From NCBI RefSeq assembly GCF_000759025.1, contig NZ_JPOS01000079.1, positions 1 to 64,000 on the forward strand: DNA of 64,000 nucleotides, given 5' to 3'. Positions 1-64,000 of the stretch are shown here, piece by piece. Source of the DNA: Phaeodactylibacter xiamenensis (GTDB lineage Bacteria; Bacteroidota; Bacteroidia; Chitinophagales; Saprospiraceae). The position numbers were made by a program, and so were the translations under genes. The first letter of the stretch is position 1, and every line of letters begins with the position of its first letter. The notes beneath the pieces are model-generated. The model ran no database searches. It was not told where the DNA came from and was given only the letters and a program-made list of their open reading frames with translations.

Positions 1-605
1 ATCTGACTGATCACACTGATCTTGCAACCCAGTGCCGCCCCACAAACATGCCCCGCTATTATGCCCCCGCTCGAAATCCGTGAAAATCCGCGCAATCCGT
101 CTAATCCGTGTTCCCCCTCACGCCGCGCACGACAATAGTACACTGAAGCCGCTGATCTGACTGATCACACTGATCTTGCAACCCAGTGCCGCCCCACAAA
201 CATGCCCCGCTCTTATGCCCCCGCTCGAAATCCGCGAAAATCCGCGCAATCCGTCTAATCCGTGTTCTCCCTCACGCCGCGCACGGCAATAGTAAACTGA
301 AGCCGCTGATCTGACTGAAACCACTGATCTCTGCAACCCAGTGCCGCCCCACAAACATGCCCCGCTCTTATGCCCCTGCTCGAAATCCGCGAAAATCCGC
401 GAAATCAGTCTAATCTGTGTTCCCCCTCACGCCGCGCACGGCAATAGTACACTGAAACCACTAATCTTTGCAACCCAGTGCCGCCCCACAAACATGCCCC
501 GCTCTTATGCCCCTGCTCGAAATCCGTGCAAATCTGCGCAATCAGTCTAATCCGTGTTCTCCCTCACGCCGCGCACGGCAATAGTAAACTGAAGCCGCTG
601 ATCTT
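1..605. repeat. Four-copy tandem intergenic repeat, unit 154 bp (last step 137 bp)
   Basis: Copies start at 1, 155 and 309, an exact 154-bp period. The fourth copy is shifted by 137 bp because about 17 bp near its left junction is missing. Each unit carries the same landmarks: ATCTGACTGATC, CAACCCAGTGCCGCCCC, a run of short AATCCGYG-like submotifs about 10-11 bp apart, and CACGCCGCGCACGGCAATAG. Neither 154 nor 137 is a multiple of three, so open frames across it are accidental. The array may continue to the left of the window. It ends about 125 bp before coaD. It is not a CRISPR array because there are no unique spacers between short repeats. Confidence 0.9.
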
Positions 606-730
606 TTCCACCAAGGCTTGCCTCGCTGAAGCGCCCCTGAAAAATCACCTAAACCCTATTCCCAATACCCAGTCTGCCCGATTTTTATATTTTTGTACTC
701 AATTCCCGAAAAGCCACCAAGCTCAACTAC

Positions 731-1204
731 ATGTCTAACATCGCCATTTTTCCAGGTTCCTTCGACCCCATCACCATTGGTCATGTCGACCTGATCAAGC
801 GCGCTCTGCCGCTTTACGATAAAATCATTGTTGCTATCGGCGTCAACAGCCAGAAGAAGTACCTTTTTTCCCTTGAGGAAAGGTTGGAGTGGCTCCGGGA
901 GGTCTTCGCAGATGAGCCCAAGGTGGAAGTCGGGCATTTCTCCGGCCTCACGGCACACTATGCCCGTCAGATTGGTGCGCGATACCTGCTGCGCGGCTTG
1001 CGGAATGCCTCTGACTTTGATTATGAAAAGACGATTTCCCAACTGAATAACATCGTTGGGGAGGGGATAGAAACTATTTTTCTGATTAGTCAGCCGGCCT
1101 ACTCCCACATTAGCTCCACAATCGTAAGGGAAATCATTATTGGCGGGGGAGATGCAACGCCCTTTGTGCCCGAGGCCCTGCGGGAGCGCTTTAAGTCTAC
1201 TTAA
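731..1204 (+). CDS. coaD: Phosphopantetheine adenylyltransferase
   Basis: CoaD transfers AMP from ATP to 4'-phosphopantetheine, giving dephospho-CoA in the penultimate step of cytosolic CoA synthesis. The 157-residue protein has the normal family length. It opens with the nucleotidyltransferase signature FPGSFDPITIGH, where T15 and H18 form the (T/H)xGH catalytic motif. It also has the RGLRNASDFDYE segment and a C-terminal ISSTIVRE motif, both typical of CoaD. The ATG at 731 lies directly before the first beta strand. The last 8 bases overlap the convergent protease gene on the other strand. The assignment is secure. Confidence 0.97.
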   Translation: MSNIAIFPGSFDPITIGHVDLIKRALPLYDKIIVAIGVNSQKKYLFSLEERLEWLREVFADEPKVEVGHFSGLTAHYARQIGARYLLRGLRNASDFDYEKTISQLNNIVGEGIETIFLISQPAYSHISSTIVREIIIGGGDATPFVPEALRERFKST

Positions 1205-1616
1205 GCTCTTTACGGGCGATGAGCGGGGTTTTGGGATTGACAATCATTTTCTCCTCGCGGGGTAAAAGCACTACATCCATATCCTCCAGAGGGATTTGGC
1301 CCAATAGGGGCTCATTGTCCCCAGGCAGCAAGACTGCTCTGGTGGTTGTAGCCCGGTTTTCAAATTGGATGTCAATGGGGCCTACGATTGGATACTTTTC
1401 CTGTTGTCCATTCGCCAATTCGAAGACTTGTTCATCAATAATCGGTAAGCCAAGCTGTTCTTTGATGGTTTCATTAATAGCGAGGTTATACGCGCCGCTA
1501 TCTACCAGAATGCTAAGCTCAAGGCTTCTAATGGCCGCTTTATCCATCGCTTTGGCATCAGCCAGAACGACATCCCGGGTATTAATGAGCCTTATTGTTG
1601 CATAAATTTTTCCCAT
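1197..1616 (-). CDS. Retropepsin-like clan AA aspartic protease domain protein
   Basis: This 139-residue protein is a single retropepsin-like fold. It carries the catalytic triplet D39-S40-G41 in LVDSGAYNLAI, followed by a strand-rich body and a LLGQIPLEDMDVVL segment matching the usual hydrophobic LLG(x)nxL stretch near the end of such domains. Bacterial one-domain members are thought to work as homodimers, each subunit supplying one Asp. No signal peptide or membrane segment is visible, so it is probably cytoplasmic. Its substrate is unknown. It converges on coaD with an 8-bp overlap, and the exonuclease gene lies 30 bp upstream on the same strand, so the two may be cotranscribed. Confidence 0.75.
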   Translation of the reverse strand: MGKIYATIRLINTRDVVLADAKAMDKAAIRSLELSILVDSGAYNLAINETIKEQLGLPIIDEQVFELANGQQEKYPIVGPIDIQFENRATTTRAVLLPGDNEPLLGQIPLEDMDVVLLPREEKMIVNPKTPLIARKELK

Positions 1617-1646
1617 GCTACAAATTACAAAACACTGCCATCATAA

Positions 1647-2399
1647 TCAATCCTCCCCGTCCACGTGCACGACCTGATCTTCTTCCAGCAGCGGCATAAG
1701 CTTGTAACGGAGGTAGAGCTGAGTGGTTGCCAGCACATCCTTCTCGCAGTAAAAGGAAATACGCCGCAGGTCCTTGTCTTCCCAGTATACCCGGCCTACC
1801 TGCGAGCCATCGATGTCATCTTTGGGCGATGGGAAGCCCAGCACAGCTGCCAGCAACTTCAGGGAGGTGAAGTTCTTACGGTCGCCGAAAGACCACATGT
1901 CCATCGTGTCGATGATGTGCTTGGTTTCCCAGGGTTTCTTGCCCGATAAGTCAAACGGAGCAGGCAGGGGCAAGCGGTTGATGATGAGGCGGCGGCAGAT
2001 GTAGGGGATGTCAAACTCCTTTGCATTGTGCCCGCAGAAACCGAATTTATTGGAGTCGTTGTAGTACTTGAAGACCATCTGTGAGAAGCCCTGCAGGAGC
2101 TCGGCTTCATTTTCACTGGCAAAGGACTTGAGCCGGATTTTGAGTTTTTTTTCTGCTTTATCCCGGTGTACCACACCAACGGAGATACAAACGATTTTTC
2201 CGAACTCTGCAAAGATGCCAGCCTTTTCTGTATAAGATTCTGCTACCTCTTCTTCAGTTAGTGGTTCGGTCCGGCCACGCGCCAGCTGATTGGCTTTGAT
2301 GGTCCAGAGTGCTTTGAGGTCGTCATTGAGCCCATCGAAATTAGGCTTTCCTGAAACGGTTTCGATATCCAGGAACAGAATGTTGGCTATATCAGGCAT
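1647..2399 (-). CDS. DEDDy 3'-5' exonuclease, PolB-exonuclease-like
   Basis: The protein resembles the predicted 3'-5' exonuclease family related to the proofreading domain of B-family DNA polymerases. Exo I is FLDIETV with D11 and E13. Exo II is GHNAKEFDIPYICRR with D130. Exo III is FYCEKDV with Y217 and D221, the DEDDy pattern. All the metal-binding acidic residues are present, so it should be active. There is no polymerase domain, so a role in DNA or RNA trimming is likely but unproven. A start at 2444 would add 15 residues, but the ATG at 2399 gives the natural MPDIANILFLDIET start. The protein is then 250 residues. Confidence 0.8.
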   Translation of the reverse strand: MPDIANILFLDIETVSGKPNFDGLNDDLKALWTIKANQLARGRTEPLTEEEVAESYTEKAGIFAEFGKIVCISVGVVHRDKAEKKLKIRLKSFASENEAELLQGFSQMVFKYYNDSNKFGFCGHNAKEFDIPYICRRLIINRLPLPAPFDLSGKKPWETKHIIDTMDMWSFGDRKNFTSLKLLAAVLGFPSPKDDIDGSQVGRVYWEDKDLRRISFYCEKDVLATTQLYLRYKLMPLLEEDQVVHVDGED

Positions 2400-2610
2400 A
2401 GAAGATGCGATTTTTGACAAAAATAAAATAAATACAGCTACCAAATCCTATCGGGAGCGATATGGGGGCGTAAGTGTTTGGCGATTTGTAATAAAATTTC
2501 GATTTTAACGCCCGCTTCTGAATAAATATTCAGCAGCGTATTGTCTACAAAATTATGATACAAGGTGGAGTGGCCCAAAAGTGGGCGCCTGGCCTTTAAA
2601 ACCAAAACTT

Positions 2611-3678
2611 ATGCTTCGTTCAAAAATTGGGGGCATTGGTTCCTACGTGCCCGATAAAGTGGTAACCAATGACGATTTAACCAGAGTCATGGATACCAGT
2701 GATGAGTGGATTCAGGAGCGGACCGGCATTAAAGAGCGCCGGTATGGCACCAAACACGAAGAGACTACGACCACCATGGGGGCCCGCGCCGCTGAGATTG
2801 CCATCGAACGTGCCGGGATCAGTAAGGAAGATATAGATTTTATCATTTTCGCCACCCTCAGCCCGGACTACTATTTCCCTGGCTGTGGTGTTTTGCTGCA
2901 GCGCGAGTTGGGTATAACTAATACCGAGATTGGCGCGCTGGACATCCGGAATCAGTGCAGTGGGTTTGTGTATGGGCTGTCTGTAGCAGACCAGTTTGTG
3001 AAGACCGGCATGTACAAAAACGTACTGCTGGTAGGCGCAGAAATGCACTCTATGGGCCTGGATTTTAGCACAGAGGGCCGTGGTGTGACTGTCATTTTTG
3101 GCGATGGTGCCGGTGCGGTTGTGCTACAGCCCACTGAAGAAGAAGGTCAGGGCGTGCTCCAAACCTGCCTGCACTCGGATGGTACCTATGCAGAAAAACT
3201 GGCCTTTATCAACCCCGGCTCCCACGGTGGCTACCATAAAAAATATACCGGTGAGGAAGTCGATTATGGCTATTCGGATGCTGAATTTGGCGAGATTTTC
3301 CTGAATCAGCACATGCTCGACAACGATCAGATCTACCCGAATATGGAAGGGCAGTTCGTATTCAAAATGGCCGTGCAGAAATTCCCTCAGGTCATCATGG
3401 AGGCCCTGGAGAAAGCGGGCCTGAAGAAAGAAGACATCAATATGCTCGTGCCTCATCAGGCCAATCTGCGCATTAGCCAGTTCGTGCAAAAGCGCCTGGG
3501 GCTTAAGGATGAGCAGGTTTGGAATAACATTCAAAAATATGGCAACACCACTGCGGCATCTGTGCCCATCGCGCTTTGCGAAGCCTGGGAGTCCGGCGCA
3601 GTCAGGGATGGTGACCTGGTGTGCCTGGCTGCTTTTGGCAGTGGTTTCACCTGGGGCGCAGCTCTGATCAGATGGTAA
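2611..3678 (+). CDS. fabH: Beta-ketoacyl-ACP synthase III
   Basis: FabH condenses acetyl-CoA or another short acyl-CoA with malonyl-ACP to start type II fatty acid synthesis. In the 355-residue protein the catalytic triad is visible: C116 in IRNQCSGFVYGL, H282 in VPHQANLRI and N312 in YGNTTAAS. The C-terminal glycine-rich FGSGFTWGAALIRW is also typical. The start at 2611 is chosen over an upstream GTG at 2581 because MLRSKIGGIGSYVP matches the family N terminus. The body is slightly longer than E. coli FabH, with an insert around residues 190-240, as in a second FabH class found in Bacteroidota. It stands alone, without other fab genes beside it. Confidence 0.93.
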   Translation: MLRSKIGGIGSYVPDKVVTNDDLTRVMDTSDEWIQERTGIKERRYGTKHEETTTTMGARAAEIAIERAGISKEDIDFIIFATLSPDYYFPGCGVLLQRELGITNTEIGALDIRNQCSGFVYGLSVADQFVKTGMYKNVLLVGAEMHSMGLDFSTEGRGVTVIFGDGAGAVVLQPTEEEGQGVLQTCLHSDGTYAEKLAFINPGSHGGYHKKYTGEEVDYGYSDAEFGEIFLNQHMLDNDQIYPNMEGQFVFKMAVQKFPQVIMEALEKAGLKKEDINMLVPHQANLRISQFVQKRLGLKDEQVWNNIQKYGNTTAASVPIALCEAWESGAVRDGDLVCLAAFGSGFTWGAALIRW

Positions 3679-3817
3679 GCTGAACCAAAGCGACAGGAAT
3701 GCTAAACAGGAGGTTTCCTATCTGTTTCTGGGCATTCCCTGCCAAATTTTGTATGTTAGCTGTTCATCTTCTATTCACGGAAGTTGTATTAACTTTTTCA
3801 TAGCACATTAATTTTGG

Positions 3818-3847
3818 TCCCCGTTCATTGCAGCGGGGATTTTTTTT
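3818..3847 (+). terminator. Rho-independent terminator downstream of fabH
   Basis: A six-pair stem TCCCCG/CGGGGA (3818-3823 with 3834-3839) closes a 10-base loop and is followed directly by a run of eight T. It lies about 140 bp past fabH and 110 bp before the next gene. Confidence 0.75.
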
Positions 3848-3956
3848 GCCTGACAGACTTTAACGGATGGCTGCCTGGTGCAGGGTTATGTGGATTCGCT
3901 GGCCGGAAAAGACAATACGGTAAGCCCGAAAACAGTTTTATCTACGAAATCAACCA

Positions 3957-4517
3957 ATGAGGAAAATGAAGGAAAAGGTGTTATTTTTTTGTTTGGGCTT
4001 TTTACTGGCCGGCGCATCTGTACTGCATGCACAGGAGGAACCGGTGGCTACGGAAGCTGAGTATGACAAAGCTTATGAGCGGCGCATTAAGCAGGAATAC
4101 CTGTATGGGGTATACATCCCCAAGGACCTGAGCGACGCTATTGTTCAACTGAATAAACTTGCAGACCGGGAGTCGCTCCAGAAGTTTCGTATGGCGGAGG
4201 AGGAGGAAGCCGTTCGCAAGTTACACTTTAGCCTCGGGCGGTGGATTATTCATAACTGGGGCTTTTACGGGGGGTCTCGTCTTTCGGTGGCCCTCAAAGA
4301 CATGGGCGTGCACCATCCTGATGACATGGCGCGGCTCATCATCCGGTCCATGCACCGAAGCTTGAATAAAAAACCAATAGAAGTAAAAGAACAGGTTATT
4401 GCGCTGCAGGAAGCCCGGGAAGCAGAACGGAAAAAGCGAATGGAATCTGCAGAAATCCTCTACGAAGGAAAACGGCAGTTGAACCGGGATTCAGTGGAGC
4501 TTCGTAAACAACGATAG
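3957..4517 (+). CDS. DUF6794-like secreted or periplasmic protein
   Basis: This 186-residue protein has an N-terminal signal peptide (KEKVLFFCLGFLLAGASVLHAQ, shown here only in part as positions 6-26) ending near AQ. The central segment IPKDLSDAIVQLNKLADRE followed by LGRWIIHNWGFYG and then DDMARLIIRSMHRSL fits the small DUF6794 domain, for which no function is known to me. The C-terminal third is highly charged and probably helical (EAREAERKKRMESAE). The next gene is convergent and begins its stop only 9 bp away. Location outside the cytoplasm is inferred from the signal peptide. Confidence 0.65.
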   Translation: MRKMKEKVLFFCLGFLLAGASVLHAQEEPVATEAEYDKAYERRIKQEYLYGVYIPKDLSDAIVQLNKLADRESLQKFRMAEEEEAVRKLHFSLGRWIIHNWGFYGGSRLSVALKDMGVHHPDDMARLIIRSMHRSLNKKPIEVKEQVIALQEAREAERKKRMESAEILYEGKRQLNRDSVELRKQR

Positions 4518-4526
4518 TCTTAGCCC

Positions 4527-6971
4527 TTATTTGAGAAAGGCCCGGATGTGCGCCACTACCTCATCGGCACATTCCCATTGAATGAAGTGCCCGCACTTAG
4601 ACACAAAGAAAAGCCTGGCGTTAGGGAGTTGGGCTGCTCCCTCCCGGGCTACCTTCTCTGTGGTCAGGCCAGGGTTGATCATTTTGTTGGGGATAAGGGC
4701 ATCCTCTTTTCCGTACAAGACTAAGGTGGGGAGTTGCAAGTCCGGGAGGCGGTCGAAAACCGGGTGGTCAAGCATGCCGAGGACGCATCTGGGGATCATG
4801 TTGCAGTACTGTACGTAAGCTTCCGTATCTGCTCTTAATGCCATGCGTTCATCGATCATGAACTGCGCATCAGCAGGGAACTGATGGAAATTGGCGTGGA
4901 AGTTGCGCTCAATCTGATGGACAGGCGTAGCGCGCAATAACGCTGGTTTGTAAAAGGTCCGCAACCACTCCCGTGCAGCCGAGTTGAAACGCTCAAACCC
5001 GGCCGGGGCCAGCAGGATGAGCTTTGCAAAATGTTCCTGTGCCTGGAGTGCCGTAAAAATACTGGTCTGCCCGCCCATGGAATGACCGATGAGGACCGGC
5101 TGCCGGAGCTTCAGCGCCTCCTTAAATTGTAAAAGGGTTTCGGCAAAAAATGGAATATCAAAAGAATAGTCGCCTTTGTCAGACAGCCCGTACCCCGGCA
5201 AATCCAGCGCAACGCACCGATAATCGGACGACAGCTGTGGAATGACCTTGTCCCAGGCCTTCAGGTTACTGCCCAGCCCATGCACCATCAGCAGTGTGGT
5301 ACGCCCTTTGCCACGGTCCGTGTAATGAACCTTTGTGCCATTGGGCAAATCTATAAAGCGGTGCCATTCTGAAGCTTGTGCCAAAGCCATTGCTGATGAG
5401 GTTGCTGATGAATCAGGGGGAGGCGAAGCTACACTTTGTTGCGGACTTTTCGGGCGTGCTGCTGCTTTTTTACCTTCCTTTGGCCGCAGCCAGAGGTACA
5501 CTAATCCGCCAACAAGCAGTGAAGCCAGTATAGCAAAGGTCACGGCTACGGCCGGATTGCGGACCTCGGCCTGCATATACCAGCCAATGCGCCCGTAGTA
5601 GACGCCAAAGTGGACCAGAACCGCAGTCAGGCTTGCCGCTATCGGTGCCTGACGGGGGACTTCCTTCAGGAAAATGCCCATCAATACAGGTACAAAGGCT
5701 GCAGAGAAATAAGCATAGACTCCATTCTGAGCAAAAATGCCCACGCTCAGGCTGGGATGAATCAGCTGCTCGTAGGAAAGAGCTATGGAAATGACTGCGA
5801 GTATGACAATAACTATTTTATTAATAGCAACAAGCCGCTTTGCTTTGGTATGGCCTGCCCCCAGCTTGTGGCCGAGCACCGGGTCGATAATGTCTGATGT
5901 TATGGTTGAAGATAAGGACTGAATAAGGCCTTCCAGGGTTGAGAGGCCGGCAGAAATCAGACCGAGGATGACGACCAGCCCCACCATTACCGGGAACTCC
6001 GTAACCACATAGGTCGGGATGATGCCATCCATGCTAATGGGGGCGCCATCTGCAGTAAGGTCCGGAAACCGAAGGCGGGCATAAAGCCCGGCCAACACAA
6101 CGGAAAAGAATAAGGTTTCTACCAGGATGCCTGTGAGCAGGTACCGGTTGACGTCCCGCTCGTCTTTGAGCAGTAGTGATTTGGTGATTATATGAGGCTG
6201 GCATACGATGGCAATACCAACAATCAGGGAGCAAAAAACAATCTCAAAGTAGTCCCGGAACAGAAAACTCTCTGGGTTAACGGGTGATGCCAGCAGAGGG
6301 TCAACGGCAGCCAACTTATCCAGGAACCCTTTGACCCCATCGCTGAAGTGCTCATACCCGGACCCCAGCAGAATAAAAGCAACGATCGTCATCAGTACTG
6401 CCTGTATGGTATTGGTGTAGACCATAGAGTTGGCCCCGCCAAACATCATGTAACCAAAGACAAACACGATCAGCCCGATGAGGACGTATAGCTCTTCTGC
6501 ATTCAGGGCTTTGGCCAGAACTTTAGTCAGGCCAACACAAATCAACACTATAAAGGTGATGAGCAGGAGCGACAGGAACCCGAAAAACAGGGCATATTGC
6601 TTACTGCCATAGCGTTTGCCGATCCACTGCGCCATAGTGAGCGCTTTTACCGTAGCGCCATGCTTGCGGAAGCTTTTAGTCAGTACAATGAGCGAGAGGT
6701 AAATGCCAAGTGGCATCACCAACCCAAATGCCAGCAGCCCACTGATGCCATACAGCGCAATAAAGCCGGGGTTGATAATAAAGGTAGCAGCGCTTGTCAT
6801 TGAAGCAGCGAGAGACAACCCGACGACCACAGGGGAAAACTGAATTGAGCCAAGGGCATAGTCTGCTATGGAGGTCGTCCGCATTGCGCCGCGGATGACA
6901 AAGAATAGAATAGCTGCGCCGTAGAGGGCGAGCAGGCCTGCAGTGGCCCATACCAGTTCCTGTGAAGCCAT
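4527..6971 (-). CDS. Sodium:solute symporter fused to an alpha/beta hydrolase
   Basis: One uninterrupted 814-residue frame joins two enzyme-sized parts. Residues 1-500 are a sodium:solute symporter (SSS) family permease with about 13 hydrophobic segments and the helix GLISAGLSTLEGLIQSLSS, which matches the family sodium-site signature. Residues 500-535 are a Lys/Ala/Pro/Ser-rich linker. Residues 538-814 are an alpha/beta hydrolase with oxyanion HGLGS (564-568), nucleophile S631 in GHSMGG, D757 in YGKEDALIP and H795 in KCGHFIQWE, so the triad is complete. With 13 segments the hydrolase should face the cytoplasm. Substrate is unknown. It might cleave an imported ester, amide or thioester. It is divergent from phaB. 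Confidence 0.85.
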   Translation of the reverse strand: MASQELVWATAGLLALYGAAILFFVIRGAMRTTSIADYALGSIQFSPVVVGLSLAASMTSAATFIINPGFIALYGISGLLAFGLVMPLGIYLSLIVLTKSFRKHGATVKALTMAQWIGKRYGSKQYALFFGFLSLLLITFIVLICVGLTKVLAKALNAEELYVLIGLIVFVFGYMMFGGANSMVYTNTIQAVLMTIVAFILLGSGYEHFSDGVKGFLDKLAAVDPLLASPVNPESFLFRDYFEIVFCSLIVGIAIVCQPHIITKSLLLKDERDVNRYLLTGILVETLFFSVVLAGLYARLRFPDLTADGAPISMDGIIPTYVVTEFPVMVGLVVILGLISAGLSTLEGLIQSLSSTITSDIIDPVLGHKLGAGHTKAKRLVAINKIVIVILAVISIALSYEQLIHPSLSVGIFAQNGVYAYFSAAFVPVLMGIFLKEVPRQAPIAASLTAVLVHFGVYYGRIGWYMQAEVRNPAVAVTFAILASLLVGGLVYLWLRPKEGKKAAARPKSPQQSVASPPPDSSATSSAMALAQASEWHRFIDLPNGTKVHYTDRGKGRTTLLMVHGLGSNLKAWDKVIPQLSSDYRCVALDLPGYGLSDKGDYSFDIPFFAETLLQFKEALKLRQPVLIGHSMGGQTSIFTALQAQEHFAKLILLAPAGFERFNSAAREWLRTFYKPALLRATPVHQIERNFHANFHQFPADAQFMIDERMALRADTEAYVQYCNMIPRCVLGMLDHPVFDRLPDLQLPTLVLYGKEDALIPNKMINPGLTTEKVAREGAAQLPNARLFFVSKCGHFIQWECADEVVAHIRAFLK

Positions 6972-7223
6972 TTATTGAGTGCTAATTTTCTTTGATGAAA
7001 ATAGAAGAAAACCAATGAAAAGCAGGTCAGTTGATGAATTTATAAATAAAAATACGGGGTGGACTTAAGTACTTTTATTTAAAAATTTGAGTGGTATTAC
7101 CGTGGATGAGCACTGAGAAAGCTAGTGCATGCAATGGTCTTGTACGAGGATTCTTTTGCAGGCTGGCAGGGGTTGACCCATTGCCGGGGTGATGAAAATC
7201 AGCAGCAAACAACTTTTAAAAAG

Positions 7224-7244
7224 ATATAGATATCTATATATTTG
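7224..7244 (+). promoter_or_regulatory. Candidate phaB promoter -7 element overlapped by a 16-bp perfect palindrome
   Basis: ATATAGATATCTATAT at 7224-7239 is a perfect palindrome. It overlaps TATATTTG at 7237-7244, which fits the Bacteroidota -7 consensus TAnnTTTG. The -33 TTG is weak (TTT at the right distance). The start of phaB is 48 bp downstream. The rest of the 321-bp divergent spacer (6972-7292) is AT-rich and shows nothing else I can name. A regulator binding the palindrome would block the promoter, but this is inference. Confidence 0.45.
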
Positions 7245-7292
7245 TATTTGAAAGTAAAAGTGTAAACCAATACACCAAAAATCTCAGGTATC

Positions 7293-8039
7293 ATGACAAC
7301 AGACAAAAAGAATATTGCATTGGTAACCGGAGCCACAGGCGGGCTGGGAACCGATATGGTCAAGCAATTAATGGACGATGGCTACGTTGTGGCAGCTAAC
7401 TACCGAAGCCCTAATAAAGCAGAAGTATGGAAGGCAGAAATGGAAGCGGCAGGCTATGCGCCCCAACTATTTCAGGCGGATGTCTCTGATTTTGCTCAGG
7501 TTGGCAATATGATAGAGCAAATTGAGGCAGAACTGGGCACCGTTGACATTCTGGTCAATAATGCGGGTATTACCCGGGACGGGGCATTTAAGAAAATGAG
7601 CCCTGAAAACTGGGATGCGGTTATGAGAGCCAATTTGTACAGTGTCTTCAACTGCTGTCGGCACGTCATTAACCCAATGATTGAGCAGGGCTATGGGCGG
7701 ATTATCAATATTTCATCTGTTAACGGGCAACGTGCTCAGTTTGGGCAGTGCAACTACGCTGCAGCGAAGGCGGGCATGCATGGTTTTACGAAAACACTGG
7801 CTATTGAGGTGGCCCGAAAAGGAGTAACGGTAAATACCATTTCTCCGGGTTATATTGCCACAGATATGGTCATGGCAGTAGATGAGTCCGTACGGGAAAA
7901 GATTGTCAAAGGCATCCCCATCGGCCGGCTCGGTGGCACTTATGAAATTGCCCACCTTGTTTCTTTTCTGGCTTCAAAGGATGCGGCCTTTATTACCGGG
8001 GCCAATTACGCAATCAACGGTGGCCAGCATGTGTACTGA
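7293..8039 (+). CDS. phaB: Acetoacetyl-CoA reductase (PhaB-type short-chain dehydrogenase)
   Basis: The 248-residue protein is a classical NAD(P)-dependent short-chain dehydrogenase. It has the cofactor motif TGATGGLG (12-19), NNAGITRDG, and the catalytic pair Y155 and K159 in YAAAKAG. The stretches NGQRAQFGQCNY, VNTISPGYIATDMV and the C-terminal NGGQHVY are more like PhaB than FabG. PhaB reduces acetoacetyl-CoA to (R)-3-hydroxybutyryl-CoA for polyhydroxybutyrate synthesis. No phaA or phaC is in the window, so a general 3-oxoacyl reductase role remains possible. The gene is divergent from the symporter-hydrolase fusion. Confidence 0.85.
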   Translation: MTTDKKNIALVTGATGGLGTDMVKQLMDDGYVVAANYRSPNKAEVWKAEMEAAGYAPQLFQADVSDFAQVGNMIEQIEAELGTVDILVNNAGITRDGAFKKMSPENWDAVMRANLYSVFNCCRHVINPMIEQGYGRIINISSVNGQRAQFGQCNYAAAKAGMHGFTKTLAIEVARKGVTVNTISPGYIATDMVMAVDESVREKIVKGIPIGRLGGTYEIAHLVSFLASKDAAFITGANYAINGGQHVY

Positions 8040-8153
8040 TTAGAAAGAGTTAATCCCCTTTACCTGTTTTGGAATCTGACAATATCAAACGGTCCTCTCT
8101 GCACATTGGTGCAGGGTTTGAAGGCCTTAGAGATGCTAACATATTATCTCTTA

Positions 8154-8324
8154 GAGCGTGTTGGGATTTTGGTCTTCTAGTCGAAAACTAGCAATTTTTT
8201 GATTAGACGAGACCCGAAAACCGGAGTTTAGCCAAAGCTAAATGAGGATTTTCGGGGCGAAGTATAAGCGAAAAAGTGTCCCGGTGCACCGGGACAGACC
8301 GATTACTAAAGTCCCAACACGCTC
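8154..8324. mobile_element. MITE-like element, 171 bp, 13-bp terminal inverted repeats and TTA target duplication
   Basis: The ends GAGCGTGTTGGGA (8154-8166) and TCCCAACACGCTC (8312-8324) are perfect inverted repeats. They are flanked on both sides by TTA (8151-8153 and 8325-8327), a direct duplication as made by some IS5-family groups that target TNA. There is no coding capacity. Inside are a 20-bp perfect palindrome TGTCCCGGTGCACCGGGACA (8277-8296) and a hairpin with TTTAGC/GCTAAA and CCCGAAAA/TTTTCGGG arms, so the transcript would be highly structured. It fills most of the 345-bp gap between phaB and the convergent histidine kinase gene and may also end transcription there. Confidence 0.75.
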
Positions 8325-8384
8325 TTAATGTCAATCAAGCCAGTGATTGGCGGTACGCTGAACACTGGCTTTTTTTAAGCACTG

Positions 8385-11300
8385 CTACGCGAATTTTCTG
8401 CACCGGATACGGACCACAAACCCCCGGTCCGACTCTGCCAGCCGTAAAGATGCGCCTATACGCTCAGCCCGCATTCGGATGTTAGACAACCCCTGGCCGG
8501 TTTTTGTGGAAGAGAGGCGCTCTTGTATCAGTGTATTTACCGCTTCCCGCCCGCTCATAGCAGCCTGTCTGGTATTTTCTGGAGCGGTGCGCTGCTTCCG
8601 GATTTCCTTTCCATTGTCTTCTATGTGCATCACAAACTCCTGTCCTTCGTTATGGAGATGAATTTGCACTTCTGTAGCCCAGGAATGCTTGCCAATATTA
8701 TTGATGGCTTCCTTGAAGATAAAGTAAAGGTTTTGCCTAAGGTCCACTTTGAGCCTGTTGTTGGTATCTAGATGATCAACTTTAAACCGGTAATCAATAT
8801 GTTGTGGCGCCAGGATCTCTGCGGCATGTTCCTTCATTCTGATCAAGAGGTCTTCAAATTTGTCTCTCCGGGAGTCAATAGACCAGATGACATCACTCAT
8901 TTTAGACATGGCGGTACGGCTGACTTCACCTATCCATTTAAGATCTTTTTGGTTTTCGGCGTCTTGGGTTTTGAATTGAAGAATGTCTGTCCGCATAGCG
9001 ATGCTGGCGAGCAGTCCGCTGACTTCATCGTGCAGATCGCTGGAGAGCTTAGTCCGCATGCGCTCCATCTCCAGGCGGCGGTTCAGCCGGTACTGAAACA
9101 AGGAATACAGAACAAGGAAGAACACCAGTGCCCCGGATAATATAAAAGCATAAGTCTTATACCAGGGCGGATTGACATGTATGGGGATTGTCAGTGCTTC
9201 ACTGCTCCAGTTACCGTTTGCATCAGCCCCTTTGATGTGCAACAGGTAATCACCAGCGGGCAAGTTGTAATAATTGCTGGTGTTGTCTCTGCCCTGGTAA
9301 ATATAGCCTTTGTCAATACCCTCCAGCCAGGTTTTAAACTGATTTCGGCGCGGAGTGGTATAATTGGGCAATGTGTACTGAAAGGTGAATTGGGTATCGT
9401 CGGGGCCAATAATAAACGTATGGTCCGTATTTAGGTTGCTGATCCTTCTGATCATACTGTCCTGATCGTTGCTGTAACGGGAGAAGAAAGTGAGGACAGG
9501 TGCCGGGGTCCTGACTTCCCTGACCAGGTCTTCTGTTCGGAAGATATTCATGCCATTGACGCCGCCCAGGTAAATGTTGCCGAGAAGATCCGTATAGAAA
9601 GAATGCCGGTTGAATTCGTCATGGCTCAATCCATCTTCCTTGTAGAAATTCCGGAAAGTCTGCTGGTCAGGGTCGAAGAAGGATAAGCCGTTGTAGGTGC
9701 TGATCCAGTATTTTCCCTCCGGAGTGGGTACGAAGCCACAGACGATATTGCTGGCCAGGGCATCCTGTTGGTTATAATGCTTCCAATTGTTGTTCTGGGG
9801 GTCAAAAATATTGAATCCATTGGTTGTTCCCAGCCACAACCGGTGCTGCTCATCTTCGTGTATGGCGTAGATGATATTGCTCCCTAGTTGGTTGTCATTG
9901 CCCTTGCCAACCTGATAGGACCGTGTTTGACGGGTATTCGGATTGATGGAGTAAAGCCCGTTTTCAGTACCGATCCAAAGGATGCTATCGTGGGCTTCCA
10001 GAATGTAGCGGGGGGTAGCTTCACTTAGTGGGTTGTTGCTTTCCCAGTCGTAGTATTCTTCGAACCGCTCGGCTATGGGGTCGAAAGACACGAGCAGCCC
10101 GCTGGGGGTGTCTGGTTCGGCGATCAGCCAGATGGTCCCGTTCCGGGCGATGGTAAAGGCGGTGAATTTATGGTCAAACAGGTAAGTACGTACCATACAG
10201 GTAGTACGATCATACCGCAGTAACCGCCCGTTACGCCCATTGATGCAGGAAAGCCCCCAAATGTAACCATCGGTGCCGATCTCGATGTTCCTGCCGCAAG
10301 ATAAGGTCACCTGTTCTCCGGTTTGCTCGTCAATCATTTGCAAGGTGTCAAGTTCGAACGTCTGGGGATTGAAACGGTACCAGGCATCCACTTCCCGGGC
10401 GAAGTATACCTCATCGGTCCCGTTGCCGGTAACCCCTCTCATGATAGCTCCTCTTTGGTCAGAACCCAGCTGGTCTGCCAGTAGCTTCCGGATTTTGAAC
10501 TGCTGGTTTTGAACGATCTTCAAGCCGGTGTCAATGCCCAGGATAAGGTTTTCGAAAAAGTCCTGGCTGGCAGCGCTGACAATATATTTACTCGTGCTCA
10601 GTAAATGGTCAAAATCAAACTGCTTACCATCAGGGCGGATGCAGGTGAGGTCTTCCAGCGGGAAACCACTACTGGTATTTGCGGAATTGGCCAGGAGTAA
10701 ATTTCCGGTTAAGTCTTCCCAAATCCGGGTGTAGCGCTTCCCGGTGGGGAGCTGTTCGGCATACTCCAGCCTTCGCTCACCGGGTAAATAATGATACATT
10801 CCACGTTGCCCCCTCAGCGAATACCAGACTTTACCGTTGATATCCTGATGAAAAACAGCAGTAAGACCAGGATAAGAGCCTCCTTTTCCCGGTGCTTCAG
10901 GACCTTCTTTTTGGATGTGCTTGAGCAACTGGCCGTTAGCATTGAAATGGCGTAGCCCGTTATGGCTGTCATTTAGCAAAAAACTGCCGTCCCGGAGGGG
11001 TAGCAGCGATAAGTGAGGGATATATTCTCCCTGCCTGATGGGAATTTGGAACAATTCGGTGAATTCCTGTACACCCTTGTAGGCATAAACGCTGAAGTGG
11101 GTATTGCTTAGTGAGATCGCGTAGATATTTCCGGAGGGGTCAACCGCGATATCCCGCGGCGTTCCCTGAATACCATTGTCCGGCAGCAAACGAACCGTGG
11201 TCCGTTCGTGTGTAGCGGGATGAAGAAGGTCAAAAAGTGCATAGCTGCTGTAGAAAGTGATCACAAGCCGCCCTTCCCGGTCCATAGACAGCCCTCGTAT

Positions 11301-11579
11301 GTTGGCGTCTGATATTTTGTAAGGGCTGGAGGGTGTATTGCTAAAGGTGACAAAGTCGTAGCCATCAAATCGGTTCAGTCCGTTACTGGTGCCAATCCAT
11401 ATCAGGCCATTAGGTGACTTAACGATATCAGAGATCATTCGGTCCGAAAGCCCGTCATTCAGGGAGTAATGCTCCTCAGGCAAGGTAGGCTGCGCATAGG
11501 AACGGCTACCTTGCCTGAAGAGCAAAAAGCCCAACAATAAGATCGTGCATAAAGGTTTAAACCTGATTACAAGAAGCAT
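8385..11579 (-). CDS. Sensor histidine kinase with periplasmic two-component propeller
   Basis: The 1064-residue protein starts with a signal peptide ending near YAQ29. It continues with many Reg_prop propeller blades (for example GLIWIGTSNGLNRFDGYDF and RLWLGTTNGFNIFDP), a Y_Y_Y-type domain near residues 740-810 and one membrane helix near 815-835. The cytoplasmic part has a HisKA_3-like helix with phosphoacceptor H850 in SDLHDEVSG, then a GHKL ATPase domain with EAINNIGKHS, EDNG and GQGLSNIRMRAERIG. There is a long insert between the last two motifs. The propeller should sense a ligand in the periplasm. It is not a hybrid kinase: the receiver is encoded by the gene 98 bp upstream. Confidence 0.92.
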   Translation of the reverse strand: MLLVIRFKPLCTILLLGFLLFRQGSRSYAQPTLPEEHYSLNDGLSDRMISDIVKSPNGLIWIGTSNGLNRFDGYDFVTFSNTPSSPYKISDANIRGLSMDREGRLVITFYSSYALFDLLHPATHERTTVRLLPDNGIQGTPRDIAVDPSGNIYAISLSNTHFSVYAYKGVQEFTELFQIPIRQGEYIPHLSLLPLRDGSFLLNDSHNGLRHFNANGQLLKHIQKEGPEAPGKGGSYPGLTAVFHQDINGKVWYSLRGQRGMYHYLPGERRLEYAEQLPTGKRYTRIWEDLTGNLLLANSANTSSGFPLEDLTCIRPDGKQFDFDHLLSTSKYIVSAASQDFFENLILGIDTGLKIVQNQQFKIRKLLADQLGSDQRGAIMRGVTGNGTDEVYFAREVDAWYRFNPQTFELDTLQMIDEQTGEQVTLSCGRNIEIGTDGYIWGLSCINGRNGRLLRYDRTTCMVRTYLFDHKFTAFTIARNGTIWLIAEPDTPSGLLVSFDPIAERFEEYYDWESNNPLSEATPRYILEAHDSILWIGTENGLYSINPNTRQTRSYQVGKGNDNQLGSNIIYAIHEDEQHRLWLGTTNGFNIFDPQNNNWKHYNQQDALASNIVCGFVPTPEGKYWISTYNGLSFFDPDQQTFRNFYKEDGLSHDEFNRHSFYTDLLGNIYLGGVNGMNIFRTEDLVREVRTPAPVLTFFSRYSNDQDSMIRRISNLNTDHTFIIGPDDTQFTFQYTLPNYTTPRRNQFKTWLEGIDKGYIYQGRDNTSNYYNLPAGDYLLHIKGADANGNWSSEALTIPIHVNPPWYKTYAFILSGALVFFLVLYSLFQYRLNRRLEMERMRTKLSSDLHDEVSGLLASIAMRTDILQFKTQDAENQKDLKWIGEVSRTAMSKMSDVIWSIDSRRDKFEDLLIRMKEHAAEILAPQHIDYRFKVDHLDTNNRLKVDLRQNLYFIFKEAINNIGKHSWATEVQIHLHNEGQEFVMHIEDNGKEIRKQRTAPENTRQAAMSGREAVNTLIQERLSSTKTGQGLSNIRMRAERIGASLRLAESDRGFVVRIRCRKFA

Positions 11580-11677
11580 TAAGCAAGACGTAGTTTATAA
11601 TGTACTACACAATTCGTTAAATATAGTCAATAATATTGAATCGGAAGGCCTGCCTGTTGCAGGTTATCCTGAAGGCC

Positions 11678-12322
11678 TTAAATTTCACCATTCATGCGCT
11701 TCCTGATGACCTCCGCTTTACTGTTTACATGTAGGCGTTTGTAAATCTTTTTGATGTGGTCTCTTACGGTTTCAACCGAAATGCCAAGCTCCGCCCCGAC
11801 CATTTTATAGCTCAGGCCACTTACCAGCCCATCTACGATTTGTAGCTGCCGGCCGGTAAGTACCGGGGTTGTATTACTGTTGGTACGGCTTTGTGCAGCG
11901 AAATGGTCGATCACTTTACGGGCAATTGACGGAGACATAAAAGCCCCGCCATTGGCAACAGTTTGTATGGCATCCCGGATCGTAGTTAGAGACTCCCGCT
12001 TGATCAGGTAGGAATCTGCACCGGACTGCAGGGCCCGGAAAATTTTATCAGGATCTTCGAAAGAAGACCACATGATAATATCTACTGAAGTGTAACGCTC
12101 CTTGAGCAGGGTGATGCCTTCCAGTCCTGACATTCCACCAGGGAGGCTGATATCCAGCAGAAGAATATCGAGGGGCGTTGCGGCTGCTACGGCTTCTACA
12201 AAAGATTCAACAGAACTGGCACTGCCCTGAAGCTTAAATCCGGGAAGGTTGGAAAAAAACTGGTCAATATTTTTTCTAAGGACTGGCTCGTCCTCAATAA
12301 TCCCCAGGTTGATGTTTTTCAT
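11678..12322 (-). CDS. NarL/LuxR-family response regulator
   Basis: This 214-residue regulator has a receiver domain (1-120) with acidic pocket E10-D11 and phosphoacceptor D57 in LLLDISLPG, and K109 in the YLIKRE segment. The C-terminal LuxR-type helix-turn-helix (about 150-212) reads LTGRQLQIVDGLVSGLSYKM followed by ISVETVRDHIKKIYKRL. It lies 98 bp upstream of the propeller kinase on the same strand, so the two very likely form a cognate pair in one operon. Targets are unknown. The divergent outer-membrane gene DUF2490 is the nearest candidate. Confidence 0.93.
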   Translation of the reverse strand: MKNINLGIIEDEPVLRKNIDQFFSNLPGFKLQGSASSVESFVEAVAAATPLDILLLDISLPGGMSGLEGITLLKERYTSVDIIMWSSFEDPDKIFRALQSGADSYLIKRESLTTIRDAIQTVANGGAFMSPSIARKVIDHFAAQSRTNSNTTPVLTGRQLQIVDGLVSGLSYKMVGAELGISVETVRDHIKKIYKRLHVNSKAEVIRKRMNGEI

Positions 12323-12368
12323 ACCATTTGCTTTAATTGGGTTTTGGCTCCCGGGACTGCAGGCTTGC

Positions 12369-12392
12369 CAAAGATAAGTATTATCTACTTAT
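12369..12392 (-). promoter_or_regulatory. Candidate promoter and dyad upstream of the response regulator
   Basis: On the minus strand TATCTTTG (12376 to 12369) matches the TAnnTTTG -7 consensus, 47 bp before the regulator start. It partly overlaps the dyad ATAAGTA-N5-TACTTAT (12374-12392). No clear -33 TTG is seen. The dyad could be a binding site for autoregulation, but this is unproven. Confidence 0.4.
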
Positions 12393-12591
12393 AACCTTAT
12401 GAAATCTGAACATACACAAAGCGAAAAACAGATACAGCCTCCCGCTCTGGCAAGGCTCCGAAGTGGAAACCTGGTATTAACTTTCACTCATGTGAAGCAG
12501 TGCACAGAATTATTCAGCCGTTACCCCCAACTTGCATGGAAAACGCCTGAACCTCATCGGACTAACACTTTTTTACTCAAAACTTAACAGA

Positions 12592-13320
12592 ATGGACTTA
12601 CGGCGTACAATTTTCCTATTTGCTTTTTTTATGGCTGCACTGGGCGTGAATGCACAAAAAGATATCGCGGTGCAGTACAACACCTGGTACATGTATTTTG
12701 GGAACCACCGCCTCTCGGATCAGTTCGGGCTGCACACGGAATATCAATGGCGGCGACACGAATGGGTGGACACCTGGCAGCAGTCTCTGATGCGGGTAGG
12801 GCTTGATTATTACGTGACGGAAAACAGCATGCTTACCGCGGGTTATGGCTGGATAGAGAGCTTCCCTTATGGGGAGCAGCCTATCGCTGCTACTTTTACG
12901 GAGCACCGCATCTGGCAACAGTGGGTGATCAACCAAAGGGTAGGGCGGTTCTATGTAAATCACCGCTATCGCCTGGAGCAGCGTTTTCTGGAGCAGCCTG
13001 GAACGGATGATTACGTGTTCCGGCAGAGGGCCCGGTACCGGCTGATGGCCATATTGCCACTTGGGCAGCGGGAATTGAAAGACCACTCCTTTTTTCTATC
13101 TGCCTATGCAGAGCCATTTATCAGTTTTGGCAAAGGCGTAGATGCCAATATTCTTGGTCAAAACCGGCTGTATCTCGCTTTGGGCTACCGGATTAGCCCC
13201 CAGGTCAATTTTCAGTTGGGTTATCTAAACCAGTATATTGTGAAAGCCGATGGGCAACGTCATGAACGAAACCATGACTTGCAGGTGGGGCTGACTTACA
13301 ATCTTGACCTGCGCAGATAA
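12592..13320 (+). CDS. DUF2490 outer-membrane beta-barrel protein
   Basis: The 242-residue protein begins with a signal peptide (MDLRRTIFLFAFF onward, ending near NAQ). The rest is alternating aromatic and polar strands typical of a small outer-membrane barrel, with WYMYFGNHRLSDQFGLHTE, YRLEQRFL and a terminal strand DLQVGLTYNLDL. This agrees with DUF2490 proteins of Bacteroidota, whose function is unknown. The start at 12592 is chosen because an upstream in-frame ATG at 12532 would put 20 non-signal residues before the signal peptide. It converges with the next gene, with 6 bp between the stops. Confidence 0.8.
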   Translation: MDLRRTIFLFAFFMAALGVNAQKDIAVQYNTWYMYFGNHRLSDQFGLHTEYQWRRHEWVDTWQQSLMRVGLDYYVTENSMLTAGYGWIESFPYGEQPIAATFTEHRIWQQWVINQRVGRFYVNHRYRLEQRFLEQPGTDDYVFRQRARYRLMAILPLGQRELKDHSFFLSAYAEPFISFGKGVDANILGQNRLYLALGYRISPQVNFQLGYLNQYIVKADGQRHERNHDLQVGLTYNLDLRR

Positions 13321-13326
13321 GTGGTG

Positions 13327-15420
13327 CTAAAATTTATATTTAATCTGAGCGCCTACAGACGTCCGGGTCTGTCCGTCAATCTGCTCATTGCCTGAACCAA
13401 AGGTATCCTGGTTTTTCCAGAAGGTCTGTGCAATCCGCCCCTCAATGGTCAGATTGCGAATGCCCCGGTACCTTAGGTTGAAGTAAAAACGGCTGCCCCG
13501 GTTGTAATAAGCCGGGATGGAAAAAGTATAGAGAAGATTATTCTCAAAAGAGTAAAAGCGGGACTGAAATCCATCTGTGTCAAAAAGTGCATAGCGGGTG
13601 GTGAAGGAAAAGGGGAACGCTGTGGGGCGGTAGAGTACATCCTGGTAAATCGCGAAGCCGCTTTGCCGGTTGTTGATTTCATTATCAGTGTAGCCGACAT
13701 CAATACGGCTGCGGAGTTCCAGCTCCTTCGTTACTTTTTTAGCTACATGTAAGCGCGCCTGGAAGATATGGCGGTCAAGGGTGAAGTCGTTTTTGCCTTC
13801 GATTTTGCTGATGTTCTGCGCTTTATGTTCTTCCCGGATTTCGACATAGACCTCCAGGTCTCGTTTTAGATAATAGGTGAGCCTGCCGCGGTACTCGTAT
13901 CCGGTAGAAGGCGCATCTACGGTAAACCGGAGCCAGGGATGGCGCCAGGTATCGAAGTAGGCGCTCAGCCGCCAGTTTTTGTGGGGGCGGACCTCCATGC
14001 CTAAATACACACCGGTTTCGTTTTGGGCGCCGAAGGTTTCGCCGAAGGCGTTAGCGTTGAGCGCTTGATAATGGCGAGGGTAATGCCGGACCAGCAGGGC
14101 GAGGTCGACATTCCGGTCAAGCCCCATGAGTAGGCCATTTACTGTGGCTATGGCACCGTTGGCTGAGCGGGCGGTTTCTCCAAAAAAGTTGAAATTCTGA
14201 ACAATAAAGCTGTAGTCAAGGCTGATGTTGTAAAGGTTGTTCCCGGTGAAGTCGAACTGATTATTTGGAGTTGGGCGAAATTGGGTCAGATCAGCATCCA
14301 GCTCTTCGTAAAGGGCATTTGCTGCAATATGCCCGTAGCGGTTGTTCCATTTCACCTGCCCGCCAATAGTGGTTTGGGCAATAGCGCCTTCGTCTGCGAT
14401 TTCATTGGGGGTCCGGTGCAGCCCATCGAGGTCCAGAGAGCTGGCTTGCCGGACCTGATCCTCGAGGTCGGTGGTATCTGATTCCAGGAGGTTGGCGCTC
14501 CGGCGGCGGTGGGAGCCCAGGGCGGTAACCTCAATGTGATCGCCGAAAGCCAGCGTGACTGCTGCACCCCGCTGGAAGTTGGACTCGTTTACGGAAGTGT
14601 ATGGCCGAAGGGTTCGTGATGTCCGCTTGATATTCATCACCAGGGAGCTCTTGCCATAGCCGAAACCGCTGTACAGGACCAGCCCCTGCCCAAAGCTGAC
14701 GGCATAGTCTCCCAGGGCGATAGCCTTGATACGTTTGCTGTAATCTCGGAGAAAAACATGGGCCGAGTAGAAGTCAAAACCATAGGGGTTACTGCCCTTG
14801 AAAAATTCTTCGCCCCGGTCTTTTTCTGCCGTAAAACCATAGCTCAGCCGATTGCTGTAGGCATGCTTGTAGCGCATGTAGAACTGATTGGGATCGCCCA
14901 GGTATCGCGAGCCGGTCTCGTCTTGTCCAAGTGGCGTATATCCACGCTGATCTTCAAGGATGCGGAACCAGCGCAGGTAGAGTTCATTGCGCCCCTCGCG
15001 CATCATTTGCCCTATTGGTGTCTGGTAGTCATCAAGGTCACCACTAACCCGCACAAAGGGTAACAGGCGGCGTACGGTCTGCAGGTCGAGGCTGGGCACA
15101 GCCTGCAATTCATAAATAGAGATAAAATCTCCGGCGGTTTGACGGTATTTGAGGATTTCGAGGATCTGGATATCCGACAGCAAATTCAGATCCTGTAGTT
15201 GCCCTTCAGTAATGGTGTTCAGGTTGATGGGGTTCTCGCGGTAAAACTCAAGTTCTTCAAAAATGGTATTGAAGTCGAAAGTGCCTTCGCTTTCTGTATT
15301 CTGAAGGAAGTCCTCGATCACCTGCTGGTCGGGGTCAGTAGGTTGTACAAGGGAATCGACTTGCGCACCGGCAATAAAATAAAAGGCATTAAGCAGTAGT
15401 AGCAGTAGGGGTGAACGCAT
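13327..15420 (-). CDS. Helix-hairpin-helix (ComEA-like) outer-membrane barrel protein
   Basis: This 697-residue protein has a signal peptide ending near AGAQ20. An N-terminal helix-hairpin-helix region follows (about 60-125), with NPINLNTITEGQLQDLNLL and FISIYELQAVPSLDLQTVR. From about residue 150 to the end it is rich in amphipathic strands with many Tyr and Arg residues. It finishes in GAQIKYKF, an aromatic C terminus typical of outer-membrane barrels. Proteins of this layout are common in Bacteroidota but have no established role that I know. ComEA-like domains bind DNA in competence systems. Whether that holds here is unknown. Confidence 0.75.
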   Translation of the reverse strand: MRSPLLLLLLNAFYFIAGAQVDSLVQPTDPDQQVIEDFLQNTESEGTFDFNTIFEELEFYRENPINLNTITEGQLQDLNLLSDIQILEILKYRQTAGDFISIYELQAVPSLDLQTVRRLLPFVRVSGDLDDYQTPIGQMMREGRNELYLRWFRILEDQRGYTPLGQDETGSRYLGDPNQFYMRYKHAYSNRLSYGFTAEKDRGEEFFKGSNPYGFDFYSAHVFLRDYSKRIKAIALGDYAVSFGQGLVLYSGFGYGKSSLVMNIKRTSRTLRPYTSVNESNFQRGAAVTLAFGDHIEVTALGSHRRRSANLLESDTTDLEDQVRQASSLDLDGLHRTPNEIADEGAIAQTTIGGQVKWNNRYGHIAANALYEELDADLTQFRPTPNNQFDFTGNNLYNISLDYSFIVQNFNFFGETARSANGAIATVNGLLMGLDRNVDLALLVRHYPRHYQALNANAFGETFGAQNETGVYLGMEVRPHKNWRLSAYFDTWRHPWLRFTVDAPSTGYEYRGRLTYYLKRDLEVYVEIREEHKAQNISKIEGKNDFTLDRHIFQARLHVAKKVTKELELRSRIDVGYTDNEINNRQSGFAIYQDVLYRPTAFPFSFTTRYALFDTDGFQSRFYSFENNLLYTFSIPAYYNRGSRFYFNLRYRGIRNLTIEGRIAQTFWKNQDTFGSGNEQIDGQTRTSVGAQIKYKF

Positions 15421-15641
15421 GTTGTGCTTGGTTGTGGCCTAAAGATATGGATTTCAGCTTGGTTACCAGGCGGGTCGGCCCCTTCAATTTAGAAAGTGGA
15501 GGCTACCGGACGTTTGTTTGCCTGGTATGCCGTCTGAAGGAGTTGAAAGGTGGAGCGTGGCAGCGCTTGCCTTCTGCTTAAAGCGTACAACTAAAAATCC
15601 TTAAAAAGCGTTAGGGAAAGAGCAAACCACCCGGAAACATA

Positions 15642-16898
15642 ATGATAAAAACAACGATGGAGCGCCTCACTTCCCGATGCCCGATCTACGATACCGTCCA
15701 ACAACTATTGCAGTCGGAGTGCGGTAGCCGTTTGGCTGAAGAATACACTGGTATAAGAGAACAAGCCGTGGTATTGGACATCGGTGCATATCAGGCCCGT
15801 CTCTATCGGTCTGCCCTTGATTTGCCTGCAGAATGGGATCAACTGGCAGGTGGAGGCCGGGTATTTCTGAGCCGGAATTATCTTCTTGCCTGGGAGGAGA
15901 CGCTTCCTGAGGGAATGGAAATAGCCTATGTCGTACTGGAGCGTATGGGAATAGCTGCAGGTATCATGTCGCTTCAGATCATTGATTTTCGGATTGGTGA
16001 TGCGCTGCCACGCTGGGCATGGATGAATATAGGCGTACGCGTGCTGGTTTGCGGAGCGGCACAGGTTTCAGGCCCCTTTGGATTTGCGTTTTCGCCGGAA
16101 GTTGAGGCAGGTGAACAGTCGCATTTGGTCCAGCTTTTGCTGGAGCGTTTGCGAAAGCGGTTAAATGCCCGGGCCATACTGGTCAAGGACCTGCCGGCAT
16201 CAGCCTGTCCGCTGGTGCAGGACGGGCTTCAAAATAAGGGCTACATACCTTTCAATTTTGAGCCTAATATGATCCTGGAAGTTGATCCGGGCTGGCATAC
16301 TCTTGAGGATTTCCTGGAAGCAATGACCAGCAAATACCGGGTGCGGGCGCGGCGGGCTTTCCGCAAGGGGGATAGCCTGGGCTGCCGTTCGCTGACTCTG
16401 GCAGACCTGGATCGTTATAAGGTGCGTATGCACGAGCTTTACAGCGCTGTTGCCGATCGGGCTGATTTCAGTCTGATACGTCTGCAGCCAGGTTATTTCT
16501 CAAGGCTCAAAAGAGCATTTGGAGCGTCCTTCAAAGTCATTGGCTATTTTGATGAGGAAGAACTGGTGGGGTTCTGTTCAGTGCTGCGCAGTGGGGTAGC
16601 TGCGGAGGTCCACTTTCTGGGCTTTGACGAAGCTTATAATGAATCTGCGCAGTTGTACCTCAATATGCTGTTGGCTTGTATTCGGACTGGTATTGAGGAT
16701 TTTGGCAGCCGGCAGATTATTCTCGGCCGTACCGCCACAGTAATCAAGAGTTCGGTAGGTGGTTACCCGCAGCCCCAACAGGTTTGGCTAAAGCACGGCA
16801 GCCCAATTGTGCAGGCATTACTACCGCGTATTGTAGGGTTTCTCCAACCACCAATGGAAAAAACAGAAGGGATCCGGCATCCCTTTGGAACAGAATAA
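15642..16898 (+). CDS. GNAT/BioF2-like acyltransferase family protein
   Basis: The 418-residue protein resembles the GNAT-like (Acetyltransf_6/FemAB-related) family. Its best matching part is residues 190-370, with FLEAMTSKYRVRARRAFRK (a FemAB/GNAT-like helix), FKVIGYFDEEELVGFCSVL and EVHFLGFDEAYNESAQLYL. This is the usual arrangement of an acetyl- or aminoacyl-transfer fold. No signal peptide or membrane segment is seen. The substrate is unknown. A second ATG five codons later (MERLTS) could be the real start. A short hairpin AGGGAT/ATCCCT lies at the very end of the coding region. Confidence 0.65.
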   Translation: MIKTTMERLTSRCPIYDTVQQLLQSECGSRLAEEYTGIREQAVVLDIGAYQARLYRSALDLPAEWDQLAGGGRVFLSRNYLLAWEETLPEGMEIAYVVLERMGIAAGIMSLQIIDFRIGDALPRWAWMNIGVRVLVCGAAQVSGPFGFAFSPEVEAGEQSHLVQLLLERLRKRLNARAILVKDLPASACPLVQDGLQNKGYIPFNFEPNMILEVDPGWHTLEDFLEAMTSKYRVRARRAFRKGDSLGCRSLTLADLDRYKVRMHELYSAVADRADFSLIRLQPGYFSRLKRAFGASFKVIGYFDEEELVGFCSVLRSGVAAEVHFLGFDEAYNESAQLYLNMLLACIRTGIEDFGSRQIILGRTATVIKSSVGGYPQPQQVWLKHGSPIVQALLPRIVGFLQPPMEKTEGIRHPFGTE

Positions 16899-16936
16899 TG
16901 GCTAAAGGATAAGATGTTTTAGGGCAGGCTGCCTTT

Positions 16937-18070
16937 TCAGTCCTGCTTTCCTTCCTGTTCTTCTTCAGGTCTTGCTTTGACAGTGTTTTCCTGCAGCTCT
17001 TCCAGTAAACCAAGGACTTTCGCGCGCTTTTCCCAGTTCTTCCGGGCCAGTAATTGCATATCCTCAATGTTGTCCTGTTCATCTACGATTTCTATGCCAA
17101 GCAGGGTTTCAATCACGTCCTCCATAGTAACGATACCTGCCATGCCGCCGAATTCATCCACAACTAGGGCAATGTGTTCGCGCTTTTCCATAAGCTGATT
17201 GAACAAATCGGGCAGGGGGATTTGCTCATTGATAATGAGAATCTCCCGCATAATATCCCGGAGCGGAGCTGATCCATTATTTTTAATGATGTTACTCAGG
17301 ATTTCATCTTTCAGTACAAAGCCATTAATATGGTCTTTAGACTCTGCAAAAACAGGAATCCGGGAAAACTGCAGCTTTTCGTTTTTGTCATAAAATTCCT
17401 GTATGGTGCGTTCCTGATTGGCCGCTTTGACAACGGTGCGCGGCGTCATCACATCCTTAGTGCGGATAGTGTTCAGGCGCAAAAGGTTGTGGATGATCCG
17501 GGATTCATTGCTCCGGAAAATACCCTCCTTTTCACCAATCTCCGCCATTGCAGAAAAGTCTGCCCGGCTAAGCACACTTTTGTTCTTATCTTTTTTCATC
17601 GACCTGGTGATCAGCTGGCTTAGCCAGACTAATGGGTAGAGCGCAAAAATCACTACATTAAGAGAGTTAACGGTGAAGCCGGAAAGCTGCTTCCAGTTGT
17701 TCGCTCCGAGGGTTTTAGGTATAATTTCTGAAAGAATCAGGATAGCCAGGGTCATGGCAGCTCCCACGAAAGCTTCCACTGAGAACGGCAGCTCAAAACT
17801 GCCAAGCACCATATTTTGGTCACCGTACATCTTACCTGCCTGTGAGCCTACGCCAATCGCACCAACGGTATGGGCAATGGTGTTAAGGGTAAGGATGGCA
17901 GACAAAGGCCGGTCAATGTCTTCCTTGAAGTTTTTCAGCAATTGCCCGGTTTTAGTACCTTGCTTGTAGGTCACCTCCACAAAGGAGGGGGTAATGCTCA
18001 GCAATACTGCTTCCCATATGGAACACAGGAAGGAGAAGAGGATAGACATTGAAAAGAATAGCAGCAGCAT
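16937..18070 (-). CDS. CNNM-type membrane protein with CBS pair (CorC/HlyC family)
   Basis: The N-terminal part (about 1-165) is a CNNM transmembrane domain with the segments SILFSFLCSIWEAVLLSITP and LAILILSEIIPKTLGANNW, the latter a family hallmark. Two CBS repeats follow at about 205-335 (VMTPRTVVKA, and VVDEFGGMAGIVTMEDVIE). The family is linked to magnesium or cobalt transport. The usual C-terminal CorC/HlyC transporter-associated domain is absent. The protein ends in a charged tail after the second CBS at 377 residues, which fits the short form. It converges with the acyltransferase gene. Confidence 0.9.
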   Translation of the reverse strand: MLLLFFSMSILFSFLCSIWEAVLLSITPSFVEVTYKQGTKTGQLLKNFKEDIDRPLSAILTLNTIAHTVGAIGVGSQAGKMYGDQNMVLGSFELPFSVEAFVGAAMTLAILILSEIIPKTLGANNWKQLSGFTVNSLNVVIFALYPLVWLSQLITRSMKKDKNKSVLSRADFSAMAEIGEKEGIFRSNESRIIHNLLRLNTIRTKDVMTPRTVVKAANQERTIQEFYDKNEKLQFSRIPVFAESKDHINGFVLKDEILSNIIKNNGSAPLRDIMREILIINEQIPLPDLFNQLMEKREHIALVVDEFGGMAGIVTMEDVIETLLGIEIVDEQDNIEDMQLLARKNWEKRAKVLGLLEELQENTVKARPEEEQEGKQD

Positions 18071-18180
18071 ATATAGGATTCAGATAATTTGGTCAAAAAT
18101 AAGTAAACATCCCTTCGATAAATAGAAATGGGCTATTCCTTTTCAGAAACAGCCCATTTTTCGACAGCCCATCACTTATT

Positions 18181-19992
18181 TTAGTTCAAGAAAATCCGCT
18201 GATAAGGGATGAGGACTTCGTTTTTTTCCAGATTATTGATTTCCCGCAGGCGCTGTACACTTGTGCCGTAGGTGCGGGCAATATTGAACAGGGAGTCTCC
18301 TTCCTTTACGATATATACAGTGCGTACCTGGTTTTGCTGTTGTGCCGGAACATAAGTATCGTAGCTCTGTGGATTATTTCCTCCTCTGGCAGTATAGTCC
18401 GGATTGTTATAGGCGGGTGGCTGTTCGCGGCTGTAAGAGGCCGGAGGCGGGCTTTGTACGGAAGAGCGGTTCAGGAAGTAAGGGGTGTTGCGAAGCTCTT
18501 GTTCCGGGCTTTGGCTGCCCAACTGATCATTTGAGAACGTTTCTCCTTCCGGGCTGCCGGATTGTGGTATCCGAGGTGCCGTAGTATTGTAGGATTGAGG
18601 CACGAGACCTTTTGCCTGCACACTATTGTCAGATGGTGCAGGGGCAGCCATCGCGCTGATACGCGGTTGAGCCTGCTGGTAAGCTGACGGAGCGTCATCC
18701 GGGCAGTTGCAATGGTCAATTTTGATTTGCTGCCCTACTTTCACCATTTCATTTGGGTTCAGTCCGTTCATTTGACGGAACCGGGCTTCGGTATAGCCGT
18801 AACGCAGTGCAAGGGATGCTACCGTTTCACCTGCCCGCACAATGTGGAATTTGTCAGCTTTGCTGCTTGCAGCAGGCTGATTGGTACTGTAGCGGGCGGT
18901 AGGAAGAGACTGTGCCTGCCCTCCCTTTGCTGTTAAAGCCTGAGGTTGTGCAGCAGCAATTGTACTGGCAGCTACCTGTAAGGTTTCACCGGGATAGATG
19001 GTATTGCTGGATTTGTTATTCCATGCTTTGACCTGGTCGATCGTCACGCCGTAATTTTTGGCAATACGGTAGAGCGTTTCTCCTTTCTGAACTTTATGGG
19101 TTTGGGGCTTTTGTGCCACCGCCCTAGGTGTCGTATCGACATTCGCAAGCGGGTCACGCGGGCGTGTGTAAGCCTCCGCGCCGTAGGAGTCAGGTGTCCC
19201 ACCTTTTGTCGTCAAATCTCCCTGGGCAGCACGGGAAGCGAAGGCATCTTCGGCAGGGGCAGCTTCATCCTCCGTGAAATCACCATCGCAAATGCGGCGA
19301 AGGTGGCGGTCCAGCTTTCTGCCATTTACCTTCTCCAGGCGCAGTGTATTGTTCAGGGCATCTTCGGCATTGATGCCGCTACGCTCTTCCACTATACCTA
19401 CTTCCGGTACGAGCACTATATCAGCATGTGGGTTGCCGTCAAATTCTGCATACTGGTGGAAAAGGTAAGCTCCGGAACACTCATTTTCCAGTTTGCCTTC
19501 AAAAAAGACTTCTGCTCTGGGGTTGTTATAGGCAATATTTTCACCGATTGTGCCCAGCTTGCGGTCAAACTGGAAGCGGTATTTAGGGGAGTCGTAAAGA
19601 ATCACGTTATCGTTGATCAGCAGTCGGGCTGCGAAGTTGATCGGTGAAATGAAATAGCGGCTGCCCTTGCGGACTACCATGTGCACCTCATCAATATTGC
19701 TGTTGATGGCATTGACCAGCTGCTCATCAAACACCGCGTTGTTGCAGCGTATGAACTGCGCCGGCATAAAGTCCTGCGGCGTCTGGCTTTCTGCTCCTAC
19801 CTCCAGGATGATTTTTTCCCCGGGCATTGTACTCACCTGGTACATAATGTAAGGAGACTGATCATCTGCATTCTGATAGGCATACTCCAGCCGGTCCATG
19901 CAGGCGTCATCGTACAAAATGTAGAGGTTAGCAGAAGAGACAGCAGCATTGATCGCTAACACAGCGAACAGCGTAAGAATAGTGGTTCTCAT
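18181..19992 (-). CDS. Secreted protein with three LysM domains
   Basis: The 603-residue protein has a signal peptide (about 1-21). Residues 22-235 form an N-terminal domain I do not recognise, with four cysteines and conserved-looking strands. Three LysM domains follow at about 298-340, 382-425 and 557-603, each with the GETLYRIAKNYGV, GETVASLALRYGY or GDSLFNIARTYGT motif. They are joined by long Pro/Ser/Gln/Ala-rich linkers. LysM domains bind N-acetylglucosamine in peptidoglycan, so the protein is probably anchored to the cell wall in the periplasm. No hydrolase catalytic domain is visible. The first part is the candidate effector domain. Confidence 0.88.
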   Translation of the reverse strand: MRTTILTLFAVLAINAAVSSANLYILYDDACMDRLEYAYQNADDQSPYIMYQVSTMPGEKIILEVGAESQTPQDFMPAQFIRCNNAVFDEQLVNAINSNIDEVHMVVRKGSRYFISPINFAARLLINDNVILYDSPKYRFQFDRKLGTIGENIAYNNPRAEVFFEGKLENECSGAYLFHQYAEFDGNPHADIVLVPEVGIVEERSGINAEDALNNTLRLEKVNGRKLDRHLRRICDGDFTEDEAAPAEDAFASRAAQGDLTTKGGTPDSYGAEAYTRPRDPLANVDTTPRAVAQKPQTHKVQKGETLYRIAKNYGVTIDQVKAWNNKSSNTIYPGETLQVAASTIAAAQPQALTAKGGQAQSLPTARYSTNQPAASSKADKFHIVRAGETVASLALRYGYTEARFRQMNGLNPNEMVKVGQQIKIDHCNCPDDAPSAYQQAQPRISAMAAPAPSDNSVQAKGLVPQSYNTTAPRIPQSGSPEGETFSNDQLGSQSPEQELRNTPYFLNRSSVQSPPPASYSREQPPAYNNPDYTARGGNNPQSYDTYVPAQQQNQVRTVYIVKEGDSLFNIARTYGTSVQRLREINNLEKNEVLIPYQRIFLN

Positions 19993-20204
19993 ATGATTAA
20001 ATTTGGCTCACGGCGCGGCCCAATTTTTTGTTTGGCCACAGACCGGTCAATTTACGCACTCAATGTAAGTGAAATCGGCAACAATTGCAAGTTTCCGGTT
20101 TTCGTACCAATTTGTTTCCCAACGTTTAACGGTATCCTTGCCCTGAATATTATGAGGAAAGGGCTATTCTGCGAGGGGTAAAGAGTTTGGGCTCGTCCGT
20201 TGTG

Positions 20205-20888
20205 CTAGGAGGGGATTTGCCGGCCGTCTACAATTCCGATATCAACGGCATAGAGGATCAGCTCTGACGCACTGCTGAGGTTGAGCTTTTTCATGATGTT
20301 CTTGCGGTGGGTATAAATAGTGTGGGTGCTGAGGTTGAGCTCGCTCGCTATTTCCTTGGCAATCAGTCCGCGGGCGATATGCCGGACAATCTCTATTTCG
20401 CGGGGGCTTAGTGGGGTGGGGCCACAGCTGACCGACTCCCGTTCAGCGGGTTTTTGTTGCTGTTCCGGAAAGCTTTTCTCCAGCAGGTAATCCAGCACGC
20501 GGGTGCAAAATAACTTTTCTCCTTTTGCTGTGGCTTTTATGGCATCAAAGACTTCCTCCTCGCCGCAGCCTTTGGTAAGGAAACCATTAACACCAAGCTG
20601 AAGCACTTTGTAAATCCGCTCCTTTTCGTCATCATCGCTCATGACCATAATCCGCACGTTCGGGTGTTGCTTCTTGAGGCGGTTGATGGTGGATATGGAG
20701 AAGGCACCTTCCTGATCGTAGTCCAGAATAACCACATCAGGTTGAAGAGCAGAGAGCTTTTGGCGCAGGTCATCCTCATCGCTCGCTTCCCCGATAACCT
20801 GAAAGCGGCCATCCTGTGATACAAGATGGCGGAGACCTGCCCGGATAAGGTGCTGTGCGTCAGCGATTACAATGGAAATAGCGTTCAT
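20205..20888 (-). CDS. NarL/LuxR-family response regulator, orphan
   Basis: This 227-residue regulator has a receiver with phosphoacceptor D56 in VVILDYDQEG and a K in FLTKGCG. A LuxR helix-turn-helix follows, with LSPREIEIVRHIARGLIAKE and LSTHTIYTHRKNIMKKL. The acidic pocket is reduced to one Asp (IADAQ where DD or ED is usual), so phosphorylation may be altered. No histidine kinase gene is adjacent. The nearest one, at 8.4-11.6 kb, already has its own partner. The next downstream gene starts 212 bp away, so it is probably transcribed alone. Confidence 0.88.
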   Translation of the reverse strand: MNAISIVIADAQHLIRAGLRHLVSQDGRFQVIGEASDEDDLRQKLSALQPDVVILDYDQEGAFSISTINRLKKQHPNVRIMVMSDDDEKERIYKVLQLGVNGFLTKGCGEEEVFDAIKATAKGEKLFCTRVLDYLLEKSFPEQQQKPAERESVSCGPTPLSPREIEIVRHIARGLIAKEIASELNLSTHTIYTHRKNIMKKLNLSSASELILYAVDIGIVDGRQIPS

Positions 20889-20989
20889 GCTCTTGTTTGT
20901 CCTGTCTTTGCGCTAAATTAATCTCTAAGCGTGAACAGAACAAATTTATTTAGACTTAGTTCAGATAGAGTAATTGGAATAGGTTTGTT

Positions 20990-21586
20990 CTAACGCCCCT
21001 GACTCCGGCGTTGTACCTCAAGAAAGACCTCATTCCCAGCTCTGGGCTTGATGCTGTCCGCAGCAGGTGCAAGCTGTAATACGTCAAAATACTTTTCAAA
21101 CAAGGAGCGGTAGTCTGCTTCCCGTCCTCCAAAGGGTGGGCCACCCCGTTCCAGTGGATGTGTAAAGAGCAGCCCGGCAAGTTTACCGCCTGGTCTGAGC
21201 AATTTGCAGGCCTGCCGGGCATAGTCCTCCCGCCTGCCCGGATCAATGGCACAAAAGAAAGTCTGTTCGAGAATCAGGTCCACTTCAAGGTCCAGCGCAA
21301 AAAAATCTTCAACGAGTAATTGTGCTTTAGGGAAATCAGGAGCTTTTGCTTCCAGAATCTCAAAGGCAGAAGGAGCCCAGTCGCAAACGAAGACATTGCG
21401 ATATCCCTGCTGATGCAGCCATACCGCTTCGTAGGCATGGCCGGCACCAGGAATCAGAATGCGGTCTGCAGGTTCCGTGTGCTGCTGAAGGTAATGAACG
21501 AGCGGGGGAGAGGGGTAGCCAATGTCCCATGGGGTGTTGTGGTCGTGGTAACGGTTCTCCCAGTAATTGGCATCAAGCGTTGGCAT
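20990..21586 (-). CDS. SAM-dependent methyltransferase, thiopurine methyltransferase-like
   Basis: The 198-residue protein opens with ANYWENRYHDHNTPWDIGYP, followed by the SAM-binding loop ILIPGAGHAYEA and the acidic strand end VFVCDWAP. It also has EQTFFCAIDP and LLRPGGKLAGLLFTHP. These are typical of the TPMT-like (DUF938/thiol methyltransferase) group of class I methyltransferases. The natural substrate is unknown, possibly a small thiol or halide. Its ATG overlaps the stop of the upstream DUF4230 gene by one base (TGATG), which suggests translational coupling. Confidence 0.85.
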   Translation of the reverse strand: MPTLDANYWENRYHDHNTPWDIGYPSPPLVHYLQQHTEPADRILIPGAGHAYEAVWLHQQGYRNVFVCDWAPSAFEILEAKAPDFPKAQLLVEDFFALDLEVDLILEQTFFCAIDPGRREDYARQACKLLRPGGKLAGLLFTHPLERGGPPFGGREADYRSLFEKYFDVLQLAPAADSIKPRAGNEVFLEVQRRSQGR

Positions 21587-22800
21587 CAGTCTTGGTATTG
21601 GTTGTCGGCAGCGTAATCGGTTTCCGGTTCGGGGTAGGCGGATTCGACTTCCTTGAAGCGCACACGGAGGTTGTACCGGCTGTTGATACCCTTTATGACG
21701 GGGTCAAACATCGTATTCATTAGGTCGATGGCCTGAGATTTGGCATCGTCCATGATGTCGCTTTCCAGGGCTTCCCGGCGGAATTCCCGGCGCAGCACAT
21801 CGAAGTTTTTGTTGAGGTCCACACTTTGAACTTCCCGCATCCACCCGATATCCAGCTTGTCAATTTTAGGGAAAACCTCGTGAGAAAGGATAACTGGCTC
21901 AGGCAGCGTGATGGTGACGAGCCCCTGCTTGGCATTAAGGCCTATGTCAAAATACTCATTGAGCCTAAAGCCAACCTTAAGTATACTGATGGCTGACACC
22001 TCAATATCAGAAGAGGAGACCGAGAACCCCAGAAAACGAGTCTGCAGATTCTTGTTAAGCCCTTTTTTGTCGCGGACTTCCATGGTGGCGAGTTCGGCAA
22101 TTACCCGTTCCACTTTTTCCTGCAATAGCCCCCGGGAGCGGCTGAAGTCTTGTACAGCAGCCCTTTCTTCCAGCCGTTTGAGCATGGGATTGAGGGCTTC
22201 CTGCATGGCTACGCCACAGGGTGTGTTGACTTCCTGCCCTTTGGCATAAATGCTTTGTCCTTTTACCGGTACCAGTGTAGTGATGACCTGGGTGACGAGG
22301 AAGCAGGTATACTTACCGGCCACTTCCCGCAGCGCTTCGATGGCACTGCCGCCTTCATTTTCATACCAGGTCTCGTAGAGCTGACTGGTGGTATCCCGTA
22401 GCTGGGTGAAGTCATTAAAGTAAAGCTCTCTCAGGTAGGGGTGGTGTTTTTCATATTCGTCCTGCAGGCGGCTAAGGTCACCATCGTTGAGGTTCATCCG
22501 GCGCCCCACGTGCTGCAGAATACTCATATTGACCTCATACACCAGTTCATCGAAACCCCGGCGGTTGTTATTCGGGTCAGAAAGGACGGACAGCGCCCGC
22601 TCTTCATCAATGGGCATCCGGAAATCAGAAGGCACGTAGTTGACCTGATATTCCTTAGGTACGCTCGTGTAGCCCGGCGGTGCCACAAATTTGCGGAACA
22701 GCAGTACGCCAACAATACACACAATAAGAATCACCAATAGCGCACGGAGCATATTGCGTGGCCGACTGCCTGAAGAAGGATAATCGTTGTTTCTGGCCAT
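21586..22800 (-). CDS. DUF4230 domain membrane-anchored protein
   Basis: The 404-residue protein has a short basic N terminus and one membrane helix at about 18-33 (MLRALLVILIVCIVGVLLFR). The remainder is a soluble domain matching the DUF4230 pattern, including LLQEKVERVIAELATMEVRD and LVTITLPEPVILSHEVFPKI. DUF4230 proteins have no established function. The single anchor suggests the domain faces the periplasm. The start at 22800 is preferred to an in-frame ATG at 22848, which would add 16 unlikely residues. It is coupled to the methyltransferase downstream. Confidence 0.75.
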   Translation of the reverse strand: MARNNDYPSSGSRPRNMLRALLVILIVCIVGVLLFRKFVAPPGYTSVPKEYQVNYVPSDFRMPIDEERALSVLSDPNNNRRGFDELVYEVNMSILQHVGRRMNLNDGDLSRLQDEYEKHHPYLRELYFNDFTQLRDTTSQLYETWYENEGGSAIEALREVAGKYTCFLVTQVITTLVPVKGQSIYAKGQEVNTPCGVAMQEALNPMLKRLEERAAVQDFSRSRGLLQEKVERVIAELATMEVRDKKGLNKNLQTRFLGFSVSSSDIEVSAISILKVGFRLNEYFDIGLNAKQGLVTITLPEPVILSHEVFPKIDKLDIGWMREVQSVDLNKNFDVLRREFRREALESDIMDDAKSQAIDLMNTMFDPVIKGINSRYNLRVRFKEVESAYPEPETDYAADNQYQD

Positions 22801-23166
22801 AGTGGTTTTCAATTCAGGTTTGAGACGGCAAGCCCTGCCCGCCGTCACGCCGTTTCATATCTGAAAAACGTAAAGATGAGAACAAATGTGCGGAACTTGG
22901 GTTTGCAGCGATTGAAAAAGGGATAAGAATACTGGCCGTAACCTTACCAATAGCCAAGCCGCTGTACTTTACGTTTCTGGTAACAGCGTCTTTCCGGACT
23001 TTTGAGTTTTCCTAAGGACAAGCGCAAACCAAATGCTCAATGCGCTCACCCCGGTTACCGGGAGACAGGGAAAGCCTCCTGTTACCAGAGTTAAGACAGC
23101 TGCCAAATGCCCGGACGTTAAGCCGGGCAGGCAGGTTGGTTAGGATTTAAGCTGAGGCATGTGCGC
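22801..23166. other. 366-bp non-coding spacer with a long-range inverted repeat
   Basis: No gene is visible. An 11-bp perfect inverted repeat TCTGGTAACAG (22976-22986) and CTGTTACCAGA (23079-23089) spans about 90 bases. Inside it is the short palindrome CCCGGTTACCGGG (23050-23062). The transcript would fold as a closed stem with an internal hairpin. There is no T-run for a standard terminator. Nothing matches a known RNA family that I recognise. Confidence 0.4.
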
Positions 23167-24042
23167 CTACTTGAGCCCCTTGAACTTAATGCCCAGGTCC
23201 AGTTTCATATCCGGATTTTTGAGGTCCTCCTGAGGGATCTCAATAACTACGGTTTCCTTGTCCACACGGGTGGCATATTTGGAATTCAACTTTTTCTTCA
23301 CCTTGCCGGGAAAGTGGATCGTCAGGCGGTAAGGCTCGTCGCCGAGCATGCCCTCCACCATCTGCAATTGCTGCTTGTCTTCTTCGCTCATGTCGCTCAT
23401 GTCCTGGCCGCGGCGGGAAACGTTCAGGGTTTTGCCAGACAGCGCAAATTGCGTTTGGGCGCCCAGTACATCTTCCATCATTTCGCTTTGTCCGCCCATA
23501 GCTGCATAATCGTCCATGCCCATCATCGTCTCCATAAAATTACCTCCCTGTTTAAATTCGGCAATGTCGTCAAAGGTGTTGATGGTGGTGATTTTGAATA
23601 AAGACTCAGATTTTTTGACCTGCATGCGCAGCTGGATATTTGTCATCTCTCTGAATAGCTTAAGATTTGCTTCTTTCTCGGCCTCCGTAATGCCGGCTTC
23701 ATTGATGTCAACAGACTCAAGGCTATCCAGCAGCATATCCAGATTCTTCCCCTCTTTTTCAAGCTCCCGCGCGACCATATCAGAGAAACGGATCAGTGTA
23801 TCAACGGACTCGGACTGCAATAAACCTTCCATCATCTTTGTGAAGGGGTCTTTTTCTTCACCTTCTTCCTCCGGCTCACTGTTGAGCCCCATGAGTATAA
23901 AAGGGTAAATACCGCTCAGGTCCATAGTGGACTCGTACCGCCCGCTGCCGTTGGCCTCAATCCAGAGTTCCTCTTCATTGCTGGAGCAGGAGGCAAGCAT
24001 TGCGGCTATTGCCAAGGCCAGGAAATAAAACAATTGTTTCAT
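23167..24042 (-). CDS. Putative lipoprotein of unknown function
   Basis: The start at 24042 gives MKQLFYFLALAIAAMLASCSS, a lipoprotein signal peptide with lipobox LASC and modified Cys at position 19. The mature protein (about 273 residues) is acidic and helical in the middle (MLLDSLESVDINEAGITEAE). The C-terminal segment has RLTIHFPGKVKKKLNSKYAT and VVIEIPQEDLKNPDMKLDL, which look like strands. I do not recognise the family. It should be tethered to the outer or inner membrane facing the periplasm. The annotated longer frame from 24078 would add 12 residues before the signal and is unlikely. Confidence 0.7.
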   Translation of the reverse strand: MKQLFYFLALAIAAMLASCSSNEEELWIEANGSGRYESTMDLSGIYPFILMGLNSEPEEEGEEKDPFTKMMEGLLQSESVDTLIRFSDMVARELEKEGKNLDMLLDSLESVDINEAGITEAEKEANLKLFREMTNIQLRMQVKKSESLFKITTINTFDDIAEFKQGGNFMETMMGMDDYAAMGGQSEMMEDVLGAQTQFALSGKTLNVSRRGQDMSDMSEEDKQQLQMVEGMLGDEPYRLTIHFPGKVKKKLNSKYATRVDKETVVIEIPQEDLKNPDMKLDLGIKFKGLK

Positions 24043-24222
24043 CAGATTTTTGAATTTTCGGGATGAAGTGATGCTCAAAGATAGGTATTATATTGACCAG
24101 GACGTATTTGCCCGTTGTAAAAACCAGATAGCTAGCCTATCTAATATAGTAGGAATTCTTTGATCCCAGGAGAAGATTGAAGATATTTGGGACAACTAAG
24201 AAACAAACAAAACAGCGATAAT

Positions 24223-26985
24223 ATGGAGACCCTCCTGGCTAACGCCCAACAGCATTTTAAAAAGACCTATCAGGACTTGCAGCATTTATTGCAGCTTTTG
24301 CAGGATGTGCTCAAGGAGAGCGGGGAAGCCCAGCTCGCAGAGCAGATTCCGTGGATCGGTCAGGCGGGTGTGCCGGATGAACTTACCACCCGCCATCTGC
24401 AATTGTACTCTCTGGTTTTTCAATTGATGAGCATGGCGGAAATCAATACGGCTGTTCAGCACCGGCGCCGGGCGGAAGACGAATCCGGAGATCCGGAGCC
24501 CGGGCTTTGGGTGGAAGCTTTCCGCCGTCTGCAGGAGGCCGGCGTTTCAAAGGAGGAAGCCCTCAGAGCTTTGCGGCAAATTTCGGTGGAGCCGGTGCTG
24601 ACCGCTCACCCTACGGAAGCTAAGCGGACTACTGTACTGGAACACCACCGGGAGCTTTACCTCTTGCTGGTACAGCGCGAAAACCAGATGTACAATGCCC
24701 GGGAGCGGGAGGAGCTAAACCTGGAGATCAAGGAAAATTTGTACCGCCTTTGGAAAACAGGCGAAATTTATCTGGAAAAACCAGATGTCACCTCAGAACT
24801 CCGGAATGTGATGCACTACCTGCTGGAAGTCTTCCCGGATTTGATTCAAATCCTGGACCGCAGGCTGGAAAAGGCGGGCGAGTCCTTTGGGATTGCCTCC
24901 GGCACTCTGGCCAGGGCTCACGCCTACCCGAAAATCTCCTTTGGGGACTGGGTGGGAGGTGACCGCGACGGGCACCCTCTGGTCACTGCGGACGTAACGC
25001 AACACACTTTACTGCGCCTTCGCCTGAATGCTTTCGTAGCCATACGCCGCAAACTGGCGCGCCTGGTCCGGCACCTAAGCTTTGCTTGTCAGATCGAGGA
25101 GCTAATCCCCGAAGCCCAGGAGCGCATCCGGGAAATGGTGGAAGAGTTAGGTGAACAAACCGGTGAGGAAGCCCTGGACCGCAATAAGGGTGAGGCTTTC
25201 CGGCAAATGGCCAACCTTATGCTGGTGAAGCTGCCTGTGGACACACAACGGGGCCACGCCGTTCAGTTGTCCGAGCGCCCGGGTTGTTATTTCCACAGTG
25301 AAGATCTGGTGAAAGACTTGACGATGCTGCAGCGGGCCTTGGATGCCCACGGTGCCACCACAGTTGCTTACCGCGAAGTGGTGGTGGTGAAGCGGGTGGT
25401 GGAAACCCTCGGCTTTCACCTGGCAGCATTAGATATCCGCCAAAACAGCGCTTTTCATGATCAGGCAGTGTCTCAGCTCCTCAAAGCGGCATTGGTGCCG
25501 GATACGGATTTTGGCAGCTGGTCAGAACAGAAGCGCCTGGAGTTCCTCAGCCGGGAGCTGGAGTCCGCCCGGCCATTTACCCATCCTGATGCGGTGCTTG
25601 AAGACAACGCCCGTGCAGTGGCGGAATGTTATCGCACCCTAAAGTCGCATACCGAAAAATATGGCATCAACTGCCTGGGGTCCTTTATTGTCAGCATGAC
25701 CCGTTCAGTCTCTGATTTGCTGGTGGTCTATCTGCTTGCCCGGGAAGCCGGGCTGACTGAAATGACCGAGGAAGGCCTGGTTTGTACAGTGCCGGTAGTG
25801 CCCCTGCTGGAGACCGTAGATGATTTAGAGCGGGGACCGGAAATTCTGCGCAATTTTCTGGAGCACCCTTTTACAGCCCGCTCCATGCGCTACCTCATGA
25901 AGACCCGCCACTGGGAAAAACCCCGTCAGCAAGTTATGGTGGGCTACAGCGACAGCAATAAAGACGGGGGCATCATGGCTAGTCAGTGGTACTTATACAA
26001 GGCACAGCAACGGCTCTCCCGCGCTGGCGCGGACATGGGGGTTGATATCCTGTTTTTTCACGGCAAAGGCGGGTCTATCAGCCGGGGGTCAGGGCCAACA
26101 GCCGCTTTCCTTAATGCTTTACCCTGTGGTACGCTGAACAGCCGCATACGCCTTACCGAACAGGGAGAGACCATTGCCCAGAAGTATGCCTACAAACTCA
26201 ACGCCGCCTATAACCTGGAGTTACTAGTGGCCGGCACCTTTGCCCGTACGGTACTGGACCGGCAGGAACCTTGTGAAGGGCATCCGATGGAGGCCATCCT
26301 GGAGCGCCTGGCACAGGACAGTCGGGAGCACTATGCGGCTTTGCTTCATACTGATGGTTTTATCCCTTTTTTCCGGCAGGCAACTCCTATCGATGCCATC
26401 GAATCCAGTAAAATCGGCTCCCGTCCGGCTAAGCGGACCGGGGCGAGCACATTGGCAGATTTAAGGGCCATCCCCTGGGTTTTTGCATGGGGGCAGTCTC
26501 GTTACCATATGACGAGCTGGTACGGGCTGGGTACCGCCCTGCAGTCATTGGAAAAGGAAAAACCGGAGGCTTATACGGCATTGAAAGCACAATGCGAGGA
26601 TGAGCCTTTCCTCAAATATGTCCTGCAAAATGTAGACAACAGCGTCGGAGAAGTGGATGAAAGCATCATGGCTGCTTACGCAGCACTGGTGGAAGACGAG
26701 GCGATTCGGGAACGTTTCCTCAAAATGTTCCGGCAGGAGCTATCGCTGGTCCGGCAGCAACTGGATCAATTGCTGGGGGGCGATTACGAATCCCGTCACC
26801 CCCGCCGTGCCCGTTCCAATGAGATGCGCTCCGTTGTGCTTCAGCCACTTCACCGCCATCAAATTGCACTGCTGGAGCGTTGGCGGGCAGAAAAAGCGAG
26901 GGGGGCAAAACAAGCAGCTCACACGCAAATGGAACTGATGCTGACCATCAACGCTATTGCCGGTGCTATTGGCACCACAGGTTAA
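24223..26985 (+). CDS. ppc: Phosphoenolpyruvate carboxylase, divergent
   Basis: Ppc carboxylates phosphoenolpyruvate with bicarbonate to oxaloacetate, refilling the TCA cycle. In the 920-residue protein, H129 in VLTAHPTEAKRTT matches the catalytic His. Further motifs are GDWVGGDRDGHP, VGYSDSNKDGGIMASQW and GSRPAKRTGASTLADLRAIP. Two family positions differ. The glycine-rich loop reads HGKGGSISRGSGP where HGRGGxxGRGG is usual, and the C terminus ends GTTG where RNTG or QNTG is usual. Activity is likely but should be tested. The start at 24223 (ATG) is chosen over TTG at 24187. The gene converges with the OmpA gene. Confidence 0.9.
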   Translation: METLLANAQQHFKKTYQDLQHLLQLLQDVLKESGEAQLAEQIPWIGQAGVPDELTTRHLQLYSLVFQLMSMAEINTAVQHRRRAEDESGDPEPGLWVEAFRRLQEAGVSKEEALRALRQISVEPVLTAHPTEAKRTTVLEHHRELYLLLVQRENQMYNAREREELNLEIKENLYRLWKTGEIYLEKPDVTSELRNVMHYLLEVFPDLIQILDRRLEKAGESFGIASGTLARAHAYPKISFGDWVGGDRDGHPLVTADVTQHTLLRLRLNAFVAIRRKLARLVRHLSFACQIEELIPEAQERIREMVEELGEQTGEEALDRNKGEAFRQMANLMLVKLPVDTQRGHAVQLSERPGCYFHSEDLVKDLTMLQRALDAHGATTVAYREVVVVKRVVETLGFHLAALDIRQNSAFHDQAVSQLLKAALVPDTDFGSWSEQKRLEFLSRELESARPFTHPDAVLEDNARAVAECYRTLKSHTEKYGINCLGSFIVSMTRSVSDLLVVYLLAREAGLTEMTEEGLVCTVPVVPLLETVDDLERGPEILRNFLEHPFTARSMRYLMKTRHWEKPRQQVMVGYSDSNKDGGIMASQWYLYKAQQRLSRAGADMGVDILFFHGKGGSISRGSGPTAAFLNALPCGTLNSRIRLTEQGETIAQKYAYKLNAAYNLELLVAGTFARTVLDRQEPCEGHPMEAILERLAQDSREHYAALLHTDGFIPFFRQATPIDAIESSKIGSRPAKRTGASTLADLRAIPWVFAWGQSRYHMTSWYGLGTALQSLEKEKPEAYTALKAQCEDEPFLKYVLQNVDNSVGEVDESIMAAYAALVEDEAIRERFLKMFRQELSLVRQQLDQLLGGDYESRHPRRARSNEMRSVVLQPLHRHQIALLERWRAEKARGAKQAAHTQMELMLTINAIAGAIGTTG

Positions 26986-26993
26986 CCGCCAAG

Positions 26994-27042
26994 CCCGGAA
27001 TCCAAGGCATGCTATGAGCTTAGCGGGCTTTCGGATTCCGGG
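26994..27042. terminator. Bidirectional terminator candidate between ppc and the OmpA gene
   Basis: A perfect 10-bp stem CCCGGAATCC (26994-27003) and GGATTCCGGG (27033-27042) encloses a 29-base loop between two convergent genes. There is no strong T-run, so it may be a weak or processed terminator. Confidence 0.5.
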
Positions 27043-27049
27043 GTCTTAT

Positions 27050-29290
27050 TTACTGCCGGATGATTCTGAATTCTGTACGTCTGTTTTCCTGGTGCATCCA
27101 TTCCGGACAGTCCACACCATCTGTACAATCATTGGTCAGCAAAGCCTCCCCGTAACCTACAGGGATCATGCGGGCCTGGTCTATGCCTTCGCTCGTCAGA
27201 TAGCGGACGATGGCATTAGCCCGGCGCTGACTGAGTTCTTCGTTTGCTACAGCATTGCCATTCGAATCGGTGTGAGAAGAGATTTCGACAACCAGGCTGG
27301 GGTTTTTGAGCAGCAGGTCACGGAGCTTGAGCAATTCACTGACTGAGCCGGGCTGTACACTTGAGCGGCCAACATCATAGTAGACATTGAGTTTGTAAGC
27401 CATGACAGTAGAGGTATCCCTGCTGCTTGGGCGGCTGGGCTCAAAGTCTTCGAATAAGTCGGTTCTGCTTTGTTCATTGCCTCTGTTATCCGGACTTTCC
27501 GGGTAGTTTGTTGAGTCAGCAGGAGAGGAGACCGGCATAGCATTGCTCCGGGGCTGCAAAAACAGATTGATATACTGCTCCCGGTTGGGGCCGGTGGCGC
27601 AGACAGACTGCTGTGTGACGTGCTCGTAGCCTTCGAGCGTAGCGGTAATGTTGTAGCAGCACTCGTTTTGCAATTCCAGGGTAAACCGTCCCTGCTCATT
27701 GGCATAAACAAGATCGGAAGAAGCACAGGTGCCTTCTGATTCCAGTTTGATTTTTACGCTTTCCAGTGGCCGGCCGGAAGTCCGGTCAAATACCACCCCT
27801 TTAAGGGTTTGCGGTATATCTGGTTGTAAAGCGATGGCCAGGAATAGGGTGTCTGCACCGTTTGGTACGTCATCCGGGCAAATATCAAGCGATTTTGGAA
27901 AAAAGCCTTCCTGCCAGCCGGTAAGGGTGGTGCAGGATGGGACCCGGAGCACGATACGGCCACTTGCATTAGTTTGCAGGGTGTCACCGTTTTGAGTGTC
28001 AAGTAATTCGGCATGGGGTATAGGCATACCGTTGGTAAGATCAAGTACGTCAATCGCAGCAATCCGGCCGCTCCGCCGGAAGAAGTAGATGTCGTCTCCC
28101 CCTGCGCCACCCTGTCGGTTGGAGGTAAAATAGCCACTTTCAGAGGCATCCATCATGGCAATCCCGAAGTCATCGGCTGCTGAGTTGAATGGCGCGCCAA
28201 GGTTTTCCGGGCGCTGCCAGGTACCGTCTTTACTTTCGCGGGTCACAAATAAATCCATCATGCCTAATCCCAGCAGGCCATTGGAAGAAAAGTATAAATC
28301 CCCAGCGGGGCTGACATAGGGGTACAGTTCATCGCCCGGAGTATTAATAACCGGCCCCAGATTAATCGGGCGGCCCCAGGCTCCATTAATACGCACACTT
28401 ACGTAAATATCGATACCGCCGTACCCCCCCGGCATATCCGAAGCGAAAAACAGCCGGTCACCTTCCGGGCTGAGCGCCGGGAAAGCCACCGCATATTCAT
28501 CACTACAGAAAGTCAGCGGATAGAGCGCACTCCAGGTTCCCTGTGGCAGCAGGCGGCCGGTCCGGATCTCCAGTTTTTTGCGCGCCTGGCTCTCAGGGCG
28601 GGTGCGTGTGAAAAAGATTTCGTTACCGCTGGCATTGAAGGTGGCCGGGCCCTCGTGCAGGTTTTGAGGTGTCTCAACGTCAAAAGGTCTGGGCATTCCA
28701 TAAACCATGCTGTCCGCTGTGGTGAGGGTGACCTGGTATAAATGCGCCAGGTGCTGCCCCTCCATTTGGTAGCGGTCGCTTGTGAATACCAGCCCCTCCC
28801 GATAAAGGACGGGCGAAAAGTCATTACTGGGCGTATTGAAAGGCAAATGGACAATCTCTACCTGCCCTTTTGACTTATTTTGTAGCGATTGATATTTGTC
28901 GCAGGCATTGAGCAGGTCTGGTTTACGGGGGTCAAAGGGGCGTTGTTCCAGATAGATGTTGAACCACCGGATGGCAGCGTCACATTTGCCACTGTGCAAT
29001 AGCGCATAACCATATTTGAGCTGATGCACCGGCTGGCATTCTTCCATGGGCATCACTAATGCGAACCAGTTGGCTGCAGTGTGGTAGTCTCCAATGCCAT
29101 AGTAAGCTTCTGCCAGATTGATTTTCGCCTGAGGCACATCCTGCCGTTGCAGTACCTGATGGTACAGAGGGATGGCAGCTTCCAGTTTGCCTTCCGAAAA
29201 ATAGGAATCAGCTTTGCTTAGGCGGGAACTTTGCCCATACAGGCAAGGCAGGGATAGTAAAAATACCGCAACGAGGGGCCAAAATTTCAT
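27050..29290 (-). CDS. OmpA-family protein with TPR, WD40-like propeller and CarboxypepD_reg-like domain (PorE-like)
   Basis: The 746-residue protein has a signal peptide ending near YGQ20. It then has a TPR-type helical region (25-140), a PD40/WD40-like propeller (about 150-430, for example GNEIFFTRTRPES and PEGDRLFFASDMPGG), a carboxypeptidase-regulatory-like beta domain (about 495-590) and a C-terminal OmpA peptidoglycan-binding domain with ISSHTDSNGNAVANEELSQRR. This order matches PorE, a T9SS-associated outer-membrane component that ties the machinery to peptidoglycan. The assignment as PorE itself is inference from domain order, because other proteins share it. The protein should sit in the periplasm at the outer membrane. 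Confidence 0.85.
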   Translation of the reverse strand: MKFWPLVAVFLLSLPCLYGQSSRLSKADSYFSEGKLEAAIPLYHQVLQRQDVPQAKINLAEAYYGIGDYHTAANWFALVMPMEECQPVHQLKYGYALLHSGKCDAAIRWFNIYLEQRPFDPRKPDLLNACDKYQSLQNKSKGQVEIVHLPFNTPSNDFSPVLYREGLVFTSDRYQMEGQHLAHLYQVTLTTADSMVYGMPRPFDVETPQNLHEGPATFNASGNEIFFTRTRPESQARKKLEIRTGRLLPQGTWSALYPLTFCSDEYAVAFPALSPEGDRLFFASDMPGGYGGIDIYVSVRINGAWGRPINLGPVINTPGDELYPYVSPAGDLYFSSNGLLGLGMMDLFVTRESKDGTWQRPENLGAPFNSAADDFGIAMMDASESGYFTSNRQGGAGGDDIYFFRRSGRIAAIDVLDLTNGMPIPHAELLDTQNGDTLQTNASGRIVLRVPSCTTLTGWQEGFFPKSLDICPDDVPNGADTLFLAIALQPDIPQTLKGVVFDRTSGRPLESVKIKLESEGTCASSDLVYANEQGRFTLELQNECCYNITATLEGYEHVTQQSVCATGPNREQYINLFLQPRSNAMPVSSPADSTNYPESPDNRGNEQSRTDLFEDFEPSRPSSRDTSTVMAYKLNVYYDVGRSSVQPGSVSELLKLRDLLLKNPSLVVEISSHTDSNGNAVANEELSQRRANAIVRYLTSEGIDQARMIPVGYGEALLTNDCTDGVDCPEWMHQENRRTEFRIIRQ

Positions 29291-29523
29291 AGCAATTGTG
29301 TTAAATCGGTTGTTGTCCGGGCAGGCGAAAATCTAAAGCATGCCCATGTGTCCTAAAACCTTTTCCAGCCAGACGATTATCTGAAGGCAGTGGAAAAGAT
29401 TATCTTGTCCGGGTTAGATATCTGCATTTACAGTGGTAGTCCTGAATTGTAAATCATTATATCCAAACAATTGTACGAATTCTTCTACATTTGGTTGCAA
29501 AAACAAAGGGCGAATAAGAAGGC

Positions 29524-30330
29524 ATGAAACAAATTAGTGGAATTTATATATACCCGGTTAAAAGCCTGGGAGGGGTGCAGCTCAGCGAGTCTGCTGTTGG
29601 CCCGCGCGGACTGGCCTATGACCGTCAGTGGATGGTGGTTGACATGAAGGGCATGTTTATTACTCAGCGCAAAGTCCCAAAGATGGCTTTGATACAGCCG
29701 GTTTTACGGGAGGGGGAGTTGGTTTTAGCGCACCGCCGGGACCGGGATGATTATATGGTTACTCCACTAAGCGGGCCGGAGCAGGATATTGATGTTCCGG
29801 TTCAGGTTTGGGAAGACAGCGTTAAAGCGAAGCTTTGCCGCGAAGAAGTCAACGAGTGGCTTAGTGATCAGCTCGGGACTTTTTGCCGGTTGGTTTACCT
29901 GCCGCTGCCGAATGCCCGACCGCTTGCTGAAAAGTACGGCCGCCCCGGGGAGTCCACTCTTTTTGCCGATAGCTGCCCCTTGCTCATCACCGGTGAAGCG
30001 GCCTTGCAGGACCTGAACAGCCATCTCGCAGACCCAGTGCCCATGGACCGTTTCCGGCCCAACCTGGTTTTCACCGGAGGCGCTGCCTACGAGGAAGACG
30101 AATGGTCATCCTTCACCATCTCAGGCGTGCCCTTAAGAGGTATTCGTAAATGCACCCGGTGCAAGGTGATCAATACAGACCAAACCACAGCAGCCGTATA
30201 TCAGGAGCCCCTGGCAACACTGGCAACGTACCGTCGTGATGCGCAGGGGGTGAATTTTGGGCTGCATGCTACTTTAGGTGAAGAGCAGGGCACTGCACTA
30301 ATCCGGCTTGGAGACCAAATTAGCGCCTGA
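29524..30330 (+). CDS. MOSC domain protein with N-terminal beta-barrel, YcbX-like
   Basis: The 268-residue protein has the MOSC N-terminal barrel (ISGIYIYPVKSLGGVQLSES, DRQWMVVD) and a C-terminal MOSC domain. The family Cys lies in IRKCTRCKVINTDQTT. In YcbX this cysteine binds the molybdenum cofactor and helps detoxify N-hydroxylated compounds. No ferredoxin domain follows, so a separate reductase would be needed. The last 11 bases overlap the convergent CotH-like gene. The function in this organism is inferred from the family. Confidence 0.85.
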   Translation: MKQISGIYIYPVKSLGGVQLSESAVGPRGLAYDRQWMVVDMKGMFITQRKVPKMALIQPVLREGELVLAHRRDRDDYMVTPLSGPEQDIDVPVQVWEDSVKAKLCREEVNEWLSDQLGTFCRLVYLPLPNARPLAEKYGRPGESTLFADSCPLLITGEAALQDLNSHLADPVPMDRFRPNLVFTGGAAYEEDEWSSFTISGVPLRGIRKCTRCKVINTDQTTAAVYQEPLATLATYRRDAQGVNFGLHATLGEEQGTALIRLGDQISA

Positions 30331-31402
30331 CTTCATTCGTACCTTTGCCTTTTTCATTGTCCCGGAGCGCTTGTTTTTGAAGCGTTTCCCGCAGTGGGGA
30401 GCCACTCAGGATGTTTTCCGCTTCTTTGTAAAATGTATCAAGGTACCGAAGCACTTCGGTCCGGTTCTGCCGGTCAAGCAGCTTAAAGTTGTCGATCTCC
30501 CGCTCCATCTCCATGCGCTTGAACAGGAAGTGCTGTAGCGTAGAGGACAAGAGGGCACTGTCTACCTTATTGCCCAGGAAAACCCGTTGCTTCACGGAAA
30601 CGAGCCCGTAATCTGAATTTGGGATGGCATAAGACGGGTCAACAAAACCTGCGAAATCGAAATCATAAGGTACCGGGATTACGCCGGTGCCAGTATAGGG
30701 GCGGACCATTTTGACGTTGCGCATCATGCCGGTATTGTAGTCCGCATTGCCAATCATGTACTGAAACACAGACATAATGTGCTCTTCCTTTTGGGCAAGC
30801 TCATCGGCTGGGACATTGATGCACTCTTCGCACTCCTTGCCGCCGGCACGGTGCGCCATTTCATCGGTGTCTTCAAGAATAAACCCATAGCGCCTGATCC
30901 TGCTGATCCGGTCCTTGCTGTCGATATAGTCGATACGGACCAATTGTACCCGGTAGCTTTTGTCAGAGATGATGTTGTAGAGACGGTAAGCCAGGTATTC
31001 CCGTGCAACGTTCTCTCTGGAGGCAAACTTGTCGTCCATACAATGTGTGACGAGTTTGAGCTTGTCATACTCTGCAATATAGCCGCGCTCCATCAGCCGG
31101 TCTTTGGAAAAGTTGAGCTTAATGGGCGGGAAATCGCAAACGTTCCGACGAAATTTACCGCGGGGCTTGAGCTTCATATCATGTTGCTCCAACCTGCCCT
31201 CAGCATTCTCAAAGGAGAAAATAGCATGCTGGTAATCGTCTTTTTTGCGATTATCTATAAGGTAGGAGAGGTCTGTCTCAATGGTGACCTCTAATATTTC
31301 CGATGAATACAGGGCATCAAAAATAGTTTGCTTATCTTGAGCAAAACCTAATGTGCTGAGCCCGATTATCGCCATTAAAGTGGACAAAAGCCGATTCATC
31401 AT
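30320..31402 (-). CDS. Secreted CotH-kinase-like protein
   Basis: The 360-residue protein has a signal peptide ending near GFAQ22. The body resembles the CotH family of atypical protein kinases. There is a LKPRGKFRR segment (78-86), GNADYNTGMMRN (218-229, with D221 and N229 in the positions of the kinase catalytic loop), and PYDFDFAG (245-252, with D247 and D249 in place of the metal-binding DFG). CotH itself phosphorylates spore coat proteins in Bacillus. Here a signal peptide suggests phosphorylation outside the cytoplasm, where ATP is scarce, so another nucleotide or a different role is possible. It overlaps the MOSC gene by 11 bp. Confidence 0.6.
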   Translation of the reverse strand: MMNRLLSTLMAIIGLSTLGFAQDKQTIFDALYSSEILEVTIETDLSYLIDNRKKDDYQHAIFSFENAEGRLEQHDMKLKPRGKFRRNVCDFPPIKLNFSKDRLMERGYIAEYDKLKLVTHCMDDKFASRENVAREYLAYRLYNIISDKSYRVQLVRIDYIDSKDRISRIRRYGFILEDTDEMAHRAGGKECEECINVPADELAQKEEHIMSVFQYMIGNADYNTGMMRNVKMVRPYTGTGVIPVPYDFDFAGFVDPSYAIPNSDYGLVSVKQRVFLGNKVDSALLSSTLQHFLFKRMEMEREIDNFKLLDRQNRTEVLRYLDTFYKEAENILSGSPLRETLQKQALRDNEKGKGTNEVRR

Positions 31403-31525
31403 AGTTCGTTTTCGGTTGAGTGAAAAAATGGCGTTCTGTTTTCTATATTAACGGGGCAAAGCTACAGTGGTTCCAAATAAAATTCCACTATTGCCCGATT
31501 AATTCTATGTTAACAGAATAATCAA

Positions 31526-31557
31526 TTGTTTGATTGGAACAGTTGGTGTATAATTTG
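31526..31557 (+). promoter_or_regulatory. Candidate promoter for the alkaline phosphatase gene
   Basis: TTG at 31526-31528 is separated by 20 bases from TATAATTTG at 31549-31557. This is close to the TTG-N19-TAnnTTTG pattern of Bacteroidota, with one extra base in the -7 element. The gene starts 36 bp downstream. Confidence 0.4.
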
Positions 31558-31593
31558 ATTAAGGTTGGAAAAGGGACTATGGATTGACAAAGT

Positions 31594-32742
31594 ATGAAAA
31601 AACGACAAAATATTAATTTTGCGCCTGTCTATTATCTGGGGCTGTGGTTAGCCCTTTTTGCACTGTTGGAGTCCTGCCGGGTGCAGCAATTACCCCCACC
31701 GGAGAATGCCACTGCCCGGAATATCATTTTTCTGATTGGCGATGGTATGGGGCTGGGGCATATCTCAGCTGCTTTATACGCTAATGATAACAGCCTCAAC
31801 CTGGAACAGTTCACCCATATCGGCTTTCAAAAAACTTATTCAGCAAACGATTTAATTACGGATTCTGCTGCCGGCGCAACGGCTTTTGCCTGCGGTGTGA
31901 AAACCTACAACGGCGCGATTGGGCTGACAGCAGATTCGGCAGCTTGCGAAACGATTCTGGAAGAGCTGCAGGGGCAGGGCTATGCTACCGGACTTGTAGC
32001 GACTGCAACCATCGTGCATGCTACTTCGGCTGCTTTTGCTGCGCATCAGCCCATCCGGGTGTTTTATGAAGAAATTGCCGAAGACCTTGCAGCTTCCGGT
32101 GTCGATTATCTGGTTGGTGGAGGAAAGCGTTACTTCGACCGGCGCGAAAAAGACGAACGGGATCTCATCCGGGAGATGGAGGGCAACAGCTACTATGTGA
32201 CCAGTTATCTGGAGCATGAGCTGAAAGACCTTGTGCCCAGCCCGATGAGCCGTTTTTGTTATTTTGCAGCTGATAAGCACCCGCTTACGAAAGCAGCCGG
32301 GCGGGACTACCTCCCAAGAGCGGTGTCCATGGGCGCCAGTTTCCTGGGGCGGCGCAGTAATACCGGTTTCTTTTTGATGGCAGAGGGCTCCATGATAGAC
32401 TGGGGTGGCCACTCCAATGACGGAGGGCTGGTGATTGAAGAAACCAAAGATTTCGACCGGGCAGTGAAGGAAGCCCTGAATTTCGCAAGGCGGGACAGGG
32501 AAACGCTTGTTATTGTTACGGCAGATCATGAGTCTGGTGGCATGGCACTCAATCCAGGGTCCTCTTTTGAGTCCATCAATGCAAGCTTTACCACCAATGG
32601 CCACACTGCCGCTATGGTGCCTGTTTTTGCTTACGGTCCAGGTGCTGAGCTTTTTGATGGCATTTATGAAAATACGGAAATCTATTATAAGATGAGACAG
32701 GCGCTGGGCTTACCGCAAAAGACGGTAGTCGAGGGCAAATGA
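31594..32742 (+). CDS. Alkaline phosphatase family protein
   Basis: This 382-residue enzyme hydrolyses phosphate monoesters outside the cytoplasm. The metal and nucleophile motifs are present: D50 in FLIGDGMG, D90-S91 in ITDSAAGATAFACG (the Ser is the nucleophile), the metal-binding His in VTADHESGG, and TNGHTAAMVPVF near the end. The N terminus contains a hydrophobic stretch and a possible lipobox LLESC28, so the protein may be a lipoprotein. The pattern is a little unusual because of E at -2. Its stop overlaps an in-frame ATG of the next gene, which is probably in the same operon. Confidence 0.9.
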   Translation: MKKRQNINFAPVYYLGLWLALFALLESCRVQQLPPPENATARNIIFLIGDGMGLGHISAALYANDNSLNLEQFTHIGFQKTYSANDLITDSAAGATAFACGVKTYNGAIGLTADSAACETILEELQGQGYATGLVATATIVHATSAAFAAHQPIRVFYEEIAEDLAASGVDYLVGGGKRYFDRREKDERDLIREMEGNSYYVTSYLEHELKDLVPSPMSRFCYFAADKHPLTKAAGRDYLPRAVSMGASFLGRRSNTGFFLMAEGSMIDWGGHSNDGGLVIEETKDFDRAVKEALNFARRDRETLVIVTADHESGGMALNPGSSFESINASFTTNGHTAAMVPVFAYGPGAELFDGIYENTEIYYKMRQALGLPQKTVVEGK

Positions 32743-32771
32743 TTGTACTCCTGTACCCTAATTCATTGACC

Positions 32772-35700
32772 ATGAACTTTCTAAAGGAACTTCTTCTTCT
32801 GGCAGTACTCTTGCTACCAGCATTATCTTCTGAGCTTTGTGCTCAATCTACCTCAAATTTCGCCCCTGAACTTTACGATGGGCTGGAATGGCGCAACATC
32901 GGGCCATTTCGGGGCGGGCGGAGCTGTGCCGTGACAGGCGTGCCCGGGCAGCCCAATTTGTTTTACTTTGGAAGCACCGGCGGCGGGGTTTGGAAGACCA
33001 AAGACGGTGGGCAGACCTGGGAAAATATTTCCGATGGCTACTTTGGCGGTTCCGTTGGCGCGGTAGCGGTCAGCACCTACGACCCTAATGTGATCTACGT
33101 GGGCGGAGGAGAAAAAACCGTGCGCGGCAACGTTTCCTTTGGCTACGGGATTTGGAAAAGCGTAGACGGTGGCAAAACCTGGGAACAGAAAGGCCTTGAA
33201 AAATCCCGCCACATCGGTCGCATCCGCATTCATCCCCGCAATCCGGATATTGCCTACGCGGCAGTGATGGGCGACCTGTTTAAAAGCGCAGAGGAGCGGG
33301 GGGTATACCGTACCACGGACGGTGGGGATACCTGGGAGCGCATCCTTTTTGCGAATGCAGATGCCGGGGCAGTAGACCTTTTGCTTGACCCTACCAATCC
33401 CCGAGTGGTTTATGCGTCTACCTGGCGTATCCGGCGCACACCCTACAGCCTGGAGAGCGGTGGCGAAGGCTCTGCCCTCTGGAAAAGTACAGACAGTGGC
33501 ACGACTTGGGAGAACCTTTCCGAAAAGGAAGGGTTCCCGGAAGGGCCGCGGGGCATTATTGGGGTTGCGGTGTCACCAGTAAATGCAGAGCGCGTATGGG
33601 CACTGGTGGAAGCCAAAGATGGCGGTGTGCTGCGCTCGGAAGACGGAGGGGAAACCTGGTCGCGCATCAACGACAGCCGCTCCCTGCGGCAGCGGGCCTG
33701 GTATTATACCCGCATCTACGCGGACCCAAAGGACGAGGACGTAGTGTATGTGATGAATGTCCGCTACCATAAATCCAAGGATGGCGGACGTACTTTCAAG
33801 GCTTACGCTGCACCTCATGGCGACCACCACGATTTATGGATTGCTCCCGAAGATCCTGACCGTATGATTATTGGCGATGATGGCGGTGCGCAGGTGACTT
33901 TTGACGGGGGCGAAAACTGGACAACATACCACAATCAACCTACCGCACAGTTTTACCGGATTACGACCGATAATGACTTTCCCTACCGCATCTATGCTGC
34001 ACAGCAGGACAATTCGACCATCCGCATCCGCCACCGCACGGATGGCAGCAGCATAGGCGAGTCTGACTGGGAATCTACAGCAGGTGGAGAAAGCGCGCAT
34101 ATTGCAGTGGACCCAACCGATAACGAAATCGTCTACGGCGGCAGCTATGGCGGCTACCTGACCATGAAGAATCATCGCACCGGAGAGCGCCGGGCGGTCA
34201 ACGTCTGGCCGGATAACCCGATGGGCTATGGTGCAGAAGGCATGAAATACCGGTTCCAGTGGAACTTCCCATTGTTCTTCTCGCCCCATAACCCGGAGAA
34301 ACTCTACGCGGCATCCAACCACCTGCACGTCAGTACCAATGGCGGGCAAAGCTGGGCTGTGATCAGCCCGGACCTGACCCGTAACGATTCCACCAAGCTG
34401 GGCCCCTCAGGAGGGCCTATCACCAAAGATAATACAGGCGTGGAGTATTACTGCACCATTTTTGCTGCCACTGAATCACCCTACGAGCGGGGGCTCATTT
34501 GGACGGGCTCAGATGATGGCCTGGTGCACTTGTCCCGTGATGGCGGCGAAAACTGGGACAACATCACCCCAGGGGATTTCCCGGAATGGCTTATGGTCAA
34601 CAGTATCGACCCCGATCCCTTCAACTCTGGAGCCGCCTTTATAGCCGGCACCCGTTATAAGCTGGGCGATTATCAGCCTTACCTGTACCACGTAACGGAT
34701 TATGGCAACAACTGGCGGCTCATCGTAGATGGCATAGCGGAGGAGCACTTCACCCGGGTCGTCCGGGCAGATCCGGACCGGGAGGGGTTACTTTACGCCG
34801 GGACCGAAAGCGGCATGTACCTTTCTTTTGATAATGGCGGTTCCTGGGCACCCTTTCAGCTCAACCTGCCTGTTGTGCCCATCACGGACCTCGCTGTAAA
34901 GGAGCAAAATTTAATTGCTGCCACACAGGGCCGCAGCCTTTGGATGATCGATGACCTGACGCCCCTGCACCAACTCAGGCCGGATATGGATACGGCAACG
35001 GCTCATCTTTTCCAACCCATAGACAGCTATCTGATGGATGGCGGGCAGCGCAAAAACCTGAAAACCGCCGGCACCAATCATCCCGGAGGCGTAACGGTGC
35101 ATTTCTTCCTTCCGGAAACAGTGGTGACCGATTCTCAAACAGTAGCTCTGGCTTTTTATGAGGAGTCTGGTAAGCACATCCGCACTTTCTCCACAGATGC
35201 CAAAGACAAAGAGGATAAACTGGAGGTGGAAGCCGGTGCCAACACCTTCAACTGGGACTTGCGTTACCCCAAAGCCAAAGAAGTAGAAGGTATGATTCTG
35301 TGGTGGGCAGGGCTTAGTGGCCCGGAAGCGGTGCCCGGGTACTATACGGTCAGGCTGATGACGCCTCAGGACACCCTGGAGCAGCCCTGGCAATTGAAAA
35401 AAGACCCACGCATTTCTTCCACCATCAGTGACCTTCAGGCCCGCTTTGACTTTATGCAATCGGTCAATGAAAAAGTCTCTGAGGCACATCAGGCGATCAC
35501 GGATATCCGGGAAGTGCGCAAGCAAATGCAGCCGTTTATGCAGCGTTGGAAAGGGCAGGAGGAATATAAGGGCCTGCTCATGGAGGCAGAAGCTATAGAT
35601 TCTGTAATGACAGAAGTGGAGACGGCTTTGTACCAAACCAAAAACCGGAGCCGTCAGGACCCGCTGAACTTTCCCATTAAACTGACCAACAAGCTGGCGC

Positions 35701-35894
35701 ACATCAATGCGCTGGTTGGTTCGGGGAGTTTCCCACCTACCGAACAGGACCGGCAAGTAAAGGAAACTCTGGCCCGGCAGATCGATGAACAGCTGGACCG
35801 ATTTTACGCCTTGAGGGAAAAAGCAATTCCAGCGTTCAACAAAGCGGTAAAGGCCCGGGCTGTGGACGTTATCATGCTAAAGGAAAGCGATTAA
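32772..35894 (+). CDS. Secreted sortilin/VPS10-like BNR-repeat propeller protein
   Basis: The 1040-residue protein has a signal peptide (about 1-25, ending LCAQ). It then has many BNR/Asp-box blades of the form SxDGGxTW, for example KTKDGGQTWENI, KSVDGGKTWEQ, RSEDGGETWSR and HVSTNGGQSWAV, covering residues 30-700. The last 300 residues include a beta-rich segment and then a helical region (AHQAITDIREVRKQMQPFM). Such proteins occur as putative glycosyl hydrolases or sortilin-like binding proteins. No substrate can be named. The start at 32772 is chosen because it sits at the signal peptide, although an ATG at 32739 overlaps the phosphatase stop (ATGA) and could allow coupled translation. Confidence 0.8.
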   Translation: MNFLKELLLLAVLLLPALSSELCAQSTSNFAPELYDGLEWRNIGPFRGGRSCAVTGVPGQPNLFYFGSTGGGVWKTKDGGQTWENISDGYFGGSVGAVAVSTYDPNVIYVGGGEKTVRGNVSFGYGIWKSVDGGKTWEQKGLEKSRHIGRIRIHPRNPDIAYAAVMGDLFKSAEERGVYRTTDGGDTWERILFANADAGAVDLLLDPTNPRVVYASTWRIRRTPYSLESGGEGSALWKSTDSGTTWENLSEKEGFPEGPRGIIGVAVSPVNAERVWALVEAKDGGVLRSEDGGETWSRINDSRSLRQRAWYYTRIYADPKDEDVVYVMNVRYHKSKDGGRTFKAYAAPHGDHHDLWIAPEDPDRMIIGDDGGAQVTFDGGENWTTYHNQPTAQFYRITTDNDFPYRIYAAQQDNSTIRIRHRTDGSSIGESDWESTAGGESAHIAVDPTDNEIVYGGSYGGYLTMKNHRTGERRAVNVWPDNPMGYGAEGMKYRFQWNFPLFFSPHNPEKLYAASNHLHVSTNGGQSWAVISPDLTRNDSTKLGPSGGPITKDNTGVEYYCTIFAATESPYERGLIWTGSDDGLVHLSRDGGENWDNITPGDFPEWLMVNSIDPDPFNSGAAFIAGTRYKLGDYQPYLYHVTDYGNNWRLIVDGIAEEHFTRVVRADPDREGLLYAGTESGMYLSFDNGGSWAPFQLNLPVVPITDLAVKEQNLIAATQGRSLWMIDDLTPLHQLRPDMDTATAHLFQPIDSYLMDGGQRKNLKTAGTNHPGGVTVHFFLPETVVTDSQTVALAFYEESGKHIRTFSTDAKDKEDKLEVEAGANTFNWDLRYPKAKEVEGMILWWAGLSGPEAVPGYYTVRLMTPQDTLEQPWQLKKDPRISSTISDLQARFDFMQSVNEKVSEAHQAITDIREVRKQMQPFMQRWKGQEEYKGLLMEAEAIDSVMTEVETALYQTKNRSRQDPLNFPIKLTNKLAHINALVGSGSFPPTEQDRQVKETLARQIDEQLDRFYALREKAIPAFNKAVKARAVDVIMLKESD

Positions 35895-36038
35895 AGAATT
35901 TGCCAGGCCCTTTTATTTGGTTTTAAGATATATTTTCAAAATAAAAAGGCGTGGAATCTTAAATTTTAAGTTGGTTTATTTGGATAGAATTTGTACATTT
36001 CTAATGCAAATTCGATTCTTTCACAAAATGACAGAGCC

Positions 36039-36293
36039 ATGCATATAACGTATGATGAGCTGAGGGAGATCAAGCACCGTCTCCCAACCGGAAGCGTAAA
36101 AAAGATTGCCAATGAATTGGGGCTTCAGGAACAAACAGTCCGGAATTACTTTGGTGCGAAGAAATTTGAGAATGGGGATATTATTGATGCCCACATTCAG
36201 CCCGGGCCGAATGGCGGGATTGTCAATCTGGAAAGCACTGCCATCCTTGATGCCGCGCGGCGTATCCTCGGAGAGGAAGAAGTTTTGAGTTAG
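36039..36293 (+). CDS. Small helix-turn-helix DNA-binding protein
   Basis: The start at 36039 gives an 84-residue protein that begins MHITYDELREIKHRLP. Residues 15-35 fit a helix-turn-helix with GSVKKIANELGLQEQTVRNY. The remaining part is short, with a second helical stretch (STAILDAARRILGEEE). I do not recognise a named family. Similar stand-alone HTH proteins occur in Bacteroidota and have no known target. It is followed by a terminator and lies opposite the flavin reductase. Confidence 0.6.
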   Translation: MHITYDELREIKHRLPTGSVKKIANELGLQEQTVRNYFGAKKFENGDIIDAHIQPGPNGGIVNLESTAILDAARRILGEEEVLS

Positions 36294-36328
36294 ATAGAAC
36301 TGGAGATTATAGAATTGCAAAACAACAA

Positions 36329-36362
36329 AAGCGCCTCTATCCGCAGCAGGGTAGGGGCGCTT
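36329..36362. terminator. Bidirectional terminator between the HTH and flavin reductase genes
   Basis: An 11-pair stem AAGCGCCTCTA / TAGGGGCGCTT with one G-T pair closes a 12-base loop. A-rich sequence precedes it and TTTT follows shortly after. It serves both convergent genes. Confidence 0.7.
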
Positions 36363-36393
36363 CTGATTTTACCGGTCAGGTTTAATCGGTTTA

Positions 36394-36921
36394 TCAGGCA
36401 GGAAAGCCACCATAATGCTTACCGGTTTCCCATTCGTGTAGCGGTAGATGTTCAGGTTGCCGCAGGTCGCTATTGACTACTTTCCCAATAAAGAGGACGT
36501 GGTCGCCATCTGTTTTTACCTGATCAGCAAGTTCGCATTCCAGGTAGCCGATACCGCGGTCGAGTATGGGGGCTTCCGTTGCTGTTCCGTTTAGGAAGTC
36601 ATAACCATTGATGGTCTGATCCTTCCGGATGACACTATCTTTGGCGAAATCGTCCACAAGTGCTTTATCCTCTTTGCCCAGGATGTTTAGGGCGAAGGAC
36701 CCGGCTTTGGGAATGGTTTCGTTCAGGTCTGAATCTTTGGCTACAGCAATAGTGACCATTGGAGGCTCGAAGCTGCTCTGCATGGCCCAGCTGATCGTCC
36801 CCGCCGCAATATAGTCGCGGTCGCGGGTAGACAATTCCTGCCGGTCTGCCCGGGTCGTGACAACGTGAAAGCCATAAGTGATTTTTTCCAGCACATCTTC
36901 TTTTGCGCGTATGGTATCCAT
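36394..36921 (-). CDS. Flavin reductase family protein
   Basis: The 175-residue protein fits the FMN-binding split-barrel flavin reductase domain. Supporting segments are TYGFHVVTTRAD, PPMVTIAVAKDSDLNETI, AGSFALNILGKED and GIGYLECELADQVKTDGDHV followed by FIGKVV, the typical order of this family. Such proteins reduce flavin with NAD(P)H or act as flavin-bound oxidoreductases. No monooxygenase partner lies next to it, so its user is unknown. There is no signal peptide. Confidence 0.85.
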   Translation of the reverse strand: MDTIRAKEDVLEKITYGFHVVTTRADRQELSTRDRDYIAAGTISWAMQSSFEPPMVTIAVAKDSDLNETIPKAGSFALNILGKEDKALVDDFAKDSVIRKDQTINGYDFLNGTATEAPILDRGIGYLECELADQVKTDGDHVLFIGKVVNSDLRQPEHLPLHEWETGKHYGGFPA

Positions 36922-37068
36922 AAATTTTTCATTTTAATTACACTTTGGTAACGGGAGCAACCAAATCTGTGTTCGATTTAACCGCCCGGCCTTGGGTCAG
37001 CCCCTGAAATTCCAAGCTTTTGCCTGTTTCTGACCGTCAGAACTACCTGTTTTTTTGTATTTAATTTT

Positions 37069-37076
37069 TACCTTTG
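37069..37076 (+). promoter_or_regulatory. Candidate -7 element of icd
   Basis: TACCTTTG fits TAnnTTTG, and the start codon is 61 bp downstream. No TTG lies at the expected -33 distance, so support is partial. Confidence 0.35.
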
Positions 37077-37137
37077 GACCGCTAAAAAAGCCTCAGAAAA
37101 TTACTGTCACCAAATACTAAAAACTGAACAATAGAAT

Positions 37138-38403
37138 ATGAGCGGATCTAAAATCACCATTGAAAATGGAAAACTAAACGTACCTAACGATCCCGTCCTG
37201 CCTTTCATTGAAGGCGATGGCATTGGTCCTGATATCTGGGCGGCTTCTGAGCGCGTACTTGATGCAGCTGTTGAGAAAGCCTACGGAGGGGAACGCAAAA
37301 TCCACTGGAAGGAAGTGTTGGCTGGTCAGAAAGCATTTGACCAAACTGGCGAATGGCTGCCTGAGGAAACGCTTGAGGCCATCAAAGAATACCTCGTGGC
37401 TATCAAAGGCCCGCTGACGACCCCGGTAGGTGGTGGTATCCGCTCCCTGAACGTTGCTTTGCGGCAGAAGCTGGACCTGTTTGCCTGTGTACGCCCGGTA
37501 CGTTGGTTCACTGGCGTGCCTTCTCCGGTAAAGAACCCCGGTGCAATTGACATGGTCATCTTCCGGGAAAATACAGAGGATATCTACGCGGGTATTGAAT
37601 ACCTCAACGGTACTCCTGAAGCAGAGAAAGTGAAGAAATTCCTCATGGAAGAGATGGGCGTGACTCAGATTCGATTCCCGGATTCTGTTTCATTAGGTAT
37701 CAAGCCGGTTTCGGTGGAAGGTACAGAACGCCTGGTCCGTGCCGCAATTGACTACGCACTGGATCAGAAGCAGCCTTCTGTGACCCTCGTTCACAAAGGA
37801 AACATCATGAAGTTTACCGAAGGTAAATTCAAGGACTGGGGCTACGAAATGGCAGAGCGGGAGTACGGCGACAAGGTCTTCACATGGGCGCAGTACGATC
37901 GCATCGTGGCGGAGCAAGGCAAGGAAGCAGCCAACAAGGCTCAAAAGGAAGCCCTCGACAAAGGCGCACTGCTTATCAAGGATTCCATCGCAGATGCCTT
38001 CCTGCAGCAAATCCTGACCCGCCCGGCGGAATACTCAGTTATTGCAACACTTAATCTCAATGGAGACTACGTTTCTGATGCCCTTGCTGCACAAGTTGGT
38101 GGTATCGGGATTGCGCCAGGTGCGAATATCAATTATACTACGGGCCGTGCGATCTTCGAGGCGACCCACGGTACTGCACCAAAGTACGCTGGCCTGGACA
38201 AAGTCAACCCAAGCTCTGTTATCCTTTCCGGTGAAATGATGCTGCGCTACATGGGCTGGAACGAAGCGGCTGACCTCGTTGTGAAAGGCGTTGAAGGCGC
38301 CATCGCAGGCAAGCGCGTAACTTATGACTTTGAGCGTTTGATGGAAGGGGCGACCCTGCTGAAGTGCTCTGAGTTTGGTACAGAGATTATTGAGAATATG
38401 TAA
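37138..38403 (+). CDS. icd: NADP-dependent isocitrate dehydrogenase
   Basis: This enzyme oxidises isocitrate to 2-oxoglutarate in the TCA cycle. The 421-residue protein follows the E. coli Icd layout. S103 in [10 protein letters not shown] is the substrate-binding Ser that E. coli regulates by phosphorylation. [14 protein letters not shown] and [13 protein letters not shown] are hallmark segments. HGTAPKYAG carries the Lys-Tyr pair that selects NADP over NAD, and [11 protein letters not shown] near the end keeps the matching Tyr and Arg. No aceK kinase gene is present here. The gene stands alone with its own terminator. Confidence 0.96.
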
Positions 38404-38446
38404 TTTGAATAAGGCCTCGCCTGATGCAGGCAGCTGAAAACAGATA

Positions 38447-38486
38447 ACGGTGGTGCTTTTCGAAAGAAAGGTGCCGCCGTTTTTTA
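38447..38486 (+). terminator. Rho-independent terminator of icd
   Basis: Stem ACGGTGG / CCGCCGT (38447-38453 with 38474-38480, one G-T pair) followed by TTTTTT. Between this and the next terminator (38487-38659) I see nothing. Confidence 0.75.
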
Positions 38487-38659
38487 TTGCCCGCTCAGAC
38501 CGCCCCCGATGACTATCTGTGGTAAAACCGCAACCTAACGTATGTCTGTGTTTTTTCTCATGCTGAGCGAACATTCCTGATACGGAGGCTGGTGATGATT
38601 GCAGGGGTGTGACCTGACAGGCAGCCCCGGAGTATCGTCGTCTCAGGTTAGCCGAAACT

Positions 38660-38704
38660 AAAAAAGCGCTACCCCGGAGTTTCTCCGGAGCAGCGCTTTT
38701 TTTA
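38660..38704. terminator. Terminator of the T9SS cargo gene
   Basis: Nested stems AAAAAGCGCT / AGCGCTTTTT and CCGGAG / CTCCGG lie just past the minus-strand stop at 38725. On that strand the hairpin is followed by a short T-run, and on the other strand by TTTTTTT. Confidence 0.8.
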
Positions 38705-38724
38705 TTCCTGTCAGAATAATGCGC

Positions 38725-40587
38725 TTAGCGCACTACGTTGAACTTCATGGTCTTTGTACCCTGCTCTGTGCTCAGGCGTACCAGGTAAGTACCTGCCGCC
38801 AGTTTGCTGGTAGGGATTTGTACGGTTTCGTTAGTCAGGCCATCTTCGTACTCAAAGAGGTTGATAACGCGGCCATCGAGGTCAGCAACGACCAGCATAG
38901 CCGGTGAGTTGCCATCGAGGTCGAAGCGTACATTCAGCTGATCGTTTACAGCGACCGGGTTCGGGAAAATATTCATTGAAGCTTCTGGCAGTGCGATGTC
39001 ATCACTAGTCGTAGCCAGGGCAATACGCATCCGTACTACAGAAGTTGTTTCGGGACCAAAGCCACCGAGGAACCACTCAGAAGTACGCACGACGGTTGCG
39101 ATCTGGAAGTACATGAAGTCATCGTTGGTACCAGAGAATACATCCGTAGACTGATCTGCCCATTCAGACACCACGATGTAGCGTGCGCCTGGCTCAAGAG
39201 GAATGGGGTTGCCATCGAGGTCAGTGAGTGGAGCTGAGATGAGTTCACCTTCTTCGTCATCCGCAAAAGTGTGGAAGCCAAAGCCGATTTCCAGAAGGTC
39301 TTCAGTTTCGATACTTGAATCGAAGTTGTCGAAGTTAGCATCTACGTTATCCGCAACTTTGTAGAGGAAGATGGTTGTGTTTTCTCCGCCCATGGGCCCA
39401 TCAGCAGCATTCTTTGTACCGCCGAAGAAAACCTCGCTGGTCACAAACTGCTCAGTAGCGATAGTGCTCATCTGGTAAAGGTTACCCATTTGGTAGTCGG
39501 CCTGATTACCAGGACGGGTGCCGCTTTCCAATGCAGGCTCTTTAGCGAAAAGGTTAGAAGAGACCCGGAAGTTGTCCTGCTTGCTGTTGTTCAGCGGGTT
39601 AAAGTCTTCTGTATCCTGGGCATATACATCGTACCGTACCACGTATTCACCAAGTGTTAGGTCTTCTGGTACGAAAGGGTTTGGCAGTTGAATAGTAGAA
39701 TCCCGGTAAAAAGGAGGGAATTCTGCAATTACCAGGCTGTCTTCCCACACCAGTTCTGTTTGCGTATCTGTAACGCGTTCCAGGATACTGGCTTTCACAA
39801 CCATATTGTTAACGATCTCTTTACCAAAGTTGGTAATGTCCACTTCGAAACCAAAGGTGTCTGTTGCGATTTGAGAAATTGGCGTGGAGAAGCTGGCAGG
39901 TGGGTAGAAAAAGTCGCCCATTTCCAGCTCCTGGTCCATTGGAGTGATCACCTGAATGTCATCAATCAGCCAGTAGTAATAACGGCCGTTCCAGGTGAAA
40001 CGGATTTGCACATGAGGCTGCCCTCCCGCTACTTCGCTGATATTTACGAGTTCAAGGTCGGTTGCTCCACTGCTGCCATTGCCGGTTACTTCCGGATTAA
40101 TAGGAAAGTCTACCCAAGTGTTGCCGGTATCCACAGATACCTCCAGGATGGTAGACACGGCATTAGCATTGGCTCGTGCAGACTGATTGAACGCCAGGTA
40201 CAAGGTGTCAAAGCCCACACAGCTGAAAGGTGGAGAAGTAAGGCTGCCAGAGTGTGTACCAGGGAATGGCCCCTGACCTACGCCAACGCCACCTCCATCG
40301 TACACGTCAGAATTGTACATGGCTACACCATTGGATACGGTAGGGGACTGAATGGTGCCTCCTGCGCCCCAAAACAAGGCATCGAGTACTTCGCCATCCA
40401 CAATTGCCGATTCAGCTGTGCCGTCAGCAGACCATTGCCAGATTGCACCTTCAGGGTTGCCCGGGCTGATGGTCCAGGTATCGGGAATGCCGCCATCAAA
40501 ATCTTCCTGGAATAGGGTGTCAGTCTGTGCTGTGCCACTAATAGCTAGTAGGCATAGCGCCAGCAAAGGGAGTAGTGATTTTTTCAT
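38725..40587 (-). CDS. Secreted protein with T9SS type A sorting domain
   Basis: The 620-residue protein has a signal peptide (MKKSLLPLLALCLLAISGTA, cut near AQ). The N-terminal 200 residues look like a jelly-roll or MAM-like region (EDFDGGIPDTWTI, SPPFSCVGFDTLYLAF, IRFTWNGRYYYWLIDDI). The middle is beta-rich and acidic. The last 80 residues are a T9SS type A sorting domain with NIFPNPVAVNDQLNVRF, LAAGTYLVRLS and a terminal KFNVVR. The protein should be exported through the outer membrane and attached or released. Its substrate or role is unknown. The longer frame from 40746 is rejected because it puts 53 residues before the signal. Confidence 0.85.
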   Translation of the reverse strand: MKKSLLPLLALCLLAISGTAQTDTLFQEDFDGGIPDTWTISPGNPEGAIWQWSADGTAESAIVDGEVLDALFWGAGGTIQSPTVSNGVAMYNSDVYDGGGVGVGQGPFPGTHSGSLTSPPFSCVGFDTLYLAFNQSARANANAVSTILEVSVDTGNTWVDFPINPEVTGNGSSGATDLELVNISEVAGGQPHVQIRFTWNGRYYYWLIDDIQVITPMDQELEMGDFFYPPASFSTPISQIATDTFGFEVDITNFGKEIVNNMVVKASILERVTDTQTELVWEDSLVIAEFPPFYRDSTIQLPNPFVPEDLTLGEYVVRYDVYAQDTEDFNPLNNSKQDNFRVSSNLFAKEPALESGTRPGNQADYQMGNLYQMSTIATEQFVTSEVFFGGTKNAADGPMGGENTTIFLYKVADNVDANFDNFDSSIETEDLLEIGFGFHTFADDEEGELISAPLTDLDGNPIPLEPGARYIVVSEWADQSTDVFSGTNDDFMYFQIATVVRTSEWFLGGFGPETTSVVRMRIALATTSDDIALPEASMNIFPNPVAVNDQLNVRFDLDGNSPAMLVVADLDGRVINLFEYEDGLTNETVQIPTSKLAAGTYLVRLSTEQGTKTMKFNVVR

Positions 40588-40847
40588 AAATAGTTGATCG
40601 ATTAATATTGAATTGAAATGATTCGTTCTTGAATTTGTTGGTGGGGTCTTGGAGGATTTAGTCTCCTGACATCGCTGGTTTACGCTGCGATTATATAAGA
40701 AAGACGATACCAAAAGGCATAAAGTTGCTAAACTGCTCCGGAACATGAAGGATTGTCATCCGGAAGCACTTTTTTGTTTTTTTGGCTGTAAAATTAGGAT
40801 AATTAGCCCCAGGGTCAGGTGCATCTGTCTTGTCCGGGGCAAAATAG

Positions 40848-41198
40848 CTATGCAGAAAAGGAAGTTCCGCAGCCGCAGGTATCCGTAGCATTAGGATTAT
40901 TAAAGGAGAACCCTCTGTTGTTGAGCCCTTCTTCCCAGTCGATCTCCATCCCAAGCAGATAAATTCCGTGTGCTTTTTCCATAAGGATCTTAATACCGGC
41001 AACTTCGTACACCTGATCATTCTCTTTGGGGAGGTCAAAGCCAAGTTTATAGGAAAAGCCTGAGCAGCCTCCACCTTTAACGCCTACGCGCAGCCCATGG
41101 TCATCAGAAATGTTCTGATCTTTTTTGATTTGATTCAGCGCTTTGATAGCACCTTCAGTCAGTGCAATGGGAGCCTGTTCTACTTTAACATCGCTCAT
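40848..41198 (-). CDS. Iron-sulfur cluster assembly A-type carrier (IscA/ErpA family)
   Basis: The 116-residue protein is an A-type Fe-S carrier. The three conserved cysteines are in GGGCSGFSY and in the C-terminal CGCGTSF, and the body has ALTEGAIKALNQIKKDQN and LRVGVKGGG. These proteins pass clusters to apo-enzymes after assembly on IscU or SufU. No other isc or suf genes are in the window, so which branch it serves is unclear. The start at 41198 is preferred to one at 41243. Confidence 0.93.
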   Translation of the reverse strand: MSDVKVEQAPIALTEGAIKALNQIKKDQNISDDHGLRVGVKGGGCSGFSYKLGFDLPKENDQVYEVAGIKILMEKAHGIYLLGMEIDWEEGLNNRGFSFNNPNATDTCGCGTSFSA

Positions 41199-41477
41199 AT
41201 CCGGATAAGCTGTTTTTAAGTTTATGGTTAATCTGCATAACAAATCTAAGTGCTATGCGATAATTTACCAAACGTAACAACCTGCTGCCGGGTTTGGTTT
41301 GAAAACAATTTTGCCTTAATTTTTCCAGGCATCACGGGAGAGTTTCCTGGCCACCAGGATAATTCTGTGCGTTTTTTCGATTAAGGTCCTTAGTTTTGCA
41401 GCCCAACCGCTCAGCCTGCGTAATCAAAATGGCAGTCAGGCGGTGACTATTCCGGACACTCAATACAAAACGAACCT

Positions 41478-41999
41478 ATGGAAATCCTTCTGGAGATCAT
41501 CAAACTTACCATACCCGGACTGCTGACGTTTCTGGCAGCCTATTTTGTGCTAAAGACCTACATGGAAAATCAGCAAAAGCTCCAGCACCTTAAAATGCAG
41601 CAGGAGCAGCAAAAGTCCTCCCTGCCACTGCGCTTGCAGGCCTATGAGCGTTTATCCCTGTTTTGTGAGCGGATTTCCCTGCCCAACTTGCTGCTGAGAG
41701 TCCGTAAACCGGGCATGTCCAATGGTGAGCTTCGGGTGTCATTGTTGCTGGCGGTCCAGCAGGAGTACGAGCACAATATTACCCAGCAGGTTTACGTCTC
41801 CTCCCAACTTTGGGAAATCATCAAGCTGGCCCGGGATGAATCGGTCAATGCCATCTCCATTATAGCGGAGAAAGCAAATGCCAAATCCGATGCAAAAGAA
41901 CTGACAGGGATGCTGCTGAATTATGTCAATCAGCAGGAAGTTATGGCCGTTGAAAAAGCCCTGCTTGCCATTAAAAGAGAGGCGGCTACCCGATTATAA
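41478..41999 (+). CDS. Membrane-anchored coiled-coil protein of unknown function
   Basis: The 173-residue protein has one N-terminal membrane helix (LTIPGLLTFLAAYFVL, about 10-26). A basic Gln-rich coiled-coil segment (ENQQKLQHLKMQQEQQKS) follows, and then a soluble helical domain with RLQAYERLSLFCERISLPN and QQEYEHNITQQVYVSSQLW. I think I have seen this pattern in conserved Bacteroidota proteins of unknown function, but I cannot name the family with confidence. The C-terminal part should face the cytoplasm if the short N terminus is outside. Confidence 0.65.
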   Translation: MEILLEIIKLTIPGLLTFLAAYFVLKTYMENQQKLQHLKMQQEQQKSSLPLRLQAYERLSLFCERISLPNLLLRVRKPGMSNGELRVSLLLAVQQEYEHNITQQVYVSSQLWEIIKLARDESVNAISIIAEKANAKSDAKELTGMLLNYVNQQEVMAVEKALLAIKREAATRL

Positions 42000-42255
42000 T
42001 GCCGGTTTTGTTTAAGCTATAACCCTTTGGTATTCAACAAAACAGAAAAAACACCAAATCATCCGGCAGGAATTTTTATTTCTGAAGAATTGATCATATA
42101 TTGATTGTAGTTTTAGAAAATAGATCATCCTTTAGCTTCCTTGCATTAGCTATAAACAAACAAAAACACCGGGAGCCTCATTGATGAATCCATTTTTCGT
42201 ATTTCACAGATTTTTTTTACAAATGCCTCAGCTGCCATAATTTAATTCAGCAATT

Positions 42256-42486
42256 ATGGATGCATCTAACCAAACTCAACTGTTGCTTTGTGCACTCAGG
42301 CACTTTGGAATTGCCGTGGAGCAGCGCAAAGAACAGGAATTCCTGTTGCCCGGGGAGGTTCAAATTACAATTGAACCTGATGGTGCCTTTTACCTTCACC
42401 GGAATGGTCAGGCTCTGGGCCGGTTCTCTGATGTGGTCCGCCTGTGCACTACTTTGCAGGAGAAAGCCATGCTTGAAAATCAATAA
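42256..42486 (+). CDS. Small conserved-looking protein
   Basis: This 76-residue protein starts at the ATG at 42256. It contains no recognisable domain. The middle reads VQITIEPDGAFYLHRNGQAL, suggesting a small beta-rich fold, and the ends look helical. The ATG sits in the stem of an 8-bp inverted repeat (42235-42259), which could hide the start in the mRNA. It converges with the Clp-like gene, ending 13 bp away. A different short frame overlaps it, but this one has the better composition. Confidence that it is a real gene is moderate. Confidence 0.5.
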   Translation: MDASNQTQLLLCALRHFGIAVEQRKEQEFLLPGEVQITIEPDGAFYLHRNGQALGRFSDVVRLCTTLQEKAMLENQ

Positions 42487-42498
42487 GTTCTCTCGCTT

Positions 42499-45400
42499 CT
42501 ACAATGGATAAAGTGCTCTGCGCAACTGAGCAGGTATTCCTGCGTAGACGAGCAGCAGAAACTCTTCAGCCGTAATATCTGCCGCATTTGCAAAACCTGA
42601 CCTCAGGTCGGTGATCGTATACGTGGCATCATACAACCGGATTACCCGATGTGCAGACTCTGGGTCCTGAAGCCCGTCTAAGGTTACCCGTATTGGGATC
42701 GGAGTACGGTTGGCGGTATAGAACAGGTGAATGCCTGACTCTCCTTCGAGTAAAGCCCGCAGCCCATAACCCTCAATTTCGATCTCATTGTCATCGTTGC
42801 GGGTGGGGGAGAGGTCCAGCAATTGCAGCAGCTTATCATAAAGGTTGATTAAGAAACCGACCTCAGTTTGGCCCATACCGATAATACAGGACTGTACATG
42901 CAGGCGGAGCTTGCCGGGAGGCTTGATGAGTACTGCCCGTTGTTGCAGTTGTAGTATGGCAACGGTCAGAAAGTGGTTGAGAAACTCAGTGCGCAGGCTG
43001 TCAAATTGCACATTGGCATACTGGTAAGCATCACTGATCTCGCGTATGCCTTCCTGCTGAAAGAGCTTATCCTTAAAGTTTTCCCGTATACCTTTGGTCG
43101 ACCAGTCGCTCCGGGGTACCATATTCACAGCTTTCAGGCGTAGTGGGATTGCTGGCCCGATTTTGTAATAACGGTCCCGGAAGGCCAGGCTGATGTTGTT
43201 GATGGACTCCTTGGCTTCAACCACTTTCGATTTAAAGTGGTGGTATTCCCAGTCGAGCTGCCCGGCCGATTGCCCGTCGATATAAACAATCGGGCCATCT
43301 TCCTGATTGGCGGATTCGTAGGCTTCCAGTTCTTCCAGCATCAGGTCGAGGGTGCTAATAAGCCGGCGGTAGAAGCCTCTGCCTTTGGTTTCCTCAGGCA
43401 GTTCCGGCATCCATTCTTCCTCCAGCGGCTCAACAAATTCAAGTGGGGTAATCTTTGGGTGGAGCTGCCCGTCTTTCAGGATGATATCCATCAGGATGGG
43501 GTGGTCAGAATGGGTGTTGATCAGCTGTTCAGCGGAAAGTGCCGTGAGATCGCGTTCAATTTGCCGTTTTAGCGCCCGTCCGCCCATCCGAGGGTCGAAG
43601 CCCCGCCTGGACACCCATTCCAGAGCATTCTGACTGATATTTAGGATGGTGGCCCTACGGACAAAGCCATCGCGTTTGAGGAGTTCTTTGATCTGAATGC
43701 GGGCGATGCCCAGGATGTGTTCCGGCCTTAGCGGGTTAAAAACGATGGTATGGTCAATACGGTTGATGAACTCTGGCCGGAATTGTTGCTCCATGGCCCG
43801 GCGGTAAGTGTGTGCCTGAGACTGCTCTGAATAGGTGAAACCAAGTTGAGTGCCCGCTTCCCGCGCTCCGACGTTGGAGGTCATGATGATAATGGTATTC
43901 GTAAAATCAATGGTCCGTCCGAGGCTATCAGTCAGGCGCCCGTCATCGAGCAGCTGAAGCAACAAGTCAAGAACCAGAGGGTGGGCTTTTTCAATTTCGT
44001 CAAGCAGTACAATACTAAAAGGCCGGTATCGCACTGCACCGGTAAGCTGCCCCTCCGGATTGTAATAGTCCCCGATAAGCCTTTGCAGGCTGTTGCTGTC
44101 GATGTATTCATTCATATCGAAGCGCAGCAACTGCTTTTCATGCCCCATTAAATAGTGGCAAAGTACTTTGGCTGCCTGTGTTTTGCCCACGCCCGTCGGG
44201 CCAATAAAGAGAAAAGAGGACAAGGGGCGGCCCGGGTGGTTAAGTTTGGCTTTGACCAGGTGTACTACATCAGACAGTGCACGGACGGCCTCCGGCTGCC
44301 CCACCAGCTGCTGCCCCAGTACTTCCTGAATGGCTTCCGCTTCAAGAGGCTCGGCAGCATCAAAAATATGCTCCTGCAGGCCGCTGAAGTTGCGGAATTC
44401 CTCCCTTACCTCCGGCGCATCCACAATGCCGTACCGGTGCTTCACGGCCAGCTGTTCCAAGAGCCTGATGACACTCCCGGGCAGGGGCTTATTGCGCAGG
44501 TAATTGCGCTGAATGGTAAGCAACTGCTCAATGGCCTGAATCTTAATTTGGTTGTCATTATTACGCTCCAGTTGCCGCCGTTTTTCAATAATGATCTGAA
44601 CAGCCTTTTCCAGGCCGGGCTCCTCTATGCGCACAACCCGGAACAGATTGCTGAAACGCCGCCCTTTTTCCTGTAGGGTTTTCCATTCTTCAGGCGTTGC
44701 GATGAGTATGAGGTGCAGCTGACGTTTTTCAAGGTAGGGGCGCAGTACGTCGCTCAGCGTCATATCGTTTTGTGCGGATTTGCCGATACGGAGCAGTGCA
44801 ATAGGGTTGTCGACCAGCATTTTGTCACTATCGCCCTTCTTTTCGGAAGGGCGCATGATAAACTCAATGATGGCTTCAAGGCGCTTTTGCCACATGCCCA
44901 CAATACTCATGCCCGCAATAAGCCGGGTGGGGTCGATATGCCAAAGGCGTTGGTGCCGGCTCTTTACCTTTTCATAGTAGCCCGATTCGTACCGCCAAAC
45001 GGCTTCCTGTACGATAGTATGCTTGCCAACCCCATTGGGCCCTACAATTGCGATGGGCGTTTGTGCCGGCTGATACATAAGTTGGTACAGCTGTTGTACC
45101 CGCTCTTCCTGATGATAGGCCCGGTTGAGCTCAGCCGGATAAAGGGCGTTGATGTCCTGACCTGTTTTTTCGGCTTCCACAGCACCGTCGAAGGATGTGT
45201 CGTCCAGCAGACTGCTGAGGAACCAGTTGTTGGCTGGCGCATCAAAGGAAAAAGGCTTAGCAGCGATATTGACCGTTACATCGACCTCCGTCAGGAAATC
45301 TTTATCTCCGCAAAAGTAGTCCTGAGGAGAAAAACTTTCCTGCTCCTCCTTTTTTATCTGTTTCAAAAGCTTCCGGATCACCCTGCGGCAGGCTTGTTCA

Positions 45401-45789
45401 AAATCGGTATGGGATTTGGCATCAGAGATGTACATGTAGTTATTCAGAGTAGGCAGGACGACAAAGTTCATCTTCTGTAAGGTGAAAACAGCCACCGGGT
45501 ACCGCCCGGCAATAAACTGCCGGTCAATCGTGAGTTCATACCGGAACTGAAAATAACGAACCTCAGGGCGGAACATCATCCACAGCAATTGAAGCGCATT
45601 CTCCCGGTCGAGGCTGAATCCTTTGAACAGATTCTTGATTTCCTTCTGATATTGCACAACGGCGTGCTCATACCTGCGGTGCGCAGTCAGGGGGTAATCC
45701 AGGAATAAAGGGCGCAGGCTGTAGTGGCGCTTCCCGTTTAGTTCGAGATCGCTGACCAGAGTAGGGACTTGCAGCTTGACGTGGGCCAT
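42499..45789 (-). CDS. Clp/Hsp100-like AAA+ ATPase with degenerate first ATPase domain and release-factor-like C-terminal domain
   Basis: The 1096-residue protein has a unique N-terminal region (1-225). AAA domain 1 has Walker A GPNGVGKH (250-257) with His where Ser or Thr is needed. Its Walker B acidic pair is replaced (ALLRIGKSA), so it is probably inactive. Domain 2 is intact: Walker A GPTGVGKT (530-537), Walker B VLLDEIEKAH, sensor 1 TSNVG, Arg finger RPEFINRID and sensor 2 GGRALKR. The tripeptide LGF after sensor 1 fits the ClpP-docking loop pattern. The last 250 residues end in a domain with LLEGESGIHLF (GExGxH at 1016-1021), which recalls the PCRF part of class I release factors. Start at 45789 chosen over 45861. 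Confidence 0.8.
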   Translation of the reverse strand: MAHVKLQVPTLVSDLELNGKRHYSLRPLFLDYPLTAHRRYEHAVVQYQKEIKNLFKGFSLDRENALQLLWMMFRPEVRYFQFRYELTIDRQFIAGRYPVAVFTLQKMNFVVLPTLNNYMYISDAKSHTDFEQACRRVIRKLLKQIKKEEQESFSPQDYFCGDKDFLTEVDVTVNIAAKPFSFDAPANNWFLSSLLDDTSFDGAVEAEKTGQDINALYPAELNRAYHQEERVQQLYQLMYQPAQTPIAIVGPNGVGKHTIVQEAVWRYESGYYEKVKSRHQRLWHIDPTRLIAGMSIVGMWQKRLEAIIEFIMRPSEKKGDSDKMLVDNPIALLRIGKSAQNDMTLSDVLRPYLEKRQLHLILIATPEEWKTLQEKGRRFSNLFRVVRIEEPGLEKAVQIIIEKRRQLERNNDNQIKIQAIEQLLTIQRNYLRNKPLPGSVIRLLEQLAVKHRYGIVDAPEVREEFRNFSGLQEHIFDAAEPLEAEAIQEVLGQQLVGQPEAVRALSDVVHLVKAKLNHPGRPLSSFLFIGPTGVGKTQAAKVLCHYLMGHEKQLLRFDMNEYIDSNSLQRLIGDYYNPEGQLTGAVRYRPFSIVLLDEIEKAHPLVLDLLLQLLDDGRLTDSLGRTIDFTNTIIIMTSNVGAREAGTQLGFTYSEQSQAHTYRRAMEQQFRPEFINRIDHTIVFNPLRPEHILGIARIQIKELLKRDGFVRRATILNISQNALEWVSRRGFDPRMGGRALKRQIERDLTALSAEQLINTHSDHPILMDIILKDGQLHPKITPLEFVEPLEEEWMPELPEETKGRGFYRRLISTLDLMLEELEAYESANQEDGPIVYIDGQSAGQLDWEYHHFKSKVVEAKESINNISLAFRDRYYKIGPAIPLRLKAVNMVPRSDWSTKGIRENFKDKLFQQEGIREISDAYQYANVQFDSLRTEFLNHFLTVAILQLQQRAVLIKPPGKLRLHVQSCIIGMGQTEVGFLINLYDKLLQLLDLSPTRNDDNEIEIEGYGLRALLEGESGIHLFYTANRTPIPIRVTLDGLQDPESAHRVIRLYDATYTITDLRSGFANAADITAEEFLLLVYAGIPAQLRRALYPL

Positions 45790-45960
45790 GTAGGATTGGT
45801 GTGGTGTTGCCGGGCAAGATAAGTTTTTTGTGGAAATGACAAGCACTTGGCAAAAGGGCAACTTGGTTGACGAACTTTATTTTTATCCACAAACATAAAA
45901 ACAGGTGCTCTGTTAGTGTGTGTGAATGATGATAAATCTCCAACCTTTAAAAAGCAATCC

Positions 45961-48900
45961 ATGAAGAAGTTGTACATGGTAAGCCTTGCAATGCTATTGG
46001 CATGCCTGAGCTTTGCCCAAACTGCTAACGTTCAGATTATCCACAACTCGCCTACGCCGGGGACCAACTCCGGCCCTACTGTCGACATTTATGTCAATGA
46101 TGCGCTATTACCGGAACTGACAGGTGTGCCTTACCGGGCTGCAACCGCGTTCCTCCAAGTACCGGCTGGTGCAGATATCGAGGTAGATATCGCGGTCTCG
46201 CCCAGTAATTCCGCTGATGATGCCATTGCTACGTTCCCGCTGGGAGCGCTGGAAGACGGGGTCAACTACACGGTTATTGCCACCGGCGTGGTCGGCGATA
46301 TGGATACGCCCTTCGACCTGGCCGTCAATGCCAATGCCAGAACAGAAGCCGAAATGATGGGCATGGTAGACCTTAATGTTTATCATGGTTCCACCAATGC
46401 ACCTGCTGTAGACGTGGATGCCCGGACTGTCGGCACACTTATCCCCGGTCTGGAGTATGGTAATTTTACGGACTACTTGTCTGTGGAACCGCAGACTTAC
46501 TACCTGGATGTCCGTGCTGCCGGCAATCCGGATATCGTGGCAACCTTTGAAGCGGATCTGAGCACCCTCGGCGGAGGCGCTGCCACTGTTTTTGCTTCCG
46601 GTTTACTGGGGGCCACGCCTGAATTTGGCCTGTTCGCTGCCCTGCCTGATGGTACGGTGATTGAATTGCCATCAACAGAGGTTGCCCGCGTACAGTTCAT
46701 CCATAACGCAGACAATCCAACAGTAGACATTTATGTAAACGGAGGTCTTTTCCTCCCCGGTTTTGAGTATCGTACTGCTACAGCATTCGACTTCGTTCCG
46801 GCTGGTGTTGCTCTGGATATTGCAGTAGTACCGGCTGGCGGTGATCCAACTACCGATAATGTTTACACAGGTGGTCCTGTAACGCTGGTTAACGGGGACA
46901 CTTATGTGATTTCTGCTTTAGGGGACGTAACTGGTGGAACAGTTCCCTTCTCCTTGGCTGTGAATGCCACTGCCCGCGAAGCTGCAATGGATGAAGATAA
47001 TATTGATATCTCAGTGTTGCATGGTTCCTATGATGCGCCAGGCGTAGATGTTGACGCACGTTTGATCGGTAACCTCATCGAAAACCTGTCATACGGAAAC
47101 TATTCTGCTGATTATATTTCAGTGGGAGAAGACGTATACTACCTGGATATCCGAGCAACAGGCGATCCCAATATCGTTGGTACTTTCCAGGCTGATCTGA
47201 ACGGATTGGGTGGAAATGCCATTACTGTATTTGCTTCTGGCTCACTCTTCGCAGGTACATTCGGATTGTTTGCAGCATTAGCTGACGGTAATGTGGTTGA
47301 ATTGCCGCTCACACCTGTTGCCCGCCTGCAGGTGATCCACAACTCCCCAAGCCCTACTGTCGATGTTTATGCGAATGGTGGGCTGCTGCTGGATGACTTT
47401 GCGTTCCGGACAGCGTCTGAATTCATCTTTGTAGATGCCGGTGTGGAAATCAATATTGGTGTAGCGCTGGACAACAGCACCTCAGTAGCCGATACCCTGG
47501 TGAACTTCCCTGTGACTTTTGAGAATGGTAAGACCTACGTCGTTGCTGCCGATGGTATTGTCGGGGATACCGATTTCCCTTTCACTCTGCATGTGAATGA
47601 TATGGGGCAGGAAGCCGCCAGTGATGCGGAGTCTGTAGCCTTTGCTGCCCTGCACGGCTCGCCGGGTGCACCGAATGTGGATGTGGATATCCGCACGGTA
47701 GGTACGATTATTGAAGATTTACCCTATGGTTCCTACACCGATTACCTGGAAGCTGAGCCCGGTTTGTACTACCTGGATGTGCGCGCCGCCGGCAGTCCGG
47801 ATATTGTAGCGACTTTCGAAGCCGACCTGAGTGGGTTGGGCGGAGGTGCTGCAACGGTTTTTGCTTCTGGTATTCTGGGTGGTGATCCTGCCTTTGGTTT
47901 GTTTGCTGCCCTGCCGGATGGTACGGTTGTGGAATTCCCGGCAACAGCCGTGGCACGTGTACAGATTATCCACAACTCACCGAGCCCAACAGTAGACATC
48001 TATGCGAATGGCGGCCTGCTGCTGGATGACTTTGGATTCCAAACGGCGACCCCATTTGAAACCCTGCCAGCCGAGACGATGATCAATATTGGTGTGGCGC
48101 TCAGCGACAGCGAGTCTGTGGAAGACACGTTGGTCAACTTCCCGGTCATGTTTGAGAACGGAGAAACCTATGTTGTCTTTGCCAATGGTATCGTTGGAGA
48201 TGCAGACAATCCTTTCGGTCTTGCAGTCAGCGCCATGGGCCAGGAAGCAAGCACAGACCCTGAAAGCCTTCAGGTGATGGCCTTCCATGGTTCCCCCGGT
48301 GCACCAGCTGTGGATATTAATGATTCCGGTGATGCTCCTTTCATCACGGGACTGGCTTACGGAGAATTTACCGAAGGCTATCTTGATTTGCCCGGTATTC
48401 AGTACTTCCTCGAAGTACGCCCGGCAGGTGCGGATGACCTGGTCGGTACTTTCATTCAGAACCTGACTGGTACAGAAGGGCTCGCTGCCGTGGTTTTTGC
48501 CTCAGGTATTGTTGGTGGCGATCCAGGTTTCAATCTCCTGACGGTCCTGCCCGATGGAAGTGTCATTCCATTCACGCCAGCGGCTCGTGTGCAAATCATC
48601 CATAATTCACCGGCAGCAGCAGCTGCAAGTGTAGACCTCTGGGTGAACAACGCAGTGAAAATCGAGGAAGACCTGGACTTCCAAACAGCCACAAGCGCAA
48701 CGACTTACTATCCGACCCGTACACCGCTTACGATTGGCGTGGCACCTGCAGACAGTGAAGAGCCTGGTGATATCTTGTTCAATGTAACGGAGCCTGTTGT
48801 GTTTGAAGACGGAAAGTTCAACATCATCATTGCCAACGGTATCCCCGGTGATGCAGACAATCCTTTTGAACTGGTACAAAACACAGAAGGGGTACTGTTT

Positions 48901-50163
48901 TCAGAAGACCCAGCTCAGGTGGATGTAACCGTATTCCATGGTTCACCTGGTGCACCGGCAGTAGATGTGACGGCACGTGACCTGGGGGCTGAGCTGGTTA
49001 GCGATTTGGCTTATGGAAATTTCTCCGGCGTACTGCCAATTGATCCGGAAACTTACTACCTGGAGATCACACCCGGAGACAGCGACGCTCTCGTTGCGAC
49101 TTTCGAATCAGAAATTCCGGAAGGTCTTGCTGGCTTCGGCGTAACAGTAGTCGCTTCCGGCCTGCTGGGCGATGAGCCACCCTTCGATCTGATTGCTTTC
49201 TCCCCACTGGGAGACGCTGTGCGCTTTACGCCGGTAGCCCAGGTGCAGGTGATTCACAACTCAGCGGACCCCACCGTGGATGTTTATGCCAATGGCGATC
49301 TGCTACTTAATGATTTTGCGTACCGTACCGCAACGCCATTCGTGGACCTGCCAACCCGCACGGATATTGACCTGGCAGTAGCTGGTGAGAACAGCAATTC
49401 TGCGGATGATGCGATTGCAACATTTGAGGATATCCGCTTTAATGATGGTCAAAAGTATGTAGTCATGGCAACCGGCCTGGTTGGCAATGCTGATACCCCG
49501 TTTGATCTGGCGGTATTCGATATGGCACAGACTGCGGCGGCTGATGAAGGCGTGGACCTGCTGCTATACCACGGTGCTACCGATGCGCCGGATGTTGATG
49601 TTACCGTTCAAAGCACTGGTGGCGTACTGTTTGACGATGTGGCCTACGGAGATTATCAAGGGTATGTGAACGTACCAGCTGCTTCTTACCAGCTGAATGT
49701 TACGCCTGCTGACGACAACAGTACCGCAGTGAAAGCCTATGAGGCAGACCTCACCGGGCTGGAAGGCGGCGCAGCAACAGTATTTGCGACTGGCTTCCTG
49801 GGTGAAGCCGATGGCCCAACAGCGTTTGGGGTATGGGTAGCCCTTCCGGACGGTACTACTTTCCCACTCGGCGAGCTGACAAGCACCCGGGAAGTAGATG
49901 CCGCCTTTGATGAGTTCCTGATTGCACCGAATCCTGTACGCACTCAGGCGACGGTTCAATTCAGCATCAATGAGCCACTACAGGTGACTGAAGAAATTCG
50001 CAGCCTTACCGGACAAGTGGTATATGCCAGCGATTTGGGCACACAGGTAGCGGGCCAGCACAACCGCACTGTAGAGGTGAGTGCACTGCCTGCTGGTATG
50101 TACACCTACAATCTGGTCACTCCACTGGGTACAATTACCCGCCGCCTGGTTGTGGTAAAATAG
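45961..50163 (+). CDS. Giant secreted DUF4397 repeat protein with T9SS type A sorting domain
   Basis: The 1400-residue protein starts with the signal peptide MKKLYMVSLAMLLACLSFAQ. It contains six large units of about 210 residues, beginning near 46030, 46690, 47326, 47959, 48589 and 49243. Each unit has two related DUF4397 halves, one opening with a form of VQIIHNSPSPTVDIYANGG and the other with LHGSPGAPNVDVD. The last 85 residues are a T9SS sorting domain (FLIAPNPVRTQATVQF, SALPAGMYTYNLV, terminal RLVVVK). The protein should pass through the outer membrane and act on the surface or outside. A structural or adhesive role is plausible but unproven. It is divergent from the Clp-like gene. Confidence 0.92.
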   Translation: MKKLYMVSLAMLLACLSFAQTANVQIIHNSPTPGTNSGPTVDIYVNDALLPELTGVPYRAATAFLQVPAGADIEVDIAVSPSNSADDAIATFPLGALEDGVNYTVIATGVVGDMDTPFDLAVNANARTEAEMMGMVDLNVYHGSTNAPAVDVDARTVGTLIPGLEYGNFTDYLSVEPQTYYLDVRAAGNPDIVATFEADLSTLGGGAATVFASGLLGATPEFGLFAALPDGTVIELPSTEVARVQFIHNADNPTVDIYVNGGLFLPGFEYRTATAFDFVPAGVALDIAVVPAGGDPTTDNVYTGGPVTLVNGDTYVISALGDVTGGTVPFSLAVNATAREAAMDEDNIDISVLHGSYDAPGVDVDARLIGNLIENLSYGNYSADYISVGEDVYYLDIRATGDPNIVGTFQADLNGLGGNAITVFASGSLFAGTFGLFAALADGNVVELPLTPVARLQVIHNSPSPTVDVYANGGLLLDDFAFRTASEFIFVDAGVEINIGVALDNSTSVADTLVNFPVTFENGKTYVVAADGIVGDTDFPFTLHVNDMGQEAASDAESVAFAALHGSPGAPNVDVDIRTVGTIIEDLPYGSYTDYLEAEPGLYYLDVRAAGSPDIVATFEADLSGLGGGAATVFASGILGGDPAFGLFAALPDGTVVEFPATAVARVQIIHNSPSPTVDIYANGGLLLDDFGFQTATPFETLPAETMINIGVALSDSESVEDTLVNFPVMFENGETYVVFANGIVGDADNPFGLAVSAMGQEASTDPESLQVMAFHGSPGAPAVDINDSGDAPFITGLAYGEFTEGYLDLPGIQYFLEVRPAGADDLVGTFIQNLTGTEGLAAVVFASGIVGGDPGFNLLTVLPDGSVIPFTPAARVQIIHNSPAAAAASVDLWVNNAVKIEEDLDFQTATSATTYYPTRTPLTIGVAPADSEEPGDILFNVTEPVVFEDGKFNIIIANGIPGDADNPFELVQNTEGVLFSEDPAQVDVTVFHGSPGAPAVDVTARDLGAELVSDLAYGNFSGVLPIDPETYYLEITPGDSDALVATFESEIPEGLAGFGVTVVASGLLGDEPPFDLIAFSPLGDAVRFTPVAQVQVIHNSADPTVDVYANGDLLLNDFAYRTATPFVDLPTRTDIDLAVAGENSNSADDAIATFEDIRFNDGQKYVVMATGLVGNADTPFDLAVFDMAQTAAADEGVDLLLYHGATDAPDVDVTVQSTGGVLFDDVAYGDYQGYVNVPAASYQLNVTPADDNSTAVKAYEADLTGLEGGAATVFATGFLGEADGPTAFGVWVALPDGTTFPLGELTSTREVDAAFDEFLIAPNPVRTQATVQFSINEPLQVTEEIRSLTGQVVYASDLGTQVAGQHNRTVEVSALPAGMYTYNLVTPLGTITRRLVVVK
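46030..49870 (+). repeat. Six coding repeats of about 630-660 bp inside the DUF4397 gene
   Basis: Unit starts are spaced 660, 636, 633, 630 and 654 bp, all multiples of three. Units 3 and 4 are closest to each other, as seen in VQIIHNSPSPTVDIYANGG versus LQVIHNSPSPTVDVYANGG and the shared GGLLLDDF. This points to recent internal duplication. Such arrays are prone to expansion and assembly collapse. Confidence 0.85.
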
Positions 50164-50207
50164 AAGGACAAGAGAATCTGAAGACTATTTTTTATAGTTG
50201 ATTGGAT

Positions 50208-50243
50208 TGCGCCCTGTCGGGAATAACGGCAGGGCGCATTTTT
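50208..50243 (+). terminator. Rho-independent terminator of the DUF4397 gene
   Basis: A perfect 9-bp stem TGCGCCCTG / CAGGGCGCA (50208-50216 with 50230-50238) with a 13-base loop, followed by TTTTT. It separates the gene from the AAA+ gene 120 bp on. Confidence 0.85.
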
Positions 50244-50361
50244 GTATACAAAACCGGGTTTTCTAGAAAAAATGTACCTTAAGGGGCATTTCAACGTATA
50301 GAATTAAATTGAAAATGCGCTATTTGTTTATCTTTAATGACTTTAACCAGTTAATTGCCGA

Positions 50362-52998
50362 ATGGCGGAGGAAATAACGAATCCCACAACGCGAAATTAT
50401 AAATTCCGGGAACTGAAGGTTTATGCTTCCACGGAGTGGCTGGCCGATAACAAAAAGAAGTATCGGCAGGTGTTCGACCGGTATGAGACCACCTACATTT
50501 ACGCAGAGCTCTCCTTTCATAACAAGCTTTTTGATGTCAAAGACTGGGAAGTGGATGTAGAGCTTCGTTGCTACGCCATGAAGAAGAATTCCAAGCTGCT
50601 CTGTTCTCTGCCGTTCCGCCGTAAAGTGAGTAAGTACGACCACTTTATGTTTATACGCGAAGGGTGGGGGAATAAAACAGAAGGCGCGTTTTGGAAGAAA
50701 GGTACTTACTTTTGGGAAGCCTGGATTGAGGGAGAAAAAGTAGCCACCAAGTATTTTTATGTGGAAGAAGCCGGCCGGGAGGCTCTGCCCGGAGAAAATC
50801 CTTACCTGGAAGTACAGTCCCTGAAGTTGTACGAAGGGCCTTACGATGACGTCATTGAGGACGAGCGCCTTTACTACGAGACGTTCAGCAGTGAAGAGAC
50901 CCGGTATATTTATGTAGAAATTGTGTTGCAGAACCTGTTCCGGGAAAAGTCCTGGCACTGTGAGTTATTCACGAAGTTTTATAACGACGCCCGTGAATTG
51001 AAAGGTCAGGTGGTCCGCCTTCAACGTATCGATAAGCGGGATGACCTGATACGGATTACCGCTGGCTGGGGCTCTAATGTCAAAGGTTCCTGGCGCCGCG
51101 ACCGCTATACTGCCGAGCTGGTCTTCATGGATAAGCTCCTGGCTGTTATTCCGTTTGAAGTGGCAGAGGATTTCGAGGAGGGTACTTCCGGGGTACTCCT
51201 GCCCAACCGGCAGTCTTCCATACTCTTTGCGCCTGATGAGTCTCTGAATAAGACCTTCGAAGAGGTAATGAGCAACCTGACCAATCTGATCGGGTTAGAG
51301 GCTATTAAAAAACAGGTGAAAGACCATGCCCGGTATATTCAGTTTCTGCAACTGCGCAAGGAGCGTGGCTTTGAGGAAAAGGAACGGATTAATGTGCACT
51401 CCGTATTCATTGGCAACCCCGGTACCGGCAAGACAACCGTCGCTCAGATGATGGGGCTGCTCTACAAGAAAATGGGACTGTTGTCCAAGGGCCATGTACA
51501 CGAAGTAGACCGGGTGGACCTGGTGGGAGAGTACATCGGGCAGACCGCTCCGAAAGTCAAGGAAGCAATTGAGAAGGCGCGCGGCGGGGTCCTTTTTATT
51601 GACGAGGCCTATGCACTTGCCCGTTCAAATGACGACAGCAAGGACTTCGGCCGGGAAGTGATTGAGATACTGGTGAAGGAAATGTCGGGCGAAGGCGGAA
51701 AGGACTTTGCTGTTATCGTGGCAGGCTATCCAAAGGAGATGAAGCACTTCCTGGATTCCAATCCGGGGTTGAAAAGCCGCTTTAAGCTTTATTTTGAATT
51801 CCCGGATTACCTGCCGCAGGAGCTGTCGCAGATTGCAAAAGTTGCGGCGGATAACAAAGGGGTTAAACTGCATCCTGCGGCCAAAGAGAAAATTGATGAG
51901 CTGATCATCAGTGCATTCCGGACACGCGACCGGTCCTTTGGTAATGCCCGCTTTGTCTATGACCTCATTGAGAAGTCCAAGATTAACCTGGGGCTGCGGG
52001 TCATGTCTAAAGAAGACCCCAAGACGTTGCCTGCGGAGGAACTGGCGTTGGTCGAATACGACGATGTCGCCAAAATAGAAGTCAAGCCCCGGATTCAGCT
52101 CCCCAATATCCCGGTGGACGAGCCTCTGCTCCGTGAATCGCTGGATGAGCTGCAGCGCCTGGTGGGCATGGACAACATTAAAGAACAGATCAATGAACTG
52201 GTCCGCCTCGTCCGTTTTTACCGGGAGACTAACCGCGATGTGCTGAACAGCTTCTTCCTGCATACCGTATTCATTGGTAATCCGGGAACGGGTAAGACGA
52301 CGGTAGCCCGCATTCTGACTAAGATTTACAAAGCCCTCGGCGTACTGGAACGGGGTCACATGATTGAGACAGACCGGCAGGGGCTGGTGGCCGGGCACGT
52401 TGGGCAAACTGCTATCAAAACTGCTGAGCGTATTGATGAAGCCATGGGGGGCGTCTTGTTCATTGACGAAGCCTACGCCTTATCCATCAGCCGGGGCGGC
52501 AGCGATTTTGGGGATGAAGCCATTCAGACCTTGCTTAAGCGTATGGAGGACCACCGGGGGCGGTTCTTCGTATTTGTGGCCGGTTATCCGGACAATATGG
52601 AAGCCTTCCTGAAGGCCAATCCCGGGCTGAACTCCCGCTTCGATAAGATTCTCAAATTTGAAGACTACAATCCAAAAGAGTTGCACCGCATTGCACTGCA
52701 AATGCTGAGCGAAGAAAGTGTGGTGCCTTCACCGGAAGCCGAGGAGCACCTGAGGAGTTACCTGACCTTTCTCTACGACTACCGGGACAAATACTTTGGC
52801 AATGCCCGCACCGTGCGCAATGTAGTCAATGAGGCCATTAAGAACCACAATTTGCGTTTAGCTGCCCTTTCACCCGAAGTGCGGGCCAATACTCCGCCTA
52901 ATCTCCTGACTTTCGAAGATGTGGAGCCTTTCAAACTTGATAAGAGCAGCTTTGTTTTCAATAAGAAGTCTATTGGTTTTAAGCGCGGGGAAGGATAG
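50362..52998 (+). CDS. Tandem CbbX/SpoVK-type AAA+ ATPase with two N-terminal beta-rich domains
   Basis: The 878-residue protein is a double duplication. Residues 10-145 and 150-270 are two related beta-rich domains. Both have the pattern TxYIYxE, an NxLF motif, then a GWG motif followed by a Lys/Arg-rich strand. I do not recognise them as a named family. Residues 300-560 and 600-850 are two CbbX-type AAA+ modules. Walker A is GNPGTGKTT at 351 and 639, and Walker B is FIDEAYAL with D414 and D702. Both look active. CbbX remodels inhibited Rubisco, and SpoVK is a sporulation relative. Neither role fits here, so the client is unknown. Confidence 0.85.
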   Translation: MAEEITNPTTRNYKFRELKVYASTEWLADNKKKYRQVFDRYETTYIYAELSFHNKLFDVKDWEVDVELRCYAMKKNSKLLCSLPFRRKVSKYDHFMFIREGWGNKTEGAFWKKGTYFWEAWIEGEKVATKYFYVEEAGREALPGENPYLEVQSLKLYEGPYDDVIEDERLYYETFSSEETRYIYVEIVLQNLFREKSWHCELFTKFYNDARELKGQVVRLQRIDKRDDLIRITAGWGSNVKGSWRRDRYTAELVFMDKLLAVIPFEVAEDFEEGTSGVLLPNRQSSILFAPDESLNKTFEEVMSNLTNLIGLEAIKKQVKDHARYIQFLQLRKERGFEEKERINVHSVFIGNPGTGKTTVAQMMGLLYKKMGLLSKGHVHEVDRVDLVGEYIGQTAPKVKEAIEKARGGVLFIDEAYALARSNDDSKDFGREVIEILVKEMSGEGGKDFAVIVAGYPKEMKHFLDSNPGLKSRFKLYFEFPDYLPQELSQIAKVAADNKGVKLHPAAKEKIDELIISAFRTRDRSFGNARFVYDLIEKSKINLGLRVMSKEDPKTLPAEELALVEYDDVAKIEVKPRIQLPNIPVDEPLLRESLDELQRLVGMDNIKEQINELVRLVRFYRETNRDVLNSFFLHTVFIGNPGTGKTTVARILTKIYKALGVLERGHMIETDRQGLVAGHVGQTAIKTAERIDEAMGGVLFIDEAYALSISRGGSDFGDEAIQTLLKRMEDHRGRFFVFVAGYPDNMEAFLKANPGLNSRFDKILKFEDYNPKELHRIALQMLSEESVVPSPEAEEHLRSYLTFLYDYRDKYFGNARTVRNVVNEAIKNHNLRLAALSPEVRANTPPNLLTFEDVEPFKLDKSSFVFNKKSIGFKRGEG

Positions 52999-53117
52999 TC
53001 GCAATTTCAAAGCCATACTCATTTCTCCGGCGTTAGTATGCCATAAATAAGTTGCACTTTTATCGTGTACGTAATAATGATGGTGGTGGCCGGGGCCAGG
53101 GCTTCACTTTGAATTAA

Positions 53118-54824
<1,707 letters not shown>

Positions 54825-55027
54825 TCTGGAGTCGATTTATCCTTTTACGGTGCAGCATATGCTGGCGTGCTGAAACGGAATGACCTGTTGGTTTTTCAGC
54901 GCTAAGACGCCTGCCGGTGCTGCACCGATAGAAATCGGGTCAAACTGTTTGGCAATTCTAGCCCAATCCAATAGTCAATTTGGCAAGAAATGCTATATTC
55001 GTTTCGAACCAGGACGTAAGCATTTCT

Positions 55028-56032
55028 ATGGATAAGCATTACAAGGTGGCTGTATTAGGCCCTATTCCCTTTGACCACATTACGACTAGTAAAAACCGGG
55101 TTATTGAAAAGTACGGCTGCGCAACGCATACCGCAATCGGTGCTGCAGCCCTGCTTGCTCAGGATGGTACGGTCATTCCCATCACACATGTCCGCAAGAA
55201 GGACGAGCCTAAGGTGAAAGCGCTACTCGGGCAATATTCCAATATCAGCACGGAGGGCGTCTACGCACATTTAGATCAGGGGGATGTCATCCAGCTCCGC
55301 TTTGTAGATCAGAATAACCGTTTGGAAAAACAAACGGCGTTTATGCCGCCCATACGGCCGGAAGATGTGGAGCCCTTTCTGGACAGTGATGTATTTGTTG
55401 GTGTCCCGATTTCTGATTATGAAGTACCATTGGAAACCCTGCGGTTTATCAGGGAAAACCGGAAGCCGGGTGCGCTGACCATCTTTGATGCGCATGGGCC
55501 AACCACAGCGGTGACCACTCAGGGGGACCGGGTGCGCCGCTTTTGGATAGAACGCGACCTATGGCTGCCCTACATCGATATTCTGAAAATGAATATTGAA
55601 GAAGCAGGGTGCAGCTGGTTCAGCAAGGAGTATAAATCTGAAGACCTGCAAAAGCCCTATCAGGACCTTTCCGAAAAAGATATGGCAGACTTCGCCCAGC
55701 ACAGTCTTGAACGAGGTGTGAAGGCAGTGATCATCACCCTGGACTCCAGAGGTTGTATGGTGTACTCTATGCCCGGCGGACAGTTCAAAGCAGAGTTTGT
55801 CCCCTCCATCCCGGTAGCTGAAGTCATTGACACCACCGGCTGTGGCGACTCCTTCGCGGGAGGGCTGGCTTACGGTCTGCTTCGCGACCGGATGGATTAC
55901 GTTAGGGCTGCACAGTTTGCCAATGCGCTGGGCGCAATGCGGACGCAGGGCACCACTTTTGAGGTGTTCAAGTCGCTGCCTGATACGGAAGCTATACTCC
56001 GGCAGCACTACGAAGCCAATGCCCGCTTATGA
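55028..56032 (+). CDS. PfkB-family sugar kinase
   Basis: The 334-residue protein is a ribokinase-like kinase with the second family signature VIDTTGCGDSFAGG. D274 is the catalytic base. It has the usual Gly at the anion hole, but Cys where Ala is typical. The N-terminal VAVLGPIPFDH fits the family start. Substrate cannot be set by eye (sugar, nucleoside or another). The stop overlaps the tilS start (ATGA), so the two are probably translated together. The start at 55028 is preferred to 54980. Confidence 0.88.
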   Translation: MDKHYKVAVLGPIPFDHITTSKNRVIEKYGCATHTAIGAAALLAQDGTVIPITHVRKKDEPKVKALLGQYSNISTEGVYAHLDQGDVIQLRFVDQNNRLEKQTAFMPPIRPEDVEPFLDSDVFVGVPISDYEVPLETLRFIRENRKPGALTIFDAHGPTTAVTTQGDRVRRFWIERDLWLPYIDILKMNIEEAGCSWFSKEYKSEDLQKPYQDLSEKDMADFAQHSLERGVKAVIITLDSRGCMVYSMPGGQFKAEFVPSIPVAEVIDTTGCGDSFAGGLAYGLLRDRMDYVRAAQFANALGAMRTQGTTFEVFKSLPDTEAILRQHYEANARL

Positions 56033-57381
56033 GCCTGGCACAACGGATGCTGCACTACCTGGCTGATGCCTGTGGGGTAGATCACCCGAAGCAGCAGCAC
56101 TTTTTACTGGCCGTTAGTGGTGGGAAAGACTCAGTGGTCATGGCGCACTTGTTTGCGCAAACCGGCTTGTCCTTCGGTATTGGGCATTGCAATTTCCAAC
56201 TGCGTGGCAAGGCTGCTGATGAGGATGCCGCATTTGTGGAGGACCTTGCCCGGCAGCTCAATTGCCCGTTTCATCAAACTGCTTTCGATACGCTCGCTGT
56301 TGCAGAACAATTATCTGTTTCCGTACAAATGGCAGCCCGCGAGCTGAGGTACGAATGGCTGGAGAATATTCGGGAAGCTTCAGGATATGACTACGTAGCC
56401 ACGGCTCATCATCTCACGGACGCTGCAGAGACACAGATCTTTCATCTGGTTCGGGGCACAGGCCTGAGGGGGCTGTTGGGTATCCCTCCGCGCAATGGGT
56501 GGGTGGTCCGGCCATTATTATTTGCAAGTCAGCAGGAATTATCCGATTATCAGGAAGCCAACGATTTGCCCTACCGGGAAGACAGCAGTAATACGGAGAC
56601 TAAATATACCCGTAATTTCATTCGCCACCGTGTCCTGCCCGCCTTCCGGGAGCTTAACCCAAGATTGGAGCAATCGCTGGGGGAGAACATGCAGCGGTTT
56701 CGGGAGTCACTTTTCCTGATGGAACAAATGCTGAACCGTATTGAAGAAGCTGCCAAAACTCAGGATGGCGACCGGATTTTATATCAGTTGGATACGCTTA
56801 AAGCTTTTGCTCCGGCTTTGCCAACTGTGCTTTTTGAGTTGTTATCGCCCTTTGGGCTGAATACCACACAAGCCAATGATCTGGCGTCGGGCATTCACGA
56901 AGGGCAACCGGGCAAGGTCTTTTTGACCCCAACTCACGAAATTGCCCTGGCAGCGGAGGTGTTGGAAGTCGTAGCTAAAGGAGAAACCGTTCAGCAGTCA
57001 TTGGTTATTGAGAGAGAAGCGGAGCAGCTACGGTTTCCCGGGGGATACCTGTATTTCCAGTTGCTGGAAAAGGTGCCGGAGCATTTCTCCGAAGACCCTA
57101 AAGTAGCCTACTTTGACTTCGAAACACTGGCATTTCCGCTGATGCTGCGCAAATGGCGGGCAGGCGATCAGTTCCAGCCCTTCGGAATGGGCGGGAAGCA
57201 TCAGAAAGTTCAGGATTACTTTAGCAACCATAAATTTACACGGGCAGAGAAAGCCGCTGCGTGGATGTTGGCGGATGATAGTGGCACCCTGCTTTGGGTC
57301 GTGGGGCACCGCAGCAATCATGCCAACCGGGTACGCCCTTCGACAAAGCAGTGCTTAAAGGTGAGCGTTTTACCGGATTAA
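56029..57381 (+). CDS. tilS: tRNA(Ile)-lysidine synthetase
   Basis: TilS attaches lysine to C34 of the tRNA(Ile) CAU anticodon so that it reads AUA. The 450-residue protein has the PP-loop ATPase motif SGGKDS (30-35) near the N terminus, HCNFQLRGKAADEDA, and the conserved TAHHLTDAAET and GLRGLLGIPP segments. A TilS C-terminal domain follows at about 370-450. The ATG overlaps the sugar kinase stop, and the last 4 bases overlap the convergent S4 gene. The assignment is secure. Confidence 0.94.
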   Translation: MSLAQRMLHYLADACGVDHPKQQHFLLAVSGGKDSVVMAHLFAQTGLSFGIGHCNFQLRGKAADEDAAFVEDLARQLNCPFHQTAFDTLAVAEQLSVSVQMAARELRYEWLENIREASGYDYVATAHHLTDAAETQIFHLVRGTGLRGLLGIPPRNGWVVRPLLFASQQELSDYQEANDLPYREDSSNTETKYTRNFIRHRVLPAFRELNPRLEQSLGENMQRFRESLFLMEQMLNRIEEAAKTQDGDRILYQLDTLKAFAPALPTVLFELLSPFGLNTTQANDLASGIHEGQPGKVFLTPTHEIALAAEVLEVVAKGETVQQSLVIEREAEQLRFPGGYLYFQLLEKVPEHFSEDPKVAYFDFETLAFPLMLRKWRAGDQFQPFGMGGKHQKVQDYFSNHKFTRAEKAAAWMLADDSGTLLWVVGHRSNHANRVRPSTKQCLKVSVLPD

Positions 57382-57770
57382 AGTTTGTCTTTATAGCGTT
57401 CAATTTTCCGGCGGTCCCGCTTGGTCGGCCGGCCGGCACCTTTTTCCCTGAACTCCGTTTTTCCCTTGCCCACAAACCACTCGTTGTACTTGTTGAGTTC
57501 TTCCTCAGGCGTCAGGTCTTCGTAGCAGGTTTGGGCGATTGGTGCCCCTACGCGTTTGCGGATCAGGTCTACCGCCTTATATTGTAAATTGAAACCATTT
57601 TTCTTAACAGTAAGTTGGTCGCCCCGCTGAATCAGCTGAGAGGGCTTAGCCACTGAATTATTCACCTGAACCTTACCAGATTTGCAGGCTTCTGTGGCCT
57701 GCGTGCGCGACTTGAAAATCCGGACGCTCCACAGCCACTTGTCTACACGTACTTTCTCAATATTCGACAT
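57378..57770 (-). CDS. S4-domain RNA-binding protein (Hsp15-like)
   Basis: The 130-residue protein has an S4 RNA-binding domain in its first 65 residues (VRVDKWLWSVRIFKSRTQA, KSGKVQVNN, IQRGDQLTV). A basic tail follows (RPTKRDRRKIERYKDK). This matches heat-shock protein 15 (HslR), which binds free 50S subunits carrying nascent peptide. Its last 4 bases overlap tilS on the other strand. The ppk2 gene begins 15 bp upstream, so they may form an operon. Confidence 0.88.
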   Translation of the reverse strand: MSNIEKVRVDKWLWSVRIFKSRTQATEACKSGKVQVNNSVAKPSQLIQRGDQLTVKKNGFNLQYKAVDLIRKRVGAPIAQTCYEDLTPEEELNKYNEWFVGKGKTEFREKGAGRPTKRDRRKIERYKDKL

Positions 57771-57784
57771 AAAATCCTTGTCAG

Positions 57785-58525
57785 TTATATCGGCAGAGGC
57801 GGGTATTGCATGTTTAGTGCCTCCAGTCGTTCAACTAACGTTTTGACCACGATATAGTTCCGGTACCAGCGCTTGTCTACCGGCACAATCGTCCAGGGAA
57901 TGCGGCTCTCGTTGATGGCGTACTCGTAGTATTTCCGGTAAGTATCCCAGTGCTCGCGCTCTTTCCAGTCGTTGGGGTTATGTTTCCAGTGCTTATCGGG
58001 CTCATCAATGCGCTCCTGCAACTCTTCCCTTTGCTGCTCGTAGGACAAGTGGAGGTAGAATTTGAAGATGTGGGTATTATTATCGAAGGCGAGGAGCTCC
58101 TCGAAGGCATTGATTGCCGCCATACGCCGGTGGGCGTGCTCATCGTCAATCCAGCCGTGTACTCTTTGTATGAGAATGTCCTCGTAGTGCGACCGGTTGA
58201 AGACCTGAATCATGCCTTTCGGCGGTACCTGCTTGTGGACCCGCCAGAGGAAATCGTGGGCAAGCTCTTCATCGGTAGGCTTTTTGAAGCTGTGGACCCT
58301 TACGCCGTGCGGGTGGCAATCTTTAAAGGTATGCTTCACGGCCCCATCCTTTCCACTCGCGTCCATGCCTTGAAAAATCACCAGTACGCTGTGTTTTTGC
58401 TCGGCGTACAGGACTTTTTGCAGGTCGCCCAGGCGTTCCTGTAGTTCTTTCGTCTTATCTTCGATGTCGTCCCGGTCCAGGTCGTCGGGCGGTGTTGTAG
58501 GGATTTCGCTTAGTCTGATCATCAA
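57785..58525 (-). CDS. Polyphosphate kinase 2 family protein
   Basis: PPK2 enzymes transfer phosphate between polyphosphate and nucleoside mono- or diphosphates. The 246-residue protein has Walker A GMDASGKDG (53-61), the Walker B-like NRSHYEDIL, and lid residues in HWKHNPNDWKERE. All the active residues are present and the length is typical of one-domain PPK2. Class (AMP, ADP or both as acceptor) cannot be told by eye. It lies in a minus-strand cluster with the S4 gene and PspC gene. Confidence 0.92.
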   Translation of the reverse strand: MMIRLSEIPTTPPDDLDRDDIEDKTKELQERLGDLQKVLYAEQKHSVLVIFQGMDASGKDGAVKHTFKDCHPHGVRVHSFKKPTDEELAHDFLWRVHKQVPPKGMIQVFNRSHYEDILIQRVHGWIDDEHAHRRMAAINAFEELLAFDNNTHIFKFYLHLSYEQQREELQERIDEPDKHWKHNPNDWKEREHWDTYRKYYEYAINESRIPWTIVPVDKRWYRNYIVVKTLVERLEALNMQYPPLPI

Positions 58526-58535
58526 CCATTAGTGT

Positions 58536-58727
58536 TTATCGTTCTGGCATGAAAAGCCAGAGCAGCACATATACCAATAAGCCAGGAAAAGCTGCGCTAA
58601 GCACAGAAAGCAGCACATAAAAAAGGCGCACATGTGTAGGGTCCCAGCCGTAGTAGTCGGCAATGCCTGCACAAACGCCTCCTATGACGGCCTGGTCTTT
58701 CCGTTTCATTAATTTTCGGTTGGGCAT
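58536..58727 (-). CDS. PspC domain protein
   Basis: The 63-residue protein matches the PspC domain almost entirely, with AVIGGVCAGIADYYGWDPTH and a membrane helix FYVLLSVLSAAFPGLLVYVL. PspC is linked to membrane stress responses in other bacteria. Here it is a stand-alone short form. It starts 10 bp upstream of ppk2, so they are probably cotranscribed. Confidence 0.88.
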   Translation of the reverse strand: MPNRKLMKRKDQAVIGGVCAGIADYYGWDPTHVRLFYVLLSVLSAAFPGLLVYVLLWLFMPER

Positions 58728-58779
58728 ATGGCTTGTTAGATTTTAAGAATGGGTAAGATAGGCAGTTCCTGCAAAAAAG

Positions 58780-58804
58780 AAAAGCCCTGCGGTACAAGGC
58801 TTTT
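58780..58804 (-). terminator. Terminator of the small membrane protein gene at 58810
   Basis: On the minus strand AAAAGCC / GGCTTTT (58804-58798 with 58786-58780) forms a 7-bp stem with an 11-base loop. It is followed by CTTTTTT. Confidence 0.75.
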
Positions 58805-58809
58805 GGCGT

Positions 58810-59121
58810 TTAATTTTCCTGAGCTTCTTTGAGCTGAGCTTTAGCGTCGCGGCGAAGGACGCGCTGTACGGCATAAAACTCCCGGTGCGAAGGAATATAA
58901 CCTCCACGTTTCCAGTGCTCGATCATACGTTGAGCGTCTTCCGGAGTGAGCTTTTTCAGAGGCGCTTCCTCCAAGATTTCCATATTGTAGTTGGTGGTGT
59001 TTTTGGTGTCGAGCGAAGGGTGGGGCGCTCTTCTTTTTTCTTGCTTTTTTTGTTGTTGATGCGTTAATCCGTATACGATAGCGACCATCAAACCCGCTAT
59101 TCCTGCTACGAGGTATTCCAT
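58810..59121 (-). CDS. Small membrane-anchored protein of unknown function
   Basis: The 103-residue protein has one N-terminal membrane helix (about 3-19, YLVAGIAGLMVAIVYGL) and a basic, Gln/Lys-rich stretch. Its C-terminal helical domain has DAQRMIEHWKRGGYIPSHRE. I do not recognise the family. The soluble part probably lies in the cytoplasm. It has its own terminator and lies 96 bp from the folA stop, so it is not clearly linked to it. Confidence 0.65.
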   Translation of the reverse strand: MEYLVAGIAGLMVAIVYGLTHQQQKKQEKRRAPHPSLDTKNTTNYNMEILEEAPLKKLTPEDAQRMIEHWKRGGYIPSHREFYAVQRVLRRDAKAQLKEAQEN

Positions 59122-59216
59122 TAAAAAGTTAATTTATGTCATCGATAATCAACAGTAAAACGTAATATGGCGGTGATATGTTTTGTCTACTGTTTTGATT
59201 ATGAATGGATTGCGAT

Positions 59217-59723
59217 TTAAAGTTGGCGGCGGAACCACTTAAAGGTATAGGGGAAAGGGTTATTGGCATCGGCTTCGTGCGGTTCTTGTTGGGTCAACTT
59301 CCAGTCTTCAGCACTGAACGCTGGAAAGAAGGCATCTCCGTTTTCGACCTGTGTGTGAATGTCCGTAAGGATCAGCTCGTCGGCATAGGGCAGAGCCTGC
59401 CGGTAGATTTCTCCACCCCCAAGCACACAGCGCCGGGGCACTTGCTTGTGCCTGGCCAGGGCGATCCCTTCTTCCACACTATGGGCAATCTCTCCGCCGG
59501 GGCCCACTTTGTAATTTTTCCGCCGGGTGATGATCACAAACTGCTTATCTTTAAAAATGGTGTTGCCCTGATTGGACTCGTAGGATTTCCGGCCCGACAG
59601 GAGGAAACAGCCTTCGATTTCGTTGAGAAAAAAGGCTTCATCTGCGGGCATAGACCAGGGCAGTCCTCCATCTTTGCCAATCACCCCGTTGTCGGAACGG
59701 GCTGCGATCATTACAATTTTCAT
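59217..59723 (-). CDS. folA: Dihydrofolate reductase
   Basis: FolA reduces dihydrofolate with NADPH for thymidylate and purine synthesis. The 168-residue protein has IAARSDNGVIGKDGGLPW, where the conserved Trp follows Gly-Leu-Pro, then PADEAFF with the active-site acidic residue. It also has LSGRKSYES, RCVLGGGEIYRQALP and ADELILTDIH. Length fits the family. The ATG overlaps the TVP38 stop by four bases (ATGA), so translation is probably coupled. No thyA is in the window. Confidence 0.94.
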   Translation of the reverse strand: MKIVMIAARSDNGVIGKDGGLPWSMPADEAFFLNEIEGCFLLSGRKSYESNQGNTIFKDKQFVIITRRKNYKVGPGGEIAHSVEEGIALARHKQVPRRCVLGGGEIYRQALPYADELILTDIHTQVENGDAFFPAFSAEDWKLTQQEPHEADANNPFPYTFKWFRRQL

Positions 59724-60400
59724 GATTTTTTTCGTTTTCGGTCCAGCCAAATGTACAAGCCGTAGAGGAGTATTCCAATACCGCCCAGCCAGTACAGCCC
59801 GGTTTTGAGTTGGTCGAGGTCCCGGGTGAAGTAGGCGATCCCCAATGCCAGTGGTGTGATGCCGGCAAGGGTAGCCAGCAAATAGGGCACAAAGCGCATC
59901 CCCAGTAAACCGGCAATAATACTAATGGCGTCCGTAGACAGGAATGGGGAGAGACGAAACAATACTATAGTGCCAAATCCATATTCTTCCATGGCTTCAG
60001 AAATTTCCTCCTCTTTTTCCTTCCCTATAAAACGCTCCCGGGCCTGCGCTCCAAATACCCGGCCAATCCAATACCCAATGCCCGAAGCCACAGTGACGGC
60101 GACTATAGAAATAACCACGCCCCAAACCGGTCCGTACCCAATGGTAGCCACCACCATGGGCAGCCAGCTGGGAAAGATGATCAGGAACATTTGCAGGACC
60201 ATGAACAGTATGATGGCGATAGGGCCCCATATCCCGAACTGTTCAAACCATTTAGCCAGTGCGGCTTCATCACCAGCTTTTGCCAGCCGGAATCCCTCGT
60301 TGACGGTTTCCTGTACTGAAGGCGAGGCAAAGTAAAGCACGACCAGGCTGCCTAGTAGCAACAGGGTGAGAAAGGAGGCGGTAACTTGTGTTCTTTTCAA
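59720..60400 (-). CDS. TVP38/TMEM64 family (VTT domain) membrane protein
   Basis: The 226-residue protein has about six hydrophobic segments. It includes the family patterns FPSWLPMVVATIGYGPVWGV, IGYWIGRVFG and LSPFLSTDAISIIAGLLGM. VTT/DedA-related proteins are thought to move lipids or help with envelope homeostasis. The exact role is not known here. Its stop overlaps folA (ATGA), so these two form a coupled pair, an unexpected functional pairing. Confidence 0.88.
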   Translation of the reverse strand: MKRTQVTASFLTLLLLGSLVVLYFASPSVQETVNEGFRLAKAGDEAALAKWFEQFGIWGPIAIILFMVLQMFLIIFPSWLPMVVATIGYGPVWGVVISIVAVTVASGIGYWIGRVFGAQARERFIGKEKEEEISEAMEEYGFGTIVLFRLSPFLSTDAISIIAGLLGMRFVPYLLATLAGITPLALGIAYFTRDLDQLKTGLYWLGGIGILLYGLYIWLDRKRKKS

Positions 60401-60460
60401 AGGCTTTTATGTAAAAAAAGCGCTCGTCGTTGTTGATGTTCGAAGGCAGGCAAAATGAAA

Positions 60461-60492
60461 ACGGGCAGATGCTCCGGAGAACACCTGCCCGT
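60461..60492 (-). terminator. Terminator of the Sus operon
   Basis: An 8-bp stem ACGGGCAG (60461-60468) and CTGCCCGT (60485-60492) lies just past the SusE stop. On the minus strand it is followed by TTTTCATTTT. Confidence 0.75.
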
Positions 60493-60530
60493 ATTTATCA
60501 GGCGATAAAGAATCGCCAGATCAAAATGAC

Positions 60531-62126
60531 TTACTCAAAGGAGTATTCGCCAGTCAGCACGTTGAAACGTACCGTGTAGTTACCCGCAGTAACGGGGATA
60601 TTCGGTCCATCCTGTGTGCCGATGCCACTTGGGAAATCACCAGCGCCCCAGTTCACGCCCCAGTCATTATTCAGGCGGAATTTGGCCTCTCCATCCGTCA
60701 GTTCGATATTCACGGTTTGAACAGATGGCTCGGCAGGGTCGGGCATCATATCTGTATCTGCGTCCCAGCCATCAGGCGTGGAGTCACCAATGATGCCAAC
60801 TGAAGCTGCCTCAAAGCTGTATTCACCTGTTTCAGGGTTGAAAGTCACCTCGTAAAGGCCAAAGGTAACCGGAATGTTAGGCCCGTCCTGTGTACCGGTG
60901 CCACTTGGGAAGTCAGTAGCGCCCCAGTTGACAGCCCAGTCGTTATCGGCGCGGAACTTCGCTTCACCGTCCAGCAGGCCGATCAGGATAGAGTAGGTGC
61001 CATCGCCGTTATCCGTCATAGGCGTTTCTGCATCCCATCCGCCCGGCGTAGCACTACCAATGATACCAATGGACTCAAATCCGCCACCGCCACCAGTGCC
61101 CAGGAATTCCATGGTATACTCGAGGGTGGCGTCGTTGAAGGTGATCTTGTAAATGCCAGGGTCGCCCATGAACATAGTGTTGCTGCCAAACTCTTCGGCT
61201 ACACCATCACCGTCTGCATCACCGAAGTTTTTGCCCATGAAGTTGGGCATTTCAGCAAATTTGAACTCATCGCCTTCTGCCAGTTCCACTTCAGCCAGTT
61301 CCCAGGTGTTGTCGCCCGTGAGCTGGAAGCGGAATTCGTCCCCGTCAAAGTTGTTGAAAGTACCAAGCAGGTAAAGGCCGGATAGGTTGGTGGCGAACTC
61401 AACAGCCGGGCGTACCGTGTACTCCAGCGTTTCGTCGTTGAAGGTTACGGTCACTTCGCCGGAATAACCACAAGCGGTATTGCCGTTGCCGCCACTCAGG
61501 TTGCTTTCCATGAAGCCGTTGCAATCGGTGTCGCCCCAGTCCTCATCACACCAGTCCAGGCAGTTTTTGATCTTCCACTCGTCTCCGAGGAGGTCAATGC
61601 CTGAAACTTCCCAGGTGTGGTCAGCGACGAGGGTCATCGCATCACCGCCCCAGCCGTTGAAGCCACCGGCAATCCACATTTCATCGTGGTTGGCCGCGAA
61701 AGGCAGCAGCGAAATTTCAAAGGATGTGCTTCGGTTGGTGGTCTGCCCTTTAGCATCCGATACCGTGATGTTCATGCTGTAAATGCCAGCGCCAAGCTGT
61801 TCGGCAGGCACTGCAAAATCGGCACCCGGCACCACGATACTGTCGCGGGTACCTGTCACTGCCTGAGTCGCATCGGCAAGGGTATTACCAAATTCATCCA
61901 GCAGTTGCACAGAGATTTCGGAAAGAGGCGAAGACTCACCATCTGCCACGATGACTTTCAGGTCGAAGTTGCCAACTACAATCTTGCTGTTGTTAGCCGG
62001 AGAGATGGAAACAATACCGGGCGCGAAGTCCGTCAACGCTTCCACGTCGATCTCATCCTTGGTACAGCTAAAGGCAACGAGCCCCGCCAAAACCAGGATG
62101 GAAGATATTTTAAGAAAATTTTTCAT
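60531..62126 (-). CDS. SusE/SusF-type outer-membrane lipoprotein with four carbohydrate-binding-like domains
   Basis: The 531-residue protein has a lipoprotein signal with lipobox FSC (Cys at about 21). An Ig-like SusE N-terminal domain (30-140) follows. Then come four starch-binding-like domains: IAGGFNGWGGDAMTLV (about 148-245), LLGTFNNFDGDEFRF (255-345), and two very similar C-terminal copies (352-440 and 443-531) sharing GEAKFRxNDW and TQDGPNIPVT. Two calcium-loop-like stretches, GDTDCNGF and DADGDGVAEEFG, lie inside the domains. It should bind a polysaccharide at the surface together with the SusD next to it. Confidence 0.88.
   Translation of the reverse strand: MKNFLKISSILVLAGLVAFSCTKDEIDVEALTDFAPGIVSISPANNSKIVVGNFDLKVIVADGESSPLSEISVQLLDEFGNTLADATQAVTGTRDSIVVPGADFAVPAEQLGAGIYSMNITVSDAKGQTTNRSTSFEISLLPFAANHDEMWIAGGFNGWGGDAMTLVADHTWEVSGIDLLGDEWKIKNCLDWCDEDWGDTDCNGFMESNLSGGNGNTACGYSGEVTVTFNDETLEYTVRPAVEFATNLSGLYLLGTFNNFDGDEFRFQLTGDNTWELAEVELAEGDEFKFAEMPNFMGKNFGDADGDGVAEEFGSNTMFMGDPGIYKITFNDATLEYTMEFLGTGGGGGFESIGIIGSATPGGWDAETPMTDNGDGTYSILIGLLDGEAKFRADNDWAVNWGATDFPSGTGTQDGPNIPVTFGLYEVTFNPETGEYSFEAASVGIIGDSTPDGWDADTDMMPDPAEPSVQTVNIELTDGEAKFRLNNDWGVNWGAGDFPSGIGTQDGPNIPVTAGNYTVRFNVLTGEYSFE
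60534..61065 (-). repeat. Two tandem coding repeats of about 90 codons in the SusE gene
   Basis: The two C-terminal binding domains share long stretches at both protein and DNA level (DFPSGTGTQDGPNIPVT versus DFPSGIGTQDGPNIPVT). This suggests a recent internal duplication of a binding module. Confidence 0.8.
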
Positions 62127-62205
62127 GTCTTAATCTGATTGAAAATTTGATAAATTTTCGAATGGTCGGCGGACTGCTAAGGCAGCCCTACCGATCCATA
62201 AAGAT

Positions 62206-63783
62206 TTAATAGCCCTGGTTTTGCTCCAGGTTGTCATTAGCCAGCAGTTCTTCCGCCGGGATAGGGTAGAGGTTGAGGTGAGGCGACGTTGTTCTGCCTT
62301 CCTGAACATTACCTTTCCATGCCCATACACCGTTTTCGGTAAATTGCCCGAAGCGGATGAGGTCTGTACGGCGTACACCTTCCCAGTACAATTCACGGCT
62401 ACGCTCATCGAGGATGAAATCCAGGTTGAGGTCTGCTTCTGAAATGTTGCCAGCATCATTATTGTATGCCCGCTGACGCAGGGCATTGATGTAGGCTACA
62501 GCTGTACCCAGGTCACCGTTGGAAGCGCCACGGAGGACCGCTTCAGCATAAGTCAGGTGCACTTCTCCAAAACGGAACATCGGATAATCCGTGTCGGCAA
62601 AGGTAGGGTCAGAACCCGCAACACCTTCAGACGTAACGTTCTGGTATTTTGGCACGGTATAGCCATTAGTGAACTCATTGATGGCCTCTACGGCTTTGGT
62701 TTGCCCTTCTGTAAAGAAGATCGCCCGCTCATCAATATTGCCGGTTTCATCGGGGAAACGGTCTACCAGGGAAGGCAGTGTGCGCAGTCCACCCCAGCCG
62801 TTGTTCACGCCGTAGTCTTCCGCATTCATTGCACCACCGATAGCCGCATGCACGAGGTACGTGGTACCGCCGAACGTCTGAGTCGCATCACCATCGAAGT
62901 TCACAGACCAGATAATCTCCGTTGAGCGGTCGTTATCAGCCAGGAAGTTGTGGTGGTACTCGTCCATCAGGGTGTAAGCACCAGATTCGATGATCTTGTT
63001 ACAGGCTTCCACTGCCTCATTCCAGTAAGTCTCCCCTCCGGTATAGACTTCACCATTTAGGTAAAGCTTGGCTTGCAGCATCCAAAGTGCGCCTTTGTCT
63101 GCGCGGCCATATGGTGCTGTGCCGGCTTCAAGCATGTCACTCTCAATTTCGTTGAGCTCATTCACGATGAAGTTGAATACCTCCCGGCGGCTGAACTGAG
63201 TAGGCGCGGTAGAACCGATCACCTGATCTTCAGTATAGAATGGAATGTCACCGAAGAAGTCAATGCCATGCCAGTAGCTCAGGGCACGCATAAAACGGGC
63301 TTCTGCGCGGTAAGTGACCATTTGATCAACTACCTCTTTGCTGACACCACGTGCGTCCAGCTTTTCCGGTGTGGATTCCCGCAGGAACTCGTTTGCCAGA
63401 GAGACCTGGAAGAACACCCGATAGTACATCGCACGTACAAACTGATTGGTGCTGCTCCAGCCCTGAGTAACCAGGTCAGGCAGGCCATCGTCATTCCACG
63501 CGATAATAGCTTCATCCGTTGGGAGTTCCTGCAATTGCCAGTACTGGCGCAGGTAGCTGGAGAAGCCTTCATCCAGTGATTTGATATCCGCGTTACCAGC
63601 AGGGCCTTGTTGGCCAGTGACTGCGAGTCCGGCATAGATACGGGTCAGAAAACGCTCGTAGGCAGCATCATCTGAAAAGAAAACATCAGGAGTCAGATCG
63701 TTCCTGGGCTGTACATCCAAATCTGTACAGGCAGACATCATAGCCAGGACGGCGATCAACCCTATATTAATTATTTTTTTCAT
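62206..63783 (-). CDS. SusD/RagB family nutrient-binding outer-membrane lipoprotein
   Basis: The 525-residue protein has a lipoprotein signal with Cys in MMSACTDL at about 19. The body fits SusD/RagB: LDVQPRNDLTPDVFFSDDAA, FVRAMYYRVFFQVSLANEFL, EARFMRALSYWHGIDFFGDI, GALWMLQAKLYLNGEVYTGG and a C-terminal LYPIPAEELLAN. SusD forms a lid on the SusC channel and captures the ligand. The SusC stop is 28 bp upstream, so they are cotranscribed. The substrate cannot be named by eye. Confidence 0.95.
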   Translation of the reverse strand: MKKIINIGLIAVLAMMSACTDLDVQPRNDLTPDVFFSDDAAYERFLTRIYAGLAVTGQQGPAGNADIKSLDEGFSSYLRQYWQLQELPTDEAIIAWNDDGLPDLVTQGWSSTNQFVRAMYYRVFFQVSLANEFLRESTPEKLDARGVSKEVVDQMVTYRAEARFMRALSYWHGIDFFGDIPFYTEDQVIGSTAPTQFSRREVFNFIVNELNEIESDMLEAGTAPYGRADKGALWMLQAKLYLNGEVYTGGETYWNEAVEACNKIIESGAYTLMDEYHHNFLADNDRSTEIIWSVNFDGDATQTFGGTTYLVHAAIGGAMNAEDYGVNNGWGGLRTLPSLVDRFPDETGNIDERAIFFTEGQTKAVEAINEFTNGYTVPKYQNVTSEGVAGSDPTFADTDYPMFRFGEVHLTYAEAVLRGASNGDLGTAVAYINALRQRAYNNDAGNISEADLNLDFILDERSRELYWEGVRRTDLIRFGQFTENGVWAWKGNVQEGRTTSPHLNLYPIPAEELLANDNLEQNQGY

Positions 63784-63810
63784 GGCTTAATTTTTCTTGT
63801 GTTCAACAAA

Positions 63811-64000
63811 TTAAAGGCCCAGGCTTGCGCCGAAGATAAAGCCCATCGGACGTGGGAATGGCGCATTATCTATACCACCCACGCCTACTTCCGGATCAAG
63901 TCCGCTGTACTTGGTGAAAACCAGCAGGTTTTGACCGGTAACGTAGAAGCGCAGGCTTGAAATGCCACGCTTAGGCAGTAAGGTGTAGCCTAAAGTTACG
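63811..64000 (-). CDS. SusC/TonB-dependent receptor, C-terminal part only
   Basis: The gene runs off the window and only its last 63 codons are present. They read as SLRFYVTGQNLLVFTKYSG and then PRPMGFIFGASLGL before TAA, the standard end of SusC-family receptors. The rest, including any carboxypeptidase-like domain and plug, is outside the window. Confidence 0.92.
   Translation of the reverse strand, partial: VTLGYTLLPKRGISSLRFYVTGQNLLVFTKYSGLDPEVGVGGIDNAPFPRPMGFIFGASLGL

Follow-up and report, generated by a model that had tools for sequence, protein, structure and literature searches.

The window, a 64,000-nucleotide stretch of a Phaeodactylibacter xiamenensis contig (NZ_JPOS01000079.1), carries a gene that encodes a sodium:solute symporter (SSS) and an alpha/beta hydrolase as one chain. 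Comparison with related sequences suggests that this hydrolase is of a cytosolic, PHA-associated sort, joined here to an importer that elsewhere is paired with an exported version of the enzyme. The features on which the analysis rests are the following.

4527..6971, minus strand: fused gene, SSS permease, linker and alpha/beta hydrolase, 814 aa (ORF and Pfam)
5484..6971, minus strand: SSS part, residues 1-496, with 13 predicted membrane segments (Pfam, hydropathy and SiaT alignment)
5367..5483, minus strand: hydrophilic Lys/Pro/Ser/Ala linker, residues 497-535 (39 residues), without a membrane-like segment
4530..5366, minus strand: alpha/beta hydrolase domain, residues 536-814
5079-5081, 4701-4703 and 4587-4589, minus strand: codons of the catalytic triad S631, D757 and H795
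6972..7292: divergent intergenic region between the fused gene and phaB
7293..8039, plus strand: divergent acetoacetyl-CoA reductase, phaB type (TIGR01829)

Architecture of the fused protein

The fused ORF starts with ATG and runs through 814 codons with no internal stop, bearing out the single chain proposed in the initial annotation. Pfam assigns residues 38-442 to SSF (PF00474; E 2.1e-35, 122.8 bits, cut-off 22.8) and residues 559-800 to Abhydrolase_1 (PF00561; E 1.6e-31, 110 bits, cut-off 25.8). Matches were confined to SSF and hydrolase/esterase families, and no STAC or kinase domain was found in the fused protein. The intact triad described earlier is confirmed, with S631 (in the motif GHSMGG), D757 and H795 at the positions given for them.

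SSS permeases of the LeuT type have 13-14 membrane segments. The hydropathy scan yields 13 segments at a cut-off of 1.3, the number claimed before, and 12 at a cut-off of 1.5, segment 12 being weak. Lysines and arginines number 25 in the loops assigned inside and 9 in those outside (sums over the listed loops), which argues for an N-out/C-in orientation. Residues 14-485 of the permease align to residues 14-479 of SiaT (5nv9) at about 30 bits, placing A56, A341, S344 and T345 opposite A56, A339, S342 and S343 of SiaT, which we take to be its Na2 site residues; the Na2-site positions are putatively kept in the permease. The transporter models that it matched all scored below their cut-offs: sss (120 of 184 bits), panF (97 of 328) and Na_symport_lg (56 of 321).

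The fused frame, its recurrence and its origins

The junction lies inside 5831 bp common to contigs C78 and C79 at 100% identity, and the missed stop near the linker that the initial annotation had considered is absent from the frame. Because the two contigs share this stretch at 100%, an apparent second copy of the fusion on C78 was rejected as contig overlap at one locus. Unbroken fused frames are also present in G002, G003, G004, G025 and G227 (G000 denotes the genome of the window, other G numbers compared genomes and L numbers compared loci), while G001 and G153 have fused frames truncated at a contig end. The single same-genus exception found is G005, where a frame change within the linker results in two ORFs. 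Among the three closest, G000, G002 and G004, dN/dS is 0.03-0.05 for either domain, evidence of purifying selection on the two of them, and 0.28-0.33 for the linker. An artefact of assembly or sequencing would fit the origin of the 12 titled fused records, every one a metagenome bin. Against this, the same frame turns up in a number of genomes assembled independently and in the two overlapping contigs here, and selection holds both domains. This recurrence in effect refutes an artefact, to which we assign a negligible probability; the fused frame is neither a base error nor an assembly error.

A permease or hydrolase of this kind is carried by 80 of 298 family genomes (E<=1e-40). Among the best 80 of 265 relatives in a scan of genome contigs, 12 are fused, and every one of them comes from a bin whose title reads Saprospiraceae, Phaeodactylibacter, Bacteroidetes or Chitinophagales. 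For 10 of the remaining 68, the region in reach contained no hydrolase, a contig end cutting some of these loci. Titled relatives with a hydrophilic linker are mostly Phaeodactylibacter bins. Two separate genes are found in Pontibacter, and in the Fulvivirga, Flavobacteriaceae and Balneolia loci that have a hydrolase in reach. A phylum sample of 395 genomes contained the permease in 46 (E<=1e-100), and in none of the other 45 permease-positive genomes did the match run into the hydrolase, the furthest query residue being 532. An order sample of 298 genomes gave a match in 19, where the fused frames listed (G000, G121, G168 and G068) all come from the window's own family; in G231 the match extends along the whole length, but a stop separates the domains. 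Unfused permease and hydrolase genes are adjacent in many relatives, mostly with less than 250 bp between the stop and the start of hydrolase homology. The two-domain architecture thus recurs, in Phaeodactylibacter-type and other Saprospiraceae-type bins, and the possibility raised at the outset that homologues always occur as separate genes falls away, though most of them are separate.

The permease tree (109 rows; a quick method, with SH-aLRT support only) places fused rows in three positions and needs four state changes. A single origin of all fusions was rejected (AU p 7e-11; 15 rows against 94, with L038 counted in). The sequences point to origins in at least two lineages and probably a third; L128 as a separate origin rests on a branch support of 84-92, and L119, which is fused but has a cut permease, is absent from this tree.

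G005, split in the linker, is nested within the Phaeodactylibacter clade of the permease tree. G006 has lost its permease almost wholly, its hydrolase being kept on the remnant, and G013 retains a hydrolase with no permease beside it. The deletion in G006 and the absence in G013 show that the hydrolase can persist where the transporter does not, and the G006 deletion together with the G005 split means that transport and hydrolysis need not be coupled. All three cases, like the close spacing of the unfused genes, would suit a fusion of operon neighbours by loss of a stop codon, in which the domains still act independently and the permease serves only as an anchor. On the other side, one family has seen two or more fusion events, probably three, and the chain stays open across deep divergence though its linker drifts. 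We consider such an uncoupled fusion possible, though doubtful.

The usual uptake operon

In several Bacteroidota families and in Balneolia, the permease and the hydrolase as a rule have a gene each within an uptake operon. This operon comprises a beta-ketoacyl synthase III (KAS-III), an AMP-forming acyl-CoA ligase, a FabG-type reductase and a protein of ~470 aa, along with either a TonB receptor or a lipoprotein and an outer-membrane-barrel-like protein; members beyond those scanned were named by similarity to the scanned ones. The ~470-aa protein had no family match and is TPR-like by look only. Extra genes are a MaoC hydratase in L161 and thiolases in L183 and, next to the hydrolase, in G028. 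Five of the seven membrane-linked fusions, in which the linker carries a signal-like segment (L083-L086, L119, L128 and L196), sit with TonB receptor, KAS-III and ligase; the exceptions are L083, cut by a contig end, and L119, where the operon was not seen.

The main operon parts are also present in G000, scattered over contigs: TonB receptor, KAS-III and ligase on C39, the 470-aa protein on C38, and lipoprotein, barrel and a second hydrolase on C22. We rejected the window's own fabH (2581-3678) as a member of the system because it belongs to the FabH type, with a high score (377 bits), and shares only 32% identity with the operon KAS-III, of which a close relative (68%) lies beside the ligase on C39. 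An olefin (OleABCD) pathway, suggested by the set of KAS-III, ligase, SDR and hydrolase, was likewise set aside, since the nucleophile of OleB is an Asp and that of the hydrolase a Ser.

Placement of the hydrolase relative to the inner membrane

Signals were detected by a simple hydropathy scan of the hydrolase N-termini. All positive controls passed (49/49 TonB receptors, 18/18 barrels and 16/16 lipoproteins), as did 3/57 ligases, 2/61 KAS-III, 0/34 470-aa proteins and 8/68 FabG among other proteins. A signal peptide or lipobox was found at 80 of 94 distinct stand-alone hydrolase places. Three of the 14 signal-less places (L140, L169 and L106) look like missed or cut signals.

Fourteen distinct fused places comprise seven with a hydrophilic linker and seven with a hydrophobic, signal-like segment. 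All seven of the former are of the Phaeodactylibacter kind, and an eighth (L060) was found separately. As no segment is added to the 13 of the permease, a window-type hydrolase should face the cytosol, whereas the one signal-like segment added to 13 in the membrane-linked fusions would probably make their hydrolase periplasmic. The 13 segments, the C-in charge bias and the absence of a linker segment support, as a prediction, the cytosolic hydrolase proposed in the initial annotation. Since the hydrolase is usually exported, fusion occurred more than once and seven distinct fusions should put the hydrolase outside the inner membrane, the cytosolic placement belongs to the window's lineage in particular and cannot be generalised to the permease-hydrolase pair.

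In the hydrolase tree (98 rows, with many weak branches), hydrophilic-linker domains fall among mostly signal-less hydrolases and membrane-linked domains among exported ones; L169, labelled exported, falls in the mostly signal-less group. Labels followed a signal threshold of 1.75, with L050, L106, L242 and L295 set by hand, and were reused for the phaB count below. The prevalence of signal sequences at stand-alone places and the signal-like segment of the seven other fusions could be taken to mean that the window's hydrolase is periplasmic as well. Given its segment number, charge bias and linker free of hydrophobic stretches, and its grouping mostly with signal-less hydrolases, we regard this as highly improbable.

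The hydrolase could also be made or released separately, by initiation at Met528 or by linker cleavage. Met528 lies inside the linker, close to the start site of several signal-less stand-alone hydrolases, and a Met shortly precedes the hydrolase in 8/8 hydrophilic linkers. This Met may, however, be a mere conserved residue of the motif found after the signal peptide of exported hydrolases, and in fused members the permease frame continues without a stop, so that we judge a separate hydrolase unlikely.

Association with phaB and the PHA synthase

The divergent neighbour scores 338.1 bits against TIGR01829 (acetoacetyl-CoA reductase; cut-off 302.1) and falls short of the stricter PhaB equivalog NF042966 (186 against 436 bits). 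The reductases compared from outside the window's genus fall into two groups by their identity to it, 71-81% and 37-48%. A phaB-type SDR (>=60%) lies within 4.5 kb of 16/31 cytosolic-type and 0/67 exported-type hydrolases (p 3e-10), and a FabG-type SDR within the same distance of 4/31 and 36/67, respectively; no SDR was found within 4.5 kb of 11/31 cytosolic-type and 31/67 exported-type hydrolases, some of these loci being short. This linkage, with the TIGR01829 score, supports the connection to hydroxyacids that the initial annotation had drawn from phaB. Within the divergent intergenic region, the block 7224-7244 is nearly unchanged in six aligned regions and holds TAnnTTTG, a Bacteroidota promoter motif.

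We searched for PHA synthases with PF07167 and then with the class III PhaC model TIGR01836 (G006, 436 bits; cut-off 365), and found class III PhaC in 31 of 298 genomes. The permease/hydrolase family occurs in 25/31 PhaC-positive and 55/267 PhaC-negative genomes (Fisher p 4e-11), counts per genome that are not independent of descent. Five of the six PhaC-positive genomes that lack the family belong to one genus. A cytosolic hydrolase is present in 24/25 PhaC-positive and 8/50 PhaC-negative genomes (p 9e-12), a count over 75 of the 80 genomes (G133, G162, G178, G192 and G266 left out) with L242, L273, L295 and L050 labelled by hand as cytosolic, L092, L106 and L255 as exported, and G032 set by hand to cytosolic from a contig-edge hydrolase (L298). 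The scan alone, free of hand changes, gives 21/25 and 11/50 (p 3e-7), and counting by genus gives 14/14 and 7/27 (p 3e-6). No class III PhaC was found in 25 genomes taken from named loci whose hydrolase is exported or membrane-linked, which lie outside the window's family sample and include some separate-gene taxa; the search had no match in its own controls, but the same model matched the 31 genomes of the family sample.

Ten of the 25 genomes with both PhaC and the family, from seven genera (G013, G025, G032, G128, G131, G132, G139, G212, G263 and G265), have PhaC no more than 6 kb from a family hydrolase, for which a simple model that ignores descent gives a rough chance of 1e-15. In G025 the fusion diverges from phaB, followed by two other ORFs, PhaC, a PhaE-like protein, a 146-aa ORF and PhaA; in G032 the hydrolase diverges from phaB, PhaC, PhaE-like, phasin-like and PhaA genes, the names PhaE and phasin resting on position and look. 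G000 itself has PhaA, phasin-like, PhaE-like and PhaC genes on C81, that is, on another contig than the fused gene.

Several observations count against a PHA function. No phaB-type gene is in reach of 15/31 cytosolic-type hydrolases, the hydrolase near PhaC is the exported one in G132, G212 and G263, the cytosolic form occurs in eight PhaC-negative genomes, and the PhaC-positive G206 lacks it. The operon KAS-III, moreover, is not needed for simple 3-hydroxyacid catabolism. The substrate may instead be an acyl ester of some other class, such as an aromatic one or one with a longer acyl group, whose acid would be activated by the ligase and extended by KAS-III and FabG. The wider operon does have KAS-III, ligase and FabG instead of PHA genes, exported hydrolases go with FabG-type and not phaB-type SDRs, and 55 of the 80 family-bearing genomes are without class III PhaC. 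The window's cytosolic kind, however, is strongly linked with phaB and PhaC, and the MaoC and thiolase genes at some loci fit 3-hydroxyacyl-CoA; a different ester is a minority possibility in our assessment.

Sequence models place the hydrolase domain in no known depolymerase family that we could assign. It scores 94.2 bits against NF050089 (intracellular scl-PHA depolymerase), far below the cut-off of 300, and its signal-less relatives score no better; acetoin-E2-type hydrolase models score above NF050089 on the domain, and PcaD about equal to it. The best PDB sequence match of the domain is the PHB depolymerase 8ynv (1.5e-18), barely ahead of general esterases, and the same entry ranks fourth for the whole fused protein.

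Discussion

The initial interpretation stood as to chain, triad, segments, cytosolic prediction and phaB link; it missed that the two genes are usually separate, that the hydrolase is usually exported and that fusion was repeated. The working that we propose, with confidence evenly balanced for and against, is that a Na+/solute symporter with a tethered cytosolic hydrolase imports 3-hydroxyacid oligoesters, hydrolyses them at the cytosolic face and feeds PHA metabolism. Short (R)-3-hydroxyacid oligoesters would enter the periplasm across the outer membrane by way of a TonB receptor or porin, encoded at another place in G000, and could be trimmed there by the second, lipoprotein-type hydrolase (C22). 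The symporter would then carry short esters or monomers in with Na+, the tethered hydrolase would complete cleavage at the membrane, and the acyl-CoA ligase (C39) would activate the hydroxyacids for the PhaB/PhaA/PhaC cycle. Here we infer the topology in the cell, the substrate, the direction of transport and any coupling of transport to hydrolysis.

More speculatively, the hydrolase family as a whole may switch sides of the inner membrane with PHA storage, being exported, or tethered outside by its former signal peptide, where there is no class III synthase, cytosolic and often by phaB in PHA storers, and welded to the importer in Phaeodactylibacter so that hydrolysis pulls uptake; we advance this tentatively and think it rather less than probable. 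With repeated fusions of two opposite predicted placements, these lineages form a natural experiment on the importance of cleaving a substrate before or after its import. Should the PHA interpretation be right, Bacteroidota would have here a concrete candidate pathway for taking up and degrading bioplastic oligomers, and class III PHA producers a candidate enzyme for depolymerisation or oligomer hydrolysis inside the cell.

Word matching in the open-access literature found no papers on an SSS-hydrolase fusion, such an operon or a 3HB transporter. In the consulted parts of a review of the SSS family (PMC7918813), the fusions described are to sensor kinases and none is to a hydrolase; the present protein would set beside them a symporter joined to a likely catabolic enzyme. 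The SLC5/STAC histidine kinases CbrA and CrbS, as portrayed in those parts, combine a 13-segment SSS domain with further C-terminal domains in one chain (PMC7918813), much as predicted here; those domains are STAC, PAS and kinase domains, whereas in the fused protein 39 hydrophilic linker residues lead into an alpha/beta hydrolase.

With the SSS family (TC 2.A.21; PF00474), represented by SiaT (5nv9), the fused protein shares an SSF domain above cut-off and differs by the added hydrolase. It resembles intracellular scl-PHA depolymerases and 8ynv in the Ser-Asp-His triad and may do so in its predicted cytosolic site and PhaB/PhaC context, the PhaC linkage coming from relatives, but reaches 94 of the 300 bits of NF050089. 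The separate-gene pairs of Pontibacter, Fulvivirga, Flavobacteriaceae and Balneolia have an orthologous permease (62-69% identity) and, where one is in reach, a homologous hydrolase (35-48%); unlike the fusion, they are two genes, and their hydrolase bears a signal peptide or lipobox. The membrane-linked fusions of other Saprospiraceae-type bins have the same two domains in one frame but, in contrast to the window's linker, keep a signal-peptide-like hydrophobic segment between them.

A conserved block between the fusion and phaB

The intergenic region from which the symporter-hydrolase fusion and phaB diverge contains a near-invariant block, found by comparing six aligned regions:

7224-7244, ATATAGATATCTATATATTTG, divergent fusion/phaB intergenic region

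In half of these regions (3/6), a perfect 16-bp palindrome lies inside the block, which is a possible shared promoter or operator of the two genes.

Altered and misplaced relatives

In a genome of the same genus (G005), a break in the linker divides the fused frame into two ORFs (L038:5913-8557). In G006, the hydrolase is intact, while the permease appears to have been shortened by an internal deletion to about two membrane segments (L050:5844-7025, minus strand). Two permease relatives, L176 and L185, come from bins titled Gammaproteobacteria and Rickettsiales, and the tree places them among Bacteroidota and Balneolota rows, reflecting either wrong binning or transfer.

Operon proteins and neighbouring genes

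A conserved protein of ~470 aa (cluster c4; L040:4038-5549, minus strand, and relatives) adjoins FabG both in the uptake operon and in PHA clusters. The members scanned gave no Pfam or NCBIfam match, and the protein may belong to PHA granules or have a regulatory role. Near its gene on another contig of the Phaeodactylibacter xiamenensis genome (C38), a PtuA-like ATPase (L222:1915-3210; 302 bits against a cut-off of 500) is possibly a defence gene. In one version of the operon, two proteins without a Pfam match stand in for the TonB receptor: one is outer-membrane-barrel-like and ~520 aa long, the other a lipoprotein of ~180 aa (c6 and c7; L044:7649-9854 and relatives).

The beginning of the window coincides with a contig end and carries a repeat:

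1-606, 154-bp tandem repeat, four copies

Because the repeat lies at the contig end and C78 shares an overlap of 5831 bp with C79, it may have caused the contig break.

In Pontibacter amylolyticus, the symporter-hydrolase-TonB genes are adjoined by a 7TMR-DISM histidine kinase and a LytTR regulator (L146:4658-7700). This cluster pair was found again across the Pontibacter loci fetched, and it offers a lead to the inducer.
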